From the NCBI RefSeq assembly GCF_009905215.1, contig NZ_CP047593.1, forward strand, positions 3,724,900 to 3,788,899: a stretch of 64,000 bases of DNA, read 5' to 3'. Position 1 is the first letter of the stretch, and every line of letters starts with the position of its first letter. Source of the stretch: Tichowtungia aerotolerans. GTDB taxonomy: Bacteria; Verrucomicrobiota; Kiritimatiellia; Kiritimatiellales; Tichowtungiaceae. A model generated the notes under the pieces. That model saw only the letters and a list, made by a program, of their open reading frames with translations, was not told the DNA's origin and searched no databases. Below, piece by piece: positions 1 to 64,000 of this stretch. Made by a program: the position numbers and the translations under genes.

Positions 1-41
1 TGTATTCCATCACAGCACAAGGCAGGTAATATCAAAGCCCT

Positions 42-503
42 ATGAGCTGGTACATTACTCTACTTGTTTGCGGATTGTTTTTGATTGGAATCGAAATTTT
101 TGTGCCAGGAGGTGTGCTCGGCATTTTCGGCGCAGCAGCATTGATCGGAGCAACCATCATTGGATTTAATATTTTCCCAATATGGGGAGGATGGCTCAGC
201 CTCTTCGGCATACTCTGTCTCGCGGGACTGGCCCTGTTCATCTGGTTCCAGTATTTTCCGAAAAGTCCGGCCGGCAAAGCGCTGTCTCTCTCTCAGGAGA
301 TTGGAAAAAAAGATCATGACGAAGCGACCTGGGAACCCGGGATGACCGGAACAACACTCTGTGAACTGCGACCGGCCGGCAAAGCAGAGGTCAACGGAAA
401 GCGGCTGGATGTAATTGCTGACAACGGAACATGGATTGCGCATGATACCCGCATCGAAATTGTCCGCATATCCGGCAATCGAATTTATGTAAAGGAAGTC
501 TGA
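42..503 (+). CDS. NfeD-like membrane protein, short form
   Basis: A 153-residue protein with three hydrophobic segments (about residues 4-24, 27-45 and 49-69) followed by a soluble C-terminal part (about 95-153) that reads as the small OB-fold domain of the NfeD family. It lacks the N-terminal ClpP-like protease half found in long NfeD proteins, such as the one at 25901-27331. Short NfeD proteins usually accompany flotillin-type scaffolds, and the FloA gene lies two genes downstream in the same direction, so a role in membrane microdomain organisation is the natural inference. The ATG at 42 has no clear Shine-Dalgarno sequence and the gene may be preceded by others outside the window. Confidence 0.8.
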   Translation: MSWYITLLVCGLFLIGIEIFVPGGVLGIFGAAALIGATIIGFNIFPIWGGWLSLFGILCLAGLALFIWFQYFPKSPAGKALSLSQEIGKKDHDEATWEPGMTGTTLCELRPAGKAEVNGKRLDVIADNGTWIAHDTRIEIVRISGNRIYVKEV

Positions 504-506
504 GAT

Positions 507-1718
507 TTGAAAGTTGCAACCCAAATATTGAAAGCCCAAACAGGGTTCTGTCGAAAAAAAAGCCGCCCAGGGAAAAAGGCAGGAATCGCCGCCTTCCTTT
601 TTGCTGTCGGCCTCTGTGCGCACGCCATTGAATTTGTCCAAACCAACCAGTTCATTATTCCCGGCGATCAGTTCGTGTCTGAAGAGACATGGCTGTCTGC
701 CCAATCCATTGCAATTTCAGGAACGGTCTCCAATGATCTGTTCGCAACCACACAGAATGCAGAACTGAGCGGAAACTTCCACGAAGACGTCTGGTGCATC
801 GGCGACAGTATTCATGCTCAAGGCACCTTTCAAAACAGTGCACGCCTGATTTCCCGAACCGTACAGATACAAGGAACCGTGTATGGACCGGTAATGGCCG
901 TCGGCAACACGGTAAAAATTGACCGGGAAGCCGTTCTGAACAACGGTCTTCTGTGCATGGGCGAAAATACCATCATTGAAGGGACGATCACAGGCAACGT
1001 AAGAGCCTTTGCGCAACGCGTTACACTGGGCGGGAGCATCACTGGAGATCTTGTTCTCACTGCACAGGAAATCGTCGCACTTCCGGGAACCGTCATCAAT
1101 GGAGACCTGTCATACGCAGCGCCAAACGATCTGGTGCTGCCGTCTTCGGTGATCCTGAATGGATCGCTTCGCAAGCAGCTGGCGGCTCCGGCTGCACGCA
1201 AGCTCTTCAAAGCCAATATCACGGGACATTTTCTGTTCGGACTGGCAGCGCTGGTTACCGGTCTTGTTTTTTCTGGAATCTTCCCTCGCTATACCGGTGC
1301 AGCAATCCACACATTAAGAACCTCAACCGGTTTATGTGCAGTAATCGGATTTGCAGCGCTCGTTCTGATGCCAATGGCGGCCTTCCTAATGCTGTTTACG
1401 GTGATCGGGTTCCCGCTGAGCATTCTGATCCTGCTGTTTTATTCAATTCTGCTGTATCTCAGCAAAATTATCGTCGCACTGTGGATTGGATCGCTCATTC
1501 TGGGTCGAAAAGGTTTTAACAAACGCCGTGTCGGCGGACCAATGGCTCTAGGCATGCTGGTCCTCTACACCCTCACTCTTTTTTCTCCGGGCTCATTCCC
1601 GATCAATCTCATAATCATTCTCTTCGGCCTCGGGGCATTGATCACTGCTCTTTTCAAAAAACCGATCCCGATCATTCTTTCACCGGAACCGGCCAACGAA
1701 ATCAAACAAGGAGACTAA
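507..1718 (+). CDS. Exported bactofilin-like beta-helix protein with C-terminal membrane domain
   Basis: About 403 residues. A hydrophobic stretch near residues 26-41, ending in CAHA, looks like a signal peptide or anchor. Residues about 60-215 are a series of short hydrophobic beta repeats (patterns such as SISGTVSND, GTVYGPVMAV, GTITGNVRA) of the polymer-forming bactofilin type. The C-terminal 170 residues hold four or five membrane helices. The start is TTG at 507, preceded by AAGGAAG at 492-498 with eight bases of spacing. It lies three bases after the NfeD-like gene and three bases before floA, so the three are almost certainly one operon. True bactofilins are cytosolic, so the apparent export and membrane domain mark this as a variant. 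Function is not established. Confidence 0.7.
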   Translation: MKVATQILKAQTGFCRKKSRPGKKAGIAAFLFAVGLCAHAIEFVQTNQFIIPGDQFVSEETWLSAQSIAISGTVSNDLFATTQNAELSGNFHEDVWCIGDSIHAQGTFQNSARLISRTVQIQGTVYGPVMAVGNTVKIDREAVLNNGLLCMGENTIIEGTITGNVRAFAQRVTLGGSITGDLVLTAQEIVALPGTVINGDLSYAAPNDLVLPSSVILNGSLRKQLAAPAARKLFKANITGHFLFGLAALVTGLVFSGIFPRYTGAAIHTLRTSTGLCAVIGFAALVLMPMAAFLMLFTVIGFPLSILILLFYSILLYLSKIIVALWIGSLILGRKGFNKRRVGGPMALGMLVLYTLTLFSPGSFPINLIIILFGLGALITALFKKPIPIILSPEPANEIKQGD

Positions 1719-1721
1719 ATC

Positions 1722-2738
1722 ATGAATATTCTTACCATCCTAAGCATTATTGTTCTGCTGGTCGCCGCATTCGTCTTCATTATCATCCTGTCAGTGGCCG
1801 CTGCCTGGGTGCAGGCGTGGGGCTCCGGCGCCAAAGTCAAAATCTCAAGACTGCTGGGAATGAAAATCCTGCGCAAAGTGCCGGTCATGCTGGTCACTCG
1901 TGCACGCATTCAGGCCGCCAAAGCAGGAATTGACATCAATACCGACCTCCTGGAAGCACATTACCTTGCTCGAGGAAACGTGATGAATGTGGTCCAGGCT
2001 CTGATTGCTGCCGATAAGGCCAACATTGAACTCAGCTTCCAGCAGGCCGCCGCCATCGATCTCGCCGGCCGCGACATCCTCGATGCCGTCACGACCAGCG
2101 TCAACCCCAAGGTGATCGACTGCCCGAATCCTGAAAAAGGCAACGCATTCCTCGACGCTGTGGCGAAAGACGGAATCCGTCTGCTCATCAAAGCCCGCGT
2201 GACCGTTCGCACCAACCTTGAACAGCTGGTCGGAGGAGCCACCGAAGAAACCATTATTGCCCGCGTCGGACAGGGAATCGTCAGCGCCGTTGGATCGATG
2301 GAGTCCTACAAAAACGTGCTGGAAAACCCGGACCACATCTCTCGCAAAGTACTCGACAGCGGTCTCGACGCACAGACCGCCTTTGAGATTGTTTCCATTG
2401 ATATCGCCGATGTCTCTGTGGCCGGAACTGCCAATACCGCCAATGTCGGCGCCCAGCTTGAGACCGAACGCGCCGAAGCCGACAAAAAGATGCGTCAGGC
2501 CGAAGCCGAAGGGCGCCGCGCCATGGCCATTGCAGCCGAACAGGAAATGCGCGCCCGCGTACAGGAAATGCAGTCTAAAGTAATCGAAGCGCAGGCCCAG
2601 GTTCCGCTGGCCATCGCTCAGGCATTTAAAGACGGCAACCTCGGCGTGATGGACTTCTATAAAATGCAGAATGTCATGGCCGACACCTCTATGCGCGAAT
2701 CGCTCGCCGGAGGCGATGAAGAAATCAAAGGCGAATAA
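1722..2738 (+). CDS. floA: Flotillin-like protein FloA
   Basis: A 338-residue protein with one N-terminal membrane helix (about 7-30), an SPFH/band-7-like domain (about 40-240) and an alanine/glutamate-rich coiled coil (about 250-305) containing the [18 protein letters not shown] run. Length and domain order match the bacterial YqfA/FloA family, which forms membrane-attached oligomers that organise detergent-resistant microdomains. AAGGAG about eight bases before the ATG supports the start. It is the third gene of the NfeD-like, bactofilin-like, floA set and is followed by a short protein typical of this locus. Identification is by family resemblance, and I see no unusual residues. Confidence 0.93.
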
Positions 2739-2751
2739 AACAGGTGCCTGA

Positions 2752-3339
2752 ATGAAATTCATTGCAGACATCAACCTGGATGCCCTGATCCCGCTCATCA
2801 TCGGGGCATTCTGGATTATCGCTCAGATTGCGGGAGCGGCAGCCAAAAAGAAAGGTGCCCCGCCCCGCCCCCGTGCAGCTGATCATGAAAACAATGAAGA
2901 TCCATTCGCCGAACTGATGCGCAGACTGGGCGGCGTGCAGGAATTCAAAATTCCGACACCGCCCGAGCCGATTGATCTGCCGGATGAGCATCCATGGAAA
3001 CCGGGCGATATTGAAGCGCTGCCGGACATGACCCGCAAGACTCCGGCGACAGCAAAAACAATCCAAAAAACTCCGCCCGTTACCGACGTCAAACCGATTG
3101 AAGTACCCGCCATGGATCTTCGCCCATCCATGCGATCCTTCAGAACCGCCATGCCGGCGATGAAACTGCCGGCGATGAGCCTGAGTGTCCAACGTTCGGA
3201 AAGAAGCATCGGAACAGTTCCAACCATTGGAAAAATCATCAATCCAGATGATCGCCGCACCTTACGCCGGGCCATGCTCGGTCACATCATTCTCGGCAAA
3301 CCGAGAGGACTGAACAGCTGGAGCGGCGGGAATCCATGA
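2752..3339 (+). CDS. Hypothetical FloA-associated protein
   Basis: A 195-residue protein with one N-terminal hydrophobic segment (about residues 10-30), then a lysine/proline-rich disordered middle and a short conserved-looking C-terminus (RRAMLGHIILGKPRGL). Similar small proteins with an alanine-rich LRxAxxxxxILGxPxxL tail often follow floA in planctomycetes and relatives, which is knowledge of locus pattern rather than of function. It starts 13 bases after floA. Codons near 3218-3232 lie inside one copy of the dispersed palindrome (encoding PTIGK). No enzymatic motif is visible. Confidence 0.65.
   Translation: MKFIADINLDALIPLIIGAFWIIAQIAGAAAKKKGAPPRPRAADHENNEDPFAELMRRLGGVQEFKIPTPPEPIDLPDEHPWKPGDIEALPDMTRKTPATAKTIQKTPPVTDVKPIEVPAMDLRPSMRSFRTAMPAMKLPAMSLSVQRSERSIGTVPTIGKIINPDDRRTLRRAMLGHIILGKPRGLNSWSGGNP
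3218..3232. repeat. Dispersed palindrome TTCCAA-N3-TTGGAA (copy 1)
   Basis: Exact copy with central triplet CCA, inside the coding sequence of the FloA-associated protein. Confidence 0.85.
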
Positions 3340-3386
3340 ATTTCCACAGACAGTGACGCAAACAATCCAGCCTGCGCCACACCGGG

Positions 3387-4862
3387 TCAATGCCCTGACG
3401 AGTGAACCTCCACGGCTCCAGGCAGCCTTCGCTCGTCATTTTCCGGCATCAAAGGCGACAGAAGCGTCAGCATTCCCCATGCGATCAAACAGGCAATCAG
3501 CGAAGACAGAGCGCCGATCTTCAGCCATTTAATGAAGCTCATGTGTATCTTGAAGTTTTTCTCCAGCATCCCAAGCGCCACGATATTGGCTGTACTTCCA
3601 ATCAGCGTGATGTTTCCACCGAAGCAGGCCCCGAATAAAAGCGCCCACCAGAGCGGCATTACCTTCACGCTTTCACCAAGCGCCTCAATTACTGGAGTAA
3701 AAGCCGCCACGAAAATGACGTTATCGACAAAAGCGGAACCCACCGCAGTCGTAGCCATGATAACCGGAATCAGAATGTTCAGTTCGGTTCCAAACGCCGT
3801 CGTAAAACTATCCGCCATGATTTTGGTTACGCCGGTATAAGCCAGCGTTCCGGCAATGGCAAACAGCAGCATAAAAAACAGCAGCGTCCACCAATCGACT
3901 TCGGCCTCAACGTAGTGACGCGCCCGATCACGTTTGAAAATCATAATAATTCCAGCACAGGCCAGCGGCGCAACCAAAAGAATACTGTTGGGATCAAGAT
4001 GCAGGCTTTCTTCCAGGGTATGATGCAGCGCAATAAAAATGAGCGTCAACAGCAACACCGCCAATCCTTTGCCGTACGGAACCTTTACCTTCGGCACGAG
4101 GCTCAGCTCACGATCCATCCGTTCTTTGAGCCGAACATCAAACTCATCGAGCTCCCGACGATACCACCACATCGTGACGGCCACACAGGAGCTCAGTCCA
4201 AGCAGCATAACCGGGAAAGCCCATGTGATAAAATCGGCAAAGGTCAGATGTGCTTTGGTACCGATATAAATACCGACCGGATTCCCCATCATCGTTCCAG
4301 CACTGCCGATATTGGTGCACAGCACACAAATAACAATATACGGTGACGGATTCAGCTTTAGCCGGTTGCAAACCTGAAAAACCAGCGTGGAAATGAAAAT
4401 AATGGAAGTCACCTCATCTACCGCACAGGCCAGCAGTGCAGACGCAACAGCTGTAACAGCAATAAACTTACGCCCGGTGATATTTGGAATCGAAATAATG
4501 CTCTGGACAATCCACGTAAAAAAACCGAGATCGCGCAATGCACCGACAATAATCATCATGCCGACCAAAAACAGAATCACTGGCAGAGAGGCCTCTTTTA
4601 CGAAATGATCGATATCGAGCGACTTGGTAAAAATCAGCACCCCGATCCCGAGAAAAGCGATCGCCAGCCGAAAATTCCAGAAGAAAAGCGTTCCGAGAAT
4701 AATTGCCAGAAAAACCGATGTTGCCGCTGACTGCTGAGGACTCAAACCGAGCATCGTTCCGCCGACACTGACTCCAATACTGATCCCGAGCAGCAACGTC
4801 ATGCGCACAATCATCTCTTTCCGAGTCAGCGTTCCACCATGATCATCACTTCCATGCATCAT
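3387..4862 (-). CDS. Ion transporter superfamily permease (ArsB/NhaD/SLC13-like)
   Basis: A 491-residue polytopic membrane protein with roughly 11-13 hydrophobic segments. Two glycine/asparagine-rich re-entrant motifs, GSAGTMMGNPVGIYIG and GGNITLIGSTANIVA, correspond to the paired signature hairpins of the ion transporter superfamily (ArsB, NhaD, DASS/SLC13). The substrate cannot be read from sequence, with Na+/H+ exchange or anion import both possible. Two adjacent ATGs (4862 and 4859) follow a GAGGG stretch, and the second gives better spacing. It lies downstream of, and in the same direction as, the EIIA-CBS gene at 4952-5854, suggesting joint expression and regulation of this permease by that protein. 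Confidence 0.8.
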   Translation of the reverse strand: MMHGSDDHGGTLTRKEMIVRMTLLLGISIGVSVGGTMLGLSPQQSAATSVFLAIILGTLFFWNFRLAIAFLGIGVLIFTKSLDIDHFVKEASLPVILFLVGMMIIVGALRDLGFFTWIVQSIISIPNITGRKFIAVTAVASALLACAVDEVTSIIFISTLVFQVCNRLKLNPSPYIVICVLCTNIGSAGTMMGNPVGIYIGTKAHLTFADFITWAFPVMLLGLSSCVAVTMWWYRRELDEFDVRLKERMDRELSLVPKVKVPYGKGLAVLLLTLIFIALHHTLEESLHLDPNSILLVAPLACAGIIMIFKRDRARHYVEAEVDWWTLLFFMLLFAIAGTLAYTGVTKIMADSFTTAFGTELNILIPVIMATTAVGSAFVDNVIFVAAFTPVIEALGESVKVMPLWWALLFGACFGGNITLIGSTANIVALGMLEKNFKIHMSFIKWLKIGALSSLIACLIAWGMLTLLSPLMPENDERRLPGAVEVHSSGH

Positions 4863-4951
4863 CTACCCTCATTATCTTTATTGCTCCCTGCTCTTAATCA
4901 TCATCCTGCCTGATTAAGGTTATGGTTAAGAGCGAGATTAGAATTCCATCC

Positions 4952-5854
4952 TTATGCCCAAAACAGCTTGGTGGCAAACCCGACCAGATCAACCACGCCG
5001 ACAAGCCGTCGACCTTCAAGAACCTGAATCTGCCGAACCCCCTGTCTCAAAAAGATCTTGGCAAGCTGAACCGCCGGGGTTTCTGCCGTAACCGTCACCT
5101 GATCTTCCCTCATAAAATCAGCCAGCTTGGTTTCATGATCCTTTTTCATCATGTCCGCAAACGGTTCAAAGCGCAGAATCGGCGTCAAATCTTCCATCCA
5201 TAGAAGATGTTCCGGGAGGCTCTGTTTAAGAAGATCCTCCATGCTGATAATCCCGCGAAGGTCTCCCTCTTCGTCGACAACCGGAAGGTCCGGCAGCTGC
5301 AACGAACAGAGTTCATGAACCGCTCGATTCAGCGTATCGCTTTCCAGCAGGGTCACCGGATGTTTGTTCATCACATCAGCAGCTGTCAGGTAATCATGCC
5401 CATCTGCTCCGGCCTTAAACAGGTTGCACAGATCATCCACGGAGGCCTCTGCTATGAACTTCGGGACATCCACATCCTTCAGCACCGAAGACAGCATCGA
5501 AAGAATACGCAAATAGGCACTGGGATCATTTTTGGGAGTCAGCACCAGCAGAATCAGGTTCACGGGATCCTTATCGACGTCAAACACAATCCCGTGGCGG
5601 GCCGTGGCAATGGCCACCAAGGGATGGTCCATCTCAGCCAACCGGGCATGCGGCAATGCCACCCCGGGCGCAATAACAGTCGGCAAAACCGCTTCACGCT
5701 CCTTAAGCGCCTGAAGTGCATCCGGCTGGTTAAACCCATCTTCTGCACGGAACAACTGATCAACCAGCAGCGAGAGGGCCTCGTCTCTGGACTCGGTCTG
5801 GATTTCAAAAAGAACATTTTCCCGGCTCAGACAGTCACTTAACTGGATATCCAT
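4952..5854 (-). CDS. PTS EIIA domain fused to two CBS domains
   Basis: A 300-residue protein. Residues 1 to about 148 form a fructose/nitrogen-type PTS EIIA domain with the phospho-acceptor histidine at residue 69 in the ALPHAR motif. Two CBS domains follow (about 155-212 and 245-298), which in other proteins bind adenine nucleotides. A perfect AGGAGG lies five bases before the ATG. No EIIB, EIIC, HPr or EI gene is in the window, so this looks regulatory rather than part of a sugar permease. The permease gene follows 89 bases downstream on the same strand. I infer that the EIIA-CBS protein gates or monitors that permease according to energy state, and this is untested. Confidence 0.85.
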   Translation of the reverse strand: MDIQLSDCLSRENVLFEIQTESRDEALSLLVDQLFRAEDGFNQPDALQALKEREAVLPTVIAPGVALPHARLAEMDHPLVAIATARHGIVFDVDKDPVNLILLVLTPKNDPSAYLRILSMLSSVLKDVDVPKFIAEASVDDLCNLFKAGADGHDYLTAADVMNKHPVTLLESDTLNRAVHELCSLQLPDLPVVDEEGDLRGIISMEDLLKQSLPEHLLWMEDLTPILRFEPFADMMKKDHETKLADFMREDQVTVTAETPAVQLAKIFLRQGVRQIQVLEGRRLVGVVDLVGFATKLFWA

Positions 5855-5890
5855 TCAAACCTCCTGCGTTTCGCACGAGATTAAAGGTTT

Positions 5891-5905
5891 TTCCAAGGTT
5901 TGGAA
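5891..5905. repeat. Dispersed palindrome (copy 2)
   Basis: Exact TTCCAA-N3-TTGGAA copy (centre GGT) in the 51-bp divergent gap between the EIIA-CBS gene and the nitronate monooxygenase gene. It abuts the ATG at 5906. Confidence 0.85.
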
Positions 5906-7417
5906 ATGTATTTACGCTTTCTTCTGAAGGATTGTCATCGCTATTCCCAAACCAGGAGTCATACTGCCTGTCTTATTAAAACAAACCCACCAACCATTAT
6001 TCAGGGCGGAATGGGGGCCGGCATCTCAAACTGGCGTCTTGCACAGGCCGTTTCACAGACCGGTCAACTGGGCGTTGTCTCAGGAACAGCTCTCGGCGCA
6101 ATCATTTCTCGACGCCTTCAGGATGGCGACCCGGATGGACTCATTCGAGGAGCGCTTGAACACTTTCCGTTTCCCCGCATGGCACAACGAGTGATGGATA
6201 TCTTTTTCATCCCCGGCGGGAAACCGACAGCCACTCCATATCGTCCCTGCCTCATGCATGACCTGAGCGGCCGACGCGAACCGGATGAGCTCAGCATCGT
6301 CGGAAACTTTGTCGAAGTATTCCTCGCCAGACAGGGACACAACAACCCCGTCGGCATCAATTATCTCGAAAAGCTTCAACTGCCTCATATGGCATCAATC
6401 TACGGCGCACTGCTGGCCGGAGTCGCCGTCATTATTATGGGGGCTGGAATTCCCCTGGCCATTCCGAATGTCCTGTCCGCACTGACGCACCACGCAGAAG
6501 CAACCTATCCGGTTCACATTGAAGGTGCAGATGGAAAAACCGAAACCTTCAATATGGTTTTTGATCCTGCACAGTTCGCCGAAGACACTCCTCTACCACC
6601 CCTGCTTTCACGACCGGATTTTCTGCCGATAGTTTCATCCGAAACCCTGGCATCGCTTCTCCTGCGCAGAATCCCGGACGGCATTGACGGATTTATCGTC
6701 GAAAGCAATCTGGCCGGCGGACACAACGCTCCGCCGCGCGGAGCGGCAACGATCAGCAGCAAAGGCGAACCTGTTTACGGACCGCGCGACGATGCCAAAC
6801 TCTCAGCATTCCGAGACCTCGGGCTTCCCTTCTGGCTGGCCGGCTCCGTCGGCTCTCCCGACGGACTGAAAACGGCACTGCGCGAAGGAGCCTGCGGCAT
6901 TCAGGCGGGAACCGTTTTTGCACTCTGTACAGAATCCGGACTGCGCCCCGATATCCGACACCAGCTCATCCGCCTTGCACTCTCAGGGAAATCGCCAATC
7001 TTCACGGATCCTCTCGCATCACCGACCGGATTTCCGTTCAAAGTCGCAGAACTCGACGGAAGCCTGTCAGACGCCCGCAGTTATGATCTTCGCCAGCGCA
7101 TCTGCGACCTCGGCTTTCTGCGCCAGCCCTACCGTCGTGCCGATGGAAGTATCGGCTACCGCTGCCCGGCCGAACCATTCGCTTCCTATAAAGCCAAAGG
7201 AGGGAAAGAAGCAGACACCGTCGGACGAAAATGTCTCTGCAATGCACTCATCGCCAATGTCGGCATGCCGCAGCAGTTGCCCGACGGAACCGATGAGCTG
7301 TGCCTGATTACCATGGGGACGGACCTCGCCGGCATTGACCGGTTCTGCACAGACGACAATATCGACTTCTCAGCAGGCGATGTCGTTCGCACACTGCTTA
7401 AAACCGAAGATGCTTAG
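5906..7417 (+). CDS. Nitronate monooxygenase / 2-nitropropane dioxygenase family
   Basis: About 503 residues, an FMN-dependent TIM-barrel enzyme family that oxidises nitronates. The N-terminal PTIIQGGMGAGISNW motif and the internal ESNLAGGHNAPPRG and GSVGSPDGLKTAL segments (flavin phosphate and active-site regions) fit the family. The protein belongs to a longer subgroup with a conserved C-terminal extension containing GRKCLCNALIANVG. The start is uncertain: the ATG at 5906 abuts a palindrome copy and lacks a ribosome site, and the first 30 residues are not typical of the family. A later non-ATG start shortly before PTIIQGG, after AGGAG near 5956, is possible. No functional link with neighbours is evident. 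Confidence 0.85.
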   Translation: MYLRFLLKDCHRYSQTRSHTACLIKTNPPTIIQGGMGAGISNWRLAQAVSQTGQLGVVSGTALGAIISRRLQDGDPDGLIRGALEHFPFPRMAQRVMDIFFIPGGKPTATPYRPCLMHDLSGRREPDELSIVGNFVEVFLARQGHNNPVGINYLEKLQLPHMASIYGALLAGVAVIIMGAGIPLAIPNVLSALTHHAEATYPVHIEGADGKTETFNMVFDPAQFAEDTPLPPLLSRPDFLPIVSSETLASLLLRRIPDGIDGFIVESNLAGGHNAPPRGAATISSKGEPVYGPRDDAKLSAFRDLGLPFWLAGSVGSPDGLKTALREGACGIQAGTVFALCTESGLRPDIRHQLIRLALSGKSPIFTDPLASPTGFPFKVAELDGSLSDARSYDLRQRICDLGFLRQPYRRADGSIGYRCPAEPFASYKAKGGKEADTVGRKCLCNALIANVGMPQQLPDGTDELCLITMGTDLAGIDRFCTDDNIDFSAGDVVRTLLKTEDA

Positions 7418-7423
7418 GCCTAA

Positions 7424-7530
7424 AGACTTGCGGCTGGTTTCGTTCGCAGGTACCTTCTTCGGATGCAAAATCCAACCGCACAACCGCTTTCAGACGTATG
7501 CGCGGAAGCCGCGCGCACCGCAGGGCTCCA
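7424..7530 (+). pseudogene. Truncated copy of the 5' end of the inositol-monophosphatase gene
   Basis: Bases about 7424-7530 closely match 10912-11019, the upstream region and first 22 codons of the gene at 10952. Both contain GGTACCTTCTTCGGATGCAA with the ATG at equivalent positions (7463 and 10952), and both read MQNPT...DVC.EAARTAGL. After codon 22 the copy diverges and stops. Bases 7549-7572 also match 10897-10920 (21 of 24). The GH106 gene lies between these copies, so this is a relic of the duplication or insertion that placed it there. The rest of the gap to 7715 shows no further gene. Confidence 0.8.
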
Positions 7531-7715
7531 GACAGTCTGGAAATGCTGAAACCGTTTTTTCAGCAGATTTACAAAAACATACAGCTTATTATTTTTTCCT
7601 CCACGTTCCACGAAATCGGGAATTTGATCTGTTCTGTACGATTCAAATACGATAGCTTTTTACAAAGATTTCCTGCATCTGTATTGATTGAATATAAACT
7701 GGAGTAATAATATCA

Positions 7716-10700
7716 ATGAAACCCATTTCTCTGTCTTTCCTGGCAACCGTCCTTCTAATTCAGCTAGCAACAGGAGCTCTACCCGATCTAACAGAACAGG
7801 AATTTGCGGATCCCCCGAACAATGCCCGGCCTTTCACCTGGTGGCACTGGATGAACGGAAACGTGACAAAATACGGAATCACACAGGATCTGGAAGCCAT
7901 GAAACGGGTGGGAATCGGCGGGTTTCATCTCTTTAACATCGACGCAGGCATTCCCAGGGGACCCGTCGATTACTGGAGTCCGGAATGGTTCAGTCTTCTG
8001 AAATACGCGGGCGACGAGGCATCCCGATTGAATCTGGAAATGACCTTTCACAACTGCGCAGGCTGGCAGGCCGCCGGTGGTCCATGGATTACACCGGATA
8101 TGGGCCATCAGCAGGTGGTCTGGACCGAAAATACCGTCCGAAGGGGCCAACCCGTCATCCTACCTAAATTCACAACTCAACGGAACCCGCAGGTTCCGTT
8201 GGTTGAACTGATCAAAGGATTCGGACTGAATCCGGATGAGATTAAACAGGAAGTCCTGACAGATCGCTATTATCGCGATATCGATGTGCTGGCATTTCCG
8301 ACGCCAAAACGTTCTTCCGTCGATCAGGAGTTCCGACTCAACCGCTGGAAGGAAAAAGCCGGGTTCGTCTGCCATAGAGAACCCCCGGCTCAACAGGGAA
8401 AAACCGACTCCATCATTCAAAAAGATGATATTCTGATCCTTTCAGAGCGAATGAGTCCAGACGGCACACTGGACTGGACGCCACCTGACAACCAGGAATG
8501 GACGGTCATCCGCTTCGGGTACGCTCCGACCGGAAAACATATTCATCCCGCCCCCCCCGGAGCACTCGGATTTGAATTCGACAAAATGAGCCGGGCAGCG
8601 GCAACCCTTCATTTTCAGAAAGGGTTGCTGCCCATTATTAACCTGCTGAACGGTGACCGAAAACAACGGCTCAAGGCCGTCCTCGTCGACAGCTATGAAG
8701 CGAAAGAACTGAACTGGACGCCGCTCATGCCGCAGAATTTCCGGGAACTGCGCGGTTACGAACTGACACGCTACCTGCCGGCACTGACCGGTCGGGTCGT
8801 AAACAGCATTGATGAAACCGAACATTTTCTCTGGGACTGGCGCCGAACAATCTCTGATCTGATCGTACAGAACTTTTACGAATACATGACTGAACAGTGC
8901 CATGAATTCGACATTGAACTGGTCTCGGAAGCCAACGGCATGAACACCCAGTTCAATGCATTTGATGCGGCTTCTCCATTGGACATGCCGATGTGCGAAT
9001 TCTGGGCCGACCGCCCCGTTTGGGGGGCGCATAAACCCATCACCACGCTTCGAGACCTCCGGGGACTTCATTACGTCGGCGCCGAAGCATTTACTCATGG
9101 CGGAAGGTCGGATCTTTCGCCCTACCAAACGCATCCGGCCCTCTTTAAAATGCAGGGCGACGCGAATTTCGCTCTCGGTGTTAACAGGTTTATCTTTCAC
9201 ACATGGAGTCATCAGCCGTTTGACTGCAGTCTCGCCACACCGGTCATGAGTATGGGACCGTTCGGCACACACTTTAACCGTAACAATACATGGTTTGAAC
9301 AGTCCTCCGCCTGGTTGAAATACCTCGCCCGATGCCAGTACATGCTGCAGAAAGGACGCCTCTCCGCCGACGTCTGCTACTTCGTCGGCGATTCACCTAA
9401 AGACGGATTTAATATGGGGTTCTCGCGAACCGAATTCGAAAAAGGATCCCCTCGCGGCCAGTTCAACCGGGTTGGCCACAATCAGGTCATTCGCAGTTAT
9501 GATTACGACTTCCATACGGTGAACGGTCGGTTGCTTCAGGAAATGTATGCGGCGACGGACGGACGACTGACCCACCCCAACGGCATGAACTATCACTGCC
9601 TTGTCATCACGGACCCCACACGCAAAATATACCCAGAAACGCTTAAACATATTGAAAAGCTCGTCCGGAACGGCGTAACGCTCGTCGGCGACCGTCCAGC
9701 CCGGGAATGTTTCACGCTCGAAGAAAACAGCCGGAATTATGAAAAAACAGTCGAGCGGCTTTTTCCAAGCTCCGGAACTTCCATTGGAAAAGGAAACGTC
9801 TTCCCGGCACAAAAAGACCTCAGCTTTTTTCTCAAAGAACAGGGACTGCATCCCGACCTGGAAATGGAACCGAAGGACCGGATCAACGATGTTCTGTTCA
9901 TGCACCGGATTGTACAGGATGAAAACATGGAATTCTACTTCCTGACGAACCTGCGCGACCATCCTGTTTCCGGCAGTTTCACATTCCGGATCGAGGGAAA
10001 GATCCCGGAAATCTGGACCCCTGAAACCGGCATATCAGAGGATGCCCCGGCCTATAAAAACACAGCAGATGGAAGAACCCGCCTGAATCTGTCATTTAAA
10101 GAAAATGAATCCCTCTTTGTTGTATTCCGCAAAAATATTCCGCCGGAAATTCATCCGGTGCAATTTGACGCTGACAGCGCCATCATCAAAAAACTGAATG
10201 ACGGCCGCCTAATGATCAAAAACAGAACAGCGGAAACCGTCCGGATTGTACTCTCTTCCGGAAAAGAGCGAACCGTTTCGCTTTCCGACGCCCGTCCCCT
10301 TGAAGAACTGACCGAATGGTCCCTCAGCTTCCCGCCCGAATGGGGCGGCAGGCAGGACATCCGGCTCCCGGCGCTGACAGACTGGACTGCACTCGACCGC
10401 TTTGATGAAAAATATTTTTCAGGCACCGCAGTGTATAATACCGAACTGAATCTGCCTGACAGCTATCAGAAAGACCGCGAAGGCCTCCTGCTGGATCTCG
10501 GCGACGTGGAAGTCATCGCGGAAGTCTTTCTGAACGGAAAAGACCTGGGTGTTCTGTGGCACCGCCCGTTTGAAATCGACATTTCAGATGCCGTCAAGCC
10601 CGGCCGGAACCGGCTGCAGATTAAAATCACCAACACGTGGAACAACCGCTTATGCGGTGATGCAAAACTGCCGGAAGAAAACAAGCAGCAGACCATCCAG

Positions 10701-10856
10701 TGGCTCTATGGCAAAGCAGCCTCCCGTCCTGAAACCGCACGAAAATCATTCTCGATATTCAACGCCTACCCGAAAAACAGCGGCCAATTGATCCCGGCCG
10801 GCCTGCTGGGCCCGGTACATCTGATTCCGTACAACAAAACAATAATTGACCAGTAA
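7716..10856 (+). CDS. GH106-type alpha-L-rhamnosidase-like glycoside hydrolase
   Basis: A 1046-residue secreted protein with a signal peptide at residues 1-20. The N-terminal block FTWWHWMNGNVTKYGITQDL followed by EAMKRVGIGGFHLFN, and the later FHNCAGWQAAGGPWITPDMG, are characteristic of glycoside hydrolase family 106, whose known members remove alpha-L-rhamnose from plant and algal polysaccharides. The C-terminal 150 residues form a GH2-like sugar-binding jelly roll (DLGDVEVIAEVFLNGKDLGVL), also usual in this family. GGAG lies 12 bases before the ATG. The gene is flanked by direct copies of the 5' end of the neighbouring phosphatase gene, which points to insertion or duplication. Substrate is inferred from family only. 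Confidence 0.88.
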   Translation: MKPISLSFLATVLLIQLATGALPDLTEQEFADPPNNARPFTWWHWMNGNVTKYGITQDLEAMKRVGIGGFHLFNIDAGIPRGPVDYWSPEWFSLLKYAGDEASRLNLEMTFHNCAGWQAAGGPWITPDMGHQQVVWTENTVRRGQPVILPKFTTQRNPQVPLVELIKGFGLNPDEIKQEVLTDRYYRDIDVLAFPTPKRSSVDQEFRLNRWKEKAGFVCHREPPAQQGKTDSIIQKDDILILSERMSPDGTLDWTPPDNQEWTVIRFGYAPTGKHIHPAPPGALGFEFDKMSRAAATLHFQKGLLPIINLLNGDRKQRLKAVLVDSYEAKELNWTPLMPQNFRELRGYELTRYLPALTGRVVNSIDETEHFLWDWRRTISDLIVQNFYEYMTEQCHEFDIELVSEANGMNTQFNAFDAASPLDMPMCEFWADRPVWGAHKPITTLRDLRGLHYVGAEAFTHGGRSDLSPYQTHPALFKMQGDANFALGVNRFIFHTWSHQPFDCSLATPVMSMGPFGTHFNRNNTWFEQSSAWLKYLARCQYMLQKGRLSADVCYFVGDSPKDGFNMGFSRTEFEKGSPRGQFNRVGHNQVIRSYDYDFHTVNGRLLQEMYAATDGRLTHPNGMNYHCLVITDPTRKIYPETLKHIEKLVRNGVTLVGDRPARECFTLEENSRNYEKTVERLFPSSGTSIGKGNVFPAQKDLSFFLKEQGLHPDLEMEPKDRINDVLFMHRIVQDENMEFYFLTNLRDHPVSGSFTFRIEGKIPEIWTPETGISEDAPAYKNTADGRTRLNLSFKENESLFVVFRKNIPPEIHPVQFDADSAIIKKLNDGRLMIKNRTAETVRIVLSSGKERTVSLSDARPLEELTEWSLSFPPEWGGRQDIRLPALTDWTALDRFDEKYFSGTAVYNTELNLPDSYQKDREGLLLDLGDVEVIAEVFLNGKDLGVLWHRPFEIDISDAVKPGRNRLQIKITNTWNNRLCGDAKLPEENKQQTIQWLYGKAASRPETARKSFSIFNAYPKNSGQLIPAGLLGPVHLIPYNKTIIDQ

Positions 10857-10951
10857 ACCCCTCTTACCAAAAGATCGGCAGACGGTTATTCCTCTCAAAC
10901 CGGTTTTTCAGCAGACTTGCGAAAGTACCGGCGCACAGGTACCTTCTTCGG

Positions 10952-11731
10952 ATGCAAAACCCAACGACTCAACAGCTTTTAGACGTATGCATGGAAGCCG
11001 CGCGCACCGCAGGACTCCATGCACTCAAAAACATACACCGTCGCGAAGAAACGTTGGCGACCTTCGACCATGACATCAAGTTGGTGATGGATCGAGAATG
11101 CCAGACGATCGCGGAAGAAATCGTCCATTCACATTTTCCGGAACATGCAATTCTCGGCGAAGAAGGCGCCATCAGCAAAGAACACGAATTTGAGTGGATC
11201 ATCGACCCCATCGACGGCACGGCAAACTACACTCGCGGCATCCCGACGTGGTGCTGCTCCATTGCTGTGCGCCGCAACCAGACCATGCTGGCAGGCTGCG
11301 TCTACGTCCCCGATCTGGATGAGTGCTTTACCGCAACCTTGGACGGACCCGCCCTGCTCAATGGAGACCCCATCCAAGTCTCGAACATTCCAACCCTTGA
11401 AAAAGCCACCTTTTTCGGCGGATTCACCAAAGATATCGACCCGCGCGCAGTTCGCCTGGTCGCAGACCTGTCACCGCGCGTCAGCAAACTTCGCATCATC
11501 GGCTGTGCCGCCATCGACACCTGCCATGTCGCCTGCGGCCGCTCCGACGCCTACTACGAGCCAGGGCTCTACATCTGGGATGTTGCCGCGGCCGGGCTGA
11601 TCGCCGAACGCGCCGGCGCCGTCATCACCGAATGGCCGCGTAACGAAGAGCACGGATGCCGCTTTCTCTGTTCGACTCCCGCAATCCATGAAGACCTCAA
11701 ACAGATCATCGGAAACCACTTCGGCTCATGA
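10952..11731 (+). CDS. Inositol monophosphatase family phosphatase
   Basis: A 259-residue Mg2+-dependent phosphatase. The metal-binding motifs are intact: GEEG at 69-72, DPIDGT at 85-90 and the WDVAA block with Asp210. Length matches SuhB-type inositol monophosphatases. The DPIDGT-ANYTRGIPTW context also recalls HisN-type histidinol-phosphatases of the same superfamily, and a hisB gene lies 10 kb away, so histidinol phosphate is a possible substrate. No strong ribosome site precedes the ATG. The stop overlaps the start of the methyltransferase gene (ATGA), so the two are translationally coupled. Confidence 0.88.
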   Translation: MQNPTTQQLLDVCMEAARTAGLHALKNIHRREETLATFDHDIKLVMDRECQTIAEEIVHSHFPEHAILGEEGAISKEHEFEWIIDPIDGTANYTRGIPTWCCSIAVRRNQTMLAGCVYVPDLDECFTATLDGPALLNGDPIQVSNIPTLEKATFFGGFTKDIDPRAVRLVADLSPRVSKLRIIGCAAIDTCHVACGRSDAYYEPGLYIWDVAAAGLIAERAGAVITEWPRNEEHGCRFLCSTPAIHEDLKQIIGNHFGS

Positions 11732-12552
11732 CAAAGAAAAAACAGCTGCCGGACCTGCACTATTTTTATGAGGCCTCCGTTCAGGGCGTGGACTGGGACG
11801 TCGACTTCGCCGCCCGCGTGTTCAAAAACAAGCGTAACCGCAAGCCGCTGGATCTGCGCGAGGATTTCTGCGGAACAGCAGCCCTGGCCTGCGAGTGGGT
11901 CGGCCACTCCTCAAAACGCCGGGCATGGGGTGTGGACATCGACCAGCCGACACTCGACTGGAGCATGGAGCATAACATCCCATACCTCGACAAAAAGGCC
12001 GGAAAAATCGAACTGGTCTGCGGCGATGTGATGACCGCAAAAACGCCGCCGGTCGATCTGGTGATGGCGCTTAACTTTTCCTACTGCATTTTCAAAACCC
12101 GCGACCTGCTCCGTGCCTACTTTGAAAAAGTACGTAAAAACCTGAAAAAAGACGGCATATTCGTGATAGATCTCTACGGCGGCACCGAAGCCATCGAAGC
12201 CAAACTCGAACCGCGCGATGTCGACGGTTTCACCGCTGCAGACGGAACCAAAGTTCCGCCGTTCGAATACATCTGGGATCAGGATGTCTACAACGTGATC
12301 GACCACCATGTGGTCAACTACATCCATTTCAAAGTTCCAGGGTTCGGAAAGATCGAAAAAGCCTTCACCTACGACTGGCGGCTGTGGACCCTGCCCGAGA
12401 TTCAGGAACTGCTGATCGAAGCCGGGTTTAAATCCGCCGAGGTCTACCTGCACGGATGGAACGACGAAGGCGAATCCGACGACACCTACAAAAAGCGCAC
12501 CTATTACGAAAACTCGCTCGGCTGGGTCGCCTACATTGTCGGTATCAAATAG
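11728..12552 (+). CDS. Class I SAM-dependent methyltransferase
   Basis: A 274-residue protein with a Rossmann-like methyltransferase core. Motif I is LREDFCGTAAL (about residues 43-53), the acidic residue binding the ribose of SAM is in GVDID (68-72), and the segment DLVMALNFSYCIFKTRDLLR with the downstream NLKKDGIFVIDLYGG gives motifs III and IV. The substrate cannot be told. It overlaps the phosphatase stop codon by four bases and is followed by an intrinsic terminator at 12683-12708, closing this transcription unit. Confidence 0.8.
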   Translation: MTKKKQLPDLHYFYEASVQGVDWDVDFAARVFKNKRNRKPLDLREDFCGTAALACEWVGHSSKRRAWGVDIDQPTLDWSMEHNIPYLDKKAGKIELVCGDVMTAKTPPVDLVMALNFSYCIFKTRDLLRAYFEKVRKNLKKDGIFVIDLYGGTEAIEAKLEPRDVDGFTAADGTKVPPFEYIWDQDVYNVIDHHVVNYIHFKVPGFGKIEKAFTYDWRLWTLPEIQELLIEAGFKSAEVYLHGWNDEGESDDTYKKRTYYENSLGWVAYIVGIK

Positions 12553-12613
12553 TTTCCGGGGCTTGGAGCCGGCTCATCCAGACCTTGAAAAAAGCACTGC
12601 CCGAACGCCCTGA

Positions 12614-15247
<2,634 letters not shown>

Positions 15248-15261
15248 GGGAACACACGATT

Positions 15262-17802
15262 ATGGACAACACGAACGAACGAATTGATCTGATCAATATT
15301 GAAGATGAAATGCAGCGCGCCTACATCGACTATTCGATGTCGGTGATTGTCGGCCGCGCCCTGCCCGATGCCCGTGACGGACTCAAGCCGGGAAACCGGC
15401 GTATTCTTTACGCGATGAAGGAACGCGGATGGACACACAGCAAAGCCTACGTCAAATGCGCGAAAGTCGTCGGTGAAGTGATCGGTAACTACCACCCGCA
15501 CGGTGACAGCGCCGTCTACGACACCATGGTCCGTATGGCTCAGGAATGGGCCATGCGCGGCATGATGATCGACGGACAGGGAAACTTCGGATCGATCGAC
15601 GGTGACCGCGCGGCGGCCTATCGATACACCGAGTGCCGCCTGCAGCCGCTCGCCGAGGAAATGCTGACGGATATCGACAAAAACACGGTCGACATGCAGC
15701 CGAACTTTGACGAATCGCTGATGGAGCCAGCCGTACTGCCGGCGCGCATTCCCAACCTGCTGGTCAACGGATCCACCGGTATCGCCGTCGGGATGGCCAC
15801 CAATATTCCGCCGCACAACCTCGGCGAAGTCGTGGACGGGACCATCGCCCTGATTGATAACCCGGAAGCCACGATTGAAGACCTCTGCGAATACATCAAA
15901 GGCCCGGATTTCCCGACCGGCGGCATGGTTTACGGTCTCGGTGCCGTCCGGGATTTCTACACCACCGGCCGCGGTAAGATCAAAATGCGCGGAAAAGCGG
16001 AAATCGTAGAAGATGACAACGGAAAGGCCCGCATCATCATCACCGAAATCCCCTACGCGCTGAACAAAACCCTGCTGATCCAGAAGATGGTTCATCTGGT
16101 GCGCGACAAGGTGCTCGAGGGAATTTCCGACATTCGCGATGAGTCCGGCAAAGAAGGCATCCGCCTGGTTGTAGAACTGAAACGCAACGCTGTTCCGCGT
16201 GTGATGCTCAACAGCATCTACAAATACACGCAGATGGAATCGACCTTCGGCTCCATCATGCTGGCCATTGACAAAGGCAAACCGCGCATTATGAACATCA
16301 AAGAAGCGCTGCAGTGCTTCATTGACCATCGTTTTGATGTGGTTACCCGCCGCACGCAGTTCGATCTCGACAAAGCCAAAGCACGTGCACATATCCTCGA
16401 AGGATTCCTGATCGCCATGGACAACATGGACGAAGTCGTCCGCATCATTCGCGATTCGAAAAACCGCGATGAAGCCCAGGATCGACTGATGGATAAATTC
16501 GGCCTGAGCGAAATCCAGGCCAAGGCCATCCTCGATATGCGCCTGTATCAGCTGACCGGCCTCGAACGCGAAAAAGTGGAAGCCGAATATGCCGAACTCA
16601 AAAAACTGATGGAATACCTCGAAGACCTTTTGGCCCACCCGGCCAAGATCTTCGGAGTCATCAAGGAAGACCTCGAACAGATTCGCGCCAAATACGGCGA
16701 TGTCCGCCGCACCGAACTGTGCATCAACGAAGGCGAAATCAACATGGAAGACCTCATCGCGGATGAGGCCTGCGTGATTACGCTTTCCAACACCGGCTAC
16801 ATCAAACGCGTCCCGACCGACACCTATCGTCAGCAGCGGCGCGGCGGAAAAGGCGTCATCGGCATGTCCACAAAGGATGAGGACTTTGTGGAGCATATCT
16901 TCAGTGCGTCCACCCACGACTATCTGCTCTGTTTCACTGAAGCAGGTCGCATGTACTGGCTGAAAGCCTACTATGTGCCGGAAGGAACCCGTCAGAGCCG
17001 CGGCCGCTCACTGGCCAACGTGCTGGAAATGGCACCCGATGAAAAACTGGCAGCCATTCTCTGTGTGCGCGAACTGGATGACGACTCGCACAACCTCATT
17101 ATGGCCACCAAAAACGGGATCGTGAAAAAGACCGTTCTCTCAGCCTACAAGAACGTGCGCGCCGCCGGCGTCAAAGCCATCAACATTGATGAAGATGACA
17201 AACTGCTCGGCGTCAAACTCACCAACGGCGAGGATGAAATCATCCTCAGCATGAAAAACGGCAAGGCAATCCGCTTCAACGAAACGGATGCCCGTCCGCT
17301 CGGCCGTGTTTCACGCGGAGTCAAAGGCGTCACCCTCACCGATGATGACGAAGTTGTCACCATCGAGATCGTTGATACCGAGGCCACCATGATGGCCATC
17401 ACCGAAAACGGTTACGGAAAACGCACCAGCTTTGATGAATACCGTACGCAGAGCCGCGGCGGGAAAGGCATCATCAGCATTCAGACCACGGAACGCAACG
17501 GCAAGGTTGTCAGCGCGCACGCAGTGCACGACGACCACCGCCTGATGCTCATCTCCGAAGGTGGACAGATGATCTGCATCGGAGCCAGCGATCTGCGTAT
17601 TATCGGACGCAACACGCAGGGGGTTAGGCTCTTCAACCTCAAGGAAGGTGACAAACTTGTTTCCGCCGCCGTCCTCGATCCGGAAGAAGACGCTGAAGAA
17701 ACTGCCGAAGGCGCAGTGGAAACAGCGGAAGCTGCAGAAACGATTGAGGCTCCTGAAGTTTCAGCGGAGGCAGAAGAAACCCCGGACGAAACGGCTGAAT
17801 AG
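15262..17802 (+). CDS. gyrA: DNA gyrase subunit A
   Basis: An 846-residue protein with catalytic tyrosine 122 in the RYTECRL motif and the GyrA box QQRRGGKG, which separates gyrase from topoisomerase IV. The quinolone-resistance region reads [17 protein letters not shown], with serine 83 and aspartate 87 as in sensitive enzymes. The C-terminal beta-pinwheel repeats are present, followed by an acidic glutamate/alanine-rich tail of about 40 residues. AGGGAACA lies just upstream of the ATG. It follows gyrB by 14 bases and precedes the YciH-like gene by two bases, so all three probably share one transcript. Confidence 0.97.
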
Positions 17803-17804
17803 TC

Positions 17805-18161
17805 ATGAGCATTGATCTCAGCAATTTCGATATGGGCCCGGAGTGGAAACAATCCACTCCGGGCTCAAAACTTCCGCCTAAAAAGAAGAAGAAACAAAAA
17901 CAACCACCAAAGCAAAAAAACGACGGCGCAGTACGCGTCGGAAGAGAAACCAAAGGTCGCAAAGGTGCAGGAGTGACGGTCATTACCGGCATTCCCTCTC
18001 ACCCTGAAGGGCTCAAACAAATCGCCAAAGAACTGAAGCAGAAATGCGGAACCGGTGGAACCGTTAAAGGCAATGTGATCGAAATTCAGGGAGATCAGCG
18101 CGACCTGCTGGTCCAGGAGCTGTCCTCCCGCGGCTATACCGTTAAACGTGCCGGCGGATAG
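17805..18161 (+). CDS. yciH: SUI1/YciH-family translation initiation factor
   Basis: A 118-residue protein. A lysine-rich, probably disordered N-terminus (residues 1-50) precedes a SUI1-fold domain (about 52-116) with the characteristic GVTVITGIPSHPEGL and LKQKCGTGGTVKG segments. Bacterial YciH resembles eukaryotic eIF1 and is thought to influence start-codon fidelity at the ribosome. It starts two bases after the gyrA stop. A strong 12-bp hairpin falls at codons 11-20 (17836-17864), which could affect its expression. Confidence 0.88.
   Translation: MSIDLSNFDMGPEWKQSTPGSKLPPKKKKKQKQPPKQKNDGAVRVGRETKGRKGAGVTVITGIPSHPEGLKQIAKELKQKCGTGGTVKGNVIEIQGDQRDLLVQELSSRGYTVKRAGG
17836..17864. other. Strong GC-rich hairpin inside the YciH-like gene
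   Basis: A perfect 12-bp inverted repeat, GCCCGGAGTGGA and TCCACTCCGGGC, with a 5-base loop. It begins 31 bases after the start codon. There is no T-tract after it on either strand, so it does not look like an ordinary terminator. Confidence 0.7.
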
Positions 18162-18181
18162 AGCCGACCTCCCAAAACAAA

Positions 18182-18210
18182 TTGTTTCCAGCCGAACTTT
18201 CTGCTATAAA
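18182..18210 (+). promoter_or_regulatory. Candidate sigma-70-type promoter for the BNR-repeat protein
   Basis: TTGTTT at 18182-18187 and TATAAA at 18205-18210 are separated by 17 bases, about 45 bases before the ATG at 18256. The match is good, but no transcript data support it. Confidence 0.45.
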
Positions 18211-18255
18211 TTTTCGGTTCCAAACCTGTTATTTTCAGCAAAGGCTCCGGCTCTC

Positions 18256-21120
18256 ATGAAAAAAATATTGCATTTAACCGCAGCGCTCACTTTCGCCTAT
18301 GCACTCTCCGCCCGAAGTTTAGATTTCAGCAGCGTTCCCGGCGTTGTATTGGATCATCAGGACACGTATTACGGCTGGTTTTACTCAACCCCCGAAAAAT
18401 TCATTTCCGACCCGGAAATTCTGGTGCTGTCCAGCGGCGATTACCTTGCCTCACACGCACTGGCCGGACGCGAATCCGGTTCCGACTCCTCCGGATTGAC
18501 CTCTGTTTTTCGTTCTACCGATCAGGGAGCAACATGGACTCAAGTGAGTTCGGATATCACCGGTCTGTTGCGCGCCAGCATGATTGAACATAACGGTGCT
18601 GTTTATCTGATGGGAACCCTGAATGATGACGGCGGCGGTATCGTGATCGCCAAATCGACGGATCACGGTGCAACATGGACAAAATCCGCAACCTTTACAT
18701 ACAGCGGACTGGCGACACCCAATAATCCAGTCGTTTTTCAGGATCGCATCTGGAGTGCCGCCGGTACGGCCAGCGTTTCCGCACCCTCTGATGCGGCCAA
18801 CCTGCTTCTGCCAGCAACCTGGACTCGAACCGGCGGCTTCCCGGCAATTCAGGCAAGCTGGCCCGGCGATTTTATCGGTGAAGGCCAGATTGTGGCGTCA
18901 CCGAATCTTGGTCTGTTTATTATGCCCAAGGTAAAATACGAACCGCTAACGGCTTTGGCCCGGGTCGATGCCTCCACCGGCGTTGTGGCATTTGATCCTG
19001 ATCATGATTTTGCCTCCCTGCCAGGCGGCGAGAAAAAAATCGGCGCCGGCTATGACAGCGTTTCCGGCCGTTTTTTTGCGCTGACCCAGCCGATTCTTCC
19101 GGTTCATGCCGATTCCGGAATTGCCTCCGACATGATCCGCAACAGCGCTGCAATTCTAAGCTCAACCGATCTGTATAACTGGAAAATCGAAAAGTTTCTT
19201 CTCTATTCTTCTGATGTTGAAAAAGATGGATTCGGATATATGAACTTTGATTTCGACGGCGATGATATGGTGCTGGTTTCCCGAACCGCATGGCCGGTTG
19301 GAGGCGATGATCCCGACCGGGGACACGATTCCAACCTGCTGACATTTCACCGGATTGAGAACGTCCGCAACCTGATTCCCGATCATTACCTGGCCATCAG
19401 CGGAAACCGCATTCTGAGGTATGAGCGCACAGCAGATCCAAAAGACGATAACGTTCCCCTGGGCGACTTCCCGCTGGGATCAATCTTTGACAGAGCCGCT
19501 CTCAGCAGTCCCACGAGGCTGGGACAGACGGCCGACGGGTCCGTTTATATTCAGGAGTCCGGCGGCCGCATTCTGTGTTTTGATGCAACGGGAAATTTCC
19601 TGCATACAACCAACGCTTCGCCTGTCATGTTGCAGCCTCCGCCGCTGACGATCAGCCAGCCGGCCGGCGGCACATGCGCATGGACGACACCCGAATCAGA
19701 CGACTGGACCGACCCGCTCAACTGGTATTACTGGAACCGTGCCGACACGTCCGAAGAGGTTGCCGTTTTTGGCAGTGCGGCGTCCACTGCGACATCCGTT
19801 ACGATTCCATCCATCTCAAAAGAATATCTTTTTGGAAACGCCGATGAGCTGAGCGAATGGCTGACCAGAAATATCACCAATGCCGTTGTAAACAACGGCA
19901 CTTATCAGGCAACTCCTGTCACAACCGACCCTTATATTTACCGCACCGATCAGTCATTTTTTGGAAACGAAGTTCCTGAAATCAAAGTCCGCATGAAAGC
20001 GTCCGCAAATACAACGCTCCAGTTTTACTGGGGGACTGCCGCTGCAAACTCTTTTTCGGGAACCCGGGTTGTTACTGCTCCTTACACAGGCAACGGTGAG
20101 TTTCAGACGCTTACTTTTTCGCTCGCCGGCCATGCACAATGGGACGGACAGCTCATCAAGCGCATACGGGTTGACCCGGTTAACGGGTCACTGGCTGCGT
20201 TCGAAATCGACAGCATAACTGTTAAAGAAATCCCGACATATGTCAAAGGCCTGCAGTTTCGTAACTCACAGTCCTACACCCTTTCCGGATCTGGTTTTAT
20301 TTCCATCAAGGCGGATTCAGGAAAAGGATCCATTCATGTTTTCGAAGGACGTCATGAAATTCAGGTTCCAATCGTTCTCGAAAGCGATACCGATGCCGCA
20401 GCAGAGTCCGGCACAACTCTTGTATTTTCCGGAGGTATGGATCTCAACGGGAACACCCTGTCTGTTTCGGGAAGCGGAAATCTAACCGTCACAAACTCCT
20501 TCAGCATGGCGGAGGGAACTCTGTCAGTAACCAACGGTTCCGTTGTTGCAATGAATGTCGCCACCGGCGATTTCAACGGAACTCTGGAGTTCAACGGCGG
20601 CAGCAGTTTTTCCCCCGAAATCGACGATACATTCAAGATCCTGGCCGGCAGCATCGCAACCAACCGATTCGCACAACTGTCTCTGCCTGTTCTTAAAGAA
20701 GGCCTCGGATGGGATACATCCATGCTGTATGACAACGGAACCATAACCGTGATCTCAGCAATTCCTGACACATGGAGAGCAGAATATGGTCTGGCAGATG
20801 ACGGCTCCGAGGACTTTATTGACTCCGATGGAGACAACATGGACAACTTTTCGGAATGGAAAGCAGGAACAGATCCGAAGGACCCACAGTCCTTCTTTTC
20901 TATCGCGCAAGATCCGTCCGATTTCCCTAATGGTTTCAAACTGCTGTGGAACAGTCTTTCTGGACGCACCTACCGGGTTGAAAGCGCCACCAATCTGTTG
21001 GCAATCCCGGCATTTCAAACGCTGACATCCGGAATCTCGGGCGTAAACAGCACGACGGAATTTGTTGATACAAACGCCGTCGCACTGCAGGCCCGTTACT
21101 ATCGAATCATTATCGAATAG
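18256..21120 (+). CDS. Secreted BNR/Asp-box sialidase-like protein
   Basis: About 954 residues. The ATG at 18256 gives a clean signal peptide (MKKILHLTAALTFAYALSA), while an in-frame upstream extension to 18148 does not. Two Asp-box repeats (STDQGATW and STDHGATW) and the surrounding beta-rich first 400 residues resemble the sialidase/BNR propeller fold. The middle is a passenger-like beta-rich region. The C-terminus carries a calcium-binding repeat (DSDGDNMDNFSEWKAGTDP) and a short domain (GRTYRVESATNL...ARYYRI) typical of exported proteins in this phylum. True sialidase activity is not proven, since the arginine triad cannot be placed with confidence. Confidence 0.75.
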   Translation: MKKILHLTAALTFAYALSARSLDFSSVPGVVLDHQDTYYGWFYSTPEKFISDPEILVLSSGDYLASHALAGRESGSDSSGLTSVFRSTDQGATWTQVSSDITGLLRASMIEHNGAVYLMGTLNDDGGGIVIAKSTDHGATWTKSATFTYSGLATPNNPVVFQDRIWSAAGTASVSAPSDAANLLLPATWTRTGGFPAIQASWPGDFIGEGQIVASPNLGLFIMPKVKYEPLTALARVDASTGVVAFDPDHDFASLPGGEKKIGAGYDSVSGRFFALTQPILPVHADSGIASDMIRNSAAILSSTDLYNWKIEKFLLYSSDVEKDGFGYMNFDFDGDDMVLVSRTAWPVGGDDPDRGHDSNLLTFHRIENVRNLIPDHYLAISGNRILRYERTADPKDDNVPLGDFPLGSIFDRAALSSPTRLGQTADGSVYIQESGGRILCFDATGNFLHTTNASPVMLQPPPLTISQPAGGTCAWTTPESDDWTDPLNWYYWNRADTSEEVAVFGSAASTATSVTIPSISKEYLFGNADELSEWLTRNITNAVVNNGTYQATPVTTDPYIYRTDQSFFGNEVPEIKVRMKASANTTLQFYWGTAAANSFSGTRVVTAPYTGNGEFQTLTFSLAGHAQWDGQLIKRIRVDPVNGSLAAFEIDSITVKEIPTYVKGLQFRNSQSYTLSGSGFISIKADSGKGSIHVFEGRHEIQVPIVLESDTDAAAESGTTLVFSGGMDLNGNTLSVSGSGNLTVTNSFSMAEGTLSVTNGSVVAMNVATGDFNGTLEFNGGSSFSPEIDDTFKILAGSIATNRFAQLSLPVLKEGLGWDTSMLYDNGTITVISAIPDTWRAEYGLADDGSEDFIDSDGDNMDNFSEWKAGTDPKDPQSFFSIAQDPSDFPNGFKLLWNSLSGRTYRVESATNLLAIPAFQTLTSGISGVNSTTEFVDTNAVALQARYYRIIIE

Positions 21121-21126
21121 CGCCGA

Positions 21127-21408
21127 TTAATTATTGCGCATAGTGACTTCCACGAGATGGTATCCGAACTGCGTTTTGACCGGACCCTGCACTTCTCCGA
21201 CCGGCGCGCTGAAAACAACGTCATCAAATTCTTTCACCATCTGTCCCGGACCAAAAGTACCGAGTGCCCCGCCCTGCTTTCCGGACGGACAGGATGAGTG
21301 CTGTTTTGCCAGCTCTGCGAAATCTGCGCCATCAGCGATCTGCTGTTTCAGGTCGTTGCACTGCTCCTCAGTGCTCACGAGAATATGTCTTGCTGCTGCC
21401 TGTGCCAT
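21127..21408 (-). CDS. Parvulin-type peptidyl-prolyl cis-trans isomerase
   Basis: A 93-residue single-domain parvulin. The family pattern is complete: ARHILV near the start, [38 protein letters not shown] and the terminal GYHLVEV. Length matches PpiC-type cytoplasmic parvulins, and there is no signal peptide. AGGAG lies about six bases before the ATG. It is convergent with the BNR-protein gene (6-bp gap) and divergent from hisB (80 bp between starts). Confidence 0.92.
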
Positions 21409-21488
21409 AAGAATCTCCTTTTCGTTTTTCTGTAAAGATTTAAGATGCCAGCTGAATTTCAGAAATCAAGCCAATGCAAGGATATGCT

Positions 21489-22094
21489 ATGACCGAACGC
21501 AAAGCGACCATTGAACGGAAAACCGGCGAAACCGACATTCAGCTGTCGATCAACCTCGACGGAACCGGAAAGTATTCCATTGAAACCGGTGTACCGTTTT
21601 TCAACCACATGCTCGATCTGCTCAGCAAACATTCTCTGATCGATATGGACATCAAAGCCAGCGGCGACATTGATGTGGATTACCACCACCTCGTTGAAGA
21701 TGTTGCATTAGCGCTCGGTCAGGCCTTCAGCGAAGCTCTTGGCGAGCGGCGCGGAATCAACCGTTACGGTTTCTGGGTGCTTCCGATGGACGACGCCATA
21801 GCGCAGGCGGAAGTCTGCCTCGACCTCGGTGGACGCCCCTACCTCGTCTACAACTTCGCCAACCAGAAAAATATGATCCGCGATTTCGACTGCGACATCC
21901 TCAAACATTTCTGGCGCTCGTTTGCCGACACGGCAAAAATGAACCTGCACATCGACCAGAAGTACGGCGAGGATCTTCATCACGCCCACGAGGCCGTCTT
22001 TAAAGCCGTCGCCCGCGCCCTGCGTATGGCCTGCACCGCCGACGAACGCGCTCTGGATGCAGTTCCATCCAGCAAAGGCACTCTTTCGAAATAG
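21489..22094 (+). CDS. hisB: Imidazoleglycerol-phosphate dehydratase
   Basis: About 201 residues, monofunctional and the usual length. It catalyses the dehydration of imidazole glycerol phosphate in histidine synthesis. The metal-binding histidine motifs FFNHMLDLL, DYHHLVEDVALALGQA and DLHHAHEAVFKAVARAL are intact. An upstream in-frame ATG at 21474 exists, but AAGGA six bases before 21489 supports the later one. No other his gene is in the window. The stop codon abuts the stop of the convergent rlmN gene with no gap. Confidence 0.95.
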   Translation: MTERKATIERKTGETDIQLSINLDGTGKYSIETGVPFFNHMLDLLSKHSLIDMDIKASGDIDVDYHHLVEDVALALGQAFSEALGERRGINRYGFWVLPMDDAIAQAEVCLDLGGRPYLVYNFANQKNMIRDFDCDILKHFWRSFADTAKMNLHIDQKYGEDLHHAHEAVFKAVARALRMACTADERALDAVPSSKGTLSK

Positions 22095-23111
22095 TTATTT
22101 CCCCGCCAGCTGGCCGCAGGCGGCGGCGATGTCGTCGCCGAGGGAATAACGCAGCGTAGTTTTAAACCCGGCTGCGCGAAGCTGTTCACCAAACGCTTCG
22201 CGCTCCTCTTTGGATACCGGCTGGAACTCCGCTCCAGGATGAGCGTTAAACTGAATCAGGTTGATATGCGCGTCCGTACCGCTCAGAAATTCTTTGAGCG
22301 CTTCCAGATCTTTCGGGCCATCGTTGATGCCTTTAAGCATCAGATACTCGACCATAAAGCCTGACGTGTTTCCAAGGATTGGAAAAACCGCTCTCAGTTT
22401 TTCCAGGGTTTGGATTTTTGCAACCGGCATGAGCGTTTCGCGCACCTCCTGACGAGCGCTGTGCAGGCTGAGTGCAAGACGGATTTTGGGGAATCGTTCT
22501 GCAAAGCGCACCATGGCATCAGGAATGCCGACGGTGGAAACCAACAGATGGTTTTCCGACAAATTAAAGAAAAGCGGGTCGCGCAGAATTTCCAGGCATT
22601 GAAAAAGATTCTCTTCGTTATGCAGCGGCTCGCCCATCCCCATTACCACCACGTTGCGGAGCATCCGTCCCTCTTCGCGCAACAGCCGCCTGGCGAGCAG
22701 AACCTGGTCGAGCATTTCTTGCGAGGTCAGATTCCGGATAAAGCCCAGCTTGCCGGTCGCACAAAATCCACAGCCGGCGGCACAGCCGATCTGCGAGGAA
22801 ATACAAAGACTCGTCCGTCCGCTAGCAATCCGCAAAACCACTGCTTCAATGCGGTGTTTATCCCGGGTTTGAAAAACCAGCTTGGATGCGCCGTCTATTT
22901 GGGAATCATGTCTCTCCACAATTTCCAAACAGGCTGAGTCAGCACCCATTTTTTCCAGACATTGGACTCCGCCGGGGAGCAGTTCTGCGCATTCTTCCGG
23001 CGGCAGTGCTTTTTTGAGGTAGGCATTGAGAAACTTTTTCCGCTGCGATGGATCGCGGATCAGTTTTTCCAAGGTTTGGATGTTGTAAGGAGAGTTCATC
23101 CGAACAGACAT
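22095..23111 (-). CDS. rlmN: 23S rRNA (adenine-2503-C2)-methyltransferase RlmN
   Basis: A 338-residue radical-SAM RNA methyltransferase. The iron-sulfur cysteines are Cys110, Cys114 and Cys117 (CAAGCGFC), with the GMGEPLHN motif at about 158-165 and the catalytic C-terminal cysteine in AAACGQL. RlmN methylates A2503 of 23S rRNA and A37 of some tRNAs. The gene is unusually rich in the dispersed palindrome: one exact copy at 22370 and degenerate ones at 22401, 22953 and 23067. Two of them encode the same peptide IQTLEKL (residues 11-17 and 233-239). Start is ATG 23111, and an internal ATG at 23099 is an alternative. It lies 25 bp after lptF/G in the same direction. Confidence 0.93.
   Translation of the reverse strand: MSVRMNSPYNIQTLEKLIRDPSQRKKFLNAYLKKALPPEECAELLPGGVQCLEKMGADSACLEIVERHDSQIDGASKLVFQTRDKHRIEAVVLRIASGRTSLCISSQIGCAAGCGFCATGKLGFIRNLTSQEMLDQVLLARRLLREEGRMLRNVVVMGMGEPLHNEENLFQCLEILRDPLFFNLSENHLLVSTVGIPDAMVRFAERFPKIRLALSLHSARQEVRETLMPVAKIQTLEKLRAVFPILGNTSGFMVEYLMLKGINDGPKDLEALKEFLSGTDAHINLIQFNAHPGAEFQPVSKEEREAFGEQLRAAGFKTTLRYSLGDDIAAACGQLAGK
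22370..22384. repeat. Dispersed palindrome (copy 4)
   Basis: Exact copy (centre GGA) within rlmN, where it encodes FPILGN on the minus strand. Confidence 0.85.
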
Positions 23112-23136
23112 AAACAGGCTTGAAGCCTGCCCTGCT

Positions 23137-24219
23137 TTAGCGCATGCGGTAAATCATAAAGGGCGTGATGACAACGAACAGGATGACGGGAAGCCATCCA
23201 CCAAGAAAAGCGGGCATAAGTTCCTGCTTGGCGATATACTGCGAGAGCAGCTGCAGTGCATAGAAAACAAAGAAAAGCGACATGGCGATCATGATGCCGG
23301 CAAAGGCGCCGCGCCGGCCGGTATGCGCACCGACAGGAACCCCGATGAGGGTTACAATGAAACAAACGAGCGGTGTCGCCAGCCGGGCGTGCAGATCGAC
23401 AAGCAACCGGGAACGGGAGCTGTCGGAAATCATTTTTTTAGACTCAAGGTAACGCTTCATTTCCCGGGAGGAGAGATAACGCGGTTCTTTGACTTCGCTC
23501 ATGAAGGTTTGCGGAGTTTCAGTCAGAGTGTACATCTCTTTCTGCATGATCATTTCGGGCGCTCCCGCCAAGTCGCCATGTTCGTCGTAGCGCTGCACTG
23601 TGGCATTCATGAACCACCAGGTTCCATCAAGCCACAGGGCTTTTTCGGCTTCATATTTTATTTCGCCGGATCCGTCGGCGAGCGGCTGAACAAGCCGTAC
23701 GTTATAAAGAGACTGATCGCGGGTATCCATGCGCTGGACATACCAGTCGTTTCCGCCGTCTTTCAAAGCAATATTTTCGGCAAAAAAGGTTTCATCAAGC
23801 CGGCCACCTGTTTGGTAGTTGCGGAACTGCTCTGCGCGGTATCCGGCATTCGGAGCGATTTTTTCATTGATCAGGAAGCAAACCAGCGTGGCGAGCAGTC
23901 CGACGCCGATAAACGGCATGATAATGCGGTAAATGCTGACACCTCCGGCGCGCATAGCGGTGATTTCGCTGTGGCGAGTGAGCTGAGACAGACTGTAGAG
24001 CATTGCCAGCAGCAGGCAGGCAGGCAAAATCAGCACTAATGCGGGAGGCAGCAACAAAACGTAGTAATAAAGGATCTCAGACGGCCGGATGTCGCTGCCG
24101 AGAAAATCGCTGAAGTTATCAAACAGGTCATTAATGATAAAAAGCAGGGAAAATCCGAGCAGACAGTAGAACAGTGGCCAGATCAGGCTTTTAAGCAGAT
24201 ATTTGGTCAGAATTTTCAT
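23137..24219 (-). CDS. LptF/LptG-family lipopolysaccharide export permease
   Basis: About 360 residues from the ATG at 24219; an upstream extension to 24261 is unlikely because the membrane segment begins right after MKILTKYLLKSL. The three N-terminal helices (with LPPALVLILPACLLLAMLY) and C-terminal helices (LVCFIVTLIGVPVGAHTGRR) flank a periplasmic beta-jellyroll domain, as in LptF and LptG. These form the inner-membrane ABC permease that extracts lipopolysaccharide and so imply a lipopolysaccharide-bearing outer membrane. Which of the two paralogs it is cannot be told. It is cotranscribed with rlmN, with a small hairpin (23115-23129) between them. Confidence 0.85.
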   Translation of the reverse strand: MKILTKYLLKSLIWPLFYCLLGFSLLFIINDLFDNFSDFLGSDIRPSEILYYYVLLLPPALVLILPACLLLAMLYSLSQLTRHSEITAMRAGGVSIYRIIMPFIGVGLLATLVCFLINEKIAPNAGYRAEQFRNYQTGGRLDETFFAENIALKDGGNDWYVQRMDTRDQSLYNVRLVQPLADGSGEIKYEAEKALWLDGTWWFMNATVQRYDEHGDLAGAPEMIMQKEMYTLTETPQTFMSEVKEPRYLSSREMKRYLESKKMISDSSRSRLLVDLHARLATPLVCFIVTLIGVPVGAHTGRRGAFAGIMIAMSLFFVFYALQLLSQYIAKQELMPAFLGGWLPVILFVVITPFMIYRMR

Positions 24220-24335
24220 AAATCGGTCTGGAACGGTATCCTGAAAGATGCAGGGCGGCAAGTGCCGATGTATGCGACTTGAACATCACGAACGAATACC
24301 TGATAGTTCTTGTCCGTTATTGGAAGGAGTAAAAG

Positions 24336-25835
24336 ATGTCTTTGATGGAAGTGAAAGCAAATGAACCGGTCACCTTTGTGATTTTTGGAGCCACAGGGGA
24401 CTTAACGCGCAGAAAGCTGCTGCCTGCCCTCTATACCCTTTTCCGCGAACGGGCACTGCCGGAACAGTTCACCATCATCGGCTTTGCTCGCAGGGAATAT
24501 GACAACGAAGAATTTTGTGAATTGATGGGGGCCGCCCTGCGCGAGCACAGCCGCCTCCCGGCCGATGATGCATCACTGAAAGAATTCTGCTCTCATTTAC
24601 TCTATCACCGCGGAGACCTCTCTGATCCTGCCGCTTTCCAGTCCCTGAATGACCGGTTTACCAACGATTCAACCCTGCCTGCCAACCGCCTGCTCTATCT
24701 TTCAATTTCCTCAGATATGGTCGATCAGACAGTACATTTTGCACACAATGCAGGCCTGATTACTCCGGCCAATCAAACGCCATGGACACGAGTCATTATT
24801 GAAAAACCGTTTGGGCGCGATCTTGAAACCGCCAAGGCGCTGAATCAAAACCTGCTGGCCTACCTTGCGGAGTCTCAAATCTACCGGATCGACCATTACC
24901 TCGGAAAAGAAACCGTGCAGAACATCCTTTCTTTCCGCTTTGCCAACACGATTTTCGAACCGGTTTTCAACCGCACCTATGTCGATCATATTCAGATTAC
25001 CGCCGCAGAAACAGTGGGGATGGAAAGCGGTCGAGGTGCCTTTTATGACCGGACCGGGGCTTTGCGCGACATGGTCGCCAACCATCTGTTCCAGCTGCTT
25101 TGTCTGGTGACCATGGAGCCGCCGGACGGCCTGAATGCCGCCGCGATTCGTGCCGAAAAAATGAAGATCCTGCACGCGCTGCAGCCGGCTGCCAGCATGC
25201 AGAACCGGCCAGGCGGCGTGTTTGGTCAATATGCCAAAGGTGATGATATCAACGCTTTTCGAGAAGAAGACCGGGTCAGTCCGGACTCGCAGACCGAAAC
25301 GTTTGTTGCACTGCGAATGGAAATCAACAACTGGCGCTGGGCCGGTGTTCCGATTTATCTGCGCACCGGCAAACGGATGTCGAAAAAAACCACAGAAATC
25401 GCAGTTCAGTTCCGGATTCCGGCCATGCAGCTGTTCCAGCATGTGGCCTGCGAAGGCGACGTCTGTGACCTGACCGGTGTTAAACCCAACACCCTGATTT
25501 TCCGCATTCAGCCAGACGAAGGAATTTTCCTGCAGGTATCGGCCAAGCGACCCAGTATGCAGCTGGTTGTAGAAAGCGTGGATATGGACTTCTCCTATTC
25601 CGGGAAATGGGACAAGGAACTGCCCGAAGCCTACGAACGCCTTCTGCTCGACGCTCTGCGCGGCGATCCCACGCTGTTCACACGTTCCGACGAAGTGGAA
25701 TCAGAATGGCAGGTAATCGACGCCATATGGAAGGCAACAGAAGGCCAGAAGCCGGTTGACTACGCCCCCGGATCGTGGGGCCCAACGGATGCAGACCAGC
25801 TTATTGCTCCGTTCAGCTGGCGAAACGAGCAGTAA
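24336..25835 (+). CDS. zwf: Glucose-6-phosphate 1-dehydrogenase
   Basis: A 499-residue enzyme of the usual length. The Rossmann dinucleotide motif GATGDLTRRKL (18-28) and the substrate-binding RIDHYLGKETVQN motif are intact. It oxidises glucose 6-phosphate to 6-phosphogluconolactone with NADP+, feeding the pentose phosphate route in the cytoplasm. GAAGGAG precedes the ATG with good spacing. The gene is divergent from lptF/G. No gnd or pgl gene is adjacent; the next gene is nfeD, 65 bp downstream. Confidence 0.96.
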   Translation: MSLMEVKANEPVTFVIFGATGDLTRRKLLPALYTLFRERALPEQFTIIGFARREYDNEEFCELMGAALREHSRLPADDASLKEFCSHLLYHRGDLSDPAAFQSLNDRFTNDSTLPANRLLYLSISSDMVDQTVHFAHNAGLITPANQTPWTRVIIEKPFGRDLETAKALNQNLLAYLAESQIYRIDHYLGKETVQNILSFRFANTIFEPVFNRTYVDHIQITAAETVGMESGRGAFYDRTGALRDMVANHLFQLLCLVTMEPPDGLNAAAIRAEKMKILHALQPAASMQNRPGGVFGQYAKGDDINAFREEDRVSPDSQTETFVALRMEINNWRWAGVPIYLRTGKRMSKKTTEIAVQFRIPAMQLFQHVACEGDVCDLTGVKPNTLIFRIQPDEGIFLQVSAKRPSMQLVVESVDMDFSYSGKWDKELPEAYERLLLDALRGDPTLFTRSDEVESEWQVIDAIWKATEGQKPVDYAPGSWGPTDADQLIAPFSWRNEQ

Positions 25836-25863
25836 CCCCGGATCGTTCCGGTCAAAATAACTG

Positions 25864-25878
25864 TTCCAATCTTTGGAA
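25864..25878. repeat. Dispersed palindrome (copy 5)
   Basis: Exact copy (centre TCT) in the 65-bp gap between zwf and nfeD, 22 bases before the nfeD ATG. A one-mismatch copy at 25947-25961 and a further relic near 25978 follow inside the nfeD signal sequence. Confidence 0.85.
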
Positions 25879-25900
25879 AAAATGAGCTATTCTCAACGGC

Positions 25901-27331
25901 ATGAAAGCCCGTTGCATTATTCTGACTGTTTTCTCACTCCTCGTTTTTCCAATGCCTGGAAAAACTCAACCCCAAACTTCCAATGCCTGGGAATCCGGCG
26001 ACCTCGAACCGAGCTTATTGCAAAGCAATAAGCAGGCGGTGGTCTTTCAAATCCCCATCGTAGAGCAGATTGATCCCGCATTGCTCTACGTAATCCGCCG
26101 GGGCGTTTCCGAAGCATCCGCCACAAAAGCCGACGCTATTATTTTCACGATGGATACCCCCGGGGGACGGGTTGACATCACTCGAAAAATACTGGAAATC
26201 ATTCGGGAAATTGATGTTCCGGTTTATACTTTTGTTGAGCGCGATGCCTACTCGGCCGGAGCAATCATTGCGCTGTCCACAAAGATTTATATGGCACCGG
26301 GAAGCGTGATCGGTGCGGCGACTCCCATGCTGATGGGGCCGACCGGAGGACCGCAGGAGCTCAGTGACGACGTCAATGAAAAGATGAAATCCGCCGTGGC
26401 CGCAATGGTGCGCACCGCAGCGGAACAGGGAGGCCATGATCCGGAACTGGCGGAAGCCATGGTGCGGAAAGATGTTGAATACAGAATCGGCACGAATGTG
26501 GTCAGCAAGGTCGGAGAACTGCTTACTTTGACCAACAGTGAAGCCGAAGGAATCCTTTCCGAAGGAACCGTTAACGATATTAATGAACTGCTGGAGAAGA
26601 TCGGACTCAAAGAGGCTGAAATCAAAAAGCTGGAAGTGACTCCGGCGGAAAAAGTGGCACGATTAATTGCGGCCATTGCCCCGATCCTGCTGATGCTGGG
26701 ACTGGGCGGCATTTATCTGGAAATCAAGACGCCGGGATTCGGACTTCCCGGCATCGGCGGAGCGATTGCGCTGGCCCTTTTCTTTTTCGGTCATCATATT
26801 GCCGGACTGGCCGGAATGGAGGATATTGTTCTGTTTGTAATCGGCATTGGACTGCTGTTTGTTGAGGTATTCGTCACTCCCGGCTTCGGCATACTCGGGA
26901 TCAGCGGCACGATACTGATTCTTATCTCCCTGTTAAGCGCCATGAGCTGGCAGGTACCTGGCGAACTGCTGCCTGCATTTTCCGGCGAGGGATCCACGAT
27001 TCAACGCGCACTGATTAACCTGGCCCTTGGAATGGCCGGAACGATTATTCTAGGGGCAGCCGCCGGACGGTTTCTCCCTAAATCACGCGCCGTACGCCCC
27101 TTGGTTCTAGAACAAAGCACCAACAGAGAAAGCGGGTTCAGTGCTGCACATGACCACAGCAATTTGCTTGGAAAAGAAGGCATCGCAGAAATGAACCTTC
27201 ACCCGGCAGGCCGGGCCGTCTTTGACGGAGAACGCATCAATGTGATTACCCACGGCGAATTCATAGAAAAAGGCTCCGGTGTAAAAATCACCGAAGCCCA
27301 TGGGAATCGCATCGTCGTAGAAAAAGCCTAA
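25901..27331 (+). CDS. NfeD long form: ClpP-like membrane serine protease with OB domain
   Basis: A 476-residue protein. A signal-like N-terminus leads to a ClpP/crotonase-fold protease (about 45-230) with catalytic serine 118 in DAYSAGAI and a candidate lysine at 161 or 163 (EKMKSAV). Four to five membrane helices follow (about 257-370) and the chain ends in an OB-fold domain (about 415-476). Long NfeD proteins cleave hydrophobic C-termini of stomatin-type partners, so FloA at 1722-2738 is a plausible substrate, though unlinked. Two copies of the dispersed palindrome lie in the signal-peptide codons (PMPGKT, SNAWES). The stop overlaps that of the convergent VWA-like gene by four bases. Confidence 0.9.
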   Translation: MKARCIILTVFSLLVFPMPGKTQPQTSNAWESGDLEPSLLQSNKQAVVFQIPIVEQIDPALLYVIRRGVSEASATKADAIIFTMDTPGGRVDITRKILEIIREIDVPVYTFVERDAYSAGAIIALSTKIYMAPGSVIGAATPMLMGPTGGPQELSDDVNEKMKSAVAAMVRTAAEQGGHDPELAEAMVRKDVEYRIGTNVVSKVGELLTLTNSEAEGILSEGTVNDINELLEKIGLKEAEIKKLEVTPAEKVARLIAAIAPILLMLGLGGIYLEIKTPGFGLPGIGGAIALALFFFGHHIAGLAGMEDIVLFVIGIGLLFVEVFVTPGFGILGISGTILILISLLSAMSWQVPGELLPAFSGEGSTIQRALINLALGMAGTIILGAAAGRFLPKSRAVRPLVLEQSTNRESGFSAAHDHSNLLGKEGIAEMNLHPAGRAVFDGERINVITHGEFIEKGSGVKITEAHGNRIVVEKA

Positions 27332-28752
27332 TCGTCCGACAAATCATTGTTTTTAAGAATATCTTCCATGGTTTTGGCTCCCTTCAAGAGCTCAAACCGG
27401 CCTTTAAATGCCCTGGGGATCTTCTTCAATGAAACAAAACGATATGCACAACCCTCGTTCCCCGGGGGTTCAATAGGAGTGCCGTCTTCAGCAATCAGCT
27501 TCACGATATGAATGGCAGGGTTGGGCAGTTTTTGCGGAGCATAGTTGAACCGGCAAACTGCCTCAAAGTGTTCAATCACCCAATCCGGCTCAACAATATT
27601 ATTCGGGGCCAGCTCATAGAGATGCGGCATGCTCTGCCAATCCCATTTCAGCTCATTCCGTATATAATACCACCAGTCCTGCACGATTTTCGGAGGCTGG
27701 CCACCTGCCTGCCGCGCACGGTTTTCTTCAGCCAGTTTCTGCCTGGCTCTGGCCAGAATCTCTGCACGTTTCCGCTCATAACCAGCCACCCGGTCGGCTC
27801 CCCACCCGCGTGATTCGAGCCATTCTTCTTCGCTGTCAACATCATACTTTTTCAGCAAAAACTCTTTGGACGGACGCGGGATTCCGTATCCGCTGCACAA
27901 AACAAAAATATTATCTGCCCGTTGCTCCATAGCCGCCTGAATTGGACGTACCCAGCCAAACAAATGATACAGCGGAGAATCCTCATACTTTCGGGGTTCA
28001 CGGTACGTTCCGGGAAGCCGATTCAGCCTGGCAACCACCGAAGGCGTGCTATTGAGCGGTGCAATCCATTGTTTTACAGCTTCGCGATTTTCCGGCGTAG
28101 CCGGAACCAGTTTCGAGCGAAACATCACTGTTGTGTTTCCGGAATAAACCATCACATTGAAAAGCGTTGCCGAACTCATCCCATTGATCATTTCAATCAA
28201 GCGGTCCTTCGCGAATTTATAAGTAAAATATCCACCTTTGCGGTCTTCCACCATCAGCTTGTTTGCATCGAGAATGAAAACCATTTTCTCGCCCTTGGAT
28301 TTGGCTCCGAAGAAGTTCACTCCGGAAACTCCGAATCCGAGACTGCCTGCAGATCCCATACTGCTGAGACTGCGGTCTGCCCCTCCCGAACGATCGAAAC
28401 CGGCGGATCCGAGATCGCCCATTCCCATCATATCCGGCAAAGAGAAGGATGCCTGCGACACACTGGCCATACGGGTGGTGACCTTGGGGCGCCGGCTTTT
28501 TTTCTGGAGGTTCTGCACCTTGACCGGCATCTGCAGCTGACGACGCTCCAGCTTCGGACGGCTTACATTTTCTCCGGAAAAAGAGGCATCGCGTTTCTGC
28601 ACATATTTAATGGCAACAATAGAACCTGCCAGAATAATCAGCAAAGCATGAATTCCAATACTGATTGCTGCAGCTTCCGTTGACGCCGCGATAGTCTTCT
28701 TTTTCAGAGAACCGGCAGGATTACTTGATTTTGATCGTTTTAATTTCCACAT
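27328..28752 (-). CDS. TonB-like membrane protein with VWA-like domain (small paralog A)
   Basis: A 474-residue protein with a short basic cytoplasmic start, a single membrane helix (about 27-49) and a basic linker (RPKLERRQLQMP). A glycine/serine-rich stretch (110-148) precedes a von Willebrand A-like domain from about 152. Where integrin-type domains have DxSxS it reads DANKLM (Asp162, Asn164, Leu166), so the metal site is incomplete. It is the last gene of the ten-gene ExbB/ExbD operon, 27 bases after its paralog B. Its N-terminal 150 residues are nearly identical to paralog B, whereas the last 300 differ more, as after recent duplication or gene conversion. I infer a periplasmic effector coupled to the ExbB/ExbD motor. 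Confidence 0.8.
   Translation of the reverse strand: MWKLKRSKSSNPAGSLKKKTIAASTEAAAISIGIHALLIILAGSIVAIKYVQKRDASFSGENVSRPKLERRQLQMPVKVQNLQKKSRRPKVTTRMASVSQASFSLPDMMGMGDLGSAGFDRSGGADRSLSSMGSAGSLGFGVSGVNFFGAKSKGEKMVFILDANKLMVEDRKGGYFTYKFAKDRLIEMINGMSSATLFNVMVYSGNTTVMFRSKLVPATPENREAVKQWIAPLNSTPSVVARLNRLPGTYREPRKYEDSPLYHLFGWVRPIQAAMEQRADNIFVLCSGYGIPRPSKEFLLKKYDVDSEEEWLESRGWGADRVAGYERKRAEILARARQKLAEENRARQAGGQPPKIVQDWWYYIRNELKWDWQSMPHLYELAPNNIVEPDWVIEHFEAVCRFNYAPQKLPNPAIHIVKLIAEDGTPIEPPGNEGCAYRFVSLKKIPRAFKGRFELLKGAKTMEDILKNNDLSDD
28424..28583. repeat. Near-identical segment shared by the two small VWA genes (A)
   Basis: These 160 bases match 29882-30041 at a constant offset of 1458, with one visible mismatch (28489 G versus 29947 A). 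Confidence 0.9.
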
Positions 28753-28779
28753 TCTGATTTCTAAATTTCAATAGCGATT

Positions 28780-30210
28780 TTAATCGCCAAGGTCGTTATT
28801 TTTAAGCAGGTCTTCCATCGTCGCAGCCCCCTGCAAATGCTCAAATCGTCCATCAAACGCTCTTGCGGTTTTCTTGAGCGAAGTATACTGGAACGTCTGA
28901 GCATCGTTGCCCGGCGGATCAATCGGAGTTCCATCTGCGGCAATCAGCTTCACAATATGAATGGCAGGTTTGGGAAGTTTCTGCGGCACATAATTAAAGG
29001 TGTACACAGCATTAAAATAATCAATAATCCATTCCGGCTGGTAGGAACCATGATTCACCAACTGCCAAAGTTTGGGAATATCATCCGGGACATCCCATTT
29101 CAGCTCTTCACGCATGTAATACATCCAATGACCGTCCGCAACAAATTTAGGAGGCAGTCCCTTTTCCTGACGAGCTTTATTTTCTTCTGCCAATTTCTGC
29201 CGGGCGCTTGCCAGAATTCCAGCACGTTTCCGCTGAAACGTTGCAATACGATCGGCATCCCACCCGCGCGATTCCATCCATTTTTCCTTACTGTCGATGT
29301 CAAACCTCTCCATGATCTCGGCATCAGGAACCGGCTGCCAACCGAATCCGCTGCATAAGATAAAGATGTTGTCCGCTTTCTGCTCCATGGCAGCCTGAAC
29401 GGGACGAACCCAATAATACAGCCGGCTTAAAGAACCATCGTCGTACTGCCGCGGGGGACGATACGCTCCCGGAAGATTATCAATGCGCCCGACAACTGAA
29501 GGAGTGCTGTTCAGGGGAGCCAGCCATTTTTTAACTGCTTCCCGGTTTTCCGGCGTAGCCGGAATCAGTTTCGGCTGAAACATGACAGAGCTGTCACGCA
29601 GATAAACCATCACGTTGAAAAGAGTGGCAGAACTCATCCCGTCAATCATTTCACCTAAGCGATCCTTTGCAAACTTGTAGGTGAAATAACCTCCACGCCG
29701 GTCTTCGACCATTCGCTTATCAGCATCGATGACGAAAACCATTTTTTCGCCTTTCGAGCGGGCTCCGAAGAAGTTCACACCGGAAACCCCGAATCCCAGA
29801 CTTCCGGCAGAGCCCATGCTGCTGAGGCTGCGGTCTGCCCCGCCCGAGCGGTCAAAACCGGTCGATCCGAGATCGCCCATCCCCATCATATCCGGCAAAG
29901 AGAAGGATGCCTGCGACACACTGGCCATACGGGTGGTGACCTTGGGACGCCGGCTTTTTTTCTGGAGGTTCTGCACCTTGACCGGCATCTGCAGCTGACG
30001 ACGCTCCAGCTTCGGACGGCTTACATTTTCTCCGGAAAAAGCGGCATCACGCTTCTGCACATATTTAATGGCAACAATGGAACCAGCCAGCAGGATCAGA
30101 ATCACATGGATACCGATACTGATTGCAGCAGCTTCCGTGGAACAAACCAAAGCCTTCTTCTTCAGCGCACCCGCTGAATTTTCCACCCCAGTCTGTTTCT
30201 TTTTGAACAT
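28780..30210 (-). CDS. TonB-like membrane protein with VWA-like domain (small paralog B)
   Basis: A 476-residue paralog of the neighbouring gene with the same plan: membrane helix at about 27-49, basic linker, glycine/serine-rich spacer and VWA-like domain from about 152. The metal motif is again degraded, reading DADKRM (Asp162, Asp164, Arg166). It ends with the VKLIAADGTPIDPPGN segment shared with paralog A. It lies 23 bases after the second ExbD gene. Length, membrane topology and position next to ExbB/ExbD suggest a TonB-like energy-transducing or load-bearing role, but no TonB C-terminal domain is present. Confidence 0.8.
   Translation of the reverse strand: MFKKKQTGVENSAGALKKKALVCSTEAAAISIGIHVILILLAGSIVAIKYVQKRDAAFSGENVSRPKLERRQLQMPVKVQNLQKKSRRPKVTTRMASVSQASFSLPDMMGMGDLGSTGFDRSGGADRSLSSMGSAGSLGFGVSGVNFFGARSKGEKMVFVIDADKRMVEDRRGGYFTYKFAKDRLGEMIDGMSSATLFNVMVYLRDSSVMFQPKLIPATPENREAVKKWLAPLNSTPSVVGRIDNLPGAYRPPRQYDDGSLSRLYYWVRPVQAAMEQKADNIFILCSGFGWQPVPDAEIMERFDIDSKEKWMESRGWDADRIATFQRKRAGILASARQKLAEENKARQEKGLPPKFVADGHWMYYMREELKWDVPDDIPKLWQLVNHGSYQPEWIIDYFNAVYTFNYVPQKLPKPAIHIVKLIAADGTPIDPPGNDAQTFQYTSLKKTARAFDGRFEHLQGAATMEDLLKNNDLGD
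29882..30041. repeat. Near-identical segment shared by the two small VWA genes (B)
   Basis: Partner of 28424-28583; it covers the membrane-proximal linker and the start of the glycine-rich spacer. Confidence 0.9.
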
Positions 30211-30233
30211 TACAGAAGCACTCCTCTACCGGT

Positions 30234-30674
30234 TTATTCAGCGGAGCCAAACGTGACACTGGTAATCTGTGCGCCGGCACAGGCATTCAGCACATCAATC
30301 ACCCGCTCATGGAGTGAATTATCTTCAGCAGCGATTGTAATCATTGCCGGAGTATTCATCAGAGCAGAAGCTTCACGATAGCGGGTCAATGTACGCTCCA
30401 GATCCTCAAGGTCTGCTTTGTTCGGGTCCGTATACTCGCGGTCATTCAGAACAATATGACCATTGGCAAGCACCTCAATAATCTGCTCATCCGGCATTTT
30501 CAGCTCCTGAGTCTGTGCCACAGCACTCGGGAGACTCATGCTCAAATCAGCCTCGGAACGTTTCAGGGAAGAGCTGACCATAAAATAGATCAGCAGCAGA
30601 AACACCACATCAATGAGCGGAGCAATCTGCAGTTCCACTTTTTCGTTAATCAGATCGTCAAGCCAGGCTTTCAT
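30234..30674 (-). CDS. ExbD/TolR-family biopolymer transport subunit 2
   Basis: A 146-residue protein with one N-terminal membrane helix (about 18-38) that carries the conserved proton-pathway aspartate at residue 22 (LIDVVFLLLIYFMV), followed by a periplasmic domain ending in a family-typical ACAGAQITSVTFGSAE. ExbD/TolR dimers sit in the pore of an ExbB/TolQ pentamer and convert proton flow into movement of periplasmic partners. It starts two bases after the first ExbD gene, so both are stoichiometrically coexpressed. Confidence 0.92.
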   Translation of the reverse strand: MKAWLDDLINEKVELQIAPLIDVVFLLLIYFMVSSSLKRSEADLSMSLPSAVAQTQELKMPDEQIIEVLANGHIVLNDREYTDPNKADLEDLERTLTRYREASALMNTPAMITIAAEDNSLHERVIDVLNACAGAQITSVTFGSAE

Positions 30675-30676
30675 AA

Positions 30677-31108
30677 TTAATTCCCGGATTCAAAGGTACC
30701 AAAGATAATGTCCACAATGCCGGCACTGGCACAGGCCTCCATCACCTTCTTAATGTGCTTGTGTTTTACGCGCCGGTCCGCCCGCAGGTAAACCTGCAGG
30801 TTCTCATTCGCCTCATGCAGATTTCCAATTGCCGCAGTAAAACGTTCAAGGTCGACAATCTGTAGGTTCATGAAGATCTCAGCCTCTTCGCCACTGTCAT
30901 CCACAGAACGGATGGTTACCAACTGGCGGTCGCGTGCCTCTTTCGGAACCTTTGCCTTATCAGCAACTGGAAGCAACACCGGAATGCGTTCCAGAGTTGT
31001 CAGATGCGATGCAACCATAAAGAAGATGAGCAACAGAAACACCATATCAATCATGGGAGCCATGTTGATATCGTCGTCGCCACCCTCCATGGGGATTTTA
31101 AACTTCAT
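30677..31108 (-). CDS. ExbD/TolR-family biopolymer transport subunit 1
   Basis: A 143-residue protein, paralogous to the next gene. The membrane helix (about 17-37) contains the proton-pathway aspartate at residue 21 (MIDMVFLLLIFFMV). The periplasmic part includes the RADRRVKHKHIKKVMEACA segment typical of ExbD. Two different ExbD genes in tandem are common in planctomycetes and relatives and may form a heterodimer. A GGAGGAT stretch precedes the ATG. It lies 22 bases after ExbB. Confidence 0.93.
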   Translation of the reverse strand: MKFKIPMEGGDDDINMAPMIDMVFLLLIFFMVASHLTTLERIPVLLPVADKAKVPKEARDRQLVTIRSVDDSGEEAEIFMNLQIVDLERFTAAIGNLHEANENLQVYLRADRRVKHKHIKKVMEACASAGIVDIIFGTFESGN

Positions 31109-31130
31109 GGGGATCCTCCCGCCGGATTTC

Positions 31131-31874
31131 TTAGCGTACAGCGTTACGGTAAACGCTCATGAAATGGCTGACCATCCGGCCCATTGTAGACATATTCTTG
31201 ATGAAGTTGTTTTTGAAAATGAAGTAGGCAATCATCGCCGGAATAGCAATAACCAGACCGGTAGCCGTTGTAATGAGAGCCTCACCAATGTTTCCGGCAA
31301 GCACTTCCGGTTTTCCCATACCGCCGGCGGCAATGCTCTGGAAGGCCTTAATCATACCGGACACCGTACCGAGCAGTCCGAGCATCGGAGCCGTTCCACC
31401 GATAATGGACAGGTAGTTGATCGGCTTCATGAAAGAAACCATCTGTTCGTTACCGGCTTCTTCAATGGCTTCAGCAATGTGAGCCGGATCATAATCATTC
31501 TCATTGATACGTTCCAGACCGGCATCCAGAACCGAGGTCATCAGGCTCGGGTTGTTCTGACAGATTTCACGGGCGCCAGCCACATCCCTTTTAGAAAGTT
31601 TTGCTTCAATGTCCTCTTTGAGATCAGCACGCAGCAGGCTTTTCTGACGAAGTAGCATGATGTTGCGAATGATGAAATAAAGCATGGCAGAAGAAAACAG
31701 ACCCAGCGGCCACATGGACCATCCACCCTGCTTGAGCAGTTCCATGAACGTCGTTTTCTGAACGGCTTCCCCTGTCGCCTCGGCCGCTTCCTGCGCATTT
31801 GCACTGACCAGCACACCGACAAACATCACCAGCATTACCAGCATCACTGCTGTTTTAAAATATGACTTCTTCAT
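31131..31874 (-). CDS. ExbB/TolQ/MotA-family proton channel subunit
   Basis: A 247-residue protein with a cleavable-looking N-terminal hydrophobic segment (about 9-26, ending ANA), as in the long ExbB types, then three membrane helices. The two C-terminal ones hold the family core GGTAPMLGLLGTVSGMI and GEALITTATGLVIAIPAMIA. The cytoplasmic loop (about 75-140) is standard. This subunit should form the pentameric stator of a proton-motive-force motor in the inner membrane, with the two ExbD proteins. GGAGATC lies before the ATG. It is the only ExbB gene for three TonB-like VWA proteins in this operon. Confidence 0.95.
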   Translation of the reverse strand: MKKSYFKTAVMLVMLVMFVGVLVSANAQEAAEATGEAVQKTTFMELLKQGGWSMWPLGLFSSAMLYFIIRNIMLLRQKSLLRADLKEDIEAKLSKRDVAGAREICQNNPSLMTSVLDAGLERINENDYDPAHIAEAIEEAGNEQMVSFMKPINYLSIIGGTAPMLGLLGTVSGMIKAFQSIAAGGMGKPEVLAGNIGEALITTATGLVIAIPAMIAYFIFKNNFIKNMSTMGRMVSHFMSVYRNAVR

Positions 31875-31907
31875 TGTGGATCTCCTTCCCTGTTATTCTC
31901 CGACATT

Positions 31908-32696
31908 CTACTTCAATTCCTCAGCCCGAACGCTCCAGTAGCCTTCCGGATAAGCAATTTCAAATTCTTTTGCGATATGAGCCATCGACTCCAAATATCC
32001 GGTCCGTTTGTAAACCGCTGCTTCATAATATGTCGCAGCGGGGACCCATTCAGCATCCCGGCTGTTATAAACCAAGACGTTTGAAAAGTGCTGAAGCGCC
32101 GTTTCATAGTCGCGCTTCTCCATCGCCAAACGACCCTGAATATATTCACTAATCGACGATGAAATCTCTTCCGGCTTACTGATTGCCGAAAGCGCCCGCG
32201 CAACATCTTCCGGAGTTTTTTTCTGCTCCAGCATGACCAGCACTTTGTATAAGCCGGCCAACGGGGCATACTGGCTGTTTTTCTTCTGCAGGATGTTGGC
32301 CGCTGTCAGAGTTTCATCGTACTGCTCCGTCCAGAAACAAGCGCGCATTTTGTATTGAACATACAGATCAATATTTCCCGGCAGAGCCAGACCCTGCCTT
32401 ACCGGAGCAAGGAATGAGTTCAGACGATCAACCAGAGCCTTGTAATCTCCCCGTGCAAAAAATCCGTCACATTCCTCAGCAGTCAGCGGCTCCTCAAATG
32501 TGAAGTTGGCGATTTGTATCTGGTCAAAAGCAACAGAAAGGTTCTCCTTCGCCAACACCACCTTTCCTGCCTGAACGACCAGATCATCAACCGTCCGCAG
32601 GGCTCCGTTTTTGAACGTGATTTCCACTTCATATTCAGCCTGCGCGGCAAACGCACAACCAAGCGCTACGATAAGAAATGTTTTGAAAACTCTCAT
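31908..32696 (-). CDS. Secreted protein with N-terminal beta domain and TPR-like repeats
   Basis: A 262-residue protein with a signal peptide (1-20, ending AAQA). Residues about 21-70 are beta-rich, and the remainder is helical with TPR-like units, most clearly RLAMEKRDYETALQHFSNVL followed by ATYYEAAVYKRTGYLESM. Its last 80 residues resemble the 110-residue protein at 37950-38282. The start codon overlaps the stop of the large TPR gene upstream (TAATG), so the two are translationally coupled. Probably a periplasmic scaffold of the ExbB/ExbD machine; function unknown. Confidence 0.7.
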   Translation of the reverse strand: MRVFKTFLIVALGCAFAAQAEYEVEITFKNGALRTVDDLVVQAGKVVLAKENLSVAFDQIQIANFTFEEPLTAEECDGFFARGDYKALVDRLNSFLAPVRQGLALPGNIDLYVQYKMRACFWTEQYDETLTAANILQKKNSQYAPLAGLYKVLVMLEQKKTPEDVARALSAISKPEEISSSISEYIQGRLAMEKRDYETALQHFSNVLVYNSRDAEWVPAATYYEAAVYKRTGYLESMAHIAKEFEIAYPEGYWSVRAEELK

Positions 32697-35512
32697 TATT
32701 TATCTCCCTGAGGACGCAGCTTGGCTAGTCGAGCACGAGCCAAGGCACCTTCCGGCGTCGCCGCAATTGCTTCTTTTGAAAGCATCTCCTCACATGTCGA
32801 AATTATGTCAGCAGTGCGCCCACCCATTTTTTCGAGGCAGAGAATACTTCCTTCATATGCCTTTGCGGCCCACTCTGTGTGGCCTTCATACATCACATAC
32901 ACCCGCTGGAAGAATGCAAACGCTTCTGTCTCCCGGCCCTGTTCAAGGGTGCACATCCCGATCCAGTACAATGCCTCAGAAGTCAAAGGACCACGCCAGT
33001 CGGGCACTTTGAAAATATCCTGGTAGGCTTTAATGGCGAGATCATATTCCTTCGTCATACGATAGGAATCTGCCTTCACCATCTGAGTCAAACCGACTTC
33101 CTCCCGATAGCCGAATCGATTGATAATATCTTCCGCCAGGTTCTGAACCTGATCGTATTTTCCTTCTTTAAACAAAGCCTGCAGCTCAACATTCATCACA
33201 TCGACAAGGATTTCTGATTCCTCGAAAGCTGCCATGCAGTGTTTATAGGCCTTGTGTACAAAATCGTAATCATTGCGGGCCAACGCTTCGTCTCCCATCA
33301 GTACAAGAGTCAGCGGACCGGCATCCTTAACATCAGAAGAAAGGATTTCTTTAACATACCGCTCACGCTGTCCGTCCGACAGGGTATAAGCAAACAAAGT
33401 CCCTAATCGCAATGCCAGCGTGGTCTGTCCATTGCTCTTTGCCCGAGCCAGCTCACGGTTCAGCTGGTTGACAACGGATCTGTTAGAGGTCCAGCCGCCT
33501 TCTTCTTCGTTTTCTTTAATCAGCTCCCGGAGAATCAGGTCAATATCAGCATTTTCCGGCTTGTTACCAAATTTAGCAATGGTCTCAATATACTGTTTAA
33601 GCGCTTTGTCGGTGTCGCCCATGGCTTTATAAGCTTTGCCCAACCAGAAACTCGCGCCCGGAACATTTCCTTCTTCACCGTTTTCACGGAGGTAGGCGTC
33701 CATCATATCAATGATTTTCCGGTACTCCTTCTGCAACTCATAAATTTTGGCAGTCTGGAACGTCGCGTAATTGAGCTGGTCAATCGATATAGCGCTTTCA
33801 ATACCGCTGGTATAATATTTAAGAGCTTCCTCCAGGTCCCCTTCAGCTCCGCGCAAATCACCAATCATGCTGTAGGCTTCAGACTCAAGATTGCTGCCCG
33901 GGAATGTTTCAATAAAGCGCCGGAAAATCATTTCAGCATCTTCAAATCGGCCGGCCCCGTAAAGAGCAATCCCTAAACGATAAGAGGCATCCTCTTCAAA
34001 CCGCAGCTGTGGATAATCCTTATTTTCAAGATATCCTGTAAACGCCGTGATAGCCGGCTCAAACTGCCCCATAAACAGGTGGCACATGGCAACCCAATAA
34101 TCAGAGGCCTCATGATAGGTACTGTCCGGCCATTTTTCGAAGACTTCACGGAACTGCGCCAAAGCTTTTGCATATTCGATCTTCTGGAAATTAATATATC
34201 CCATCAGATACTTAACCTGATCAACAAAACGGTGGTTCGGCATCGTTTCCAAAGCATTCGCTCCAACCGCCAGAGCTTCGTCCAGCTTGCCAAGCTGAAG
34301 CAATACCTGCATCTGGTTTAAAGAAACCTCATCTGCAAATTTGCCGGTCGGATATTTTTTCAGGTAGTCATCAGCTTCCTGAACAGCGTCATCCAACTTC
34401 TGCATGTCCAGCGACACTGAAAAGGCCTGGAAACGGGCGTCATCAGCCAGCTTCAAATCAGGAAATCCCGTATAAAAACGGCGATAAAGCGTCAGTGCCG
34501 GCCAGTTGCGCTTCATGCCCGTGTAACATTTCCCGATGCGCATTTCCAGATCCGCGTCATATCCAGCCCCTTTACGGATCTGCTCCATTTCCTTGTTGTT
34601 CTGGGTCATCGCGGAGCGCAGCTTTTCCTGCTCGGCGTCGTATGCGCTGCGGGTTCTACCAATACGTTCCACAAAAGGCTCCGCCAGTGTTTTTTCAATC
34701 TGACGATTCTGCTTCTCGTAAAGCGCCAGTCGTTCAGCCCCTCTCAGGACTGTTCGGTACAAGACCAAGGCGTTTGCATAATCTCCCTCATTGAACTTCT
34801 GGTCCCCGGCTTCGATCAGCGCAACATTCAGAGCCCCGTTTTGGCGGACGGAATCATCGCAGTAGGATAGAAACTTAAGAAAATTATCAAAATCCTTCGA
34901 TTTGACGAAACAACTGACCAGCATAATGGCGGACGCGTTGCGATCTTCAGGTTTTTCTGCCGTGTCAAACACCTGACGAAGAGGAACCGCGGCTTCTTTC
35001 CATTTTTCCTGATTATACAGCGCTTCGGCAAGCAGCTGGCGGGCAGACATGATACGTTTGGGATCAAGATGTGTCTGTCCCATCAACATCTTTGCATATC
35101 GCTCAGCACCCGCCCAGTCTTTGCCCATCGCAAATGCTTCGGCAATCATCAGAGAAGCCATCGGTGCTTTTGTGTCATCCGGGTATTTTTCTAAAAAATC
35201 CTGCAGCGCCCGAATTGCATCCGGATATCTTTCCATCTGCAGTTTACACGCACCAATCTGATACATGCAGAACGACCGAAGCTCGTTGGAATCCTTATCG
35301 TTCATCCCTTTCAGACGAACCAGAATCTCTTCCAGGTAAGGAAGCAAACTCGAAGGATTGTCGGCCTTTAAGAGATCTTTGGCTCGCTCGACCAGCACAC
35401 TGGTCGCCATCGAGGCGATCTCCTGCCCAGACACTCTGCCGCAAACGGAAAACATAACGGCGACCAGAACGACCGCACGTATGCCAAACTTTAAATTACA
35501 GTTCTTAGACAT
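32696..35512 (-). CDS. Large periplasmic TPR-repeat protein (paralog 2)
   Basis: About 938 residues from the ATG at 35512; an extension to 35551 precedes the signal sequence and is less likely. After a signal peptide (ending VSGQ) the chain is almost entirely helical repeats of TPR type, for example the run PDAIRALQDFLEKYPDDTKA and later GRFEDAEMIFRRFIETFPGS. It shares order and wording with the 904-residue protein at 38279-40993 along its whole length (MASSVL...ARxLL near the start). No enzymatic motif is visible. Such long TPR chains usually act as protein-docking scaffolds. Coupling to the downstream gene and operon position tie it to the ExbB/ExbD machine. Confidence 0.85.
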   Translation of the reverse strand: MSKNCNLKFGIRAVVLVAVMFSVCGRVSGQEIASMATSVLVERAKDLLKADNPSSLLPYLEEILVRLKGMNDKDSNELRSFCMYQIGACKLQMERYPDAIRALQDFLEKYPDDTKAPMASLMIAEAFAMGKDWAGAERYAKMLMGQTHLDPKRIMSARQLLAEALYNQEKWKEAAVPLRQVFDTAEKPEDRNASAIMLVSCFVKSKDFDNFLKFLSYCDDSVRQNGALNVALIEAGDQKFNEGDYANALVLYRTVLRGAERLALYEKQNRQIEKTLAEPFVERIGRTRSAYDAEQEKLRSAMTQNNKEMEQIRKGAGYDADLEMRIGKCYTGMKRNWPALTLYRRFYTGFPDLKLADDARFQAFSVSLDMQKLDDAVQEADDYLKKYPTGKFADEVSLNQMQVLLQLGKLDEALAVGANALETMPNHRFVDQVKYLMGYINFQKIEYAKALAQFREVFEKWPDSTYHEASDYWVAMCHLFMGQFEPAITAFTGYLENKDYPQLRFEEDASYRLGIALYGAGRFEDAEMIFRRFIETFPGSNLESEAYSMIGDLRGAEGDLEEALKYYTSGIESAISIDQLNYATFQTAKIYELQKEYRKIIDMMDAYLRENGEEGNVPGASFWLGKAYKAMGDTDKALKQYIETIAKFGNKPENADIDLILRELIKENEEEGGWTSNRSVVNQLNRELARAKSNGQTTLALRLGTLFAYTLSDGQRERYVKEILSSDVKDAGPLTLVLMGDEALARNDYDFVHKAYKHCMAAFEESEILVDVMNVELQALFKEGKYDQVQNLAEDIINRFGYREEVGLTQMVKADSYRMTKEYDLAIKAYQDIFKVPDWRGPLTSEALYWIGMCTLEQGRETEAFAFFQRVYVMYEGHTEWAAKAYEGSILCLEKMGGRTADIISTCEEMLSKEAIAATPEGALARARLAKLRPQGDK

Positions 35513-35598
35513 AAGTTCATCAAGATAGCAAATAGTCCACAGACAAAACAAACGTTTTCAGCAAACAAAAGCCGTTTTTTTACTAAGAAACACAGTAA

Positions 35599-37944
35599 TC
35601 AGGGGTACAAATCGAGCATTCGGTTCAATTTGCGCATTTCTTTCTCCGTATCGGCTCCATACACCATCTTTATTTCACCGGAACAACTCTGCGCAAGTCG
35701 CCTGAGAACACGGAACTCATCCCGCTGCATTCTCCCTCCCGGTTCCAGCAGAACCGCAAAATGGACGCGCGGAAGAACAGCCCCATCATCGTCCGCAGGA
35801 TACTGCACCTTACCAACCTCCATTAAGTGATCCACGATCTGCTGTGGAGTATATTCGATATAATCGAGAATGCTGTGCACGAATCCGGGGGGCAAACCCG
35901 CCTTCTTCCTTTTGTCCATTTCCGACTGGATGCGCATTAGCGCCTGACGAATCAGCTCATCGCGTTGTTCTTTGTCGTTTTCCAGTGGCAGCAGAAGATC
36001 CTTCACATTGGATTCCGGACTCGTTGAAGAGGTCACCGTCACCAGTTCACCTTCCTCCGTTTCACCCTGTAACTCTTCGTCAGTGTCACCACCCAATGCA
36101 TCCAGAATTGAGAAGTTAAGCAGTCGGCGCGCCTTTTCCTTCCCAACCTTCAGTCGCCCCATCCCCGTTCCAACAGTAAAAATCAGATCCGCCTTCTGTT
36201 CCATAGCAACCTGAAGGGCCAACGGAAACCCCTGAACATCAGCCCCAAGGGGCGAATCATAAACAGACGACGCCTCATAGCGATTGGTCTCGGGCAACTG
36301 ACCGGGCAGAATATCCGTAAGCCACTCGCCCAACTCTGCCACCCCGCCAAACGCAGCCATCTCCGGTTTGAACGCAAAAACGTTATCTTCATCACTGATA
36401 ATCACATTAAACAGCGTTCCGGTCGTCATGGTCGCAGACATTCCAACCAGCTGCTGCTTGAGGAACTCAAACGCGTTAGTCCCGCCCACCGCTTCCTCAA
36501 CAACATCCTCAGAAGCATCCAGCACAAACGCAATCCGGCTGCCGCGGTCTCTTATATTGTAAAATTCAATGCCGGACTCTGGAGCTTCAGACTTTTCCTC
36601 ATCAACATCAGCGAGAATTGCCGCCTCATCATCCGAAGGCTCATCCCCGCCGCCGGCCACCCGCCTGACGGCATCCTTGCCGTTTAAAAACGCAAACTCT
36701 CCGCCATAAATCCGGGTCAGCTCACTCATTTTTGAGACCGCATCGTCAATCACTCCATCGTCTTCATCTGGAACCAGTCGAACAAAATGAATCCATGGCG
36801 GAGCCATATTCACCTGCGTATACATCGACTGAACCACAGCATCAATATGGTCGTAGATCTGATCTTCGGAATACTGGATGTAGCTGATCAGATCCCGAAG
36901 GAACTGCTCCGGATCATTAGTAAGACTGCGTACATCATCTTCCTCCTGGACCGCCTCGACCGCCTGCTGGATCAGGCTGTCGCGAAGCTCCCGGTCAGCA
37001 GCCAACGCCGACGATCCGCCAACAGAAGATCCTCCGTTACCGCTAAGCAGCTGCCAAAGCGTGAAGTCCACCAGCCGCATGCCTTTTTCCCGACTGAGAC
37101 TGTGTCTCCCCCAGTCACGGCTGACAACAAATACAGTATCCGGCCGCTGCTCCAGCGCCGCCTGCAACGATCGAACCCACTCGCGGGTTTCATCTCCAAT
37201 CGCTGTTTCATAAACCGTTTCCGGCACATATGTATTCTGGTCTTCCGACAATCCGGCCTCGGGCCCGGCCTTCCAGAACGGAGCCAGCCATTCTGCCAGC
37301 GCCGAACGGTTCGTGGCTGTCACTGGAACCATGTGCGGACGAAATTCATCCACAGTCTCGCCGTCATAAAGAAGCACATTAAACAAAACAGATGACGGCA
37401 GCTCCGAAACAACCTGATTCAGCTGAGTTCGAATATACTCACAGGCATCCGCACCACCGGATTCTTCCGAAAGCATCTTTTCCGAGCCATCGAGAATAAA
37501 CACCACCTTCTCGCCTTCTCCACGTATACCGAGAAACTTAAACTTAGGTGCGCCAATACCGATACCGGCCGTAAGCACCCGGAAGTCCCGTACGCCACGG
37601 GCAAACGGCGAATCAAACTTTTGAGAACTGACCTCCCCGACATTCCCCATCTCCGGCACAGAAAACTCAGTGGCAGACGCCGATGCCTTCGTGCTCAGAA
37701 TTTTTGGACGACGGGTCGTGCGGCGAACCCGATCCAGTTTCTGAGGAAGTTGCAGCTGACGCCGTTCCAGCTTCGGTTCCGTAATCACCACATCCATTTC
37801 CGCGTCCCGTTTCTGGACATACCGAACCGCCACCACAGACCCGGCCAGCAGGATCAGAAGAATATGCACAACGATACTGACCGCGGCAGCCTCAGCCGAA
37901 CAGACATGCTTACGATGCACCAGTTTTTTCAGCGTCTCTTTCAA
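35599..37944 (-). CDS. TonB-like membrane protein with two tandem VWA-like domains
   Basis: A 781-residue protein sharing its N-terminal plan with the two small paralogs: a membrane helix at about 19-41, then the EPKLERRQLQLP linker. Here two VWA-like domains follow, one from about 145 and one from about 468. The MIDAS positions read DGSEKM (Asp152, Ser154) and DASEDV (Asp476, Ser478), so each keeps the first two ligands but lacks the second serine. Between and after the domains are acidic stretches. It lies five bases after the 110-residue gene and 86 bases before the large TPR gene. It looks like a fused double version of the small VWA proteins. Confidence 0.8.
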   Translation of the reverse strand: MKETLKKLVHRKHVCSAEAAAVSIVVHILLILLAGSVVAVRYVQKRDAEMDVVITEPKLERRQLQLPQKLDRVRRTTRRPKILSTKASASATEFSVPEMGNVGEVSSQKFDSPFARGVRDFRVLTAGIGIGAPKFKFLGIRGEGEKVVFILDGSEKMLSEESGGADACEYIRTQLNQVVSELPSSVLFNVLLYDGETVDEFRPHMVPVTATNRSALAEWLAPFWKAGPEAGLSEDQNTYVPETVYETAIGDETREWVRSLQAALEQRPDTVFVVSRDWGRHSLSREKGMRLVDFTLWQLLSGNGGSSVGGSSALAADRELRDSLIQQAVEAVQEEDDVRSLTNDPEQFLRDLISYIQYSEDQIYDHIDAVVQSMYTQVNMAPPWIHFVRLVPDEDDGVIDDAVSKMSELTRIYGGEFAFLNGKDAVRRVAGGGDEPSDDEAAILADVDEEKSEAPESGIEFYNIRDRGSRIAFVLDASEDVVEEAVGGTNAFEFLKQQLVGMSATMTTGTLFNVIISDEDNVFAFKPEMAAFGGVAELGEWLTDILPGQLPETNRYEASSVYDSPLGADVQGFPLALQVAMEQKADLIFTVGTGMGRLKVGKEKARRLLNFSILDALGGDTDEELQGETEEGELVTVTSSTSPESNVKDLLLPLENDKEQRDELIRQALMRIQSEMDKRKKAGLPPGFVHSILDYIEYTPQQIVDHLMEVGKVQYPADDDGAVLPRVHFAVLLEPGGRMQRDEFRVLRRLAQSCSGEIKMVYGADTEKEMRKLNRMLDLYP

Positions 37945-37949
37945 ACCCG

Positions 37950-38282
37950 TTACTCCCCTGCATCTTTTTCCAACTCATCCCGAGCTTTGAGGCACCATAT
38001 GCTGCCTGAATAACAAGCCTTCAGTTCAGTCAAGGCAGACACTCCGGCACGGGAACCGCCAGCTTTAAAATCCAGCAATGCTTCATAATACAGAGCCTCC
38101 GCCGCAGCTTCCGGCAGGCGATAATAAAAAGCCTGCACTGTGGCAGCATGCTTGCGGGCCTCACTGAAGTGCCCGGCCTCCACAGCCGCGCGAACCTTAT
38201 CCAGCTCAACCCGAGCCTTGTCTGCCTCGTCAGCAAAAACCGAGAATCCCGCAAAAAGAACCATCGCTACCAGCATTTTCAT
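37950..38282 (-). CDS. Small secreted TPR-like protein
   Basis: A 110-residue protein with a signal peptide (about 1-17, ending FAD) and two to three helical repeat units, including KHAATVQAFYYRLPEAAAEA and ALYYEALLDFKAGGSRAG. It resembles the C-terminal part of the 262-residue protein at 31908-32696, so it may be its truncated counterpart in the first half of the operon. Its ATG overlaps the stop of the large TPR gene (ATGA), and the next gene begins five bases later. Confidence 0.65.
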   Translation of the reverse strand: MKMLVAMVLFAGFSVFADEADKARVELDKVRAAVEAGHFSEARKHAATVQAFYYRLPEAAAEALYYEALLDFKAGGSRAGVSALTELKACYSGSIWCLKARDELEKDAGE

Positions 38283-40993
38283 TTTTTCACCTCCGGCATC
38301 CGGGCCAGCTCCGCCGTTGCCTGCCGTCCCTCAGGTGTATTCACGACATCGGGATTCGCAACCATTTCACGCATCGTACGGACCGCATCGGCAGGTCGTC
38401 CCAGTTCCTGCAGGCATTGCACACTGGCCGCATAGGCTTTGGCGGTCCATTCCGGATACTGGCCGTACAGCACGTACACTCGCTGAAACCAGGCACAGGC
38501 CTCCTGCGTATGTCCCTGTTCGCGCGCGCAAAGCCCAATACTGTAGAGCGCCTTCGGCGTCAAAGGTCCGCGCCATTCCCGCACCGCAGCAAATGTCTTA
38601 TACATTTCAACGGCCTGATCGTACTTTTTCTGAAGACGAAGCGCATCCGCTGCCAGCAAGTGCGTCAGAGCAATCTCAGGATGACCGGGATACCGATCCA
38701 GGCTCTTTTCAGCCAGTTCAAAGGCCTCAGTATATTTTTCCCCGTCAATCAGCAGCTGAAGCTGCACATTCACCATCGGAAGAGCATCGTCCGAATCGCC
38801 GTATTTTTCCATAAACAGTTCAAACGCCTGTTGAACACGTTCCGTCTTGCCGCGGGCCACAGCCGCTTCGGCAAAGCGGCGAAGCGGCAGCATTGTCAGC
38901 CCCTCCAAAGAGTCCTGCGCCAAAAGAGTCTGATCATAAGCCTCCTGCTCCGTCCCCTCCGCCAGAGCGGCCAGCAATGCCGTCAGGCGCATCGCCAATG
39001 CTTTTTGTGAACCGTCTTCCAAAGCATCCTTCTGCAAAGGAGCCAGACGGAGAACAACCGCACCGGCTGTTATGCCATCACGCAGCGGATTGGCGGACTC
39101 GTTCAGCAGGTTCACAAACAGACGATCCGCCTCCTCAAGCTCTGCCGAGTTGCCATACCGACCGATTGCCTCCGTGTAAGCATCCAATGCGTTCGCAGGT
39201 TTACTCAGCGCTTGCCAGGACCGGCTGATTTCAAGTACAGCCCGGGCAAACTCGCCCTCTTTGCCGCGCGTTTCCAGATAATCCTGCAGGAGATGAATCC
39301 GATCCATATGACGATTCAGAAGGTCGTACACCTGAGCGGCCTGGAAAACCGCATACGTTTCCTGTTTAACATGAACTGCACAGTCTCGGGCCTCGCCATA
39401 ACACTTCAGCGCCTCATCCATCTCGCCGTCTGCGCCGTGCAGATCCCCCAGCATACTCCACGCCTCAGAACAGAGCTCGTCATCCGGAAACTGCTCCAGA
39501 AAACCTTCAAAAATCTGCCGGGAGGTGTCGTATTCCTCCAGTCCGTAGCGCGCCATACCCAGCCGATAGGTCACATCGGCCTCGAACGCCTTTGGAATCC
39601 AGTTCGTATTGCTCAGATATGCTTCAAACACGTCCACCGCATTGCTGAAGCTTCCCAGAAACAGATCACACATCCCCATCCAGTAAACTGACTCTTCTGC
39701 ATAAACGCGCTCCGGCCATTCCGATGAGGTTTCAGTAAACAACTCCAGGGCTTGTGCATAATCCTGCTGCTCAAACCGGATATATCCCATCAGATAGGTC
39801 ACCTGGTCCAAATAACGGTGAACCGGCTCCTGTTCACGAAGAGACAGGCCTAGTTCCTCAGCATCACCGATCTCCCCGAGCTGCAGATGGACCTGCACCA
39901 GCCCCAGCGTCACCGCATCACGATACCGACCAGCCGGATACAGCTCCAGATACGTCCCCGCCGCGGCCTTTGCGTCGTCCAGTTCCTCCAAAGCGGCCAA
40001 ACACTGGAACGCCGCATAGCGACTTCGTTCAGCCACACGATTGCTCGGAAACGCCGTATACAGGTGCTCATAAATCACATACGAGTTCCAGCGACGCCCC
40101 ATCGCGTCATAGCACTGCGCAATGCGAAGCATCAGGTCCTGATCATAATTTTTCTCTTCGAGCCGCGTACGCTCCGCGAGCATTTGCTCATACCGTCGAT
40201 TTTCTGAAGCACGCTCCGAAGCCTGAGCTTCGCGCTGGGATAGCGGCACCCACGGAAGCGGCGTATCCAAAACAACCTTTAACGCCGCCAGGCGGCGGTC
40301 ATAGGCAACGATCAGCTGATCGCTCATCCAGACCTCGTGGTAGAAGCGCAGCGCCTTCAGATAATCCTTCTGCTCAACCGCCAGATCGCCACCGGCCATC
40401 AATGCCTGATTCAAATCGAGATCGCTTCGACCATCCTCATCGCAAAACGGAAGGAAGCGCTGCCAGTTTTCAAGGTCGGCTGTCCGGGCATAGGCCGACA
40501 GCAGCGCCAGAACCGTATGCCGGGTTGTATCATTTTTGGAATTCAGAACGGCCAGCACTTCATTAAATTCGCCGGACTCTTCCATCTGCTGAATATAAGA
40601 CGTAACTGCACTGGAATCTTTCTGCCACGCAAGAGCCTCCAGAATCAGGAACCTCGCTTCCTGAGCGTTGGCATGTTCCGGATATTCGCGAACAAACGTC
40701 TTAAAGCACGCCGCTGCTTTTTCGTACAGCTCCGCCTCCAGGCTGCACAGGCCCAGCTGATATAATGCAGTCTCCCTTGCGACCTGAGCTTCTTCGCCTT
40801 CTATCTCCTGCAAGCGAACGAGGACCTCCTCCAGAACCGGAACGGCCTCCTTCGCCTTGCGGCTCTCCAATAAAAAGCGCGCCTGCTTCAATAGAACGCT
40901 GGAAGCCATATCCGATGGAGAAATCGGCTTCTTGGCAAAAGAAGCCGGAAGAAGCAGCAGAAAACAGATCAGAGATACAGAAAACGTCTTCAT
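38279..40993 (-). CDS. Large periplasmic TPR-repeat protein (paralog 1), first gene of the operon
   Basis: A 904-residue protein with a signal peptide (1-20, ending SFA) and TPR-type repeats throughout, for instance LYEKAAACFKTFVREYPEHA and EYDTSRQIFEGFLEQFPDDE. It is collinear with the protein at 32696-35512. It starts the ten-gene minus-strand operon that ends at 27328. A CRP/FNR-type palindrome sits 48-61 bases upstream of the ATG (41041-41054). The role is unknown, and a docking scaffold in the envelope is the simplest reading. Confidence 0.85.
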   Translation of the reverse strand: MKTFSVSLICFLLLLPASFAKKPISPSDMASSVLLKQARFLLESRKAKEAVPVLEEVLVRLQEIEGEEAQVARETALYQLGLCSLEAELYEKAAACFKTFVREYPEHANAQEARFLILEALAWQKDSSAVTSYIQQMEESGEFNEVLAVLNSKNDTTRHTVLALLSAYARTADLENWQRFLPFCDEDGRSDLDLNQALMAGGDLAVEQKDYLKALRFYHEVWMSDQLIVAYDRRLAALKVVLDTPLPWVPLSQREAQASERASENRRYEQMLAERTRLEEKNYDQDLMLRIAQCYDAMGRRWNSYVIYEHLYTAFPSNRVAERSRYAAFQCLAALEELDDAKAAAGTYLELYPAGRYRDAVTLGLVQVHLQLGEIGDAEELGLSLREQEPVHRYLDQVTYLMGYIRFEQQDYAQALELFTETSSEWPERVYAEESVYWMGMCDLFLGSFSNAVDVFEAYLSNTNWIPKAFEADVTYRLGMARYGLEEYDTSRQIFEGFLEQFPDDELCSEAWSMLGDLHGADGEMDEALKCYGEARDCAVHVKQETYAVFQAAQVYDLLNRHMDRIHLLQDYLETRGKEGEFARAVLEISRSWQALSKPANALDAYTEAIGRYGNSAELEEADRLFVNLLNESANPLRDGITAGAVVLRLAPLQKDALEDGSQKALAMRLTALLAALAEGTEQEAYDQTLLAQDSLEGLTMLPLRRFAEAAVARGKTERVQQAFELFMEKYGDSDDALPMVNVQLQLLIDGEKYTEAFELAEKSLDRYPGHPEIALTHLLAADALRLQKKYDQAVEMYKTFAAVREWRGPLTPKALYSIGLCAREQGHTQEACAWFQRVYVLYGQYPEWTAKAYAASVQCLQELGRPADAVRTMREMVANPDVVNTPEGRQATAELARMPEVKK

Positions 40994-41040
40994 AAGAGAA
41001 AAAGTTTCCTACCACAAACCGGGATCCAGCACAATCTTAT

Positions 41041-41054
41041 GTGATAAAAATCAC
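41041..41054. promoter_or_regulatory. CRP/FNR-type operator upstream of the ExbB/ExbD-VWA-TPR operon
   Basis: GTGAT-AAAA-ATCAC is a perfect palindrome with the half-site chemistry of CRP/FNR-family regulators (CRP: TGTGA-N6-TCACA; here TGTGA-N6-TCACT spans 41040-41055). It lies in the only sizeable gap before the ten-gene operon. A TAAGAT element (41034-41039 on the minus strand) next to it could be a -10 box. The regulator is not in the window. Confidence 0.55.
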
Positions 41055-41097
41055 TAGATTGTCAGCAATTCCCGCTCTTCCTTCCCGACAGGATATT

Positions 41098-41112
41098 TTC
41101 CAAACAATGGAA
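41098..41112. repeat. Dispersed palindrome, one mismatch
   Basis: TTCCAA-ACA-ATGGAA just downstream of the SGNH lipoprotein gene. With flanks it can form an 8-bp stem but has no T-tract. Confidence 0.7.
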
Positions 41113-41117
41113 AATTC

Positions 41118-41765
41118 TCAGCGACAGGCGGCAACCGCTTTCCGAAGTTCATGAAAAATACGTCGGGCCACAAACTCGTTGCCCGCCCGATTAGGATGGT
41201 TCGTGTCGTTCCAACACTCAGGGAACTCTTTGACCGGTTTGATGTCCACCTGCATATTCGGCACATACAAACAGCCGTAGCGCTCGCAGAGTTCCTGCTC
41301 AAACCCGGCAATACCACGGGCATAACGGGCATGGGCATCTTCCTTAAACTCCACTGAAGGATCGCCCTGCTCCACATCGCCGAAACAGCTGGCAATCACC
41401 ACCTGCATTCCGGCCGCCTTCGCAGCGCTCACCATATACTCAAGATCCGCAGCCAATTCATCCAGCGGACGTTTTACCTGCCAGAAATCATTCGCACCCA
41501 GCTCAATCACCACCACATCCGGGTTCAGCGCCAGCACATCCTGCTCATAGCGATTGCGACCGCCGCCCAGCGTGTCACCGCCGACCCCCTTATTAATCAC
41601 TTCACAGTCCGGCATCCATTTTGCAAGCCAGTCTGTGTAATGACCGTCCGGACCACCGCAGGCCGTCAGGCTGTCACCAATACAGACCACCCGCACCGGC
41701 TTTTCAATACGTACGCAACCGGCGACCAACAGAACCAAAAACAGAAAAAATCCGATTTTCATCAC
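41118..41765 (-). CDS. SGNH/GDSL-family hydrolase lipoprotein
   Basis: A 215-residue protein with a lipoprotein signal peptide (lipobox LLVAGC, Cys17). The SGNH catalytic blocks are complete: GDSL at 30-33, GVGGDT, GAND at 90-93, and Asp187/His190 in NDTNHPN. It is probably an esterase or carbohydrate deacetylase anchored in the envelope. The start overlaps the stop of the RNA methyltransferase gene (ATGA), so it belongs to a three-gene unit with the exonuclease. Confidence 0.85.
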   Translation of the reverse strand: MMKIGFFLFLVLLVAGCVRIEKPVRVVCIGDSLTACGGPDGHYTDWLAKWMPDCEVINKGVGGDTLGGGRNRYEQDVLALNPDVVVIELGANDFWQVKRPLDELAADLEYMVSAAKAAGMQVVIASCFGDVEQGDPSVEFKEDAHARYARGIAGFEQELCERYGCLYVPNMQVDIKPVKEFPECWNDTNHPNRAGNEFVARRIFHELRKAVAACR

Positions 41766-42532
41766 AGACTCTTTGCAGAAATGGCACTCATGCAGATGGA
41801 GCCGGCGACGGCGGCGTTGAGCGACTCGACGTTTCCAGACATCGGAATCGAAAGCCGGCGGCTTGCTCGTTTGAGAATCTCATCACACACCCCGTTGGCT
41901 TCATTACCGATGACCAGCACGCTTTTCGGTCCGAACTCCATCTCATAGAGATCTTCAGCGTCGCGTAATTCAGTCGCAATCAGGTCGTATTCATATTTTT
42001 CCAGTGTTTGGAAGCTGGAGGTTCCCTCTTTTTCGTCCAAAGATTGGAAATTACAGAACGGCAATGCGCCCATGGTGGCGCGAACGGTTTTGGGATTAAA
42101 GATCTCCACGCAGTCACCGTGCAGTAAAACACCGTCGAAGCCGAAGGCAACCGCCGAGCGGATCAGCGTACCCATGTTGCCGGGATCCATCACCCGGTCG
42201 AGCAGCAGATAATTGCCCTTGTCCGGGTTGATTTCCAACGGCGCAGGAGTGTACTCCACCACACCGAGCACGCCCTGCGATGTGCGGCAGTCAGAAAGCT
42301 GCTCCATGAATTCATGAGGGATACAGCAGTCCGCTTCGATCTCCGCAGGCGCTTTTTCAGAAACCCAGATTTCCTTAAGACGATACTGCGGAAGCGCGGC
42401 TCCGTCGCGAAGCGCACTCAGGGCGCGCACGCCCTCAATGACAAAACAGCCGCTTTTCTGGCGGTCCTTTTTAGAACGCACCAAAGCCCGAACCGCTTTA
42501 AGCCTTGAGTTGTCTTTCGAGGTAATCATCAT
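41762..42532 (-). CDS. TrmH/SpoU-family RNA 2'-O-methyltransferase
   Basis: About 256 residues from the ATG at 42532, which overlaps the exonuclease stop (ATGA). The SPOUT signature motifs are present: LDRVMDPGNMGTLIRSAVAFG, SVLVIGNEANGVCDEI and IPMSGNVESLNAAVAGSI. An N-terminal substrate-binding domain precedes them. It probably modifies 23S rRNA or tRNA ribose, and the target base is not readable. Three degenerate dispersed-palindrome copies (41833, 41999 and 42035) fall inside the gene, two of them encoding FQSLDE and FQTLEK. Confidence 0.88.
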   Translation of the reverse strand: MMITSKDNSRLKAVRALVRSKKDRQKSGCFVIEGVRALSALRDGAALPQYRLKEIWVSEKAPAEIEADCCIPHEFMEQLSDCRTSQGVLGVVEYTPAPLEINPDKGNYLLLDRVMDPGNMGTLIRSAVAFGFDGVLLHGDCVEIFNPKTVRATMGALPFCNFQSLDEKEGTSSFQTLEKYEYDLIATELRDAEDLYEMEFGPKSVLVIGNEANGVCDEILKRASRRLSIPMSGNVESLNAAVAGSICMSAISAKSL

Positions 42533-43197
42533 GGCAGAGCCCTCCCGTCGAGCCATTGATATCCGCCGGCATCCTGTTCGAAACGGAGCATCGTCAATTC
42601 GTCCCTCTTTTGAATTCCGATCCGGAAAACATTCACAATATGGAAAGAGTCCGCTTCGGCACGATGATAGGTCTCTCCGGGCACTCCCAGACTGGTCGTC
42701 AGCTTTCCGAGAGAACAGCTTTTTTCATGCGGAAACCATTTCCGGAACAGCGCAAGCGTATCGGCGATCGGCATGGACGGAGCGTTCATGCCCGCCCGCT
42801 CCAGCTCCGCCAGCAGGAATCCGACGTCGAAGGCCGCGTTATGAGCAAGCAGAACGGCATCGCCGCAAAACGCTTCGAACTGCGGCCAGACTTCTGAAAA
42901 AACAGGAGCCGTGGTGACCATCTCCGTCAGGATGCCGTGCACTTCCGTGGCATAAAAAGGAATATCGCGCTGAGGATTCACCAGCCAGCTTGCCGAGGAC
43001 AACACCGATCCGTCTCCGCGAAATTTAACAGCGCCGATTTCCACCAGGCGATCGTTTTCGCTGTTGAACCCGGTCGTCTCCATATCGAACGCCACAAAAA
43101 CAGTATTCGTTACCAACCTGTCATTTTCTTCATCGCCGGCAAACAGTGAACCGGCAACGAAAACTGCCAGAAGTAAAATCTTTGCTTTTCCAATCAT
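42529..43197 (-). CDS. DEDDh 3'-5' exonuclease with an N-terminal signal peptide
   Basis: About 222 residues. The exonuclease core of the DnaQ/DNA polymerase III epsilon type is intact: Asp38 and Glu40 (AFDMETTG), Asp124 (HNAAFDVGFL), His178 and Asp183 (YHRAEADS). The first 20 residues from ATG 43197 (MIGKAKILLLAVFVAGSLFA) read as a Sec signal peptide, which is unusual for this family. A longer in-frame reading to 43281 exists but would run across the divergent murB start. The start codon itself lies in a palindrome copy (43188-43202). It is the first gene of a three-gene unit with the RNA methyltransferase and SGNH lipoprotein. Confidence 0.8.
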   Translation of the reverse strand: MIGKAKILLLAVFVAGSLFAGDEENDRLVTNTVFVAFDMETTGFNSENDRLVEIGAVKFRGDGSVLSSASWLVNPQRDIPFYATEVHGILTEMVTTAPVFSEVWPQFEAFCGDAVLLAHNAAFDVGFLLAELERAGMNAPSMPIADTLALFRKWFPHEKSCSLGKLTTSLGVPGETYHRAEADSFHIVNVFRIGIQKRDELTMLRFEQDAGGYQWLDGRALP

Positions 43198-43202
43198 TGG
43201 AA
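43188..43202. repeat. Dispersed palindrome (copy 6), overlapping a start codon
   Basis: Exact copy (centre TCA), extended to TTTCCAATCATTGGAAA. It contains the ATG of the exonuclease gene and lies 20 bases before the murB ATG. Confidence 0.85.
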
Positions 43203-43222
43203 ACAAATCATAGTGAACTGCA

Positions 43223-44158
43223 ATGAAATCGGCATCTGAAATCAAAGAACTTTTTCCCGAACTGGAAATCAGCGAAAACATCCCACTGAAAAAATTTACG
43301 ACGTTCCGACTGGGCGGCCCCTGCCCGCTGCTGATTGATAACCCTCCCGCGGACCGGCTTCCTGCCCTTGTTCAGGCACTGAATAAAAAAGGAATAAAGT
43401 TTCTGGTCATCGGACAGGGATCCAATCTCGTCATTTCCGATGACGGACTGGACTGCGCAGTCATCCGTTTCTGCTCCGAAATCCCACACATCCAAACCAA
43501 CGAAACCGGCATAACCGTTTCAGGAGATACGCTGCTGGAAGACTGCAGCCGGATCACGGTCGAGCAGGCTCTCGGCGACCTCGCCTACTGCACCGGCATT
43601 CCCGGCACCGTCGGCGGAGGAATCGCCGGCAACGCCGGGGCATTTGGACGGCAGATCGGTGACCACCTCGTCTCTGCCGAAATACTCACCCTTGACGGCA
43701 CCGTTCTTTCGGTCAGCCGTGAGGAACTTGAATTTTCATACCGTCATTCCCGCCTCAAAGAAACCGGTGAGATTGTCCTGTCCGCCACTTTTGTTCTGCC
43801 CTCGGAAAAAGCAAATATTCTACAAGCCGAACGACAGCGGATTCTGGACTTTCGCAAAGAACATCACCCGGACTGGCACGCAACGCCCTGTGCCGGAAGT
43901 GTATTCAAAAACATCGAACCGACGTCCGCCGTTGAGCGGCGCAAAGCGGCCGGACATTTTCTGGAAGAAGCCGGCGCCAAAACAATGACCGTCGGCGGCG
44001 CCCGGGTTTTTCATCAACACGCCAATATCATCATCGGCGAAATCGGCTGCACCGCCCAAAACGTAAAAAGTCTCTGCGATCAAATGAAACAGGCCGTCCT
44101 GAAAAAATCCGGTATCAAACTGATTCCTGAAGTCCGTTTTCTGGGCCGATTCCAATAA
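43223..44158 (+). CDS. murB: UDP-N-acetylenolpyruvoylglucosamine reductase
   Basis: A 311-residue FAD enzyme of usual length. It reduces UDP-GlcNAc-enolpyruvate to UDP-MurNAc in peptidoglycan synthesis, so the organism makes a cell wall precursor. The FAD-binding TFRLGGPCPLLI and GQGSNLVISDDGL, the GIPGTVGGGIAGNAGAFG loop, and the GSVFKN and HQHANIIIGE segments are in place. The start has no clear ribosome site, and the divergent exonuclease start is only 25 bases away, so promoters must overlap coding sequence on one side. No other mur gene is nearby. Confidence 0.95.
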   Translation: MKSASEIKELFPELEISENIPLKKFTTFRLGGPCPLLIDNPPADRLPALVQALNKKGIKFLVIGQGSNLVISDDGLDCAVIRFCSEIPHIQTNETGITVSGDTLLEDCSRITVEQALGDLAYCTGIPGTVGGGIAGNAGAFGRQIGDHLVSAEILTLDGTVLSVSREELEFSYRHSRLKETGEIVLSATFVLPSEKANILQAERQRILDFRKEHHPDWHATPCAGSVFKNIEPTSAVERRKAAGHFLEEAGAKTMTVGGARVFHQHANIIIGEIGCTAQNVKSLCDQMKQAVLKKSGIKLIPEVRFLGRFQ

Positions 44159-44170
44159 GTCCAAACCAAA

Positions 44171-45337
44171 CTACCACTGGTGAGTCAACGGGCTCAGATT
44201 GTCCTGCTGTGTCACGTTGCTGACTCCCGCTTCGATCAGCACATCGGTGATCAGGCTGTTTCCGTTTGGATCCGCGGTCTTGCCGTTAAAGATATTCTGT
44301 TTCAACAGTACGTCACGGGTTGTTCCGGCCAGATGTACCATGGTGCGAATGGCGGTATAGGGCTGATGAAACTCGCAGCCGACAATATCGACATCGGTGC
44401 AATCATCCAGATAGAAATCGGTGAATGCATTCGTTGTGCTGGTGTAGGACGCGGCGTTTTCAATGTACACGCGATCGGCACGATAGATTTCTATATTGGT
44501 GTCTACGGTGTTTACATGCGCACCCAGCACATCCACCGTGCACTCTTCATCCGCCAGCGCTGCCACCTGAATGCCGGTGTCATTCCCGACCGGATTGCAG
44601 CGGTTTAAAACAACGCAGCCTTTGTAGTTGGTCAGCGTCCAGCCGAGATCGTTTCCTTTTGAATAGCAGTTTTCGAAATACGCTCCGCTGCCGTAATTGA
44701 TCCGGAAACCGGATTCGCTGACGTCCGTCATTCCGAACGATGTGATAAATACATCAATAAACACCGGATTCATCAGATAAGTGGTATAGATGTGGCGATG
44801 AAAAAAGTCCACAAGGCGCTCTTCGGACTCAAACCCGACCCGTTCCATATACAGGCTGCAGATATTGGTGTTCGATGTCAGCGACGGATTATTGATCTGG
44901 ATGGCCGTGCCGGAACTTCCGGACGCACCCGGCATAAAGGTGAGATCAGAAATGGAGAGCTGACTGCCGTTTCCTGAGTTTGGAAACCACCAGATGCCGG
45001 TCGAATTGCGACAGCGCAGAACCGTCACGCCCTTCCCGCTGCCAACCAGCGTTACGGATGCATCCAGCAAATCGATGGTCTTGCGCGCATCGAAGTCGTA
45101 CGTTCCCGGCGGAACCAGCACGGTTCCGCGCCCACAGGCAACGACTGTCCTCAGAGCCGCAGCAAACGCGTCCTGATCGCTCAGCTCATCGCCGGCAACC
45201 GCGCCGTAATCCGCCACACTCACTTCAATCGGCGGCGGCTCGGGCGCAGAAAGCGTAAAGACAAACGCAACCAGCCCGGCAAGAGGCCAGCAGAGCGTGC
45301 CGAGAAAAACTGTTGGTTTGTACAGAATGCGTTTCAT
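44171..45337 (-). CDS. Secreted right-handed beta-helix, pectate-lyase-3-like protein
   Basis: A 388-residue protein with an N-terminal signal or anchor (about 9-31). The domain opens with VSVADYGAVAGDELSDQDAF and ends its first turns with VLVPPGTYDF, the usual signature of the pectate lyase superfamily 3 fold, after which come repeating beta-helix rungs (for example NISIEI-like turns around residues 230-330). It is a paralog of the upstream gene at 45340, two bases away. Likely acts on, or binds, extracellular polysaccharide; catalytic residues cannot be assigned. Confidence 0.75.
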   Translation of the reverse strand: MKRILYKPTVFLGTLCWPLAGLVAFVFTLSAPEPPPIEVSVADYGAVAGDELSDQDAFAAALRTVVACGRGTVLVPPGTYDFDARKTIDLLDASVTLVGSGKGVTVLRCRNSTGIWWFPNSGNGSQLSISDLTFMPGASGSSGTAIQINNPSLTSNTNICSLYMERVGFESEERLVDFFHRHIYTTYLMNPVFIDVFITSFGMTDVSESGFRINYGSGAYFENCYSKGNDLGWTLTNYKGCVVLNRCNPVGNDTGIQVAALADEECTVDVLGAHVNTVDTNIEIYRADRVYIENAASYTSTTNAFTDFYLDDCTDVDIVGCEFHQPYTAIRTMVHLAGTTRDVLLKQNIFNGKTADPNGNSLITDVLIEAGVSNVTQQDNLSPLTHQW

Positions 45338-45339
45338 TG

Positions 45340-46452
45340 TTATTGAGTCAGAATATTTTCTGCCGCCGCATTAATCTGCAATGCTTCTGCAGAGGGCCCC
45401 GAAAGAGTGTTCTCTTTAATGATGATGGTTGAGCCCATCTCATCGATCACCACATTTTTTCGGGCGGAAGTCAGAGCCCCATGGAACACATTTCGCAGCA
45501 CAAAGCCCAGGTGAACACGATCGAACTGAACGTCATAAACAGGATGCGATATCGACAGCTGCCGCAAGTGGTTATCGGTGATATGACAGATGCGGCGCCC
45601 TTTCACCCACACGCCGATATCGCGAGCTTGGATGTCGCAGTCCGTTACCCAGAACGTCGGCTCCACCCCGTCATTATTCTGATGAAACATAATCCCGATC
45701 CGGCAATAGTCGGCGACGCTTTCCATCACCGCCCCGTCCTCCGGAGAGGACCCGTCTGTTGTTGAATAACGGTATGCGGTATACGCGCCCTTTACCGTGC
45801 AACCCTGAATAACCGGAGCATAACAGTCGCTGACGTCTATACCGACCTCCGGCAGGAAGTTGGATGAGGTATTGCTCATATCCGGAACCGTCGACCGGGA
45901 AATTGAACAGTTTTTGATCAAAGGACGATAGAGGCCGGTGACCACCAGGCCGCGGTTGAAATACTGCGAGTCCTCGATCTGACCGCGAACCGATACGTTT
46001 TCGATGGTCACCACCCGCTTGTCCTGAGCGCCGCCGGGCGGCGAAGTGATTTCAATCGCCGTGCCGGCATCATCAATCAGAGCGATGATGGAAAGATCCG
46101 AAATGTTCACCTGCTGGTGACGGGTATTATAGGTGAATCGAAATACCCCGTTACTGTTGTTGCCAAAAAGTCGCACGCCCTCCTCGCCCTGCACGGTGAT
46201 TTTACGGGCACCGGAGGTATTGTTCCCTGTGATTTCAACCCGGGAATTAAAGCAATAGCTTCCGGCAGGAATAAACAGTTTCCCGCCGCCGGCCGCATAG
46301 AGATCATCAAAAGCGGCCTGAAAGGCCGCCGCATCATCATCACCGCCGACCGGAGTAGCACCGTAATCCGTTACATTGAGCGACAGAAAATCTGCACGAG
46401 CGGACAGACAGATGACCGCGAACAGCACCGGAAGCACAGATTTTAACGTCAT
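45340..46452 (-). CDS. Secreted right-handed beta-helix, pectate-lyase-3-like protein
   Basis: A 370-residue protein with a signal peptide (about 1-20, ending ARA). The pectate-lyase-3 opening (LNVTDYGATPVGGDDDAAAF, then GGGKLFIPAGSYCF) is followed by beta-helix rungs to the C-terminus. Paralogous to the next gene. The ATG is 16 bases from a strong terminator hairpin (46469-46501) that follows the preceding gene, so its transcription depends on read-through or on an internal promoter. No good ribosome site is visible. Confidence 0.78.
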   Translation of the reverse strand: MTLKSVLPVLFAVICLSARADFLSLNVTDYGATPVGGDDDAAAFQAAFDDLYAAGGGKLFIPAGSYCFNSRVEITGNNTSGARKITVQGEEGVRLFGNNSNGVFRFTYNTRHQQVNISDLSIIALIDDAGTAIEITSPPGGAQDKRVVTIENVSVRGQIEDSQYFNRGLVVTGLYRPLIKNCSISRSTVPDMSNTSSNFLPEVGIDVSDCYAPVIQGCTVKGAYTAYRYSTTDGSSPEDGAVMESVADYCRIGIMFHQNNDGVEPTFWVTDCDIQARDIGVWVKGRRICHITDNHLRQLSISHPVYDVQFDRVHLGFVLRNVFHGALTSARKNVVIDEMGSTIIIKENTLSGPSAEALQINAAAENILTQ

Positions 46453-46468
46453 AAATTATCCATACTAA

Positions 46469-46501
46469 AAACGCCCGGCCATCATAACTGGCCGGGCGTT
46501 T
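46469..46501 (-). terminator. Intrinsic terminator after the passenger-like gene
   Basis: A perfect 13-bp inverted repeat (AAACGCCCGGCCA / TGGCCGGGCGTTT) with a 7-base loop and a TTTTT-AG tail on the minus strand, 13 bases after the stop at 46515. The tail is weaker on the plus strand. Confidence 0.9.
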
Positions 46502-46514
46502 GTGGAACAAACCG

Positions 46515-49004
46515 TTAATCCTCTGCGACAAACACCTTCAGGAATTTGACTGCTGCATCGGCAGAAACCTGATTGGTAACCGTCTTGAAGCCGTCCACAT
46601 CCGCGGACTCGCCGATCAGAGAAACCCCAGCAGTTGTCCATGCCGGAGAAACCAGTTCCGGAGTCTGCTGAACACTGTAGCTGATTCCGCTGATCGCACC
46701 CGTACGTTCCACATGAACAATTTCCACAGTGCTGCCACTGATCTCAAACGTCGGCAGTGTGCCGGTTACAGCGTCGTTGGTCGGGTCCCCGCCAAAACCG
46801 TATTCATACAGGTTGACGACGCCGTCGCCGTCCGGGTCGGCATCCGCGGCTTCATCTCCACCGGTCAGGCTGTAATTATCAATCCAACCTGAAAAGCCCA
46901 GTATATTGCCCGCAGGTAGCAGTTCTCCGCTTTCCACTTTGGCCCCGGCAGAGTAGCCATCGAACGTGATTGCCGCGAGCTGGGCGGTGCTGAATGATCC
47001 GCCATCAACATAAATGTGATCCAAACCGCTTTCCCAGCCGGTGACAACCAGTGATCCCCAGGTCGCCGTGGAGCTTTGGCCGACCAAACGCAGGACACCG
47101 CCATCGCCCATCTCGAGAACACCATAGATGGTATCCCGGTCAAACAGCAGCTCATCAACGCTTTCTTCAAATCCGTTAAGGTCAAACACTCCACCGTCCT
47201 CAACGGTATAGTAAACTCTGGCAGAATCTGTGATCTGCTCGTCATTGCCCAGCGTCAGAATCCCGCCGCCCATCTGCACAGAACCGGGAGCAAAACCGGT
47301 ACTGTCCGTCGTATCACGCGCCAGCAGCAGTTCGGCACCGGAAGCCACCTGAACAGTACCACCGCCGGTCCATGCTCCGCTGCCAGTCAATTTCATGATG
47401 CCGTCACCGCTGTCGTCAGAGAGTTTCCAAAGCTTGGAAGATCCATCCACATCCCCGCTGATTTCAAGGTCTCCGGCGTACAGCCGGATACCGATACCCT
47501 GAGATGCATCACCCTGAGAGAGGCCCCCCGCAAAAACCAGCGATCCTTCGCCGGAGGTTTTAACGTGAGAGTTAAGGGCGTTGTTAAAGGAAACCAGTTC
47601 CACATTATTTGAAAACGTCTGGGTATGAGATGAATTCAGCATATCGATCAGGACGGTCTGACCGTCGGTCACAACCGACCCGTCAATCGTCAGATCTGAT
47701 CCGGAAAAAGTATACGCAGCCCCTCCGCCCGACTCATCCGTAAACTTCACAGCAGTCAGCGTTGTCGAAGAACTGAAAAACGGCGTTGCCCATGCCGGGT
47801 TGGACGCAATATTGTCACCACGGAAAAAGGCGGCATCATTGCTTCCGAGCGAATTCCACCAGTTGGAGTCGTTATTCAGGTCGTTATCGCCGGCCAGACC
47901 GGTATACACATTGTTTTCTACCGAAACCACGGAAAGAGAAGCCGGATAAAGCTCACCGCCCGCAACCTGCGCCCCGGCGGCATAACCGTCAAACGTAATG
48001 GCCGCCAGCTGGGTTTCACTGAAGGAACCGCCATCGACATAAATATGATTAGAGCCGTCAACCCAGTTGGTCACAATCAATGATCCCCAGGTTGCCGTAG
48101 AACTCTGGTTTTTCACACGCAGGACACCGCCATCGCCCATATTGAGAACACCGTAGATTGTATCCCGATCAAACAGCAGTTGGCCAATGCTCTCGGTATG
48201 TCCATCGAGTTCAAACAATCCACCGTTAGTGACCGAGAAGTAAACCTGAGCAGAATTTCCAATCTGCTCGTCATTGCCCAACGTTAGAATCCCCCCGCCC
48301 AGCTGCACCGAACTGGGAACAAAACCGGAACTGTCGGTCGTGTCACGATCCAGCAGCAACTTAGCACCGGAAGAAATCTGAACTACACCACCGCCCGTCC
48401 ACGCTCCACTTCCGGTAAACTTTACAATTCCGTCGCCGGCCTCATCGTGAAGTTTCAAGAGTTTGCCTGAGCTATTCACACTCCCATTAATTTCGATATC
48501 ACCGGCATACAACCCGATCCCAAGTCCGGCGGAGGAGCTTCCCTGCGACAGAGTTCCATTGAAAACCAGAGCTCCCGCTCCGGTTGTCTTAATATGGTAA
48601 TTATTGGCACTGTTGATCGAAACAAGCTCAACACTGTTTGCAAAGGTCTGCACATTAGTATTTGCAGCCTGTGAATCAATCAGAAGAGTTTGGGCATCGC
48701 CGTTTCCATCAATGGTCAGCTTTTCACCGGAAATCGTGTAGCTTTTGGTTGAAACACTTGCCTGAAACACAACCCTAGAGACCGTGGCGGTCGCACTGAG
48801 ATTCGGAAACGCCCAGGATGGATTGGCATCCAAATTGTCACCGCGCAAGAAGGCACTGTCTGTCGGATCCAGTGAATTCCACCAGTTGGAATCATTGTTG
48901 AAGTCATTGTCACCAGCTGTGCCTTTATAAACATTATTCCCGGCCTGAACGGTCACCGCACCCAGCAACAGCACGCTAAAAATGTGAATCACCCACTTCT
49001 TCAT
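46515..49004 (-). CDS. Large secreted passenger-like protein with internal tandem duplication
   Basis: An 829-residue protein with a signal peptide (1-21, ending VQA). Two homologous units of about 340 residues follow, each opening with NNVYxGxAGDNDxNNDSNWW and closing with DHIYVDGGSFS/TxxQLAAITFDG (residues about 23-363 and 364-702). They are glycine/serine-rich beta repeats like autotransporter passengers. The C-terminus has a calcium-binding DADPDGDGVVNLYEYGFGGD stretch and a beta domain (ISYSVQQTPELVSPAW) common to exported proteins of this phylum. No autotransporter barrel is present. GGAGG five bases before the ATG marks the start. Function unknown; surface or adhesion protein is possible. 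Confidence 0.75.
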   Translation of the reverse strand: MKKWVIHIFSVLLLGAVTVQAGNNVYKGTAGDNDFNNDSNWWNSLDPTDSAFLRGDNLDANPSWAFPNLSATATVSRVVFQASVSTKSYTISGEKLTIDGNGDAQTLLIDSQAANTNVQTFANSVELVSINSANNYHIKTTGAGALVFNGTLSQGSSSAGLGIGLYAGDIEINGSVNSSGKLLKLHDEAGDGIVKFTGSGAWTGGGVVQISSGAKLLLDRDTTDSSGFVPSSVQLGGGILTLGNDEQIGNSAQVYFSVTNGGLFELDGHTESIGQLLFDRDTIYGVLNMGDGGVLRVKNQSSTATWGSLIVTNWVDGSNHIYVDGGSFSETQLAAITFDGYAAGAQVAGGELYPASLSVVSVENNVYTGLAGDNDLNNDSNWWNSLGSNDAAFFRGDNIASNPAWATPFFSSSTTLTAVKFTDESGGGAAYTFSGSDLTIDGSVVTDGQTVLIDMLNSSHTQTFSNNVELVSFNNALNSHVKTSGEGSLVFAGGLSQGDASQGIGIRLYAGDLEISGDVDGSSKLWKLSDDSGDGIMKLTGSGAWTGGGTVQVASGAELLLARDTTDSTGFAPGSVQMGGGILTLGNDEQITDSARVYYTVEDGGVFDLNGFEESVDELLFDRDTIYGVLEMGDGGVLRLVGQSSTATWGSLVVTGWESGLDHIYVDGGSFSTAQLAAITFDGYSAGAKVESGELLPAGNILGFSGWIDNYSLTGGDEAADADPDGDGVVNLYEYGFGGDPTNDAVTGTLPTFEISGSTVEIVHVERTGAISGISYSVQQTPELVSPAWTTAGVSLIGESADVDGFKTVTNQVSADAAVKFLKVFVAED
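46900..47917 (-). repeat. Second unit of the internal tandem duplication
   Basis: Approximate limits. Homologous to 47920-48940 at protein level and, in places, at base level. Confidence 0.7.
47425..47439. repeat. Dispersed palindrome (copy 7)
   Basis: Exact copy (centre AGC) inside the second unit. It encodes SSKLWKL; the corresponding place in the first unit reads SGKLLKL and lacks the palindrome, so it arose after the duplication. Confidence 0.8.
47920..48940 (-). repeat. First unit of the internal tandem duplication
   Basis: Approximate limits. Opens with NNVYKGTAGDND; partner of 46900-47917. Confidence 0.7.
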
Positions 49005-49072
49005 ACCAGCCTCCGTTTATTTATGTTTTGCCAAATGAAACCTCAAACAAAAGCGTTCAATCAGCACATATG

Positions 49073-49102
49073 TTATTATCCAAATAACCCTCCATCAGTC
49101 AA
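49073..49102 (-). promoter_or_regulatory. Candidate promoter for the passenger-like gene
   Basis: On the minus strand TTGACT (49097-49102) and ATAATA (49074-49079) are 17 bases apart, about 70 bases before the ATG at 49004. The gap to 49225 is AT-rich and shows nothing else. Confidence 0.45.
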
Positions 49103-49224
49103 CACAAAACATATTTTCGGATAAATATTTTAATATAATATTCGCAAACAATTTATCGAACCCTAAAAACAAGGGGTGAGAGCAGAAAAAACAGGTAGTT
49201 GAAAAATATGTTCGTGCGACAAAC

Positions 49225-51081
49225 CTATTTTTTGAAAACCATCCTAAGTTCATGGCTGTAGCTCTGCGGCTGATCATTGACAAAGGCAGTTCCTTCGGAA
49301 TAAAGCGGTTTGTCGTATGCCCACCAAGCCATATGCTGCGCCGGAACTGCCCCGGCCGGAGTCAAACGCAGGTAGATCTCTTTTCCTTTTTTGACCCGGG
49401 TTTCAAACATCAGCCGCTGGACGCGGGTGTTTTCAATGTCCTCTTTTTTGATCGTAACCTCACCAAGCACCTGATCATTCTGCAGCAGTTCCGCCGTCAC
49501 ATCGCAGGGGCCTTCACCTTTCCCCCAAGTCGGCATCATCAGCTCGCAGCAGGTCAGAAAACCGGTTTCCGCAGGGAAAGTCTGCCCAAGTGACTGAACG
49601 TTATTGAACTGCACCGGGTTGTTCGCCTTGATCGCACCGGTTCGTTTCACGATATATTCCTGCTGATATTCCTCATAATCGGGATAGTTGTCTTTGATCG
49701 AACGACGGAAGGAATCACACTGCTTCCGCAGAGATTCCAGGACGGTTTTCCACTCCGGAGAATTCGCCAGATTATTCAGCTCCTGAGGATCTTTTTTTAG
49801 ATTGAACAACTGCTCATACGGCGGATTTTCGCTGATGTAACGGATATACTTCCATTCGTCCGACCGCACACCGACAGACTTTGGAATCGTCCGGCGACCG
49901 GACTCCGAATAGGTGTGCTCAAAAAAGTTTTCCTGGGGCCACTCCGGGTGCTCTCCCCTGAGCAGCGGCGTAAGGTCTCGACCGTCCATCTGCCGGGGGA
50001 TATTCACTCCGGCCAGGGACAAAATGGTCGGAGCCACGTCAACATTCAGCACGTCTTCCGTCCGGACCTTTCCACGGGCCTCAGCGGGCAGCCGAGGATC
50101 ATAAATCACCATAGGAAGCCGCAGACTCTGTTCATACAACAGCCACTTGCCGATCAATCCTTTGTCGTGAATCAGATATCCGTTGTCCGCCGTGTAAATC
50201 AACACCGTATTGTCATCAAGCCCATATTTTTTAAGAGAGTCCAAAATCCGCCCCACAGAAGCATCCACTCCCTCAATCAAAGCATAATACTGTGCAATCA
50301 GATGCTGATGATGCTCGTTGGTTTTCTTATTGAACCGGAAATCGCGTGCCGGAGAGGCTTCATTTGCGCCGATACTGGTTTTGATAAAATCAGGCTGAAG
50401 ATCCCAGGCTTCTTTGGTAAACGTTTCAGGAATCGGCATTTTACTCTGGTCAATCGTTGCAAAAATTTCCGGCTCATATTCATGCCACGGCCCGTGGGGC
50501 GCCTTGAAACTGATAGACAGACAGAACGGCTTTCCGGATTTTTTTGCCAACGCCATAAAATCATCGGCATCATCACTCATGCGGACATTCTGATGCGTTC
50601 CATCTTTACCGTCTTTCCAGTAAAGATCCTGATCCGGCTGGCCGCGCCAGAAATCAAATTCATCCTTATAGAGATCATAGTTGAACTGTTCCGCTCCAAC
50701 GCCCCACTTTCCGGTAAAACCGGTAAAGTATCCATGCCGGCGAAGGATCGAAGGGTAAGTCATCGACATCTGCTCCGGAGTAAACGGTTTGTTGAAGTCG
50801 CGAATTCCGTGACTACGCATATACTGGCCGGTCAAAATAGACGCCCGCGAAATCACGCAGATCGGTGTCGTCGCAAACGTATTGCGGAAATTCACTCCAC
50901 CGCTAGCCAGCGAATCAACGTGCGGAGTCTGAATGACATCATTGCCATTACAACCCAGCGTGTCCCACCGCTGATCGTCCGTCAGAAGAAAAATAATATT
51001 AGGACGTTTCTCTGCCCGGACATTAAATGAGAAAACTGCGACAAAAACGACAACCGTCCAAAAAAAATGAATGCGTTTCAT
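49225..51081 (-). CDS. Secreted sulfatase with non-canonical active-site motif
   Basis: A 618-residue alkaline-phosphatase-superfamily sulfatase with a signal peptide (1-23, ending VRA). Metal ligands Asp35/Asp36 (LLTDDQRWD) and the later TADNGY segment are present. At the formylglycine site it reads CVISR (Cys75 to Arg79) instead of CxPxR, and at the second signature GKWGVG instead of GKWHxG. The catalytic cysteine and arginine are kept. A C-terminal beta domain of about 120 residues follows the sulfatase fold. It has its own candidate promoter, so it is separate from the upstream operon. Likely removes sulfate from a marine polysaccharide. Confidence 0.85.
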   Translation of the reverse strand: MKRIHFFWTVVVFVAVFSFNVRAEKRPNIIFLLTDDQRWDTLGCNGNDVIQTPHVDSLASGGVNFRNTFATTPICVISRASILTGQYMRSHGIRDFNKPFTPEQMSMTYPSILRRHGYFTGFTGKWGVGAEQFNYDLYKDEFDFWRGQPDQDLYWKDGKDGTHQNVRMSDDADDFMALAKKSGKPFCLSISFKAPHGPWHEYEPEIFATIDQSKMPIPETFTKEAWDLQPDFIKTSIGANEASPARDFRFNKKTNEHHQHLIAQYYALIEGVDASVGRILDSLKKYGLDDNTVLIYTADNGYLIHDKGLIGKWLLYEQSLRLPMVIYDPRLPAEARGKVRTEDVLNVDVAPTILSLAGVNIPRQMDGRDLTPLLRGEHPEWPQENFFEHTYSESGRRTIPKSVGVRSDEWKYIRYISENPPYEQLFNLKKDPQELNNLANSPEWKTVLESLRKQCDSFRRSIKDNYPDYEEYQQEYIVKRTGAIKANNPVQFNNVQSLGQTFPAETGFLTCCELMMPTWGKGEGPCDVTAELLQNDQVLGEVTIKKEDIENTRVQRLMFETRVKKGKEIYLRLTPAGAVPAQHMAWWAYDKPLYSEGTAFVNDQPQSYSHELRMVFKK

Positions 51082-51115
51082 AAAACTCCAACTCTGTTTT
51101 TCTACACAACAAATA

Positions 51116-51143
51116 ATGATATATAGAGATAAATTTAGTTCAA
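51116..51143 (-). promoter_or_regulatory. Candidate promoter for the sulfatase gene
   Basis: On the minus strand TTGAAC (51138-51143) and TATCAT (51116-51121) lie 16 bases apart, 35 bases before the ATG. AT-rich surroundings make chance matches possible. Confidence 0.35.
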
Positions 51144-51215
51144 CTTTATTCTCTATTAATATGAGGGCGACTCAAATAAAAACAGGCTCGTTAAAATAAT
51201 TCCGAACTCACAAAA

Positions 51216-51238
51216 CAGCGTACACATGGGTTACGCTG
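51216..51238 (-). terminator. Probable terminator of the polysaccharide operon
   Basis: A 7-bp stem (CAGCGTA / TACGCTG) with a 9-base loop and TTTT on its 3' side in minus-strand reading, about 75 bases after the glycerophosphodiesterase stop. Confidence 0.5.
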
Positions 51239-51311
51239 CAGATATTCGGCCATAAATAAAACTCAATGCAAAACCTGAAACCAATCGCGGACAGCCCTCA
51301 TGACGATCGAA

Positions 51312-52124
51312 TCATTCACTCTCGGCACGAACAGACAGTGCTAAATCAGGGCGATTGGTGGTCAGCACATCCACTCCCCAAACACGCAGCTGCCGCATCC
51401 GGCCTGGATCATCCACCGTCCATGTCCACACTGAAAACCCTCGCTCATGCAGTGCAGCAATCAAAGCTTCATCGAGCATTTGCTGATTCAGGTTCACTAC
51501 AGTGGCATTACAGGCATGCGCTTTCGCGGCAATAAACTCCGCCTTTTGCTCAGCGGTCCCTTTCAGCTTCGTATTGCTGTACAACCAGGCGCATGACAAA
51601 TTCGGCGCCTGACTGCGGACGTCGCGAATTACATTTTCGCTGAACGCAATAATTGCCACCTGATCCGACATGTCTTCAGCCTGAACAGCCTTCAGGACCT
51701 GATCAGTAATGCCGTCGGTTTTTATTTCAATAACCGCACGACAACCGCTGTCTTTCAGAAGTTGCAGCGCATCCCGCAGTTCAGGAATCCGTTCACCGCT
51801 GTAAGCCGGACTTTTCCAGCCTCCCGCATCCAGTTCCTGCAAAACATCAAAATTTGTTTCAACAATTTTTCCAAAACCGCTTGCTGTGCGCCCCAGCTTT
51901 TTATCGTGAAACAAAACAAGCTCGCCGCTTTTACAGCGATATACATCGAATTCACATCCATCCGCCCCGACCTGAATAGCCGCGCGAACTGAAGCCAGCG
52001 TATTTTCGGGAGCCACATAGGAAAATCCGCGATGCGCCACTACCGCACAGGCCGATGTCCCCTGTCCTCCTGTCGCAGACACGGAGCTCCCGGCAAAAAG
52101 AAAGGATCCGCCAATCAATCCCAT
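51312..52124 (-). CDS. Secreted glycerophosphodiester phosphodiesterase
   Basis: A 270-residue enzyme with a signal-like N-terminus (ending VSA). The active-site motif VAHRGFSYVAPENT, the metal-binding CEFDVYRCKSG, the catalytic FHDKKLGRT and the C-terminal WTVDDPGRMRQL segments define the GDPD family. It hydrolyses glycerophosphodiesters to glycerol 3-phosphate. It is the last gene before a probable terminator and is 39 bases downstream of an SGNH gene in the same direction. AGGAA lies nine bases before the ATG. Confidence 0.88.
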   Translation of the reverse strand: MGLIGGSFLFAGSSVSATGGQGTSACAVVAHRGFSYVAPENTLASVRAAIQVGADGCEFDVYRCKSGELVLFHDKKLGRTASGFGKIVETNFDVLQELDAGGWKSPAYSGERIPELRDALQLLKDSGCRAVIEIKTDGITDQVLKAVQAEDMSDQVAIIAFSENVIRDVRSQAPNLSCAWLYSNTKLKGTAEQKAEFIAAKAHACNATVVNLNQQMLDEALIAALHERGFSVWTWTVDDPGRMRQLRVWGVDVLTTNRPDLALSVRAESE

Positions 52125-52163
52125 TGCAATTGTTCCTGTATAAACACAACTTTCTTCTGAGAA

Positions 52164-53399
52164 TCAGGTTTCATCACGGTCAATCGTCAACGCTCTCAAC
52201 AGAATACGGGAGCCGGCAGATGGAAGAAGCCGCAATGTATATTCAGACAGCTCCAGATCTTTCGCCAGCGAACAGAAGCGTCCCCGGAATTGACCCGGCT
52301 CCTTGACTTTTGAGACATAGGTTCCGAGCACTTTGCCATCCAGAAAAACTTTACAGGTTCCTTTACTCTGACTGTCAAACCACAGCCCGACTGAGGTTCC
52401 ATCGAAGGTGTATTCCAGCATGGCATCGTCCGCAACAGGAACCAGACAGGCGTGACCTTCCAAGATCGGACTTTCAACATCGGTCAGCATTTCGGTTTTC
52501 CAACCTTTGGAAAACTTCTGCAGCGTTTCCGGTAAAACGAGCTGCGGGGAAACCGGATACGGCTTCATAACGTCTTTCTTTTTCTCAAAAGAGAAGAGGC
52601 CGCTCTCAAAAATATCTGTCAACGCTGCTTCCACGGTTTCAGCATAAGCGCGATGTCCCTCCGGGGCAGGATGAACATAATTACCGCTCGTATCGGTTCC
52701 TCCGTAAAACGGATCCGCCCCTTCGGGCCGCATTTTTTCAAACGCTCTTTTAATGCTTACATATGGAACGTGCAAATACTCTGCAGCCAGCCGGGTCTGA
52801 TCGTGTCCGCAATCCAATGCCTCAGACCATCCGGCATGTTCAGAATCAGCCCACACACGGTGCGTACTCAGCGGCATAAACACCGCGATATCCGGGTTCT
52901 GGTTCCTCAGGCGGGTTACAATGGAACTGCAGGTTCGGAGGATTGAATCGGAACCGTCCGGATTGTCCCGGGTTTTGAAGGATGCGTATGCATCGTTGAC
53001 CGCGAACTCGACAAAGACAAGATCAGGATTCTTCGATAGCACATCCTGCTCCAGCCGATACGCGCCCAGCAGGCTCGGCGTTCCGCCGATTGCGGCATTC
53101 ACCTGGCGAAACTGTCCCGGCGTTTGTTCATACCGATGGCGCAGCCACTCAAAGGTCAGCGTTCGCCAACTGTCCTTTTCCCGATCATAGGACGTAAAAT
53201 CAAACGGCTTTCCTTGAGCATCCGTTCCGGAAAGCGGCCACGCCGTTGCGCCGCGTGTAATGGACCCGCCCAGATAAACAACCGTAACAGGCTCCCCACT
53301 TTCCGCTTTTTGCAGAAACTTCTGATACTGCGGAACGCTTTCACTCCATGTGCGGCTCAGAAAAAACAACAGAAACCCAAAAAAAACAATCGGCTTCAT
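52164..53399 (-). CDS. Secreted SGNH/GDSL hydrolase
   Basis: A 411-residue protein with a signal peptide (1-20). SGNH blocks are visible: VYLGGSITRG with nucleophile Ser46, AAIGGTPS, EFAVND and the terminal YVHPAPEGH with the catalytic Asp/His region. A C-terminal beta domain of about 120 residues may bind carbohydrate. Probably an esterase or deacetylase for polysaccharide side groups. An exact palindrome copy (52498-52512) encodes FSKGWKT between the catalytic and C-terminal domains. Its paralog lies 16 bases upstream. Confidence 0.82.
   Translation of the reverse strand: MKPIVFFGFLLFFLSRTWSESVPQYQKFLQKAESGEPVTVVYLGGSITRGATAWPLSGTDAQGKPFDFTSYDREKDSWRTLTFEWLRHRYEQTPGQFRQVNAAIGGTPSLLGAYRLEQDVLSKNPDLVFVEFAVNDAYASFKTRDNPDGSDSILRTCSSIVTRLRNQNPDIAVFMPLSTHRVWADSEHAGWSEALDCGHDQTRLAAEYLHVPYVSIKRAFEKMRPEGADPFYGGTDTSGNYVHPAPEGHRAYAETVEAALTDIFESGLFSFEKKKDVMKPYPVSPQLVLPETLQKFSKGWKTEMLTDVESPILEGHACLVPVADDAMLEYTFDGTSVGLWFDSQSKGTCKVFLDGKVLGTYVSKVKEPGQFRGRFCSLAKDLELSEYTLRLLPSAGSRILLRALTIDRDET
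52498..52512. repeat. Dispersed palindrome (copy 8)
   Basis: Exact copy (centre CCT) inside the SGNH hydrolase gene, at the junction between its two domains. Confidence 0.85.
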
Positions 53400-53415
53400 T
53401 ATTTCACACTCTTTT

Positions 53416-54633
53416 CTATTTTACCGCTGTGCCGACAATCAGAATCTGGCCGGCATAGAAAGACTGTCCTTCCGGAAGATGTTTGACCGTCAAACAAACC
53501 GTATGCTCGCCGGGCGGCTGCGGCGGCAGATACCAGAATCGGGAAAACTGATACATTTTTTGCGTCTGACGGCGTTCCATGTTAACAATCTGCTTTCCGT
53601 CGATCACCGCCTCAACTTCTGCAACATCACCGTATGGAATATCACTGAACCCAACCGTCGTTCCGTTCCAATGCACCGTAATGGTTTCGCCGGGCCGCTC
53701 ACACTTTACCGCATCGCGCAACATGGACTTAGTACGCCCAAAATCATCTCTGTAAACCGAATCGGACATAATATTCACGTCCGTCCAGCCGGAACTGAGC
53801 TGCGCCTGATGAATCGGGAGCAATTCAGCAGTCTCCCAGCAGTTTTCATACAATGGCTTACCGACTGCGTGGACCATTCCGTCAGCATCCTCCTGCATTT
53901 TAAGCATGGATCGGGCAACAACCTTACAGTAAAGATTGTGTCCTTCATCGAGTGGATGCGCACCGTCTTTCGTGAACAATATTTTCCCGGCCCCAGGCTC
54001 TTCACCCTTAAAAACCAGTTTCCCGGCTTGTTCGAGTTTCGCAATCTCGACCCCAAGATCAATGCTTGGAATTCCATACTGGTTGGCAACCCTCTCCAGA
54101 ATTTCTCCAAACCCGGTGAGCCTGCCGTCCTGTACCGTTTTTAACCTCGGCAAATTAATCGTATAAACAAAACAAATGTCGATCTGAGGGTTGCTTCGCC
54201 AGATCTGTCGCACAACCCCTTCAGATGACTCCCGCTCAAATCCGCCGCCGCCGTTTACCCGACACTCCAGAAAAACCAGGTCGGGATTCTGCGAGAGCAC
54301 ATCTTCCTCCAGTCGACAGGCGGAGAAATCGGATCCCGTCCCCGAAACCGCCACATTGATTTCGACAAACTCAACCTGTGGATATTGCTGTCTGAACCAC
54401 TCCATGGTTTTAGGCCGCCAACCGGAAGCCGCCGTAATGCTCCCGCCCAAATAAGCAATCCGAACAGGACTCCCCTGATTTATTTTTTGAAAAAAATTCG
54501 GCAGGCCGTCTCTTTTGCGGAATTCCTCAGCAACAGTCGGATCGTTATTCTCAGCTCCACATGCAAGTCCCTCCGCAAAAAAGAGGAAAACACATATTAC
54601 GTTCTGTATTTTTATACTCCAAAATCTTTTCAT
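53416..54633 (-). CDS. Secreted SGNH/GDSL hydrolase (paralog)
   Basis: About 405 residues from the ATG at 54633 (MKRFWSIKIQNVICVFLFF signal), which fits better than an upstream extension to 54666. The SGNH blocks are IAYLGGSITAASGW, AVSGTGSD, ECRVNGGGG (the ND of block III is altered) and the GAHPLDEGH with catalytic Asp/His. A C-terminal beta domain follows. Its first 30 codons lie in one copy of a 149-bp tandem duplication. Paralogous to the next gene in the operon. Confidence 0.8.
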   Translation of the reverse strand: MKRFWSIKIQNVICVFLFFAEGLACGAENNDPTVAEEFRKRDGLPNFFQKINQGSPVRIAYLGGSITAASGWRPKTMEWFRQQYPQVEFVEINVAVSGTGSDFSACRLEEDVLSQNPDLVFLECRVNGGGGFERESSEGVVRQIWRSNPQIDICFVYTINLPRLKTVQDGRLTGFGEILERVANQYGIPSIDLGVEIAKLEQAGKLVFKGEEPGAGKILFTKDGAHPLDEGHNLYCKVVARSMLKMQEDADGMVHAVGKPLYENCWETAELLPIHQAQLSSGWTDVNIMSDSVYRDDFGRTKSMLRDAVKCERPGETITVHWNGTTVGFSDIPYGDVAEVEAVIDGKQIVNMERRQTQKMYQFSRFWYLPPQPPGEHTVCLTVKHLPEGQSFYAGQILIVGTAVK

Positions 54634-54688
54634 ATCACAATCCTTCGTCTGTTTTACGGGCAGCAAGTTTCACCTTCACTTCGTGCAC
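54541..54688. repeat. 149-bp tandem duplication, copy 1
   Basis: Covers the 5' end of the SGNH gene and its upstream bases. Matches 54690-54836 with few substitutions and one deleted T. Each copy ends with sequence from the 3' end of the transporter gene. Confidence 0.9.
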
Positions 54689-54689
54689 G

Positions 54690-54836
54690 ATCGTTATTCT
54701 CAGCTCCACATGTAAGTCCCTCCGCAAAAAAGAGGAAAACACATATTACATTCTGTATTTTATACCCCAAAGTCTTTTCTCATCACAATCCTTCGTCTGT
54801 TTTACGGGCAGCAAGTTTCACCTTCACTTCATGCAC
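54690..54836. repeat. 149-bp tandem duplication, copy 2
   Basis: Adjoins copy 1 and contains the transporter stop codon (54783-54785) plus a second, silent copy of the SGNH 5' end. The doubled unit therefore spans a former gene junction. Confidence 0.9.
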
Positions 54837-56195
54837 TGCGGACTCTGTCAGCGAATAAAAGCGCAGCAGAATCAGCGATATAAGAATCATCGCCGCCGGA
54901 ATCGAAACGGCGAGAATGCGCATCCACTGTAGTGTGCTCTCGCTTTGATCAGCACCCAGCGCCGCATTAAAGCCGGTTGAGGAAATAACGTAACCGGAAA
55001 TCAGAAGCGCAAGTGAAAGTCCCATCTTGCGAATCCAGCCGCCAACGGCATTAAAAGCACCCTCCATACGGCGACCGGTTTCCAATTCGCCGACATCACA
55101 AATATCGGCGATCATCGAGTTGGAAAGCGTCCAAAGCGCACAGAGACCTGACGACATCAGAAATGACGGGATAATAATCAGCCATGGATGCGCCGGGTTG
55201 TAGCAGACCCATTTCAGCAGCGCGGCAATCAGAGAAATTACCAGAAAGAATGAAAGCGCAAACCGTTTACCCTTGTGGCGGGCCAGGATGCTAACCGGAG
55301 CCACAAACAGGATCCCGCTCACCTGATAGGCCAAAGACGACCATCCGACCCAGACGGCGGCTGAGGCCCGTTCTCCGCCCCAGACATAGTAAATGTTCAC
55401 GTATGGATCGAGGCCGTTGATCATGAACAGCCCTGCGCAGACCGTCAGCACAATCACGTTCAGCAGCACAAACGGACGGTTGGTCAGTGTAGCCTTCAGG
55501 CCGCCGGCCAGCTTCATCCGGGCCTGACTCTGGATCTTCACGTCGTAGCGCTCTTTTGCAAAGAAGACCGGAACCAGCCCGAAAAGGAGCATCACCAGCG
55601 CGGTTCCGCAGCCGACATAGCGCGCGCCCTCTACATTATCTGCGAAGAACGGCAGCTCCGTCAGAGCAAACAGCCACGCCGGCACAAATCCGCCAACCGA
55701 CATGAAAAATGTGCGGTACGCCATCACGCGGGTGCGCTCGTTATAGTCTCCGGTCAGTTCACAGCCCATGGCCGTCCACGGAACAACCCAAATCGTATAG
55801 GCCGTGTAGTAGAGCAACGACATGACGAGGAAATACCAGAAGTACTGCATTTCACTCCAACCGCGCGGCAAAAACCACATGGCGGCAAAGATCAGAGCAG
55901 AAAGCAATGCTCCGGCAAAAACAAACGGACGGCGACGACCCCAGCGGGACCGGAAGTTGTCCGACCAGGACCCGACTACCGGATCGGTGAACGCATCCCA
56001 GATGCGTGGAAGCGACAGCAGCATGCCGACCAATTCCGGTCGCACTCCAAGCCCGATATTAAGCACATAGTTGGCCATCTGTCCGATGGAGTTGCCCATA
56101 ATACATTCGGCCACGGCCCCAGTACCGAACCCTATTTTGTTTTTCAATGAGACCCGCTCTTCGGCCGGAGTCTCATGCTGTTTATTCTGATTCAT
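54783..56195 (-). CDS. GPH-family sugar:cation symporter (MelB-like MFS)
   Basis: A 470-residue polytopic protein with about 12 membrane helices. The N-terminal RIWDAFTDPVVGSWSDNFRS and SRWGRRRPFV segments are the hallmark of the glycoside-pentoside-hexuronide family, which imports sugars, uronides or oligosaccharides with H+ or Na+. It is the only transporter gene in this operon and probably takes up the released monosaccharide or disaccharide. It overlaps the sulfatase stop by 14 bases and ends within the tandem duplication. Confidence 0.88.
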   Translation of the reverse strand: MNQNKQHETPAEERVSLKNKIGFGTGAVAECIMGNSIGQMANYVLNIGLGVRPELVGMLLSLPRIWDAFTDPVVGSWSDNFRSRWGRRRPFVFAGALLSALIFAAMWFLPRGWSEMQYFWYFLVMSLLYYTAYTIWVVPWTAMGCELTGDYNERTRVMAYRTFFMSVGGFVPAWLFALTELPFFADNVEGARYVGCGTALVMLLFGLVPVFFAKERYDVKIQSQARMKLAGGLKATLTNRPFVLLNVIVLTVCAGLFMINGLDPYVNIYYVWGGERASAAVWVGWSSLAYQVSGILFVAPVSILARHKGKRFALSFFLVISLIAALLKWVCYNPAHPWLIIIPSFLMSSGLCALWTLSNSMIADICDVGELETGRRMEGAFNAVGGWIRKMGLSLALLISGYVISSTGFNAALGADQSESTLQWMRILAVSIPAAMILISLILLRFYSLTESAVHEVKVKLAARKTDEGL

Positions 56196-57576
56196 CGTTT
56201 ATCCTGTTTTCTTCAAGCACAGCCGGCTTGGTGTGACTGAAATAACGGTTCCACTGCCCCTTCTGGCCCGTTCCTTCGATATCCGGAACCGGATAGCGGT
56301 CCAGAACCTTTTGAAAACGCTTCCGCACTTCAGAAAGAAGTTCCGGGTCGGACTTCATCGTCATTTTCCGATATTCATTCAGACTTTCGTTACGGTTGTT
56401 TCCGCAATCATAGTAATTGCCCCGGGCATCGCGGAGGAACCGTTTATCACGAACCCATTGACCATCGTAAAACTGGCAAAAAATGGTCTCCCGTTCCTTA
56501 AATGGTTTTCCCAGCAGATACGGCGCAAAACTGTGCCCGTCCAATCCCGCTTTTGCCGGAATGGCTTTACCTCCCAGTTCCGCCAGCGTGGGGACGATGT
56601 CGGTAAAATCAACCAGCACATCCGATGGCGGACGCGGCTGAACTCGACCCGGCCCCCAGACAACAAATGGCACGCGCGGCCCGCGCTCGTCTTCAAATTT
56701 GCATTTGCCGTATGGAGAGGTTCCGTTGTCGCCGGTAAAGATCACAATGGTATCTTCAGAAAGTCCTGCCTCTTCAACGGCTGTCAGAATCCGGCCCAAA
56801 AGATGATCCAGATATTCGAGCGTTGACTTCAGACTGCCGGGCACACGCCCTCCGGTTTTGTTTCCGTTTTCGTCCAATTTCGGCACCGAGGTGTAGGCCC
56901 AGGTTTGATCATTAAAATCCTTATGCGGAAGAAAGGTCGGCCAATACACGAAAAACGGTTCATCCTTATGGCGTTGAATAAAATCGACAATTAAACCGGC
57001 GTGAATGTCCGGCCCGAAATCATTTTCACTCGTCGGGATTCCGGTTCCGTTGTGAATAATCCCCGGATGCCAAAACCACTGAATCTGATACATATGCCCC
57101 GGCCGATCCTGAGGCGGCCCATCGTGCCCGTCCCATATAAGATCAATTGCATACTCATCAAACCCAAATGATTTCGGGTCGGGCTGATAATCCCGGAAAT
57201 GAAATTTTTCAAACCAGGCGGTTGTGTAGCCACGATGCTTCATTACTTTTCCAAGTATATTTTGCCGTTCTGAAAAATCCGGCCCGTGAACCTCGTTGCC
57301 ATACCACTGGGTATGGCAGGCATATTGACCTGTATGCAGCACAGCCCGGGTCGGCGCGCACTGCGGAACCGCCCATGCGGTCTTAAACGCCACACCTTCG
57401 CGCGCCATTCGATCCATGTTCGGCGTATCAATTCCCTTCCCGCCATAAACCGAATATTCCTTCGCCGAAACATCATCGGCCATGATGAAAATGATATTGG
57501 GTTGTCGTCCTGCAAAAATGCACAACGGTAAACTCACGGAAAGCAGAATGGTCTTAAAAAACGTCATTGACTTCAT
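56182..57576 (-). CDS. Secreted sulfatase (canonical CxPxR)
   Basis: A 464-residue sulfatase with a signal peptide (1-22). The formylglycine site is CAPTR (Cys73-Arg77), metal ligands are in MADD (32-35), and IFTGDNGTSPYGK holds the second pair. At the second signature it has EKFHF rather than GKWH, keeping the lysine and histidine. It should cleave sulfate esters outside the cytoplasm after maturation by a formylglycine-generating enzyme or anaerobic maturase, neither found in the window. It follows the GH gene by three bases and overlaps the transporter start. Confidence 0.9.
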   Translation of the reverse strand: MKSMTFFKTILLSVSLPLCIFAGRQPNIIFIMADDVSAKEYSVYGGKGIDTPNMDRMAREGVAFKTAWAVPQCAPTRAVLHTGQYACHTQWYGNEVHGPDFSERQNILGKVMKHRGYTTAWFEKFHFRDYQPDPKSFGFDEYAIDLIWDGHDGPPQDRPGHMYQIQWFWHPGIIHNGTGIPTSENDFGPDIHAGLIVDFIQRHKDEPFFVYWPTFLPHKDFNDQTWAYTSVPKLDENGNKTGGRVPGSLKSTLEYLDHLLGRILTAVEEAGLSEDTIVIFTGDNGTSPYGKCKFEDERGPRVPFVVWGPGRVQPRPPSDVLVDFTDIVPTLAELGGKAIPAKAGLDGHSFAPYLLGKPFKERETIFCQFYDGQWVRDKRFLRDARGNYYDCGNNRNESLNEYRKMTMKSDPELLSEVRKRFQKVLDRYPVPDIEGTGQKGQWNRYFSHTKPAVLEENRINDESE

Positions 57577-57579
57577 CGG

Positions 57580-60500
57580 TCATTCCTCTCCCAACGACTG
57601 CGCGGGAACCACATTATAATCCAGAATAATTTCAGGACGAACAGCTTCCGTCGTATGATCTCCGGTAATCAGGTAGAAGCTTCGCGACGTGCCGGCATAA
57701 TTCGTGCCTCCCCGAATCGTGATCCCATAATTCGGAACGGTACCGTTCACCCATCCTTCCACGAGATCTGCCGCGCCTTCTGATTGAAACTCCAGCCAGC
57801 CACCGGAAGAAACAGCATTGGTGCCGGTAAAATACGTGGGCGATGAAGAGAGTCCAAACCACGTCAGACTTTCCACCTCCTGTTCATCCACAGACGGGGC
57901 CGTGCTCCACATCACATTGGTTTCACTGAAATCGTCTGTATTACGAACCATCACCACATCACTAAAATTGGTCGGGAAAGACGGCCAACTCTTCAACGAG
58001 GTATAGAACCGTATCCGGACAGCAGTCACATCAATCATCTCACCAGCCTCCAGATTATTGGTCACTGCCGCAGTTTCGAACTTAAATAACGAATGATTCT
58101 GTGCCCAATCTGCTGCATTATCATTCCGCAGTCTCGCTGTTGTATCAGAGCCATAATTATCATCCTGAACATTTCCATTGATCCACGAATCATCCACACT
58201 CTCAAGAACGGCTTGCCAGCCGGTTGCCGATTTCTGTCCAAAAGCAATAAAACCGACGCTTTCCGAAGAGTGAACCTGTTCTGCGTCCATCATCACATCC
58301 TCTTCAATTTTAATAACCACCGAACGATCGTCGTAAGCCCGCCGATCGGAATCATTGATCCGCAGACTGCACGGTTCGGAATCATTAAACGTTTCAATCT
58401 GCGCCAGACAACCGCCATAACTTAATGTTTCACCATACCCCACCTCGGCAAAGGTGCTGTCGATCTCATCCCGAAACACATGAAAGCGGGTTCCGTGAAA
58501 ATCAAAAACACCCTCTTCGGCAGCAATGTAATGAATGGTTTCGTCATTATGGGTTTCGTCCGTGTAGCCCTCGCCTTCCTGCACACACACCTTGAATCCC
58601 GATGCCGTAACATCTTTTACCCGCACCGAACAACGCTGATCATCCATACGGCCTCCCAACGAGCACACCACTACCGGAGCATTGGAATAAGCCTGCTGAA
58701 AATCAACCGTCTGCCAGTTCAGATTGACTGGACTGATCCGTCCCGCCTCCAGTTTATGTTCTCCAACGGAATACGCCCCGCTTTCTACGGCCAGAAACGC
58801 GCAGTTTTCGTGTTTGCGACGCACATGATCCGATCCATGAAACTCGGCGAGCTGTGTTTCAAATCCGCGGGCTGTAAAATTTTTCATGCGCATTACGCAC
58901 GGATCGTCTTCAAAAAAGGTCGGCGGACTGACCACAACGACCGGGCTGCTGTAGTCCCGCATCAGCTCCACATCATACCAGCGGGCCCAGTCCGGCATTT
59001 CAATCACAAAAAAGCCCGGCTCCATTTTCGGCTCGTCCTGAAACAACCCGGCAGCATCATGAATCTGAAGCACGTTCAACACACGATATGACACAATGAC
59101 ATCATCAATCATACCATCAAAATGATGAGACACCCCAGGCCCGTATGTACCGAACACATCGCCGTCTGCCGTGGCGCCGACCGCTCCGGCATCCTGATGA
59201 AACCGCAACGATCCCGGAAGCGTGTCATCCACATAATCAACAAGCACGCCGTCAATATACAGGGAATAGCGATGAATCCCCCGGTTATCCGCACCACCGC
59301 CATAGGCGGTAAAAACATAGGCCACATGATGCCAGCTGCCGACGAAAGGAAACGACGCACTGACCGTCTGTCTTCCCCCGTTATACATGTACCGCGCTTC
59401 CAGCAAACCGTCATTAATCTGCATTCCAAACCCGAATGAACCGCTTTCATGGGTTCCGCCCTCATCAAAAAGGGTCTGCGTTCCCGAAACTGTATCGGCG
59501 TTAACCCACATCATCACCGTGCGCGTCCCGGCCGGCTCATGCATCCAGCCGGCCTCGGCCGGTTCAGCCAGACGGATGTATCCCGAACTTCCGTCCAGTT
59601 CAAGAGCGCCGCCGTCAACCCCTCCCGCAGAATGCCATGCGCAGCCGCCGGACAGCACGCCGTCATGCCTGAACATCGACGCATCGGCTGCGGAAGAACC
59701 GGCCGTTTCGTCCAACTTCAGATGCATTGCCCAATCGCGGTTACGCGCTTCATAAGCAGCAATCTGCTCATCCGTTGGAACATCATCTTCGAGAGAACCG
59801 CCATCGGTAAACGTTTCCCGAACGGCATTCAGAAAACCGAACCCGTGATGCGCCGTCGGCATCACCCAATGCCCTTCACCGTACTCGTTCCACGTTCCCA
59901 TCAGTGCAAGTTTTCGGTTCAACGCGCCTTCAGGCTGGGAATCCATAAATGTTTTCACGTCCCCGGTCAGGTCCTTGTATTCATCCGGGTTGATATGAAG
60001 GATAAGACCATGCGTTTGCGGCAACCACGGTTCTTTAAACCACCCCATACTCATGGTGGGAATATCGGTCAGCCACTGGTTTTTCCCTTCGATCCTCATC
60101 ATCTGCTGATCTTCAAACCATTCATACGCGTCCATGTAGTCATAGCCCGCAGCTGAAGCATAAGAAAACTGGGCATCAAACCCGCAATCAATAACCAATG
60201 AACAGACGGACTGCGCCGGGTTTTCATTGCGCGCAATAAACAGAATACCGCTGAAACCGTCCGCAACGGCTTGCGCACGCAACGCATCCAAACATTGCGC
60301 CACCGCTGTCGTGCTGCCCATGCGGTCAATCAGGTGCTGCCAGCCGATAATGCCGACCACGAGCTTGCCGTCGAACGTGAAATAACGCGGGTTGCTGAAA
60401 TAATGCTCTTTCCAGTAACTGTAAAGGTTGGTCTGGATATCGGCAGCACTGCGCGCATCGCCCGATGTCCCGATCGTCCAGGCAATGGCATAACGGATAT

Positions 60501-60861
60501 GGTTTTTAAGATCGGCCTTCTCAATGATTTCAATGGCGTTCAACCGGGGGTTATCCACAATCGGCTCATTTTCCGGCGTCCGGTTATACCAGCAGTGAAG
60601 AAACCACTTGATGCCGTAGTTGCGGGCCCAACGGATCTGCCAGTCCCAGACGTCCGGATTGTCCTGATCGTACCATCCGAGGTGCGGCTTGCGACTCAGG
60701 TAAGGTTTGATGGGGTCCCACCCAAGGTGTTCCCCCTGATTCCACAGGTCACAAAGAATCGCCCCGACCTCATAGGAACTCGCCGGAGGCTGCGGCACAG
60801 GAACCCCGTCATGAGGAGCTCCAAGCGTGAAAATAAGGCCGGCGCACAGGAGAGACATCAT
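57580..60861 (-). CDS. Large secreted WbsX/GH99-like multidomain protein
   Basis: A 1093-residue protein with a short signal peptide (about 1-14). Residues about 25-350 resemble the WbsX/GH99-like glycosyl-hydrolase-type barrel (GWYDQDNPDVWDWQIRWARN; GTWNEYGEGHW). A LamG-like lectin domain follows (about 377-600). Three repeats of about 75 residues, each with PVVVxSxxT...CxxRxKxxTxxGFxxxxxE, occupy about 620-850 and look like H-type-lectin domains. A DNRLRE-type domain (about 893-1085) ends the chain. It is a carbohydrate-active enzyme or binder in the sulfatase operon. The start overlaps the preceding sulfatase stop (ATGA). Confidence 0.78.
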   Translation of the reverse strand: MMSLLCAGLIFTLGAPHDGVPVPQPPASSYEVGAILCDLWNQGEHLGWDPIKPYLSRKPHLGWYDQDNPDVWDWQIRWARNYGIKWFLHCWYNRTPENEPIVDNPRLNAIEIIEKADLKNHIRYAIAWTIGTSGDARSAADIQTNLYSYWKEHYFSNPRYFTFDGKLVVGIIGWQHLIDRMGSTTAVAQCLDALRAQAVADGFSGILFIARNENPAQSVCSLVIDCGFDAQFSYASAAGYDYMDAYEWFEDQQMMRIEGKNQWLTDIPTMSMGWFKEPWLPQTHGLILHINPDEYKDLTGDVKTFMDSQPEGALNRKLALMGTWNEYGEGHWVMPTAHHGFGFLNAVRETFTDGGSLEDDVPTDEQIAAYEARNRDWAMHLKLDETAGSSAADASMFRHDGVLSGGCAWHSAGGVDGGALELDGSSGYIRLAEPAEAGWMHEPAGTRTVMMWVNADTVSGTQTLFDEGGTHESGSFGFGMQINDGLLEARYMYNGGRQTVSASFPFVGSWHHVAYVFTAYGGGADNRGIHRYSLYIDGVLVDYVDDTLPGSLRFHQDAGAVGATADGDVFGTYGPGVSHHFDGMIDDVIVSYRVLNVLQIHDAAGLFQDEPKMEPGFFVIEMPDWARWYDVELMRDYSSPVVVVSPPTFFEDDPCVMRMKNFTARGFETQLAEFHGSDHVRRKHENCAFLAVESGAYSVGEHKLEAGRISPVNLNWQTVDFQQAYSNAPVVVCSLGGRMDDQRCSVRVKDVTASGFKVCVQEGEGYTDETHNDETIHYIAAEEGVFDFHGTRFHVFRDEIDSTFAEVGYGETLSYGGCLAQIETFNDSEPCSLRINDSDRRAYDDRSVVIKIEEDVMMDAEQVHSSESVGFIAFGQKSATGWQAVLESVDDSWINGNVQDDNYGSDTTARLRNDNAADWAQNHSLFKFETAAVTNNLEAGEMIDVTAVRIRFYTSLKSWPSFPTNFSDVVMVRNTDDFSETNVMWSTAPSVDEQEVESLTWFGLSSSPTYFTGTNAVSSGGWLEFQSEGAADLVEGWVNGTVPNYGITIRGGTNYAGTSRSFYLITGDHTTEAVRPEIILDYNVVPAQSLGEE

Positions 60862-62258
60862 GGCCTGCTCTCCTTGTCATCACACAATTCTGGCAACCCG
60901 AAATGACGCTGGCTTTTATTCCATTCTGCCACCAACCCGTTTTGAGCCAGCAGCTCCGGCCATGGCAGCAATGCATCGTGCTTTGCAGAAAGCTCCACTG
61001 TCATTTGATGCAGTCTGTTTTCTAAGGTTTGGAAATCAGGACTGCCGGCCAGATTGTTTTTCTGCTCCGGGTCGGCAATGTTATCAAACAGCACCCACGG
61101 CGCACCGTCGGCATGGCAGGCATACGTGTGTGTTTTTGTGCGCACACCGCGCCACGCATCCGTGCCGCGCCAGATCGACTGATGACAGGGAACCAGATCG
61201 AAAATATAACAGGCGTCCTGCCCGACGGAGTTTGAATCGGAAAAAAGCGCGCTCAAATCATCGCCGTCCGACGCCGGCAGTTTCTGCTCTGCATGAGAGA
61301 GTAAGCTAGCCGGCAGATCGGCTAGGCCGATCAGTTCTTCACAGATTCCGGTTCTAACTCCCGGCCCCTGCATCAGCAACGGCACGCGGACCGACTCCTC
61401 GAACGGCAGTTGTTTGTTAGTCCAGCCCTGCGAGCCGAGCTGGTCGCCGTGGTCGCTGGTATACACAATAATCGTATTTTTAAGCTGACCGGTTTTTTCC
61501 AATGCCTGGACAATCCGCCCAAACTGATCGTCCAGCGCGGTAATGTGTGCGTAATAGCCATGCAGGTTTTTTTCAGCCTGTTCGCGATCCCAATAGCGGT
61601 CCATATCCAGACGATCTGTGATCTTTTCTGACACATTCCCGCGAAGACTCAGTTGCTTATCCGCATACAGGTCCAGATATTTCTGCGGCACATCAAAATA
61701 TGGATCATGCGGCGGTCCCCAGGAAAGCCACAGGCCCCATGGAGCATCAGAAGAACGCTCCATAAAATCGATTGCCAGCGAGGTATAGGTTTCCGCATCG
61801 TATCCATCGATTTCGTGCCGGACATCCTGTTCATCATAATAGAAGGAGCTCATGTAACTGTGATCGCAGTTATTAACCTTCCACTCCTTGAATCCAAGAC
61901 GATGTCCCTCCCGAACCGCCTGATTGCGCGGCACACCGCCAAGATGCCACTTGCCGATATAACCGGTGTGATATCCGGCGGAATTCAGCACATCAGCCAC
62001 GCTCTCCACACCGGTGCGAATTGGCAGATCATTGGTAATCGCACCATGCTTCAGCGGATAGAGACCGGTCAGCAGAGACCCTCGCGCCGGCACGCAGACC
62101 GGCGCGTTGGAAATACACTGATTAAACTGAAGACCGTCGTGTGCGAAACGGTCAAAGTTCGGCGAAATCACGTCGGCACTCCCGTAGCAGCCCAGATCGC
62201 ACCAGCGATGCTGATCGGAAAACACGAAAAGAATATTCGGCTGTTTACGCAGACTCAT
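60858..62258 (-). CDS. Sulfatase (canonical CxPxR) without signal peptide
   Basis: About 466 residues from the ATG at 62258; upstream extension would fuse into the FAD-oxidoreductase frame region and is not credible. The formylglycine site is CVPAR (Cys55-Arg59), with SDQHRW, YIGKWHLGG and YTSDHGDQLG at expected positions. The N-terminus (MSLRKQPNILFVFSDQ) enters the fold directly, with no visible signal sequence, unlike the other two sulfatases. Either it is cytoplasmic and desulfates imported sugar, or it is exported otherwise. The start overlaps the oxidoreductase stop by 14 bases. A near-copy of the dispersed palindrome encodes DFQTLEN (61020-61034). Confidence 0.88.
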   Translation of the reverse strand: MSLRKQPNILFVFSDQHRWCDLGCYGSADVISPNFDRFAHDGLQFNQCISNAPVCVPARGSLLTGLYPLKHGAITNDLPIRTGVESVADVLNSAGYHTGYIGKWHLGGVPRNQAVREGHRLGFKEWKVNNCDHSYMSSFYYDEQDVRHEIDGYDAETYTSLAIDFMERSSDAPWGLWLSWGPPHDPYFDVPQKYLDLYADKQLSLRGNVSEKITDRLDMDRYWDREQAEKNLHGYYAHITALDDQFGRIVQALEKTGQLKNTIIVYTSDHGDQLGSQGWTNKQLPFEESVRVPLLMQGPGVRTGICEELIGLADLPASLLSHAEQKLPASDGDDLSALFSDSNSVGQDACYIFDLVPCHQSIWRGTDAWRGVRTKTHTYACHADGAPWVLFDNIADPEQKNNLAGSPDFQTLENRLHQMTVELSAKHDALLPWPELLAQNGLVAEWNKSQRHFGLPELCDDKESRP

Positions 62259-64000
62259 TATAGGCGCGTATTTCGTAGATTTTTGCGGTCGGAGCCCCGT
62301 AGGTCTGTTCGACAAGCACACGGATTTTTTTTGTTTCCAAACCTTGGAAACGGCAGATGACCCGGCGCTGATAGTTTTTCCGATCCGCAGCCACCGTATG
62401 CCATTCTGAACCATCAAAACAGGATACGGCATAGCTTTTCACCAATCCCTCGATTTCCGGTGTCGCCATCTTCATCCAGCGCTGGGACAACCCGGTATCG
62501 AAGGCCAGATAAACCGCATTGATTTTTTCCGGCTTCGGCAATTCGACTTCCACCCACTGGGGCCCCTCGGACAGCGGCCGGCTTTCCCAGCAGTTCGGTT
62601 TACCTTCGAACGGGCGGGCAATTCCGTTGTTTACATTTTCCGGCCCGGTTTCCGGCCTCATCGAGCCTGAAGCGTTTGCTGTAGCAACAAGGGCCCGATC
62701 TTCCGGATCTTCGTTCACCATCCCAATGATATACTGATCGTCTTTGAGCAACTGCTGCTGCAGTTCCTTGAGATGCCTCTTGTAAATTTCGCGCGGAGCG
62801 CAGTCGTGCTTTTTACACAACGCGGCCGCCGTTCCGGCGGCCTGCCCCATGGACGAGCAGGTCACTTCCACCCGAACGGCTCCCAGCGCGATGGCGCTGA
62901 AGCTTCCGTTGCGCCCTGCGAACAGGAGATTGTTTATATTCTTAGAATAAAGGCTTCGATACGGAATGTGATTGACCGGAACTCTCTTGTAGGCTGTAAA
63001 ACGCTCATATCCCATTACGCCGTCTGGATGATGCACATCCAGCGTCCACCCCGCGTAGGCGACTCGATCCTCAAACAACTCCGCATTCTCTACTTCATTC
63101 TGATTCAGAATATGATCACCCACCAGGCGGCGCGTTTCGCGCATGCCGAGTTTGGTCGGAATATCCAGCAGTTCGAAATTTGCCGCCTTTTCTTTATCAG
63201 CCCAGTGGTTTTTGAAGAAACCCCAGATTCCGGCCACAATGCGGTACAAATAATCCCGGGCCTCTTCCTGTCCGTACAAATCGTCCACATCCCCCGGATA
63301 TTCGAACCACGATGCACCGATATTGAACGCCGACTCCCCTTTTCGCTTATCCATAAACCGTTCCGGATTGGGAATTTTTACGCCCCATTTCGGCAGTGAA
63401 AACTCAACCGGTTTTTTCCGCTCAACCACATAATAAAAATACCCGTCTTTGGTTGCACCGTTGCTCAGTGTGCCGCTCATGGTTTTTTTATCGGCCTCTT
63501 CGGGAGCAAATGCTTCGTTGAACTCGCTTCGCGCTTCACGTCCGAAACGATAGTCCGCGCCCGCGTAATAACCGATCCACCCGTCGCCGGTGCAGTCAAT
63601 AAATGTTTCGCCTCGGTAAACACTGCGCTCGCCGGTAAGTGTGTTATGGGATTCCACCGACCGGATTTTGTTTCCGGTCGTGGTGACCTTGTCTGCATTC
63701 TCGTTCAGAAACAGTGTAATGTTCGGCTCATTCGCAACCACAAACTCCATGGCATAGGACACTTTGCCGTGATCCTTTCGCGGCGAATGAATGCAGCCCT
63801 CACAGCGGATTTCTTCGATAATGCCGGTTTCACGATCAAAGGTTTCGTGCCGTGCCGCGCCGTTCGGAGGAACCATCAGCTCCAGGCTGGCATTGCCGCC
63901 CAGAACCGGACGGTCATGAATCAGCGCCACCCGGCAACCGTTGCGTGCGGCGGCGATCGCCGCCGGAACACCGGCAGGGCCTCCGCCGACAACAACCACG
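62245..64000 (-). CDS. FAD-dependent oxidoreductase with C-terminal discoidin-like domain (5' end cut)
   Basis: At least 584 residues; the N-terminus continues beyond the window. It begins within VVVVGGGPAGVPAAIAAARNG, the FAD-binding Rossmann motif. The domain up to about residue 420 matches FAD-dependent oxidoreductases of the type common in polysaccharide loci of this phylum, including NNLLFAGRNGSFSAIALGAV near its end. A C-terminal beta-sandwich of about 150 residues (WVEVELPKPEKINAVYLAFD) resembles F5/8 type C domains. Substrate unknown. It is the first gene seen of the operon and overlaps the next sulfatase by 14 bases. An exact palindrome copy (62335-62349) encodes CRFQGLET. Confidence 0.8.
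   Translation of the reverse strand, partial: VVVVGGGPAGVPAAIAAARNGCRVALIHDRPVLGGNASLELMVPPNGAARHETFDRETGIIEEIRCEGCIHSPRKDHGKVSYAMEFVVANEPNITLFLNENADKVTTTGNKIRSVESHNTLTGERSVYRGETFIDCTGDGWIGYYAGADYRFGREARSEFNEAFAPEEADKKTMSGTLSNGATKDGYFYYVVERKKPVEFSLPKWGVKIPNPERFMDKRKGESAFNIGASWFEYPGDVDDLYGQEEARDYLYRIVAGIWGFFKNHWADKEKAANFELLDIPTKLGMRETRRLVGDHILNQNEVENAELFEDRVAYAGWTLDVHHPDGVMGYERFTAYKRVPVNHIPYRSLYSKNINNLLFAGRNGSFSAIALGAVRVEVTCSSMGQAAGTAAALCKKHDCAPREIYKRHLKELQQQLLKDDQYIIGMVNEDPEDRALVATANASGSMRPETGPENVNNGIARPFEGKPNCWESRPLSEGPQWVEVELPKPEKINAVYLAFDTGLSQRWMKMATPEIEGLVKSYAVSCFDGSEWHTVAADRKNYQRRVICRFQGLETKKIRVLVEQTYGAPTAKIYEIRAYNESA
62335..62349. repeat. Dispersed palindrome (copy 9)
   Basis: Exact copy (centre ACC), extended to TTTCCAAACCTTGGAAA, inside the 3' end of the oxidoreductase gene. 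Confidence 0.85.

Follow-up and report, generated by a model that had tools for sequence, protein, structure and literature searches.

A possible two-piece recombination scar around a rhamnosidase-family gene upstream of an inositol-monophosphatase gene in Tichowtungia aerotolerans

Described systems that come closest to the locus analysed here include homology-facilitated illegitimate recombination (HFIR), small variable chromosome segments and certain insertion sequences. HFIR couples homologous recombination at one end with illegitimate recombination at the other (PMC3240628). Differences of a few kilobases between relatives, non-mobile and situated at one place, have been reported with illegitimate recombination as the proposed cause (PMC2884548). 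The present locus also shows a non-mobile difference of a few kilobases at one place; the cited study, however, concerns strains within a species, whereas here species of a genus are compared and the repeats are decayed. The insertion sequences IS1549 and IS1634 make long target repeats of variable length, 8-514 bp (PMC2266710), and here too the insert has direct repeats on its flanks with a length in the range of tens to hundreds of bases.

The window is the whole stretch of DNA analysed, 64,000 nt (G000:C1:3724900-3788899), and it comes from a genome consisting of a single contig of 3.88 Mb. Within it a gene of the GH106 alpha-L-rhamnosidase family is placed between a gene of the nitronate monooxygenase family (NMO) and one of the inositol-monophosphatase family (IMP). 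The features are as follows.

5936..7417, + strand: NMO, nitronate monooxygenase family (Pfam PF03060, E=1.5e-13)
7428..7456, + strand: promoter-like TTGCGG-N17-TACCTT, six bases 5' of the ATG of the truncated IMP copy (pattern scan of the window)
7447..7530, + strand: A1, truncated IMP start reaching from the -10 box as far as codon 23 (89% identity with 10936-11019)
7463..7549, + strand: leftover frame of 28 codons and a stop (translation)
7528..7540, strand not assigned: small palindrome CCAGACAGTCTGG at the A1/B1 junction, sole match of its own pattern in the window
7546..7576, + strand: B1, copy of the block 5' of IMP, resembling the IMP upstream region of the relative G003
7568..7595, + strand: sigma-70-like TTTACA-16-TATTTT, candidate GH106 promoter (9/12 consensus matches)
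7716..10856, + strand: GH106 alpha-L-rhamnosidase-family gene, 1046 aa, full length (PF17132, E=1.2e-178)
10894..10924, + strand: B2, block 5' of IMP (sequence comparison)
10917..10945, + strand: promoter-like TTGCGA-N17-TACCTT 5' of intact IMP (pattern scan; comparison with relatives)
10936..11019, + strand: A2, matching start of the intact IMP (sequence comparison)
10952..11731, + strand: IMP, inositol-monophosphatase-family gene, 259 aa, intact (PF00459, E=1.4e-45)

The NMO start codon is uncertain, the mechanical open reading frame beginning at 5900, and 45 nt separate NMO from the A1 start. The intact IMP scores 156.4 bits against the PF00459 profile (cut-off 27), and relatives in the genus carry orthologues of it.

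The original prediction held that the upstream region and first codons of IMP are repeated at 7424-7530. Self-comparison of the window reveals a direct repeat of 84 nt, 7447-7530 and 10936-11019, with 89.3% identity (E=1.3e-24) and a score reached in none of 300 dinucleotide shuffles. The repeat is therefore real, but the match does not run cleanly from 7424. Between 7424 and 7446 the two copies have in common AGACTTGCG, which contains the -35-like hexamer, and the 13-nt spacers that follow are unrelated (3/13 matches, gapped p about 0.45-0.5). The A1 spacer is nearest to that of the relative G010 (8/13, gapped p=0.006). A second predicted match, of 24 bp (7549-7572 and 10897-10920), is also real and measures 31 nt, 7546-7576 and 10894-10924; B1 and B2 are identical at 26 of 31 positions (84%), a score found in 0/300 shuffles. 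Its core, AAACCGNTTTTTCAGCAGA, occurs without mismatch only at B1 and B2 in the 3.88-Mb genome, and at two more places with two mismatches.

GH106 does lie between the repeats, as predicted, its reading frame being confirmed between A1/B1 and B2/A2, and the 31-nt B block is the repeat that brackets it most tightly. The B block is 3' of the IMP piece at the left and 5' of the IMP piece at the right. The elements run A1-B1-GH106-B2-A2 with a common orientation, and because the blocks are nested and not collinear, a single plain duplication does not explain the repeats. A search for further IMP remnants in 7577-7715 gave nothing above shuffles (score 8, with 296/300 as good; strict score 16, with 251/300).

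Thirteen relatives make up the genus set, and the IMP start with some upstream DNA is readable in 11 of them (from codon 4 in G001); G002, whose IMP is truncated at a contig end, and G011, with a distant match only, were left out. GH106 is found beside IMP in none of the 11, and hence an occurrence at the same place without the duplicated segment was not observed among them. Homologues of GH106 in the genus are confined to G009 and G012, on contigs other than those that bear IMP. G009 has 37 GH106-like matched segments among the rows listed, and 41 matches in the count per genome, on several contigs (L055, L057, L060 and others), far above the rest of the genus. NMO is present in three of the 13 relatives, each time directly 5' of IMP and with no GH106 between, at gaps of 74 nt in G006, 51 nt in G008 and 46 nt in G013. 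A second IMP start (residues 1-28) was not found in the relatives by protein search; the same search of the window's own genome detected only A1 (residues 1-28, 64%). DNA self-comparison of ten genus loci, L039-L048, a set that does not include L149 of G006, showed no repeat of the A type.

The site is an interval of variable gene content just 5' of the IMP, MT and gyrase genes. Between p195 and IMP there are nhaD and PTS genes in G003, and other genes in G005, G010 and G013, and the interval has little or no gene content in G004 and G007 and in two order-level relatives, G024 and G028; in some relatives the visible upstream DNA is short (407 bases in G004) and there only the nearest neighbour was judged.

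G003 is the sister of the window genome (support 0.999 from IMP, MT and gyrB). It has neither NMO nor GH106, and its order is PTS gene, palindrome, B-like block and IMP. The part adjacent to the PTS gene aligns with the window as far as the palindrome before NMO. Left of the -35 hexamer, A2 matches G003 at 19/26 positions and B1 at 17/26, each reached in 0/5000 shuffles. With the promoter-adjacent GCAGAC left out, and five registers allowed, A2 matches at 13/20 (p=0.0015) and B1 at 12/20 (p=0.0038). For the DNA left of A1 the agreement with G003 is 11/26 (p=0.037).

These comparisons bear on how the repeats were formed. In one explanation, about 126 bp from B to IMP codon 23 underwent head-to-tail copying, possibly in two rounds, before GH106 landed inside the array and removed the middle unit. 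The A1/B1 join sets codon 23 against B, as a tandem joint would, and a short tandem duplication is known in this genome, at 54540-54836 of the window (54540-54688/54689-54836, 149 nt, 94.6% identical). A recent copy should, however, keep the spacer between the -35 and -10 boxes, and the A1 and A2 spacers are unrelated; nor is there a B block left of A1. A tandem origin is therefore doubtful, if possible.

Another explanation is a single insertion with target duplication, whereby GH106 DNA entered at a staggered break, or by means of an element with long duplications such as IS1549 and IS1634, and 84 nt of IMP were doubled. The left copy on NMO and the right copy on the rest of IMP have the expected geometry. 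Next to the 84 nt over which the flanks agree at 89%, the spacer is unrelated, and the B block differs as well. Among the listed + strand open reading frames of at least 90 aa at 7656-10951, where GH106 is the sole one, there is no transposase, as an insertion sequence or transposon would carry, and no integrase gene, as an integrative element would; minus-strand frames in this interval overlap GH106, and the Pfam run covered + strand frames. In addition, the right end of the insert holds the second IMP promoter and an upstream block like that of G003, which is unexpected for a foreign insert. A single insertion of this type is thus unlikely.

The reading preferred here, on which the balance is about even, is that the locus is a recombination scar and that GH106, and NMO together with the IMP start, were added as two pieces to the variable interval. 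Two additions are preferred because promoter halves that differ would not be expected from a plain duplication, nor one like that of G003 from a foreign insert. The older state was probably as seen in G003, with the PTS gene, palindrome, B block, promoter and IMP in that order in the ancestor of the window. GH106 would have gone into the B block, now present on either side of it as the 31-nt direct repeat. NMO would have arrived with the first IMP codons from a locus of the NMO-IMP type, leaving A1 joined to B1 at about codon 23. IMP homology would have guided the exchange at one side, with an illegitimate join closing the other. The right-hand IMP would then have stayed intact with its own promoter while A1 decayed.

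Such a course resembles HFIR: on one side the incoming piece has sequence in common with the resident IMP, and no such match is seen where codon 23 joins B1. The pattern of homology at one join and none at the other is consistent with HFIR. It differs in that the region looks like the product of at least two events and not one, and no donor was found in the scans: among 387 genomes of the phylum, 25 have GH106 matches at E<=1e-100, the best 42% identical; a scan of genome contigs gave 18 loci, the best at 37%; and a scan of genome contigs for an IMP donor found nothing. These scans also count against the two-addition reading itself.

The prediction that GH106 was acquired by duplication-associated recombination stands in part. 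The GH106-free sites of the relatives, including those in G006, G008 and G013 where NMO leads straight into IMP, agree with acquisition. The wording that makes the A repeat the mark of the arrival of GH106 is not supported, as B brackets the gene more tightly, and since A1 is joined to NMO, which is absent altogether from G003, A1 may have come with NMO. Against the two-addition reading, NMO could have been present in the ancestor, with repeated loss in G003 and other relatives. The likeness to G003 comes from 20-30 nt of noncoding sequence. Outside the promoter, the likeness of the DNA left of A1 to the NMO-type relatives is weak, at most 11/26. The A1 coding letters are shared with A2 and not with the NMO-bearing relatives; the donor must then have been a very near relative, unless A1 derives from the resident gene. 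The identities of B1 and B2 (84%) and of A1 and A2 (89%) do not fix the order of events.

The coding parts of A1 and A2 are 86% identical, above the identity of either to any of nine relatives. When 66 coding bases are compared, each of the nine lies nearer to A2 than to A1. Codons 1-23 contain 10 sites where the two copies differ, and at every one the A2 base is shared by more of 10 relatives than the A1 base, with codons 6, 8, 10 and 14 as the clearest cases. A1 therefore carries an excess of changes, and most likely it is decaying and yields no useful product. A 20-residue peptide had been proposed from the remnant; the frame at 7463-7549 translates instead to 28 residues and a stop, and a working peptide is unlikely because A1 differs from the relatives at conserved codons.

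The left copy might have been kept for use, its promoter and 28-codon leader frame driving or tuning GH106. The promoter-like TTGCGG-N17-TACCTT is intact at A1, no terminator-like site was found in 7380-7740, and at spacer positions -20 and -19 A1 agrees with more relatives than A2 (7 v 3; 5 v 0). The coding part, however, decays at conserved codons, and the 11 differing promoter positions favour neither copy (five for A1, five for A2 and one tie, with relatives that have an extra base before the ATG or no promoter counted in place and not realigned). GH106 also has a promoter-like match of its own at 7568-7595, and no Rfam family reached the gathering threshold in 7300-11100. Retention for use appears improbable on this evidence. 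The putative GH106 promoter is a consensus match only, one of two sigma-70-like matches in the region, where shuffles average 0.5.

The layout TTGCG-N(17 or so)-TA...T shortly 5' of the ATG is found in six of 10 relatives checked, G003, G006, G008, G009, G010 and G013, and was not seen in G004, G005, G007 and G012. Six or seven bases separate the second hexamer from the ATG, so that the layout looks like the promoter of a leaderless message.

A further reading makes the DNA upstream of IMP a repeatable landing site. Different species would exchange cargo of one gene at a time there (PTS genes, NMO, a hydrolase-like gene, GH106), with the conserved IMP promoter and start as the homology, and every exchange would leave behind an extra IMP start able to drive the newcomer from its promoter. 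This is highly improbable; if true, it would offer a testable route for single-gene exchange in the genus. The case does document how a lone carbohydrate-enzyme gene reached a conserved neighbourhood in which no mobile element is visible. It also illustrates how a tidy flanking duplication can hide two events, as a worked example and not a new mechanism.

At the protein level, GH106 matches PF17132 with 596.5 bits (cut-off 29) over profile positions 2-739 of 743, and is predicted from its sequence to belong to the alpha-L-rhamnosidase family. It matches the solved proteins 6q2f, 5mqm and 5mwk (PDB) and shares the full PF17132 match with these GH106 rhamnosidases, of which 5mqm and 5mwk are BT_0986. 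In BT_0986, E461, D458, S459 and E538 are the catalytic acid and calcium residues, and E593 is the general base (PMC6828813). D458, S459, E461 and E538 align with D325, S326, E328 and E405 of the window protein, by numbering counted by hand from the alignment, and the catalytic acid and calcium residues are thus present. In this alignment a glycine of the window protein stands in the column of E593, and E457 (in GAEAFT) is a few columns off. There are six GH106 matches genome-wide, and besides the window gene one other extends over the full profile.

Codon use of 7716-10856 was compared with that of 12 neighbours, a check suggested with the original prediction. GH106 has a GC content of 0.525, GC3 of 0.595 and a codon score of -1.057, inside the range of the neighbours (-1.274 to -0.872). 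Codon use thus gives no support for a recent foreign origin and was rejected as a sign of recent transfer.

The genome was also scanned for similar repeats with a mechanical filter: direct pairs with a length of 50-500 nt and an identity of 75% or more, separated by 300-16000 nt, free of a paralogue flag and present in at most three copies. The sample, 1.264 Mb, consisted of the window plus 60 stretches of 20 kb, and seven pairs passed once paralogue-flagged rows and one 5-copy pair had been dropped. Three related genomes, sampled at 0.4 Mb each, gave none in G023 (rows with at least four copies dropped), seven in G024 and two in G053, at least one of these two being possibly undetected paralogues, for nine pairs in 1.2 Mb. 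A recurrent mechanism in this genome was therefore rejected. Since similar repeats are not commoner here than in the three related genomes, the scar is not special; it is real but ordinary.

Several other repeats were noted. In L136, a 132-nt direct repeat (3499-3630/6029-6160, 99%) surrounds a 2.4-kb stretch with a Y1_Tnp transposase gene, and the right copy overlaps the end of a 369-aa open reading frame with no Pfam match. The genome has six Y1_Tnp matches, and the link suggested by L136 is not general: the stretches at 996554 (L114), 932310 (L162), 2062699 (L139) and 3354228-3354586 (L174) gave no pair that passed the filter. In L131, a 442-nt direct repeat (2382-2822/5539-5980, 94%) comprises the end of an 828-aa open reading frame, metE-like by eye, and part of a methyltransferase-like one. 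In L141 the 3' end of a GH3 gene is repeated over 104 nt (2860-2963/11112-11215, 86%) at a distance of 8.1 kb. Longer direct repeats in the window, 27344-28722/28793-30180 (74%) and 46942-47621/47971-48650 (72%), are probably neighbouring paralogues.

The palindrome TTCCAANNNTTGGAA is interspersed in the window, at 3218, 5891, 12649, 22370, 25864, 43188, 47425, 52498 and 62335, which makes nine occurrences in 64 kb where shuffles average 0.04. Similar palindromes are found 5' of IMP in L039, L048 and L050.
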